Source of the DNA: a virus
Strand: one strand, 5' to 3'
IMG/VR virus record: IMGVR_UViG_3300025646_000403
Span: 1 to 22,961 of that record
DNA length: 22,961 nucleotides
The position numbers and the translations under genes were made by a program. The first letter of the stretch is position 1, and every line of letters begins with the position of its first letter. The notes below the pieces were generated by a model, which did not search any database, had not been told where the DNA came from, and saw only the letters and a program-made list of their open reading frames with translations. Positions 1-22,961 of this stretch are shown in pieces.

Positions 1-950
1 GTATCAATAAAATTACTCAATCTGTTGGTTTAGGTTCGATTAGTAATCCTTTTGGTCAATCGAGTATTTCTTTTGGTGGTAATTCTTCTGCATCACAAGC
101 TGTTTTTGATAATAAGTTAAAAGCAATTACAGGTGGCGGTTTGAATTTTTTGAGAACAACAAAACTTACGTCAGACGCAATTGCTCTGTATATGCCAGAC
201 ACTCTTTTGTATTCTCATAGTCAAACTTATGATCAACTTTCATTGGGTGGTGAATTACTTGGTCAAATCGCAGCCGCAGGTAGTTCTGCAATCGAAAAGG
301 CAATAGAATCTGGTGATGCAAAAAGTGTTGGTGGTATTTTAAAAGGTGCAGCAGAAGGAGGAATGGCTGCTGGAAAATCTGCTGCTTTGTATGCTGGATC
401 TCAAATTAGCGCATCAGTTGGTGGTCAAACTGGCCAAGCTGCATTTGCCGCCCTTGCTGGTGCAGTTACAAATCCAATGTTAGAAATGATTTATCGTTCT
501 CCAAACTTTAGAACATTTCAATTTGATTTTATGTTTTATCCAAGAGATGAAAAAGAAGCTTTTGAAGTTCAAAGAATCGTTGAGAGATTTAGATTTCATC
601 AAGCACCTGAACTTTTAGAAGGTTCTAGAGGTTTTTTAGTTCCACCTTCTGAATTCGATATTCGATTTTATTATGGTGGAAATCTCAACCCAAACATTCC
701 TAGTATTGCAACTTGTATCCTTACAACTATTGATTTGAATTATGCTCCAAATGGTTTTGCAACTTATGAAGTTCCTGGTGAAAACGGACCAAAACTTGGT
801 CGAACTGGTATGCCGGTTGCAATGCAAATGACACTTCAATTTCAAGAGGTCACTTATCTCACTAAATCTGATTTTACTTCATCGGATGAGTTTGATCAAA
901 AATCAAGTTTACAGAGAGCTGAGTCCAGAGATCCAACTAATATACCATAA
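1..950 (+). CDS. Baseplate tail-tube cap/initiator, gp48/gp54-like (5' partial)
   Basis: The reading frame is open from position 3 to the TAA at 948-950, so the gene begins before the window. The TTG at 141 is internal and should not be taken as the start. About 315 codons are visible. The C-terminal half looks like the tail-tube fold shared by T4 gp48, gp54 and gp19: NPMLEMIYRSPNFRTFQF, then FRFHQAPE, a PSEFDIRF strand, 'ATCILTTIDLNYAPNG' and a final MQMTLQFQEV strand. In T4 these proteins sit on top of the hub and start polymerisation of the tail tube. The preceding Gly/Ala-rich helix-like stretch (residues near DNA 290-470) is less typical. The next gene, gp53, starts two bases after the stop. 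Gp48 is favoured over gp54 only by position next to gp53 and the hub genes; gp54 remains possible. Confidence 0.68.
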   Translation, partial: INKITQSVGLGSISNPFGQSSISFGGNSSASQAVFDNKLKAITGGGLNFLRTTKLTSDAIALYMPDTLLYSHSQTYDQLSLGGELLGQIAAAGSSAIEKAIESGDAKSVGGILKGAAEGGMAAGKSAALYAGSQISASVGGQTGQAAFAALAGAVTNPMLEMIYRSPNFRTFQFDFMFYPRDEKEAFEVQRIVERFRFHQAPELLEGSRGFLVPPSEFDIRFYYGGNLNPNIPSIATCILTTIDLNYAPNGFATYEVPGENGPKLGRTGMPVAMQMTLQFQEVTYLTKSDFTSSDEFDQKSSLQRAESRDPTNIP

Positions 951-952
951 CT

Positions 953-1603
953 ATGGCTAAATTTTTCAACTATTATCCTAAAACTTTTTACACAAATGAC
1001 AATAAACCAAAAGGTTTAGATACTGTCACAAATATTATTTCTCGTTTTGCTTTTGAAGATTCTTTAAAACAAAACTCTGCTGCATTCTACAAATACAATA
1101 TTCAAGATAGTGATACACCAGAAATCATTGCTCATAAGTATTATGGTAATGTAGAAAGACATTGGATGGTTTTATTGTTCAATGATATAATTGACCCACA
1201 ATGGGACTGGCCACTTACAGAAAGAAATCTTGTTAAGTATGTTGATGAAAAATATTCTGCAAATGGTGCAGCAAATACTACTGTTCAAACTGGCATACAA
1301 TGGGCTTTAAGTTCTAGTAATGTTCAAGCATACTATAAAGTAATTACAAGAACCTCTGCTGACGGTAGTGTAATCACAGAAAAACTTGAAGTCGATGCGA
1401 ACACATATGCAAATATTTCTCAAACAACAGCAACTTATACTCTACAAAATGGCACACAAGTAACTGAGAGAATATCTAAATCAACAAGAAGTTACTTTGA
1501 ATATGAAACAGAAATAAATGATGCCAAAAGAGAAATTACTTTACTAAAGAAAGAATTTGCGCCGGCCGTAGAGAAAGAATTTAAGAAAACGATTAGTTCA
1601 TGA
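953..1603 (+). CDS. gp53: Baseplate wedge protein gp53
   Basis: This 216-residue protein resembles T4 gp53, which is of similar length and clamps neighbouring wedges together around the hub. The N-terminus has the family's aromatic FFNYYP start. Residues about 47-88 form a LysM-like segment, with YNIQDSDTPEIIAHKYYGN followed by HWMVLLFNDIIDPQWDWPL, which is the most recognisable part of the family. The C-terminal 80 residues are charged and probably helical or extended. The ATG at 953 is only two bases after the upstream stop and has no clear Shine-Dalgarno, so translational coupling is likely. The stop overlaps the hub gene start by four bases (ATGA at 1600). Confidence 0.85.
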   Translation: MAKFFNYYPKTFYTNDNKPKGLDTVTNIISRFAFEDSLKQNSAAFYKYNIQDSDTPEIIAHKYYGNVERHWMVLLFNDIIDPQWDWPLTERNLVKYVDEKYSANGAANTTVQTGIQWALSSSNVQAYYKVITRTSADGSVITEKLEVDANTYANISQTTATYTLQNGTQVTERISKSTRSYFEYETEINDAKREITLLKKEFAPAVEKEFKKTISS

Positions 1604-2937
1604 CGATTGAGGTACAAAAATCAACCCAGTTTAAAATTAATGAACTGGTCATTGTCACTAAAGGTGGGCCAATTGATATATCTACCATTTATGAAGAAAT
1701 CAATATCTTTGATTCTTTGTTCTCACCTGTCATTAGTGGTAATATTTTAATTCGTGATTCGGTTGGACTTTCTGGCCGTTTAATATTTGATGGATCAGAA
1801 TCTTTATTGATCGATATTGCAAAAGACAAAAATAGTGATGTTGCATCATATAAGAGGTCGTTTCGAATTTATAAACAATCAAATCGAACAAACGAAGGTA
1901 TGAATAGTGAGATGTATATTTTAAACTTTGTTGCTGATGAATTAATTTTTTCGGATCAACAAAGAGTTAATCAGGCTTATGAAAATGTATACTCACAAAT
2001 TGTAGGTAGAATTCTTGAAAATTATTTGAAAGTGCCAAAAAAAGACCTCAAAGGTTTTTTTCAAGAAACATTTGGTATTAAAAAAATTGTCATACCAAAT
2101 TTAAGACCTTTTGAAGCAATCGATTGGTGTGCTAAAAGAGCTGTAGATAACCAAAATTCTCCAAATTTTCTTTTCTATCAAAACATCGCTGGTTATAACT
2201 TTGTTTCTCTTTCTGGTCTTTTGATAAAAGAAGATATTTTAGAAATTAAATTTGAAGCTAAAAATTTAAGTGGTTCTGATGCTTTTTCTGAAATTTCTAC
2301 TGCTCGAAGTTTTGAAGTTGTCACACAAAACGACATGATAGAAAAGACACGTTCTGGTGTCAATGCTGGTCGTTTTATTGGTTTTGATCCAATTACAAGA
2401 ACAATAAACTCAAAGACAGTTAGTTTTGCTGATCATTATACATCAATGAAACATGGTAATAAAAATCCAAACTTTTCTGTTATTCAAAACAGAGCAGGTG
2501 AAACAAACGAAAATACATTTGATGCCAGAAAATCTGTAAGTATATTTGGTACGAATCGTCAATTTAGTAATTACATTAAACGCCGAGATCCTAGTTCACT
2601 TTCAAAAATTGATGACAGAGAAAATTATTTGTTTCAGAGAAAAGCCATCTTTGCAAACCTTATGTCGAAAAGAGTTAAAGTCACGATGCCTGGAAATTTT
2701 CAACTGAGTTCAGGATTTAATGTGACGGTAAATGCACCATTTTTTGGTATGAAAGAACCAGGTTCGGATAATGACGATGTGAGTTTAAGTGGTAAATACA
2801 TTATCGTTGGATCACGACATGTTATTGGATATGATAAACACGAAACGATTATTGAAGTTGCAACCACATCAACAGACAATGATGTAATACCTTCTTCAAA
2901 TCCAGATCAAACAAGTCAGGTTTTAGCATATGGTTGA
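1600..2937 (+). CDS. gp27: Baseplate central hub protein, gp27-like
   Basis: This 445-residue protein sits directly upstream of the gp5-like spike gene, as a gp27-type hub should. The N-terminal strands (YEEINIFDSLFSPVISGNI, RDSVGLSGRL) and the region around residues 95-190 (FVADELIFSDQQRVNQAY, then LRPFEAIDWCAKRAV) resemble T4-like hub proteins. T4 gp27 forms a trimeric torus that connects the tail tube to the gp5 needle. The C-terminal 60 residues form a beta domain (FFGMKEPGS to HETIIEVATTSTD) that adapts the trimer to the spike. It is somewhat longer than T4 gp27 (391 residues). The start overlaps the gp53 stop, and the stop overlaps the next gene by eight bases (ATG at 2930, TGA at 2935-2937), so translation is almost certainly coupled. 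Recognition rests on pattern and position rather than on an alignment. Confidence 0.7.
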   Translation: MTIEVQKSTQFKINELVIVTKGGPIDISTIYEEINIFDSLFSPVISGNILIRDSVGLSGRLIFDGSESLLIDIAKDKNSDVASYKRSFRIYKQSNRTNEGMNSEMYILNFVADELIFSDQQRVNQAYENVYSQIVGRILENYLKVPKKDLKGFFQETFGIKKIVIPNLRPFEAIDWCAKRAVDNQNSPNFLFYQNIAGYNFVSLSGLLIKEDILEIKFEAKNLSGSDAFSEISTARSFEVVTQNDMIEKTRSGVNAGRFIGFDPITRTINSKTVSFADHYTSMKHGNKNPNFSVIQNRAGETNENTFDARKSVSIFGTNRQFSNYIKRRDPSSLSKIDDRENYLFQRKAIFANLMSKRVKVTMPGNFQLSSGFNVTVNAPFFGMKEPGSDNDDVSLSGKYIIVGSRHVIGYDKHETIIEVATTSTDNDVIPSSNPDQTSQVLAYG

Positions 2938-4075
2938 TGATGAAAATAAAGATTTTGCAGGTAAAAATGGATTTACTTGGTGGGTTGGTGTTGTAGAAGA
3001 TCGACAAGACCCACTTAAACTTGGCCGTTGTCGAGTGAGATGTGTTGGTTGGCACGCTGAAGATAAAGTTCTTTTACCAACAGAATTTCTTCCTTGGGCA
3101 ATGCCATCGATGCCATTGAATAATTCAAATGCATACACCGCAAAAGAAGGTGATATGGTCTTTGGATTTTTCGTAGATGGTGAAAATGCACAAGAACCTG
3201 TCATGGTCGGTGTAATACCTGGCATACCATTAAAAGCACCAAATCGACAAGAAGCATTTACAGACAATCGAAGTGATACTTTACTCAGAGTATCACCAAG
3301 AAGACCTGCAAACAAAGTATACCATGCAAATGGTTATGGTATTGTTCTTGTTGAAACTGAAACGGCTGGCTTATATCCAAATCGACTAGACGAACCATCA
3401 ACACCAAGATTGGCTAGGAATGATGAAGAAACAATACAATCAACTTTCATACAAGAAAGAAGAAATACTCGAATAGCTGGTGTTCCATCATTTAACAATA
3501 TTATCTATAATACTTGGGATGAACCACGAACATCATACAACGCACAGTATCCATACAATAATGCAATTGAAACTGAATCTGGTCACATCATGGAGTTCGA
3601 TGATACTTTTGGATCTGAAAGAATTCACATTGCACATCGAAACAGTTCGTTTATAGAATGGATGCCAGACGGAACAAAAGTAGAAAAAGTTACAAAGAAC
3701 AATTACTCAATTATACTTAAAGACGATCATTTATATGTGATGGGTAATGTTCATGTAACAGTTCAAGGTAATACAGAAATCTATGTTCAAGAAAATGCAT
3801 ATGTAAGAGTTGATAAAAATCTTCGTGCAAACGTAGGTCAAAATGTATATCTTGGTGTCAATGGTTATGTGAGTGCAAATGTGATTGGTAATTTTGATGC
3901 TCAGATTAATGGAAATGCTCAAGCCAATGTTGTGGGTCATGTGGCTTTACATTCTGGTGGTAGTATGTCAATTGGTGTTGATGGTAATTTTACTCATTAT
4001 GTCAAAGGAACATACACCGTTGAATCTCTTGGTAATATGGTCATCAAAGCACCAAGAATAGATTTGAATCCATAA
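2930..4075 (+). CDS. gp5: Baseplate spike/needle protein, gp5-like, without lysozyme domain
   Basis: This 381-residue protein has an N-terminal OB-fold (residues about 10-105: WWVGVVEDRQDPLKLGRCRVRCVGW, then EGDMVFGFFVDG and VMVGVIPG), the domain by which gp5/VgrG spikes bind the hub. Residues about 255-375 form a repetitive beta-helix of short VxGN-type strands (VHVTVQGNTEIYVQENAY, VGHVALHSGGSMSIGVDGN), matching the triple-stranded needle that pierces the outer membrane. T4 gp5 carries a lysozyme domain between these parts. Here the middle (about 110-230) has no lysozyme-like motif I can see and is too short for one plus linkers. Peptidoglycan digestion must therefore be dispensable or supplied by another protein. 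The gene overlaps the hub gene by eight bases and is followed by the PAAR tip through a TAATG junction. Confidence 0.83.
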   Translation: MVDDENKDFAGKNGFTWWVGVVEDRQDPLKLGRCRVRCVGWHAEDKVLLPTEFLPWAMPSMPLNNSNAYTAKEGDMVFGFFVDGENAQEPVMVGVIPGIPLKAPNRQEAFTDNRSDTLLRVSPRRPANKVYHANGYGIVLVETETAGLYPNRLDEPSTPRLARNDEETIQSTFIQERRNTRIAGVPSFNNIIYNTWDEPRTSYNAQYPYNNAIETESGHIMEFDDTFGSERIHIAHRNSSFIEWMPDGTKVEKVTKNNYSIILKDDHLYVMGNVHVTVQGNTEIYVQENAYVRVDKNLRANVGQNVYLGVNGYVSANVIGNFDAQINGNAQANVVGHVALHSGGSMSIGVDGNFTHYVKGTYTVESLGNMVIKAPRIDLNP

Positions 4076-4368
4076 TGTCAAACGCTGCCCATCGAAACAC
4101 AGATTCTAGAGCTTGTGGTGCTTCTACTGTGACAGCCCAATCAAAAAATGTTTATGTAAATGGTCTTTTATGGTCTATCAATGGTGATCCAAACAGTCAT
4201 GGCGACGGAAATTTGAGTGCGGCCACTAAAAATGTTTTTATTGGAGGTGTTGCTGTTGTCAATGTGGGTGACTCAGCATCAGCTGACGGTCTTTGTGTTC
4301 CTTTAGGAGGCTCTCATTGTGCTCCCTCTGCAACTGGTGGTTCTTCTGATGTTTTTGTTGGAGATTGA
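4075..4368 (+). CDS. PAAR-motif spike tip protein, gp5.4-like
   Basis: This 97-residue protein fits the PAAR family by size, by position immediately after the spike gene, and by pattern: short beta strands with glycine turns (NVYVNGLLWSINGD, NVFIGGVAVVNVGD) and histidines and cysteines spread along the chain. PAAR proteins such as T4 gp5.4 form a sharp cone on the needle tip and hold one metal ion through three His and one Cys. Candidate ligands here are H6, C14, H42, H81 and C82, with C74 as an alternative; the exact set cannot be assigned by eye. The ATG shares its A with the TAA of the spike gene, which keeps production coupled to the needle it caps. Confidence 0.8.
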   Translation: MSNAAHRNTDSRACGASTVTAQSKNVYVNGLLWSINGDPNSHGDGNLSAATKNVFIGGVAVVNVGDSASADGLCVPLGGSHCAPSATGGSSDVFVGD

Positions 4369-4376
4369 GATAAATA
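4369..4376 (+). promoter_or_regulatory. Putative T4-like late promoter octamer (GATAAATA) before gp25
   Basis: The octamer matches the NATAAATA late promoter pattern described for T4-like cyanophages (T4 consensus TATAAATA). It begins directly after the TGA of the PAAR gene. It lies only four bases before the gp25 ATG, so a transcript starting at the usual distance would be leaderless or begin inside the gp25 start codon. It may instead serve downstream genes, or be chance in AT-rich DNA. Confidence 0.4.
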
Positions 4377-4380
4377 AAAC

Positions 4381-4803
4381 ATGGCAACTACAACTACACT
4401 TGTTTCGGTCGATGTACCCACACTAAGATCCTTTCGTGACTTAGACCTGAACTTCACAAATCACCCTATTCGAAAAGATGTAACTACGTTTTCGAATGAA
4501 TATGCAATCATCAATTCAGTAAAAAACTTAATTTTTACTCAACATTTCGAAAGACCATTTCAACCAGAACTTGGTAGCAATCTTCGCAGAATGTTGTTCG
4601 AACCAGTCGATTCGATTACAGCAGCACAGATTGAAAGAGAAATTACAGAGGTTGTGAGTAACTTTGAGCCTAGAGCCAACATATCAAAAGTCGTTGCAAA
4701 ACCAAGTCCAGATCAAAATAGATATGATGTTGAAGTTGAGTTTTTTCTTGTTAACAATCCAAATCCAGTTTCAATAAACTTCTTTTTAGAACGAATTAGA
4801 TAA
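4381..4803 (+). CDS. gp25: Baseplate wedge protein gp25
   Basis: This 140-residue protein has the gp25/TssE-type fold signature: FSNEYAIINSVKNLIFT, then PFQPELGSNLRRMLFEPVD, a long helix (ITAAQIEREITEVVSNF) and the family's conserved EPR motif at residues 96-98, followed by beta strands. Gp25 joins the wedge core to the inner baseplate and is the initiation point for the contractile sheath; the EPR motif is known to be needed for assembly in this family. Length matches T4 gp25 (132 residues). It is 12 bases after the PAAR gene with no clear Shine-Dalgarno, and one base separates it from gp6. Confidence 0.92.
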   Translation: MATTTTLVSVDVPTLRSFRDLDLNFTNHPIRKDVTTFSNEYAIINSVKNLIFTQHFERPFQPELGSNLRRMLFEPVDSITAAQIEREITEVVSNFEPRANISKVVAKPSPDQNRYDVEVEFFLVNNPNPVSINFFLERIR

Positions 4804-4804
4804 A

Positions 4805-6862
4805 ATGGCAGATAGATTACGAGTCACAGAACTTGATTTTGACACAATCAAGAACAATTTAAAAAGTTTTTTGCAACAACAAAGTCAATTTACTGACTAT
4901 GACTTTGATGGTTCAGGTTTAAGTGTTTTGTTGGATGTGTTGGCTTACAATACACACTATAATGCCTACTATCTGAACATGGTTGCAAATGAGGCTTTTC
5001 TTGATACGGCTTTGTTGCGAGATTCGGTTGTTTCTCATGCCAAATCTTTTGGTTATACACCATACTCACAAAAATCTCCTATTGCAACAATCAAATTTAC
5101 TGCCAATTCAAGTTCTTCTGATGCTTCAACATTGACAATACCAGAAGGATATTCTTTCCTCGCAAATCAAATTGATGGTGTTGCATATAATTTTGTTGTT
5201 CTCGATGACACGACTGTTACGAAAGCCAATAGTCAATTTGTTTTTGAAAAATTAAACATTTATGAAGGTCAATTGGTAACTTACAATTTTTCACATTCTG
5301 AACAAACAAATCCAAAACAAGTTTTTACTTTGCCTGATTCAGGAGTTGATACGACAACAATTAAAGTATCTGTTACAGAATCTTCATCAAATAGTGCAAC
5401 AACAACGTATTCTCGATTTACTGAACTTTTAGATGTGAGTTCTACCTCTGAAGTTTTCTTTTTACAAGAAGGTCGAAATGGCCTGTTTCAAATTTATTTC
5501 GGTCAAGACATTATTGGTAAAAAGATTCCAGATGGTGCTGTTGTTTCTGTTACATATCTTGTTTCAAATGGAACTGCTGCTCAAAAAGCAAATGGATTTG
5601 TTGCAAGGCAAGCACTTACTGATACTTTAGGAGAATCAATTACTGATTTTACAGTCGATGTTGTTGACAATGCAGCTGGTGGTGCTTTAAGAGAATCGGT
5701 TGACGAAATTAAATTTTCTGCACCACTTCAGTATGTAACACAGAACCGATTGGTCACAAAGAAAGATTATGAATCATATATTCGTAGAAATTACCCAAGC
5801 ATCGATTCTCTTTCAATTTGGGGCGGAGAAGATGAAGATCCACCAATTTATGGTAAAGTTTTAATTTCTTTAAAACCAAAAACAAATTATTATATTTCTG
5901 ATACAGAAAAACAAAGAATCATTGATGAAATCATAAAACCAAAAGCAATTCTTTCAATTGACGCTGAGATTCGTGATCCAGAATTTTTGTATATTCTCTT
6001 AGATACGAGTATTAAATACGATCCGAAAAAGACAACGGCATCAATAACAACATTACAAAATCAGATAAGAAATGCTATTCTTCTTTATCGAAACACAAAT
6101 CTAAACAAGTTTAATAGCACGTTCTCATTGTCAAGATTGCAAGATGCAATTGATGGTGTTGATACAAATGCAATTGTTGGTTCAGAAACGGCTGTTCGTT
6201 TGCAGAGAAGAATTACACCTACATTGAGCACCGCAACGAACTATACAATTAATTTTAATGTACCACTTCATCGTGGAACGGTTACAAACAAACTTACATC
6301 ATCTCAGTTTAGAACTGCTGATGCAACAGGTGTAATTCGAACAGCTTTGATTGAAGAAGTGCCACAATCATTTACTGGTATCGCATCAATTGAAGTTTTG
6401 AATTCTGGTTATGGATATACATCGGCAATAGTTACAATTTCTGGTGATGGTATTGGTGCAACGGCCGAAGCTGTAATTCAAAGTGGACGTATTATATCGA
6501 TTCGAATGACAAATCGTGGTGCTGACTATTCACGAGCAACCGTTACAATTACGGGTAATGGATTTTCAGCATCTGCAAATCCTGTCATTGATTCGAGAGT
6601 TGGTACTCTGCGTGTAATTTACTTTGACGTAAATGCTAATCGACAAATTATCAATAACAATGTTGGTACAATTAACTATGATACTGGTGTCGTTGAAATT
6701 AATGACTTGAATATTCTCTCTGTTCTTACCGCAGATCGTCTTTTGTATTTTAGTATTGAAGCAGAAGAAACAATTATTGAGTCAACAAGAAACACAATTC
6801 TTACGATTGATGAAACAGATACCGCTTCAATTATAACACAGATTGAATCCATAAGAACTTAA
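4805..6862 (+). CDS. gp6: Baseplate wedge protein gp6
   Basis: This 685-residue protein is close in length to T4 gp6 (660). The N-terminus is diagnostic: DYDFDGSGLSVLLDVLAYNTHYNAYYLNMVANEAFLDTALLRDSVVSHAKSFGYTP is the gp6/gpJ-type helical core that dimerises into the ring of the baseplate. The middle has VTKKDYESYIRRNYPSIDSLSIWGGEDEDPP, also typical of the family. Residues about 525-600 hold two back-to-back GSGY-type repeats (LNSGYGYTSAIVTISGDG and MTNRGADYSRATVTITGNG) that look like an added beta module, described among the findings. The stop and the next start overlap as TAATG. Confidence 0.92.
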   Translation: MADRLRVTELDFDTIKNNLKSFLQQQSQFTDYDFDGSGLSVLLDVLAYNTHYNAYYLNMVANEAFLDTALLRDSVVSHAKSFGYTPYSQKSPIATIKFTANSSSSDASTLTIPEGYSFLANQIDGVAYNFVVLDDTTVTKANSQFVFEKLNIYEGQLVTYNFSHSEQTNPKQVFTLPDSGVDTTTIKVSVTESSSNSATTTYSRFTELLDVSSTSEVFFLQEGRNGLFQIYFGQDIIGKKIPDGAVVSVTYLVSNGTAAQKANGFVARQALTDTLGESITDFTVDVVDNAAGGALRESVDEIKFSAPLQYVTQNRLVTKKDYESYIRRNYPSIDSLSIWGGEDEDPPIYGKVLISLKPKTNYYISDTEKQRIIDEIIKPKAILSIDAEIRDPEFLYILLDTSIKYDPKKTTASITTLQNQIRNAILLYRNTNLNKFNSTFSLSRLQDAIDGVDTNAIVGSETAVRLQRRITPTLSTATNYTINFNVPLHRGTVTNKLTSSQFRTADATGVIRTALIEEVPQSFTGIASIEVLNSGYGYTSAIVTISGDGIGATAEAVIQSGRIISIRMTNRGADYSRATVTITGNGFSASANPVIDSRVGTLRVIYFDVNANRQIINNNVGTINYDTGVVEINDLNILSVLTADRLLYFSIEAEETIIESTRNTILTIDETDTASIITQIESIRT

Positions 6863-9375
6863 TGTCTACAGATTTAAAAACTTCTTTACTTGTTGAAGAT
6901 CAAGTTCCTGAATTTGTTCGGGAAGAACACCCACTCTTTATTTCTTTTCTTGAGGCTTACTATGAATTTCTTGAACAAGAACAAGGTGTTCAGAATAATG
7001 ACTTAACTTCAAAATCTAAACTTCTTCGAAATGTATCAGACGTTGATGCTTCAATTGATGAGTTTGAAGAAAGTTTTATTAATAACTTTGCATCTTTAAT
7101 ACCACAAGATGCAATTTCAGATAAAGCATTTCTCATCAAAAATGTTTTACCACTTTATCTGGCAAGAGGTAATGAAAAATCTTATACTTTTCTTTTTCGA
7201 CTTCTTTATGGTCAAGATGTTGAATTAACACTTCCAAGAAATAATATTCTTCGTGCATCAGCTGGTGATTGGACACAAGAAAATGTGTTGCGTATTGATG
7301 ACAACATTTATTCTTTCTATACTGGTGATGGTTCAACTACAACTTTTCTTTTAGCTCAACAAGTTGGTGAAGGTGATGTTACTGTTTATGTTGATGATGT
7401 AGAAACAACATCTGGATTCTTTATTCGAAAAGAATCAAAGAAAATTATTTTTAACACAGCGCCTGCTGATGGTGCTGACATTGAAGTTCACTATGATAAT
7501 TTCAATGAAAATTTACTGAACAATCGTAGAGTGGTTGGTTCTTCTTCTGGTGCAAGTGCAATTATTGAGAGAGCCATTCCACGATTGATCGGTGTTCAAA
7601 CATCAACAGAATTATACATTACTACAAATACACTTCTTGGTACATTTTTAAATGCTGAAGTGGTTACAATGGATATCATTGCTGATGATGGTGTGACACT
7701 TATTCAGATTGGTTCTGAAACAGTTTCACCACTCAGTCAAATTACAGTCACGGAAGGTGGTTCAGGATATAATGTTGGTGACCCAGTTCTTGTTACTGGT
7801 GGTTTACCACTTACACCTGCTGAAGCAATCGTTGGATCTATCTTTACGGGTGCTGTTGATTCAGCAAATGTAGGGTTAGGTGGTGCAGGATTCCAACTTG
7901 GTGGTATTGTTTCTGCCTCAAATGTTTCTGGTACAATCACACTTGCTGTGACATCCGTTGATGATTCTGGTGCGAATTCAGCAAATTCGTTTACAATTTT
8001 TACAGACGTAATTGATACTTACGCAAATGTCTTAATTTCAGCATCTGATTATGGTTTTCCTGCAAACGTAATACCAACAGGTGAAAATGTTTCGACACGA
8101 TTAATTGACGCATTGTCAAAAGGTACGATTACAGGCATTGGGCCTATGACTGCACTTACTGTTCTTTTTGCAGATGTAAGTGCCAACGGTGCAATCTTTG
8201 ATGCTGATGGTGCTAAGATTGAAACGCTTGCAAATACATTTATTGATATTAAATCGTTTGGTTCTTTAGGTCGTATTCAAATCAATGATGGTGGTGATGG
8301 ATATGAAATTGGTGATGAAATTGTGTTTGGTGCAAATCCATCTGGTGTCTATGGTGTTGGCGCAGCTGCAGCAGTTACAAATGTAAGTTCAATTGGTGCG
8401 ATCACAAAGATTGAGTTTCAACCATCGAGAATTACTGGTACTGCTAATACAGAATCAGGTAACGTCACAATTGTAGGAAATGGAACAGCATTTGATACTG
8501 AATTAGAAGTTGGTTCTCAGATTATGATTAACTCTGAGGCTCGATATGTAAATTCAATTTCTTCTGCAACATCTTTAAATGTGAATGTTGCTTTTGGTCG
8601 AACATCTACAGAAAGACGGGTTGGTCTGTTTGATCAGTATTTAATTGGTGGCCAAGGTTATGTTCAGAATAACTTTCCAGCGATTACAGTATCTTCTGCA
8701 AACACTTCAGCTGCCAATGCGAATGTAGAAATCATTGCTTTGATGGGTGATGGAGAAACGATTACCGCAAGCACATCGACTGTTGCTGGTCAAATTCGAA
8801 CAATACGAATCACCAACCCAGGTAAAGGATACGAGTTTCTGCCTGCGGTTGACCTCACACAATCTGGTGATGGTAATGCAACTGCTGAAGCCGCAATTGA
8901 ACGATCTTACGTTTCTCTTGCTGGTCGTTGGTTAAGTTCTGAAAGTATTCTATCTGCCTTTGAAAGAAAAGTTCAAGGTCTAGATTATTACATTGATTTT
9001 ACCTATGTAACTGAAGTGGCAGTAGAATTTGCAAAATATAAAGAAATTCTCAAAGGATTGTTGCATCCGGCTGGTTTCAAGAACTATGCTGAGTTTCCAA
9101 TCATTAAAACAATCGATGTTCCTCTCACAACAAATACTGCAAAAGACCTATCGGTGTCTGGTCTTGTTGAAATTACAAATGGATCTATCACCGTTACGGG
9201 TACGAACACACGATTCAATGTTGCAAATACACTTGGTATTCTCACAATCGGAACACAGATTGCAGTCAACAATGAAATACGAACAGTCAATAATATCATA
9301 AGTAATACAAGTTTGACGGTTTCAAACGCATTTTCTACTAATGCATCATCACAGACCGTCATTTTAGTCACATAA
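6862..9375 (+). CDS. gp7: Baseplate wedge protein, gp7-like, rebuilt with beta modules
   Basis: This 837-residue protein lies between gp6 and gp8, the position of gp7 in T4. Its first 125 residues (FISFLEAYYEFLEQEQG, later LIKNVLPLYLARGNEKSYTFLFRLLYGQDVEL) resemble the segment of T4 gp7 ending in SYKFLFKVLYNEEVEIEI. Residues 734-739 (LHPAGF) match the later VHPVGF of T4 gp7. Between these anchors lie beta-rich GSGY modules (near residues 293-310, 472-490 and 648-662) and a TGTxTxF-type module (about 531-586), with a second copy as a C-terminal extension (about 767-836). The large N-terminal part of T4 gp7 (1,032 residues in total) appears absent. In T4, gp7 links gp6, gp8 and gp10 in each wedge. 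The assignment is by position and remembered homology, not a computed alignment. Confidence 0.7.
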   Translation: MSTDLKTSLLVEDQVPEFVREEHPLFISFLEAYYEFLEQEQGVQNNDLTSKSKLLRNVSDVDASIDEFEESFINNFASLIPQDAISDKAFLIKNVLPLYLARGNEKSYTFLFRLLYGQDVELTLPRNNILRASAGDWTQENVLRIDDNIYSFYTGDGSTTTFLLAQQVGEGDVTVYVDDVETTSGFFIRKESKKIIFNTAPADGADIEVHYDNFNENLLNNRRVVGSSSGASAIIERAIPRLIGVQTSTELYITTNTLLGTFLNAEVVTMDIIADDGVTLIQIGSETVSPLSQITVTEGGSGYNVGDPVLVTGGLPLTPAEAIVGSIFTGAVDSANVGLGGAGFQLGGIVSASNVSGTITLAVTSVDDSGANSANSFTIFTDVIDTYANVLISASDYGFPANVIPTGENVSTRLIDALSKGTITGIGPMTALTVLFADVSANGAIFDADGAKIETLANTFIDIKSFGSLGRIQINDGGDGYEIGDEIVFGANPSGVYGVGAAAAVTNVSSIGAITKIEFQPSRITGTANTESGNVTIVGNGTAFDTELEVGSQIMINSEARYVNSISSATSLNVNVAFGRTSTERRVGLFDQYLIGGQGYVQNNFPAITVSSANTSAANANVEIIALMGDGETITASTSTVAGQIRTIRITNPGKGYEFLPAVDLTQSGDGNATAEAAIERSYVSLAGRWLSSESILSAFERKVQGLDYYIDFTYVTEVAVEFAKYKEILKGLLHPAGFKNYAEFPIIKTIDVPLTTNTAKDLSVSGLVEITNGSITVTGTNTRFNVANTLGILTIGTQIAVNNEIRTVNNIISNTSLTVSNAFSTNASSQTVILVT

Positions 9376-9378
9376 ATA
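9371..9378 (+). promoter_or_regulatory. Putative late promoter octamer (CATAAATA) before gp8
   Basis: This NATAAATA octamer contains the stop codon of the gp7-like gene and ends seven bases before the gp8 ATG at 9386. A start at the usual distance of about six to seven bases would give an almost leaderless gp8 transcript. The stretch between the octamer and ATG is AAAAATT-like and has no Shine-Dalgarno. Location exactly at a gene junction supports it; AT-richness weakens it. Confidence 0.42.
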
Positions 9379-9385
9379 AAAAATT

Positions 9386-10945
9386 ATGGCATTAACTTAT
9401 ACATCAGAGAAAATCTCACTCAATAACGCTGACCTGTTCAAAGATTCATTTTCTGCGACAAGTCCAGCCATACAATATGTTTTCATTGGAAATCATACAC
9501 CTTACGCAAATGAATCTTCTCCAGACGCAATTGTAGAGACAATCGCTACAGAAAAAGACGTTTGGGATAATATGTTTGGTGCCAAAAGAGTTACTGCTAA
9601 CGATGTTGAGTTTGTAATTCCAAGAGTTTACTGGACAGCAGACACCAAATATCGTCAATATGACGATACAATTACATTTACAGATTTATTATCTGCAAAC
9701 ACAGATCAGAATTTGAAAGCATTTTACGCAATTACATCGGATCGAAATGTCTATAAGTGTCTTTCAAATAACGCTTCTGGAAACTCTACGGTCGAACCAA
9801 CAGGTGATTATACAACATCAAATGGTGTGATTTCTACTGCGGATGGTTATATTTGGAAATACATGTATAACATTCGACCATCAAATAAGTTTTTGACAAC
9901 CAATTGGATGCCTATTCCAACAAGAGCTGCAGCTGCCACGACACTCTCTGACTATAATCTTGATGATACTGGTGTTGTTGATGGTGAATTGACGACCGTT
10001 GTAATTGAAAATGGTGGTTCTGGATACTATCATAGTGTGGTGACCGTATCATCGTTTACAACTGGTTGCACGACATTAACTCTTGCAAATACGACAAATG
10101 TGGCTGCAAACATGACAGTCACCGGTACAGGTATACCAACAGCTACACATATCTCTACTGTTGATACACCAAACAACAGAATCACACTCTCATCTTCTGC
10201 AATCGCAAATGGTGGTGGTTCTGGTAATAATCTAACAATTACAACCAGGGTATTCTTTGATGGTGATGGCCAAGATGCTGCTGCTTCAGTTACACTTGCA
10301 AATGATTCCATTTCAAAAGTAACTATATCTACAGTTGGAACTGGTTATTCATATGCAAATGTGTTTATTTACGGTTCTGGTTCTGGTGCAAATGGTCGAT
10401 GTATCATTGCACCTAAGTTTGGTCACGCATTCAATCCAGCAAAAGATTTATTGACATCCAGAGTTATGGTTACCAGTAAAATTGGTGATATTGACTCTAC
10501 AGAAAGTGGTCTTATCTCAGTAGACACTTCATTCAGACAATTTGGTCTTCTCCGAAATCCGCATAAATATGGTCAAACATCGAGGGCAAATAATTCTACT
10601 GCAAATGCTGTAATCTCTCAAGCAAGAACTTTGACACTTACTCCAGGCTCAGCCTTTACATTAGATGAGTATGTTTATCAAGGAAATTCAGCAAACAACG
10701 CAACTGCATATGGTTATGTTTACTCTCAATCTGCAACACAGATAAAGATTACAAAGGTACAAGGCACATTTTCTGTGGGTCTTTCTGTAATTGGTGCAAG
10801 TTCTGGTGTTTCAAGAACTGTTGTGTCATCAATCGACCCAGAATTTGAACCATATACAGGCGATATATTATATGTTGAGAATGCAGTAAAGACAGATAGA
10901 GAAGATGGTCAAGCAGAAAATATTAGATTCGTATTACAGTTCTAA
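9386..10945 (+). CDS. gp8: Baseplate wedge protein gp8
   Basis: This 519-residue protein matches T4 gp8 at several anchors in order: KDVWDNMFGAKRV (residues 58-69; T4 has DMWTHMMGTVKV), VIPRVYW (77-83; VIPRRDW in T4), a DGYIWKYMYNI segment near 152-163 (DGYVWEYLFEI in T4) and the end GDILYVENAV followed by ENIRFVLQF (T4 ends GEMIYMENRPP and INILFTF). Gp8 dimerises and holds gp7 and gp10 in the outer wedge. The protein is about 185 residues longer than T4 gp8 (334). The extra length is mostly a central insertion (about 200-335) with two GSGY motifs and a TGTGIP-type beta module like those of fibre proteins. The stop is nine bases before the next ATG. Confidence 0.88.
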   Translation: MALTYTSEKISLNNADLFKDSFSATSPAIQYVFIGNHTPYANESSPDAIVETIATEKDVWDNMFGAKRVTANDVEFVIPRVYWTADTKYRQYDDTITFTDLLSANTDQNLKAFYAITSDRNVYKCLSNNASGNSTVEPTGDYTTSNGVISTADGYIWKYMYNIRPSNKFLTTNWMPIPTRAAAATTLSDYNLDDTGVVDGELTTVVIENGGSGYYHSVVTVSSFTTGCTTLTLANTTNVAANMTVTGTGIPTATHISTVDTPNNRITLSSSAIANGGGSGNNLTITTRVFFDGDGQDAAASVTLANDSISKVTISTVGTGYSYANVFIYGSGSGANGRCIIAPKFGHAFNPAKDLLTSRVMVTSKIGDIDSTESGLISVDTSFRQFGLLRNPHKYGQTSRANNSTANAVISQARTLTLTPGSAFTLDEYVYQGNSANNATAYGYVYSQSATQIKITKVQGTFSVGLSVIGASSGVSRTVVSSIDPEFEPYTGDILYVENAVKTDREDGQAENIRFVLQF

Positions 10946-10954
10946 AGGCAAAAC

Positions 10955-13900
10955 ATGGCAACTAATTACAATGTAAACCCGTATTATGACGATTTCGATG
11001 AAACGAAACAGTTTTATCGCATTCTCTTTAGACCAGGTCGTGCCGTTCAGGCTCGTGAACTTACACAGATTCAAACAAATATTCAAAAACAAATTGAGCG
11101 TTTTGGCCAAAGCATTTTCAAAGAAGGTTCGATTGTAATTCCTGGTGGTTTTTCTCTTGATCGCAAACACCATTATGTAAAACTTACAACTTCTTACGGT
11201 ACCAATGTTTCTGATTCTACAATCAGCACACTTGTAAATCGTGTCATTACTGGTGCTAACTCTAATGTTACTGCTATTGTTGTTGATACTGCAATTTCTA
11301 CAACCGCAGGCGATCCACCAACATTGTATGTTCAATATCTAAGTTCGAATACAACTGCAAACGCAACAAACACTCGATTTCAAAGTAGTGAATTAATTGT
11401 AAATGATGTTGGTAATCTTACACTTCAAGTAGCAAATACAAGTAATGTTGTAGGTTTTGGAACAATTTTCACAATTGGTTCGGGTGCAGTATTTACAAGA
11501 GGTGTTTTTGCCTATCATGACGCACAAAGATATATCGCATCAAAATATACTCAGGCAAATAATGTTGTTTTAGGTTTTCAAGTTACTGAATCTACAACAA
11601 CTGCTACAGATGACACTTCACTTCTTGATCCGGCAGTAGGGGCAAGTAACTACATTGCTCCTGGTGCAGATCGTTATAAGATTGCACTTGATCTTTCTCA
11701 TCGTGATCTTCCATTTACAGCTGACCAAGATCCAGATTTTGTTGAGTTGGTTCGTGTTGAAGACGGTGAAATTATTAAAGACAATTTGGATCCACAGTAT
11801 AGTATTCTCGGTGATACACTTGCACGAAGAACATTTGATGAATCTGGTGACTACACAGTAAGACCTTACAACATTCAAATTAAAAACCATCTCAGATCAT
11901 CAAATACAGATTTTGATGGATATTTTGTAACTTCTGATGGTGGTGATGATGATTTATTTGTTGGTCTTATCTCACCAGGAAAAGCCTACGTTAAAGGTTA
12001 TGAAATTCAAGGTGTCTCGAGCAAATACATCACAGGAAATAAAGCAAGAAATTACGCAAACGTAAACAATGCGGTTGTAAGTACCACAATTGGTAACTAC
12101 ATTTACATTACAAATCTACATTCTGTGCCTGATATTGCTAACTTAGGTACGCTATCACTATACAATGAATACAATACTTCAGGTGGAACTTCAAATGGTA
12201 CTCTTGTTGGTACTGCAAAAGTAAGAGGTATCGAATTTTATTCTGGCACACCAGGCAATTCAGACGCACAGTATCGTCTTTGGCTCTTTGATGTGACCAT
12301 GGAAAGTGGTTATGTCTTTGAACGTGACGTAAAACAAATTTATTCTGATAATACTGGTTATGATGATTTTACTGCTGACATTGTACCAACACTTACTGCA
12401 ATTACTGGTTCTGTTTCTCTTACAAGTGGTGAACCTACAGTTGATGGTACTGCAACTCGTTTTACCACAGAGTTGAAGAATGGTGATTACATTACTGTTA
12501 ATAGTGAAACTTTTCGTGTTGGAAACGTAAACAGTTCAATACAGATAACTGCAAATTCAAGTGCTACTGGTTCTATCAATGGTGTGTTTGCTCTTTTAAA
12601 CACAGTATCTTATAATGACACAGAACATTTACCGCATCTTTTTGAAATGCCAAATCAAGTTATTCGTTCTGTTGATCCAACCAATGTAGAAACTATCTAC
12701 GATGTAAAACGAACATATTCAAGAACACTTTCAGCCAATGCAGTTACAATTACTTCTGGTACAGATGAAATTTTCGCTGGTGTTTCTACAACAAATTACA
12801 CTATCTTCATCACAAGTGGAACTCATGCTGGCAATATTGTTTCACCTACCTCTGTTATTACAAGAGGTGGTTCGCCAACAGGTAAGAATATTACAATCGA
12901 CTTAACAAGCCTTGGTGCTGGTTATGCGACAGAAGATATTATTGTTATTGCTAAATTGGCTAAAACAAATTCAGCTGCTGATAAAAAATCTAAAACACTA
13001 CAAGCAAATACTACAATTGATTATGTTGATGCAAATACGGCTCAGGCAACGACAATCTCTCTCGCTAAAGCTGATGTTTTAAATGTTGTTTCTGTTTACA
13101 TGTCTACTGCATCTTTTGGTAGTGCTTATAGTGCATCTGGCGCAGTCGATATTACAAGTCGTTATACAGTTGATACTGGTCAAAGATTAACATATTATGA
13201 TGTTGGTTCAATTGTTTTAAAACCAAATCAACCAAAACCAACTGGCCCAATTAGAATTACATTTAACTATTTTACTCACGGTGCTGGAGATTATTTCTCT
13301 GTTGATTCATATGACATACCTTATGATGATATACCCTCTTTTAATTCTGGAAGTAAGATTTATCAATTAAGAGATTGTTTAGATTTTAGACCTAGAATTA
13401 ATGATGCTGGTACTGGATTTACTGGAACTGGCGCTACTGTTAATGATTTTATTGATCCTTCATCTGATGTTGTTACAGATTATTCATACTACTTACCAAG
13501 AACAGACATTGTTGTATTGAATCGAGATGGGCAATTTAGAATTGTTCAAGGTGTAGATTCATTAACACCTCAACGACCTACTGTTCCTGATGATTCAATG
13601 CTTCTTTTCGTTCTTGAACAAGATGCATATGTTTTTGATGTTGCGAACAACATTAAAGTAACAAAGATTGACAATCGCCGATATACAATGCGTGATATTG
13701 GTAAGATTGAAACCCGAGTTAAAAATCTTGAATATTATACTTTACTTAATCTTCTTGAAAGAGATACACAAGCTTTACAAGTTCAAGATGCTGATGGGTT
13801 TGATAAATTCAAAAATGGATTTATCGTTGACAATTTCTCTGGTCATGGCATTGGAGATGTTTACAATCGTGACTATGGCGTTGCCATTGATGAAGAACGC

Positions 13901-16900
13901 AGAGAGTTAAGACCAATAACTGAAACACAACCTTTACCATTAATTGAATTTATAGGTGCAAATACTGATCCGGCCAATACGACAACCTTAGCCGCTAGAA
14001 CAGCTAACAACTATGTTTATTGGCCTTCTGGTATTATCTCTTTACCATATACACATACAGAATATATTAAGAGTTCAAAGGCCAGTACCACAGAAAATAT
14101 TAATCCATTTAGTTTAATCACTTGGTCTGGTACGATTACTTTAAGTCCATCAAGTGACAAGTGGTTTGACACACAAAGAAAACCAGATTTATACACAAAT
14201 GAAGAAGGTAACTTTGATCACTTAGCTGCTGAAGCTGCTGCCAAAGGTCTTTTCAATATGAATTGGGGATCATGGAGAAATGTTGGTGGTCTTAATATTG
14301 AAAGAACTGGTACATCATTTGAAGTTGTTGAACAAGTCAACAAAAGAGTAGAAAAAGATGTTATCGTGAGCACTTCTTTTGCACCAAAAATGAGAAGTGT
14401 TTCAATTGGATTTAGAGCCGAAGGTTTAAAACCTGGGACAAGAGTGTATGTCTATTTTGATAACATTAATGTCACACCCTATTGCACGGCCAAAAATAGT
14501 TTAATTTCACTTACAGCATCAAATGCTCTTCTTTCAGTTGGTCCTTCTGTTTTAGGCACAGTAACAAATAATGGATTTAGAACAGTTAATTTGATTACTG
14601 ATCAAACTGGTAAAATTGATGGTGTCTTTAACTATGATGCAGATGTTTTCAATTTGCCTATTGGTGAAAAATCTTTTAGAATTTCAAGTTCTGTTGTTAA
14701 TGACAGTAATTTTGAAACTTTGGCTGAGGCTATCTTTACATCAAGTGGAGAAATTCAGTTTGTTCGTGATGAATACACATCAACACGAAATGGTACTCTT
14801 GTTCTCAAAACAATTATTGAGAAAGATACATTACCTCCACCACCTCCTCCACCAACACCTTTACCGGATACTGAAATTACAGTAAATCCTGGTGTTATTG
14901 AAGATGAAGTCACCTCTGATCCACCTAAGAATAATGATGAGGTACTAACACCAATTTTAGGACCAGATTTTATTGATCTTGTTTACGGATATGGACTTGG
15001 TCGTTTGGCTGATAGAGGAGGAAAAACATATTGGTTTGGTAAGTTGTCAGAGTATGCTGCAGGAACTCCATACTCAACAATTGAAGGAATTGCTGCTGCT
15101 GCGACAGTTTCAAGCACAGGTCCTTTAGATGGTGATTACAATATTGATGCTCTTTCAATCACAGATACCGCTACTGGTGGTGTTGGTGCAAATGATGCTA
15201 CGGCTGCATTATTTCAGATGGCTTACACACTTCTTAATGGTCGAAAAGGCCAAGGAGGTACAGAAGGTGATGGTGATAGTGATATTAGATTAGTATCAGA
15301 TTTCAGAAAAGCTCTGACAAATAAACCTGGTGGTCGATCAAGTTTAGTTGGCGCACAGTTATATAATATTGGTGATGAGTTACCTGGCGATTACATGGGC
15401 CAAGCAAGATTAGCAAACAGTAGAGCCGCAAAACAGATTGCCTATGGTATTGCTGCTGTAAATAGTGGTTATGTTCCTTCTAGTGTTGTATATTATGATG
15501 ATTGTATTTCGGCTACACTAAAACCTGCATCGGCGAGACCTATCGCAATCATTAATCCTGGTGCTCCTCGTTGCGTTGGCACAGGAAAAGATCCATTGGC
15601 TCAGTCATTCTTTGTTGATCGTGGTCTATTCTTAACAAAAGTTGACCTATTTTTCTCAGAAAAAGATAATACAATTCCAATGCGAATTGAATTGAGAAAA
15701 ATGGTCAATGGTTTGCCTGGATCATTTACGATTCCACTTTCAAATAAAGTTGTTTATCCAGAAGACATTACAACAACATCTGATGGATCAACACCAACAA
15801 CAATTTCATGGGATGCGCCAATCTTCTTAGAACCTGGTGAATATGCACTTGTTCTTTTGGCAGAGACAACCAAATATCGAGTTTGGATTTCTCAGATTGG
15901 TCAAAGAGATATAATTACAAATTCTATTATCTCTGAACAACCATATATCGGTGTTCTGTTTAAGTCACAAAATGCATCGACATGGACACCAGATCAATAT
16001 CAAGACCTGAAGTTTACATTATATCGTGCTGCATTTGATGTTACTGTGACTGGTGCCGTTGAATTTACGATACCTACAGGGCTTTATGGTACGAATTTAC
16101 TTGAGGGTGCTTCAATTGAAGTTTCACCAAATAGTAACATTGCAAGAATATATTCGCCACGACACGGTCAAAATTCTGGTTCTTACATCAGTTTAACTGG
16201 ATTACCAACAGAAAATACTTTTGGTGTGAATTCTGAATCTACGATTGTGGGTATTGGTGTTGATCTTCTTGAAGATGTTCCTTTTGTTATTGCAAATACA
16301 ACACTTGATTCATTTACAATCACATTACCAGGTACAGTAAGTGATAACGTAACTTCGACTTCTCGAATCGTTAATGAAGGTGTTACCATTAGTCGAGACA
16401 TTGTTTATGACACTTATGTTCCAATTATTCCTTCGTTGAGACCATCTGGAACATTTATTGTCAATAAAATTAAAACAACAAGAGCCTCTGATTACACTCT
16501 TGGAACAACATTTAGTTCTATTAAAGTTGGTGAAGTTGATTTTAATGAAACAAAACTTCTTGCAAGTGTACCTAATAAACAACAATTAATGTCAAATAGT
16601 GTAAGTTTCTTGCATAAAGTTGAAATGATAACACAAAATGAATTTTTATCACCTATCATCGATACAGAAGCAATCACAGGTTTGTTTGTAAAGAATGTCA
16701 TCAATAATCCAACTTATGATAATTCTAATTTTACGTCTGCAAATGATATTGTGACAATTGCAAGTAATACGACACCAAATATCCTTGTCACACAAGTTTC
16801 GACTGTAAATGCACAAGGTATCATTACATTTACTGATGCTACTGATATTACAAATGCGGCTGGTATTATTCAAGGTACCTATTTAAATATTACTTCAAAT

Positions 16901-17407
16901 ACTGCTGTTGGTACGGGTCAATATCGTGTGATTGAAGTGCGTGATTCTGGTGCAAATGTGGCCGTCTACAATCTAAGTGGTGTCAATGTCTCAACAATGT
17001 CATCTGATACGTCACTTACAATTACAAATGGTCGTAACTTTATTGCAGAAGAAGCGCCATTTGATGGATCCGCATACTCTAAATACATCACAAGACAAGT
17101 TGATTTTGTCAATCCAAGTGATTCATTTAAGTTCTTTGTTGACGTTGTAAGACCATCAGGATCAAACATCAAGTTCTACTATAAGATTAGTGAAGTTGGT
17201 GATACAATTGACCTGAAAGACAAAGAATATACTGAGATTACTGATGTGACATTACCAACAACACTCAATGGGTCGTTTAGTGAAGTGTCTAAACTTGTTG
17301 ACAATTTGCCACAATTTGATGCAATTGTCTTCAAGATTGTCTTCTTGTCTGATGATGGTACTAAAGTTCCTAAGTGTAAAGATTTAAGAATTATTGCATT
17401 GGTCTAA
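10955..17407 (+). CDS. Giant DUF4815-type virion protein with polyproline hinge and DUF4214-like insertion
   Basis: This 2,150-residue protein begins with the DUF4815 signature (NPYYDDFDETKQFYRILFRPG, then RAVQARELTQIQTNIQKQIERFG and IFKEGSIVIPGG, residues 8-65). The family is found in large tail or baseplate proteins of marine T4-like and other myophages. Further conserved-looking blocks are NVVSVYMS to RLTYYDVGSIVLKP, IYQLRDCLDFRPRI, and, late in the protein, DPLAQSFFVDRGLFLTKVDLFFSEKD (from about residue 1545). Residues 1294-1300 are seven consecutive prolines. Just after them comes a DUF4214-like segment (1336-1366) and a Gly/Ala-rich helical stretch to about 1500. A TGTxTxF-type module lies at about 483-550. 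It directly follows gp8, where T4 has gp9 and gp10, so a peripheral baseplate or fibre-attachment role is inferred. A weak ribosome binding site (AAAGG at 10944-10948) precedes the ATG. Confidence 0.8.
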   Translation: MATNYNVNPYYDDFDETKQFYRILFRPGRAVQARELTQIQTNIQKQIERFGQSIFKEGSIVIPGGFSLDRKHHYVKLTTSYGTNVSDSTISTLVNRVITGANSNVTAIVVDTAISTTAGDPPTLYVQYLSSNTTANATNTRFQSSELIVNDVGNLTLQVANTSNVVGFGTIFTIGSGAVFTRGVFAYHDAQRYIASKYTQANNVVLGFQVTESTTTATDDTSLLDPAVGASNYIAPGADRYKIALDLSHRDLPFTADQDPDFVELVRVEDGEIIKDNLDPQYSILGDTLARRTFDESGDYTVRPYNIQIKNHLRSSNTDFDGYFVTSDGGDDDLFVGLISPGKAYVKGYEIQGVSSKYITGNKARNYANVNNAVVSTTIGNYIYITNLHSVPDIANLGTLSLYNEYNTSGGTSNGTLVGTAKVRGIEFYSGTPGNSDAQYRLWLFDVTMESGYVFERDVKQIYSDNTGYDDFTADIVPTLTAITGSVSLTSGEPTVDGTATRFTTELKNGDYITVNSETFRVGNVNSSIQITANSSATGSINGVFALLNTVSYNDTEHLPHLFEMPNQVIRSVDPTNVETIYDVKRTYSRTLSANAVTITSGTDEIFAGVSTTNYTIFITSGTHAGNIVSPTSVITRGGSPTGKNITIDLTSLGAGYATEDIIVIAKLAKTNSAADKKSKTLQANTTIDYVDANTAQATTISLAKADVLNVVSVYMSTASFGSAYSASGAVDITSRYTVDTGQRLTYYDVGSIVLKPNQPKPTGPIRITFNYFTHGAGDYFSVDSYDIPYDDIPSFNSGSKIYQLRDCLDFRPRINDAGTGFTGTGATVNDFIDPSSDVVTDYSYYLPRTDIVVLNRDGQFRIVQGVDSLTPQRPTVPDDSMLLFVLEQDAYVFDVANNIKVTKIDNRRYTMRDIGKIETRVKNLEYYTLLNLLERDTQALQVQDADGFDKFKNGFIVDNFSGHGIGDVYNRDYGVAIDEERRELRPITETQPLPLIEFIGANTDPANTTTLAARTANNYVYWPSGIISLPYTHTEYIKSSKASTTENINPFSLITWSGTITLSPSSDKWFDTQRKPDLYTNEEGNFDHLAAEAAAKGLFNMNWGSWRNVGGLNIERTGTSFEVVEQVNKRVEKDVIVSTSFAPKMRSVSIGFRAEGLKPGTRVYVYFDNINVTPYCTAKNSLISLTASNALLSVGPSVLGTVTNNGFRTVNLITDQTGKIDGVFNYDADVFNLPIGEKSFRISSSVVNDSNFETLAEAIFTSSGEIQFVRDEYTSTRNGTLVLKTIIEKDTLPPPPPPPTPLPDTEITVNPGVIEDEVTSDPPKNNDEVLTPILGPDFIDLVYGYGLGRLADRGGKTYWFGKLSEYAAGTPYSTIEGIAAAATVSSTGPLDGDYNIDALSITDTATGGVGANDATAALFQMAYTLLNGRKGQGGTEGDGDSDIRLVSDFRKALTNKPGGRSSLVGAQLYNIGDELPGDYMGQARLANSRAAKQIAYGIAAVNSGYVPSSVVYYDDCISATLKPASARPIAIINPGAPRCVGTGKDPLAQSFFVDRGLFLTKVDLFFSEKDNTIPMRIELRKMVNGLPGSFTIPLSNKVVYPEDITTTSDGSTPTTISWDAPIFLEPGEYALVLLAETTKYRVWISQIGQRDIITNSIISEQPYIGVLFKSQNASTWTPDQYQDLKFTLYRAAFDVTVTGAVEFTIPTGLYGTNLLEGASIEVSPNSNIARIYSPRHGQNSGSYISLTGLPTENTFGVNSESTIVGIGVDLLEDVPFVIANTTLDSFTITLPGTVSDNVTSTSRIVNEGVTISRDIVYDTYVPIIPSLRPSGTFIVNKIKTTRASDYTLGTTFSSIKVGEVDFNETKLLASVPNKQQLMSNSVSFLHKVEMITQNEFLSPIIDTEAITGLFVKNVINNPTYDNSNFTSANDIVTIASNTTPNILVTQVSTVNAQGIITFTDATDITNAAGIIQGTYLNITSNTAVGTGQYRVIEVRDSGANVAVYNLSGVNVSTMSSDTSLTITNGRNFIAEEAPFDGSAYSKYITRQVDFVNPSDSFKFFVDVVRPSGSNIKFYYKISEVGDTIDLKDKEYTEITDVTLPTTLNGSFSEVSKLVDNLPQFDAIVFKIVFLSDDGTKVPKCKDLRIIALV

Positions 17408-17408
17408 T

Positions 17409-17621
17409 ATGAAACTAAAAGTAAGAGATTATCCTGATCTGGTTCGTGACTCGCAGTCAAAAGCGATTATAAACACGAACCGATCAGCAATGATACAACA
17501 CATAGAAAAAAGAGAAACAAAAGTTTCAATTCAGAGTTTACAAGAAGAAATAAATGTTATTAAAGACGAATTTCAAGAGATAAAAGAATTGTTGCGTCAG
17601 ATTGCATCTAGGAATCACTAA
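17409..17621 (+). CDS. Small coiled-coil virion-associated protein
   Basis: This gene encodes 70 residues from the ATG at 17409. A longer reading from the TTG at 17394 would overlap the preceding gene and is less likely. The N-terminus MKLKVRDYPDLVRDSQSKAIINTN resembles small proteins I recall from marine and enterobacterial T4-like phages, where the pattern VRD...L.RD..S.AI.NT is common beside structural genes. Residues about 28-66 are charged with hydrophobic heptad spacing (SIQSLQEEINVIKDEF, EIKELLRQI), which predicts a coiled coil. Function is unknown; a small structural or assembly factor is plausible. It follows the giant protein's stop by one base and overlaps the next gene by one base (TAATG at 17619-17623). 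Confidence 0.78.
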   Translation: MKLKVRDYPDLVRDSQSKAIINTNRSAMIQHIEKRETKVSIQSLQEEINVIKDEFQEIKELLRQIASRNH

Positions 17622-18298
17622 TGGCTATTAATCAGATTTCAACCGCTAATACCTTCCAGCAATGGTTGGTGGCCACACAATCACTTATCGGTGTTGCAAA
17701 TAATCTTACTGATGGAACAGGCGGCACATTCTACGCCAACACCGATATGGTTGTTGACGGTGATCTTACTGTTACAGGAAACATTACACTTGACGAAATT
17801 GGTTTTAATGATGTAAATGTTGCTGGTAATATTTACGCAAGTGGATTTTCTTTCTCTGCAAATGCTAATACAAAAACTGGAGTTACGACACTTGCGGTAA
17901 CAAATAGTGGTACTTCAGCTTATCTGTTTGATCAATACACAGGAGATAATCCAGATTTATATTTACATCCTGGTCAAACAATTGCTTTTAATATCAACGC
18001 ATCTGGTCATCCATTTTTGGTTCGTGAGTCGGATGGTGGAACTCTTTATAATGTTGGACTTACACACGTTTCAACGACTGGTGTGGTCACGACAGGATCA
18101 GATGCCCAAGCAAAAGAAAGTGGAACACTCATTTGGAAAGTTCCGTTTGAATTAATTGGGAATACATATGTTTATCAATGTCAAAATCACGCTGGCATGG
18201 TTGGTAATTTAATCATTCAAAATACGGTTACCGCAGCTTTTGCTGCAGCTAACGCTGCAACGGCAGATTCACTTGCGTTTGCAATTGCTTTAGGATAG
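17621..18298 (+). CDS. Fibre-like virion protein with cupredoxin-like domain
   Basis: This 225-residue protein has two recognisable parts. Residues 1-75 (NTFQQWLVATQSLIGVANNLTDG, then DGDLTVTGNITLDEIGFNDVNVAGNI) are a module often at the N-terminus of marine myophage fibre-like proteins, probably a virion attachment segment. Residues about 88-200 look like a cupredoxin beta-sandwich: YLHPGQTIAFNINASGHPFLV, then GTLIWKVPFEL, then YVYQCQNHAGMVGNLIIQ. The candidate metal ligands H130, C187, H190 and M193 are placed as in blue-copper proteins (one early His, then Cys-x2-His-x2-Met). The last 25 residues are Ala-rich and probably helical. Whether copper is bound cannot be told from sequence. The gene starts with a one-base overlap with the previous stop. 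Confidence 0.77.
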   Translation: MAINQISTANTFQQWLVATQSLIGVANNLTDGTGGTFYANTDMVVDGDLTVTGNITLDEIGFNDVNVAGNIYASGFSFSANANTKTGVTTLAVTNSGTSAYLFDQYTGDNPDLYLHPGQTIAFNINASGHPFLVRESDGGTLYNVGLTHVSTTGVVTTGSDAQAKESGTLIWKVPFELIGNTYVYQCQNHAGMVGNLIIQNTVTAAFAAANAATADSLAFAIALG

Positions 18299-18306
18299 CA
18301 TAAATA
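18299..18306 (+). promoter_or_regulatory. Putative late promoter octamer (CATAAATA)
   Basis: This NATAAATA octamer begins right after the TAG stop at 18296-18298 and sits 20 bases before the ATG at 18326. That leaves room for a transcription start near 18312-18314 and a short leader containing the Shine-Dalgarno at 18314-18320. Its geometry is the most conventional in the window. Confidence 0.58.
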
Positions 18307-18313
18307 GAGTATC

Positions 18314-18320
18314 AAGGAAA
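18314..18320 (+). promoter_or_regulatory. Ribosome binding site (AAGGAAA)
   Basis: A purine-rich AAGGAAA ends five bases before the ATG at 18326, a normal distance. It stands out because many genes in this window have no visible Shine-Dalgarno and appear to depend on coupling. Confidence 0.6.
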
Positions 18321-18325
18321 AATAA

Positions 18326-18643
18326 ATGGCGAATACCTTCAAAAATTATCCACAGGCGAATGTATCATCAAACACAGTAGTATTTACTGCTGGTACTGGT
18401 GTTCAGGCTACGGTGATTGGTATGACAGTTGCAAATCGTGTCACAGCACCAATTACTGCAAATGTCATTCTGCACTCTGGTGGAACAGATTATTATTTGG
18501 TCAGAGAAGCTGTCATTGCAGTTGGCGGTGCTCTTGTACCAGTCGGTGGAGATCAAAAATTGGTTCTTGAAGCTGCTGACTCACTTGCAGTTTCAACATC
18601 AGCAAACTCTGATGTAATTGTATCGGTTCTGGAGATCACCTAA
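18326..18643 (+). CDS. Small beta-sandwich virion protein (paralogue 1)
   Basis: This 105-residue, all-beta-looking protein has no charged catalytic pattern. Its pattern (VVFTAGTGVQATVIGMTVAN, then DYYLVREAVIAVGGALVP and KLVLEAADSLAV) matches a small phage protein type common beside tail-fibre genes: a beta strand, NTVTVxN-like strand, then a LVLEAGD-like strand. It resembles the product at 19150-19479, especially in the ITVxN and L-x-A-A-D regions, and I read the two as distant paralogues. Role unknown; a virion surface or fibre-associated protein is likely. It has its own putative late promoter and a good ribosome binding site, which suggests independent, possibly strong, expression. The stop overlaps the next start (TAATG). 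Confidence 0.75.
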   Translation: MANTFKNYPQANVSSNTVVFTAGTGVQATVIGMTVANRVTAPITANVILHSGGTDYYLVREAVIAVGGALVPVGGDQKLVLEAADSLAVSTSANSDVIVSVLEIT

Positions 18644-19146
18644 TGTCATATATTGGCTCAACGCCTACTACGCAAGTTTTTGTTTCAAGCGCACAATCAT
18701 TTAATGGTGATGATGTTACCGTTAATTTTACGCTTGATCGAGAGATTGCGACAACAAGAGATTTAGAAGTTCTTGTTGAAAATGTTCAGCAAGATCCATT
18801 TACTGCATATACTGTCTCGGGAAATACACTTACATTTACTGAGGCACCACCAACTGGTACTGGTAACATTATTGTTACTTATCGTAATTATACAATTTCT
18901 AAGTTCGTACCTGAAGAAGATTCAATTCAAGATTACATGCTTCAGGCCAATTCAGTCACAACGGCTGCAATTGCTGGTGGTGCAGTTCAAGCAAACAACC
19001 TTGCAGATACCACAGTTTCTTTGGGCAATTATGGTGGTGCAGATCAAGTACCATCATTTACGGTAGACGCACAAGGCAGATTGACATACGCTGCCAATGT
19101 ATCAATTGAAACAGGATTTAACCCATTTCTACTGGCAGGACTCTAA
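18643..19146 (+). CDS. Tail fibre-like protein with VDAQGRL motif
   Basis: This 167-residue protein has two parts. Residues 1-85 (QSFNGDDVTVNFTLDREIATTRDLEVLVENVQQDPFTAYTVSGNTLTFTEAPPTGTGNIIVTYR) are the beta domain found near the N-terminus of many marine phage fibre-like proteins. Residues about 105-167 contain VPSFTVDAQGRLTYAANV, a motif repeated in tail fibres and fibre-derived proteins of many phages. It is shorter than a full fibre, so it may be an adaptor or one subunit of a multi-protein fibre. Its C-terminal 60 residues are paralogous to the 63-residue product at 22571. It overlaps the upstream gene by one base, and three bases separate it from the next ATG. Confidence 0.76.
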   Translation: MSYIGSTPTTQVFVSSAQSFNGDDVTVNFTLDREIATTRDLEVLVENVQQDPFTAYTVSGNTLTFTEAPPTGTGNIIVTYRNYTISKFVPEEDSIQDYMLQANSVTTAAIAGGAVQANNLADTTVSLGNYGGADQVPSFTVDAQGRLTYAANVSIETGFNPFLLAGL

Positions 19147-19149
19147 CAC

Positions 19150-19479
19150 ATGGCAACCACATATAAAATTCTAGGACAATCTGCACCAACACCAAACACG
19201 CTGACAGATGTTTATACTGTCCCAGGTGCAACACAAGCAGTTATTTCAACTATCACCGTTTGTAATCAGACCGCAGAGAACGCATCGTATTCAATCGCTG
19301 TGGCTGCTGACGGTGCTGCTGATTCAAACTCTCAATACATCATTCGTGGTGGTGTTGTACCGGCTGCCGATTCAATTGGTATCACACTTGGTATTACACT
19401 TGATGCCGCAGATGTTGTTCGAGCAAATACAAACAAAGCAAATGTCGCATTTAATATCTTTGGATCTGAAGTAGCTTAA
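19150..19479 (+). CDS. Small beta-sandwich virion protein (paralogue 2, 'KILGQ' type)
   Basis: This 109-residue protein starts YKILGQSAPTPNTLTDVYTVP and continues with AVISTITVCNQTAENASYSIAV and YIIRGGVVPAADSIGITLGITLDAADVV. It is clearly paralogous to the partial gene at 22763 (KILGQ, P-x-x-NTLT-x-V, AVISTITxCNQ) and more distantly to the product at 18326. It carries a single Cys at the conserved CNQ position. No enzyme motif is visible. Its place between a fibre-motif protein and a glycine-rich adhesin suggests a virion surface or adhesin-assembly role. There is no Shine-Dalgarno in the three-base gap before its ATG, so coupling is likely. Confidence 0.75.
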   Translation: MATTYKILGQSAPTPNTLTDVYTVPGATQAVISTITVCNQTAENASYSIAVAADGAADSNSQYIIRGGVVPAADSIGITLGITLDAADVVRANTNKANVAFNIFGSEVA

Positions 19480-19482
19480 ACT

Positions 19483-21162
19483 ATGTCAATAAAAACAATT
19501 GGTCGGCCGAAGGGGTATCAGTATCCGGTAGGATTATCTACAGGCACATTACCAATAGGTAACTCTACTGTAATCCAAGAATATACCACATCAAATACAT
19601 GGGTTGCACCAATAAGTGTAACCGAAGTTGAATATTTGATCGTTGGAGGTGGCGGTGGCGGTGGCGGATCTTCGCCTGGTTCATCAGGCGGCGGCGGTGG
19701 TGGCGCTGGTGGTTTTAGAATAGCTTCTGGTTTTCCAATTGTAGCTGGAAACACATATACAGTTACGGTTGGATCTGGTGGAGGCGCAGGTGGTGGTGGT
19801 AGTAGAGGCGGTAACGGTTCAAGTTCGATATTTTCTTCTGTAACTTCTGCTGGCGGTGGTGGTGGAGGTGGTTCAAGTGGAAATGGACCTGGTAATCCTG
19901 GCGGTTCTGGCGGAGGTGCAGCAGGTCTTAACACAGCAACAAATCCAGGAGGTACTGGTAATGACCCTGTTGTCAGTCCTTCTCAAGGAAATCCTGGAGG
20001 AACAACAGGGCCAGCTCCAGCAGGAGGTGGTGGTGCAGTAGGAGCTCCAAATTACGCTTCAGCTGGAGGTGGAGGTGCTAATACAGCAGGTGGTACCGGA
20101 AATGGAACGACCACAGGAGGTCCTGGTGGCGATGGTGCAAACTCATCAATTTCAGGATCATCCATAGCATATGCTGGCGGTGGAGGAGGTGCAACATATG
20201 CCGGAGGCACACCCGGAACAGGTGGACTTGGTGGTGGAGGTTCTGCACCTGGCACTTCTGGTATTGCAAATCGAGGCGGTGGTGGTGGCGGCACTTCTCA
20301 AGGAACAGGAGGTGCAGGTGGCTCTGGTATCGTCATTCTTAAATACACTCAAACAAAAGATAATACAGTTCATACCTTTACCACATCAGGTAATCTGACT
20401 ATTGCCACAGGTATAACTGAAGTCGAATATCTAGTCGTTGCTGGAGGTGGTGGAGGCGGCAGAGGTCAAACTGGAGGATATGCCTACGGTGGAGGCGGCG
20501 GTGGCGCTGGTGGATTTAGAGTTGCATCTGGATATCCTGTTACACCAGGATCAACATATCAAATTACAGTAGGCGCTGGTGGCGCTGCTGCACCAGGACC
20601 TGGCTCAAAAGGCGCTAATGGTGTTAATTCAACATTTGATTCAATCACCTCTTTAGGTGGCGGTGGAGGTGCTGGGGCAGCAGCGCCAGCAATTCCTGGA
20701 AATTCTGGTGGTTCTGGTGGTGGAGGTTTTCAAGGTGGATCTGGTGGGCCAGGAACTCCAGGTCAAGGAAATGCTGGTGGAGGTAGTGGTGCTTCAACAC
20801 CTGCTTATGGTGGAGGTGGTGGTGGCGGTGCAAACACCGCTGGAACAAATGGTACTCCTACATTAGGTGGACCAGGCGGAGCTGGTGCAAACTCATCAAT
20901 TTCAGGATCATCCATAGCATATGCTGGCGGTGGCGGAGGCGGTACTTATTCAGGAGCAACTGTTGGTACTGGAGGACTAGGTGGAGGTGGAGATGGATCT
21001 AGTTCAGCTCCTGTTGCGGCTGGTTCTGGTGTTGCAAATCGAGGTGGTGGTGGAGGTGGTTCTGGTACAACAGCACCAAATACAACTGGCTCAGCTGGTT
21101 CTGGTGGATCAGGTATTGTCATCGTAAAATGGGACATCGGACTTAGTTATTTCATCAACTAA
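19483..21162 (+). CDS. Glycine-rich adhesin-like tail protein with two tandem units
   Basis: This 559-residue protein has a 45-residue N-terminal part with the motif RPKGYQYPVGL (residues 8-18), then two tandem glycine-rich units, residues about 48-288 and 313-550. Each unit opens with EVEYL(I/V)V followed by glycines, and ends in GGSGIVI(L/V)K. Inside are many runs of five to eight glycines and the shared motifs SISGSSIAYAGGGG and ANRGGGGGG. Such domains can pack as polyglycine-II helices, as known for the gp38 adhesin of Salmonella phage S16 and the glycine-rich domain of ALK receptors. A host-binding tip is therefore inferred. The coding DNA is visibly richer in G than its neighbours because of GGN codons. 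The neighbouring motif-sharing protein at 21631 supports an adhesin family. Confidence 0.8.
   Translation: MSIKTIGRPKGYQYPVGLSTGTLPIGNSTVIQEYTTSNTWVAPISVTEVEYLIVGGGGGGGGSSPGSSGGGGGGAGGFRIASGFPIVAGNTYTVTVGSGGGAGGGGSRGGNGSSSIFSSVTSAGGGGGGGSSGNGPGNPGGSGGGAAGLNTATNPGGTGNDPVVSPSQGNPGGTTGPAPAGGGGAVGAPNYASAGGGGANTAGGTGNGTTTGGPGGDGANSSISGSSIAYAGGGGGATYAGGTPGTGGLGGGGSAPGTSGIANRGGGGGGTSQGTGGAGGSGIVILKYTQTKDNTVHTFTTSGNLTIATGITEVEYLVVAGGGGGGRGQTGGYAYGGGGGGAGGFRVASGYPVTPGSTYQITVGAGGAAAPGPGSKGANGVNSTFDSITSLGGGGGAGAAAPAIPGNSGGSGGGGFQGGSGGPGTPGQGNAGGGSGASTPAYGGGGGGGANTAGTNGTPTLGGPGGAGANSSISGSSIAYAGGGGGGTYSGATVGTGGLGGGGDGSSSAPVAAGSGVANRGGGGGGSGTTAPNTTGSAGSGGSGIVIVKWDIGLSYFIN
20133..20183. repeat. 51-base perfect direct repeat, copy 1
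   Basis: The stretch starts TGGTGCAAACTCATCAATTT and is identical to 20883-20933, exactly 750 bases (250 codons) downstream. It encodes the same motif in the two glycine-rich units and could serve as homology for recombination between them. Confidence 0.9.
20883..20933. repeat. 51-base perfect direct repeat, copy 2
   Basis: This is identical to 20133-20183. The match breaks on both sides at single-base differences (C for A upstream, C for A downstream), while the protein sequence around it remains closely similar. Confidence 0.9.
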
Positions 21163-21168
21163 CATACA

Positions 21169-21176
21169 TATAAGTA
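21169..21176 (+). promoter_or_regulatory. Putative late promoter octamer variant (TATAAGTA)
   Basis: This one-base variant of the T4 late consensus TATAAATA lies in the longest intergenic gap of the window (60 bases), six bases after the upstream stop and 46 bases before the ATG at 21223. A T-rich stretch and a strong Shine-Dalgarno follow. Position in a real gap makes it credible despite the mismatch. Confidence 0.5.
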
Positions 21177-21205
21177 GTAAAACGTAGTATATTTCATTTT
21201 TAAAC

Positions 21206-21211
21206 AAGGAG
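21206..21211 (+). promoter_or_regulatory. Strong ribosome binding site (AAGGAG)
   Basis: AAGGAG ends 11 bases before the ATG at 21223 and is the best Shine-Dalgarno match seen in the window. It implies that the small protein downstream is made in quantity. Confidence 0.72.
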
Positions 21212-21222
21212 AAATTTTAACA

Positions 21223-21618
21223 ATGGCACACTTTGCTAAAGTAGAAAATGGAATTGTAACTCAAGTCATTGTCGCAGAACAAAGTTTTATTAATACTGGT
21301 GCAGTCGGCGATCCTTCTTCTTGGGTTCAAACTTCCTATAATACCCGTGGCGGGGTTCATTACGGCCAAGACGGACAACCAGATGGTGGTGTAGCTCTGC
21401 GTAAAAATTATGCAGGTATCGGTTACACATACGATGCAGAGAGAGATGCTTTCTATGCACCAAAACCATACAACTCATGGGTTCTGGATGCAGACACTTG
21501 CTACTGGGAAGCACCAGTTGCAATGCCTGATGATGCTGGTACTGGTGATCCACCTAAGATGTATACCTGGGACGAAGATACGACCAATTGGGTTGTTGTA
21601 GAAAACGAACCTGCATAA
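21223..21618 (+). CDS. Conserved small marine-phage protein of unknown function
   Basis: This 131-residue protein starts MAHFAKVENGIVTQVIVAEQ and contains TSYNTRGGVHYG, GYTYDAERDAFY and VAMPDDAGTGDPPKMYTWDE. I recall very similar proteins from many marine cyanophage and metagenomic contigs, annotated only as hypothetical. No signal peptide, membrane segment or enzyme motif is visible. It is rich in Trp and Tyr, acidic, and ends in a Trp-containing strand (TWDEDTTNWVVVE) loosely like the end of tail-fibre assembly proteins, so a fibre chaperone or decorating protein is possible. It lies between two glycine-rich adhesin genes with its own likely promoter and the strongest ribosome binding site here. 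Confidence 0.82.
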   Translation: MAHFAKVENGIVTQVIVAEQSFINTGAVGDPSSWVQTSYNTRGGVHYGQDGQPDGGVALRKNYAGIGYTYDAERDAFYAPKPYNSWVLDADTCYWEAPVAMPDDAGTGDPPKMYTWDEDTTNWVVVENEPA

Positions 21619-21620
21619 TT

Positions 21621-21624
21621 GGAG
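21621..21624 (+). promoter_or_regulatory. Ribosome binding site (GGAG)
   Basis: GGAG lies six bases before the ATG at 21631, just after the preceding TAA at 21616-21618. It fixes the start of the single-unit glycine-rich protein at 21631. Confidence 0.6.
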
Positions 21625-21630
21625 TATTGA

Positions 21631-22539
21631 ATGGGTGACACCGCCAAGCAGTTCTCGCTGCAAAACTTTCGGCCTGAAGGATTTGCGTATCCGATAGGAT
21701 TGAATACAACTATTACTGGTAATCTTGCTACCAACATCACAGGTGGTGACCAAACCATAGATGGCACTAATGCAGTTCACACTTTTACATCATCTGGTTT
21801 TTTTGAAAATCAAACAGGTTTTGATGTTTCAGTAGAATATTTGGTTGTTGCTGGAGGTGGTGGTAGTGCTCCTTATGGTGGCGGTGGTGCTGGTGGTTAT
21901 CTTTATGGATCTGGCTATCCTGTTGTTGATTCGGCTAATGTAACTGTCACAATAGGTGGAGGTGGAACAACAGGCCCTTCAGTAGGAGCCAATGGTACTA
22001 ATTCAGTATTTGATACAATTACTTCTAATGGTGGTGGAGGAGGATCAGTTCTTACTGTAGCTGGGTCAGGTGGATCTGGCGGTGGAACAACTGATGCTGC
22101 AAGAGGCGGTATTATTGGATTAGGTATACCAGGTCAAGGTAATCCTGGTGGAATAGGAGCTTCAGATTTATCTTCATGGACATATGCTGGCGGCGGTGGT
22201 GGTGCTGGTGAAGCTGGTGCTAATGCTTCAACCTCACCAGCACCAGCTGGTGGTGGAGGTGGTCCTGGAGGTGATGGTTTAGCTTCTTCTATATCTGGAG
22301 TATCAACGTATTATGCTGGTGGTGGCGGAGGTACAAATCAAGGAGCTGGTCCAGCTCCTGGTGTTCAAGGAACTGGTGGTCTTGGTGGAGGTGGTGCTGC
22401 GAGTGGTGCACCTGGAGGTGGAGTTTCTGGTACAGCAAATCGTGGTGGAGGCGGCGGCGGTTATGGTGGTGCAGGTGGTTCAGGTATTGTGATTGTTCGT
22501 TATGAATTAGAAAAAATTGCTTCAATATCTATCAACTAA
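21631..22539 (+). CDS. Glycine-rich adhesin-like tail protein with one unit
   Basis: This 302-residue protein is paralogous to the product at 19483. Residues 14-24 (RPEGFAYPIGL) match that protein's RPKGYQYPVGL, and residues about 67-291 form one glycine-rich unit that opens VEYLVVAGGGG and ends GGSGIVIVRY. Inside are SSISGVSTYYAGGGGG, GTGGLGGGG and ANRGGGGGG in the same order as in the two-unit protein. The last residues (SISIN) recall the SYFIN end of the paralogue. The inferred role is a receptor-binding tip built from polyglycine-type helices; direct evidence is lacking. A good ribosome binding site precedes the ATG. Confidence 0.8.
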   Translation: MGDTAKQFSLQNFRPEGFAYPIGLNTTITGNLATNITGGDQTIDGTNAVHTFTSSGFFENQTGFDVSVEYLVVAGGGGSAPYGGGGAGGYLYGSGYPVVDSANVTVTIGGGGTTGPSVGANGTNSVFDTITSNGGGGGSVLTVAGSGGSGGGTTDAARGGIIGLGIPGQGNPGGIGASDLSSWTYAGGGGGAGEAGANASTSPAPAGGGGGPGGDGLASSISGVSTYYAGGGGGTNQGAGPAPGVQGTGGLGGGGAASGAPGGGVSGTANRGGGGGGYGGAGGSGIVIVRYELEKIASISIN

Positions 22540-22545
22540 TAAATA
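22538..22545 (+). promoter_or_regulatory. Putative late promoter octamer (AATAAATA)
   Basis: This NATAAATA octamer overlaps the TAA stop of the glycine-rich gene and is 25 bases before the ATG at 22571. The A-rich leader contains a weak AGAAGAA purine stretch that could act as a ribosome binding site. The A-rich surroundings lower confidence. Confidence 0.42.
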
Positions 22546-22570
22546 AACAAAAAACAAAGAAGAAAAACAA

Positions 22571-22762
22571 ATGGCACTTACAAAGGTAGAAGCAGGATTA
22601 CTTGCAAACACTTCAGTCACCGCAGCAACATATGGTGGTTCAACTGCGATTCCTGTGATTACTGTTGATGCACAAGGTCGCCTCTCAAATGTTGTCAATA
22701 CATCCATTGTTGTTGGTGATGCATACCCACATCCATTTGTCTTTACAAGTATAGGTACATAA
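22571..22762 (+). CDS. Short fibre-motif protein (VDAQGRL), paralogue of the 18643 product's C-terminus
   Basis: This 63-residue protein aligns with the C-terminal 60 residues of the protein at 18643: LANTSVTAATYGG to LADTTVSLGNYGG, PVITVDAQGRL to PSFTVDAQGRL, and a similar short tail. It lacks that protein's N-terminal beta domain. It is either a minimal version of the fibre-motif protein or a remnant of a duplication. An ATG, an upstream octamer and an intact frame argue that it is expressed. The next gene begins at the very next base after its TAA (22760-22762). Confidence 0.68.
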   Translation: MALTKVEAGLLANTSVTAATYGGSTAIPVITVDAQGRLSNVVNTSIVVGDAYPHPFVFTSIGT

Positions 22763-22961
22763 GTGGCATTTACAAATAAAATTCTCGGTCAAGTTTTACC
22801 AAATGCAAATACGCTGACGAATGTATTTGTTACTGATTCGTCTAATTCTGCTGTCATTAGCACAATCACTATTTGCAATCAATCAAGTGACAATGTAACC
22901 GTTGATCTTATCATGCGGCCAATCAACGAAGCACTTGACAACAAACATTACCTATTAAAGA
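22763..22961 (+). CDS. Small beta-sandwich virion protein (paralogue 3, 'KILGQ' type), 3' partial
   Basis: Starting at GTG 22763, immediately after the upstream TAA, an open frame of 66 codons runs off the window edge. The product (AFTNKILGQVLPNANTLTNV, then AVISTITICNQSSDNVTVDL) matches the product at 19150 at KILGQ, NTLT-x-V, AVISTIT-x-CNQ and the following positions. A GTG start fits the position-by-position match with the ATG of the paralogue (VAFTNKILGQ against MATTYKILGQ). Only about 60 percent of the expected 109 residues is visible. The role is unknown, presumably virion-associated as for the paralogue. Confidence 0.75.
   Translation, partial: MAFTNKILGQVLPNANTLTNVFVTDSSNSAVISTITICNQSSDNVTVDLIMRPINEALDNKHYLLK

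Follow-up and report, generated by a model that had tools for sequence, protein, structure and literature searches.

Candidate array of exchangeable adhesin cassettes downstream of a VrlC-like gene in a T4-like marine phage

Introduction

In phages of abundant marine bacteria, the fibre genes vary extremely and for the most part lack annotation, which leaves open how such phages shift their host range. Both glycine-rich adhesins at fibre tips and fibre loci of hypervariable content are already known, and the available part of a study of pelagimyophages places their hypervariable host-recognition cluster directly after VrlC (PMC7029224). The locus analysed here lies near the right end of a 22,961-base IMG/VR fragment (the window), whose record ends at position 22961. 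The original prediction read its genes as a duplicated adhesin cassette, to be followed by a further glycine-rich gene just beyond the edge. We asked whether these genes form a repeating unit, how their products might fit together, and which parts are exchanged between phages.

Gene content of the locus

Homologues of gp5, gp25, gp6 and gp8 are encoded upstream of the array, which places it in a T4-like baseplate context. The left border of the host-recognition cluster is marked by a VrlC-like baseplate gene (10955..17407; 2150 aa; DUF4815, PF16075), whose product matched a stretch of P-SSM7 annotated as VrlC; this gene and all those described below are on the plus strand. The connector/fibre protein C (17621..18298; phrog_677, baseplate wedge tail fibre connector, E 2e-24) ends in DSLAFAIALG, and this tag (IALG, the K0 kind) precedes K0 also in relatives and cultured phages. 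The domain HPFLVRESDGG..YVYQCQNHAGMVGNLII of C, which may be cupredoxin-like, recurs C-terminally in the K fusion proteins of L051, L052 and L076 (L numbers denote related loci).

All five open reading frames named in the original prediction were present at the coordinates given there, and its pairing of the two VDAQGRL proteins and of the two KILGQ proteins was borne out. V1 (18643..19146), assigned as a short fibre stalk from its match to phrog_18673 (tail fibre N-terminal part) and from the tag-K covariation described below, carries VDAQGRL and ends in the tag FNPFLLAGL, while V2 (22571..22762) is a minimal stalk of 63 aa with VDAQGRL and the tag HPFVFTSIGT. The two are 50% identical over 44 aa (pairwise BLASTP, E 2.4e-12); V2 lacks the MSYIG-type N-terminal domain of V1, so the repeat covers the C-terminal part only. 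K1 (19150..19479; K family HMM, E 2e-46) and K2 (22763..22961, cut by the contig end; E 9e-21) are 41% identical over 66 aa (pairwise BLASTP, E 1.1e-17). Since the same HMM also recovered the ORF at 18326, the window has three K genes, the additional one encoding a divergent family member of 105 aa, K0 (18326..18643; E 6e-21), which groups with the K0 proteins of relatives and cultured phages (support 100/99).

The structure model of K is an all-beta domain (pLDDT >90), a beta sandwich in K1, with folds like that of 4dmi, a pentameric protein from metagenomic phage sequence, and those of nucleoplasmin-like domains and other beta sandwiches. In BFVD, K matches numerous small phage proteins that are uncharacterised, as well as a K-like domain inside a tail fibre-like protein of S-CAM1; by sequence, K had no match in the PDB up to E 1.

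Two glycine-rich genes follow K1, and both contain the predicted RPxGxxYPxGL motif. G1 (19483..21162), with RPKGYQYPVGL and the C-terminus SYFIN, has two Gly_rich_2 domains (PF21722, E 2e-43, 149 bits), and G2 (21631..22539), with RPEGFAYPIGL, scores 52.7 bits (E 7.5e-14), both above the curated cut-off of 24.3. The best PDB match of the G2 model (pLDDT 79.5, pTM 0.78) was the Pam3 fibre 7ypx_A (E 3.9e-4, probability 1.0) at a TM score of only 0.33-0.40, so the folds are alike in part. G1, and G1 only, matches phrog_863 (gp38) weakly (E 8e-12), possibly driven by glycine runs; by sequence, no gp38 in the PDB was matched. The profile and model matches thus support the proposal of a glycine-rich adhesin as the predicted tip. 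Most glycine-rich proteins of the T4-like contigs have a conserved [YF]x[IVL]N C-terminus, seen in G1 and G2 of the window and in L005, L006, L089, L090, L094 and L100-L104.

Between G1 and G2 lies P (21223..21618), a phrog_7759 protein. A glycine-rich ORF stands directly before P in 37 of 40 distinct cases, and from this position P is possibly an adhesin chaperone or accessory protein. Comparison of P with solved chaperones gave no detectable relation. Another small gene, T (phrog_9114/1787-like, RPGAxW; e.g. L005:17245-17649), often lies between P and the next V in relatives and is not found in the window; profiles of P and T gave nothing convincing against the PDB.

Recurrence of the cassette in relatives

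A scan of IMG/VR with K1 gave 130 relatives, from which 80 loci were kept; the search with the cut K2 gave one relative. As a rule, a fibre-like ORF whose C-terminus is hydrophobic comes first and is followed by K and then by a glycine-rich ORF. The unit is a V stalk with a hydrophobic tag, a beta-sandwich K and at least one G, often with P. The tag varies before K (FLLMGA, FLLSGM, LMLSGM, LFFTGS, FVFTAIGT) and is IALG before K0. After distinct K genes other than K0 (n=110), the next ORF is glycine-rich in 66 cases, another K in 9 and something else in 35. In 75 loci, with redundant, near-duplicate contigs counted in, K is directly followed by G 98 times, compared with a mean of 18.9 and a maximum of 30 in 1000 shuffles of gene order. 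The repeating adhesin cassette of the original prediction is supported.

The two further expectations, that related phages would differ in cassette number at this locus and that the genes would be linked rather than scattered, also held. Where a T4-like contig has the locus after VrlC, the number of cassettes ranges from one to several, and V, K and G stand together in many contigs. The order in L005 is v K v K G G (HNH) v K K G v K G P T v K K G, and that in L104 is v K v K K G G G P T o K G K+ K G G G. In the latter, three consecutive glycine-rich genes stand behind one K (L104:5992-8770 and 12624-15482), so one K can go with differing numbers of adhesins. Among cultured phages, the OM43 phage Melnitz has two V-K-G-type sets and Roseobacter phage CRP-143 has fibre-K-G-P-G-G, while the K0 arrangement occurs in Melnitz, CRP-9, CRP-143 and HTVC203P. 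Additionally, a single-K search found three bacterial MAG contigs, phage-like in look, with V-K-G, V-K-G-P or K-G-P.

The genes of the unit are also found fused. V and K are naturally joined in L104, and K is fused at the N-terminus of an RCC1 adhesin in L082 and of collagen-like adhesins in L076 and L052, which supports a physical neighbourhood of V, K and adhesin.

A family of HNH-like ORFs is found at the borders of cassettes or directly behind fibres with an IALG end (L005:12220-12912; L006:9123-9824 and 19668-20324; L092:6121-6819 and 7768-8295). Pfam identifies NUMOD3/HNH in L005; the ORF at L006:9123 has no Pfam match yet belongs to the same HMM family. Homing endonucleases at such borders could help cassettes to move.

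Covariation at the junctions and the proposed architecture

Both neighbours of K covary with it, and they do so at short junctions. The last nine residues of V covary with K over 105 V-K pairs (Mantel r 0.64, uncorrected for phylogeny) and still do among K pairs more than 50% different (r 0.46, with shared ancestry and tight linkage not removed). Among these divergent pairs, the preceding nine-residue blocks of V show no such relation (r -0.11, -0.03 and -0.03). On the other side, in 24 K-G pairs that have the RP motif, covariation with K is seen for the eight residues of G ahead of this motif (r 0.53, p 0.001, uncorrected for phylogeny), is weaker for the motif itself (r 0.29) and is absent from the glycine-rich body (r 0.015, p 0.41). 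Homologous V bodies (YGxxxxIPxIxVxxxGR[IL]) bear three tags that track three K types: FNPFLLAGL stands before type A, PNILMLSGM before type B (5/5) and HPF[VF]FT[AS][IM]G[TS] before type E (5/5, with the window counted in).

Taking these results together, we read the region as the start of a host-recognition cluster in a T4-like marine phage, made of an array of exchangeable adhesin cassettes in which K links stalk to adhesin; we give this explanation as a whole a probability of about 0.6. Each cassette would build one short fibre with V as the stalk, K as the connector and G as the tip. The hydrophobic C-terminal tag of V would dock into the small beta-sandwich protein K that is its partner, and K, sometimes two in a row, would carry a G adhesin of the Pam3 gp24 or T2 gp38 kind, whose loops would touch the host; P possibly helps G to fold. 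If contacts are limited to the short matched junctions, i.e., V tag with K and K with the G N-terminus, bodies or whole cassettes could be swapped with assembly intact. Against this reading stand the monomer AlphaFold model of a V1-K1 read-through, which gave a well-folded K with the tag unplaced on K and a tag pLDDT of about 58-67, and the 35 of 110 K genes that are followed by neither G nor K.

A different role for K and P has to be weighed, in which both, in the manner of T4 gp38 or Pam3 gp25, would act as chaperones during assembly and then depart from the virion; V and G would join directly or form separate fibres, and the tag would be a chaperone landing site. Chaperones are frequent among the small proteins encoded beside fibre genes, Pam3 gp24 depends on gp25, and a K0 protein stands ahead of a larger fibre or glycine-rich protein in both Melnitz and CRP-143. 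Nevertheless, the natural fusions join K to V and to adhesin N-termini, K homologues in phiPsal1 and pelagiphages are annotated as virion structural (by annotation alone), and K is flanked on either side by neighbours that covary with its type; we consider the chaperone role unlikely, and K is more probably part of the virion.

Somewhat less likely still, tag, K and G N-terminus might covary simply through linkage and common descent of an inherited block, with the tag serving mostly as the ribosome-binding site of K. The tag does overlap the region upstream of the K start, and its glycine codon is GGA in 66/111 cases, against a background of about 25%; this enrichment fits a ribosome-binding site for K, so part of the tag may be translational. 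Such a site leaves the conserved hydrophobic residues unexplained, however, and tags are kept where the gap between V and K exceeds 20 nt (24-35 nt), which together point to a role at the protein level too. Linkage and descent, for their part, fit poorly with the adjacent nine residues, which lie only 27 nt away and do not covary with K among divergent pairs, and with the different tags on homologous V bodies.

The cassette reading can be carried further, to a plug-and-socket code across several aquatic phage groups, in which the nine-residue tag picks K and K picks the N-terminal motif of G; we hold this extension tentatively, at somewhat under even odds. If it is true, several different, independently exchangeable adhesins could be displayed on one virion. 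A second kind of tag, perhaps, is the GG[STRAG]F C-terminus of ORFs downstream of arrays (L090:4835-7812, L094:12709-12960 and L097:13632-13865).

Origin and exchange of cassettes

In a tree of 65 K proteins, types K0, A, B, C, D and F are supported clades that span contigs. K1 belongs to type A, and the nearest rows to K2 are the type E proteins of L104, L090, L005 and L089, the K2 fragment having no starred placement support; V2 has the tag class of V in the type E cassettes of the same four contigs. The K types are ancient, and since K1 and K2 are of different old types with their closest kin on other contigs, the cassettes of the window do not stem from a recent duplication, which corrects the reading as a duplicated cassette. 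A simple recent tandem duplication within the window phage, to which the same gene order and the 74% nucleotide identity of the K1 and K2 starts over 61 nt might point, is thus very improbable, as the tree contradicts it and K1 is 89% identical to its homologue in L005 and only 41% to K2. Moreover, the same K type occupies differing ordinal positions across contigs, which implies that cassettes were gained, lost or moved.

Comparison with the nearest relative (L004/L085) locates one break within a cassette. The amino-acid identities are 84% for VrlC, 99.6% for C, 100% for K0, 98.2% for V1 and 100% for K1, and G1 is 62% identical with many indels. Based on a gapped comparison, nucleotide identity is about 99% from about 17.56 kb to 19,485 and breaks at 19486, the second codon of G1. 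Past the break, the RPKGYQYPVGL stretch is nearly identical to that of the relative, and the body of G1 is divergent. This mosaic is the pattern expected if an adhesin was replaced, or diverged fast, on a conserved connector.

No reverse-transcriptase ORF was found in the window, itself a fragment, where YxDD strings occur in two structural proteins only. The literature on tentaclins and DGRs was compared and set aside as different from V-K-G cassettes.

Comparison with known systems

The T2-type gp37-gp38 tip (T2, PP01, S16) resembles the cassette in that a glycine-rich tip adhesin is held on the fibre by its N-terminal part and has hypervariable loops in a glycine-rich scaffold; a T2/PP01 chimera places partner specificity at the gp37-gp38 junction (PMC12892980). 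These phages have one adhesin each and no K, and gp38 directly follows and caps gp37, whereas here a K gene stands between stalk and G, and there are several cassettes, an intermediate beta-sandwich K and tag types. Cyanophage Pam3 gp24/gp25 (PDB 7YPX, 7YFW) shares a glycine-rich body with a beta domain and a small linked downstream gene. Pam3 gp24 combines a TNF-like and a glycine-rich domain with hypervariable distal loops (PMC9608196); it has its own helical docking domain, whereas G starts with RPxGYxYPxGL and sits behind the V and K genes. The pelagimyophage/cyanomyophage host-recognition cluster shares the position after VrlC and the hypervariable content, and the available part of that source describes a variable island with tail fibres but not the repeating V-K-G-P unit, the tag or the K family (PMC7029224).

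A search of the open-licence literature brought up no account of a V-K-G-P unit, of the tag types or of the K family. The new element is that the V tag and the N-terminal residues of G covary with K type. A defined cassette with recognisable junctions lets adhesins be annotated in uncultured phages and predicts which parts undergo exchange, and the cassette reading would account for many small fibre-linked genes of unknown function in marine phages.

Genes expected beyond the window

The original prediction placed a glycine-rich gene next after K2. In three of the four contigs with a type E K (L005, L089 and L104), this gene is followed by a second K and then by a glycine-rich gene, an order that suggests the prediction probably named the right kind of gene and placed it one gene too soon. 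By our own estimate, the rest of K2, about 50 residues, is likely to be followed by a second K of about 113 aa, and a glycine-rich gene that bears the motif, in the form RPxG[YF]x[FY]PxG[IL], very likely lies within three genes of K2. In the fourth contig, L090, a partly glycine-rich ORF comes first after the type E K, then a K and then G.
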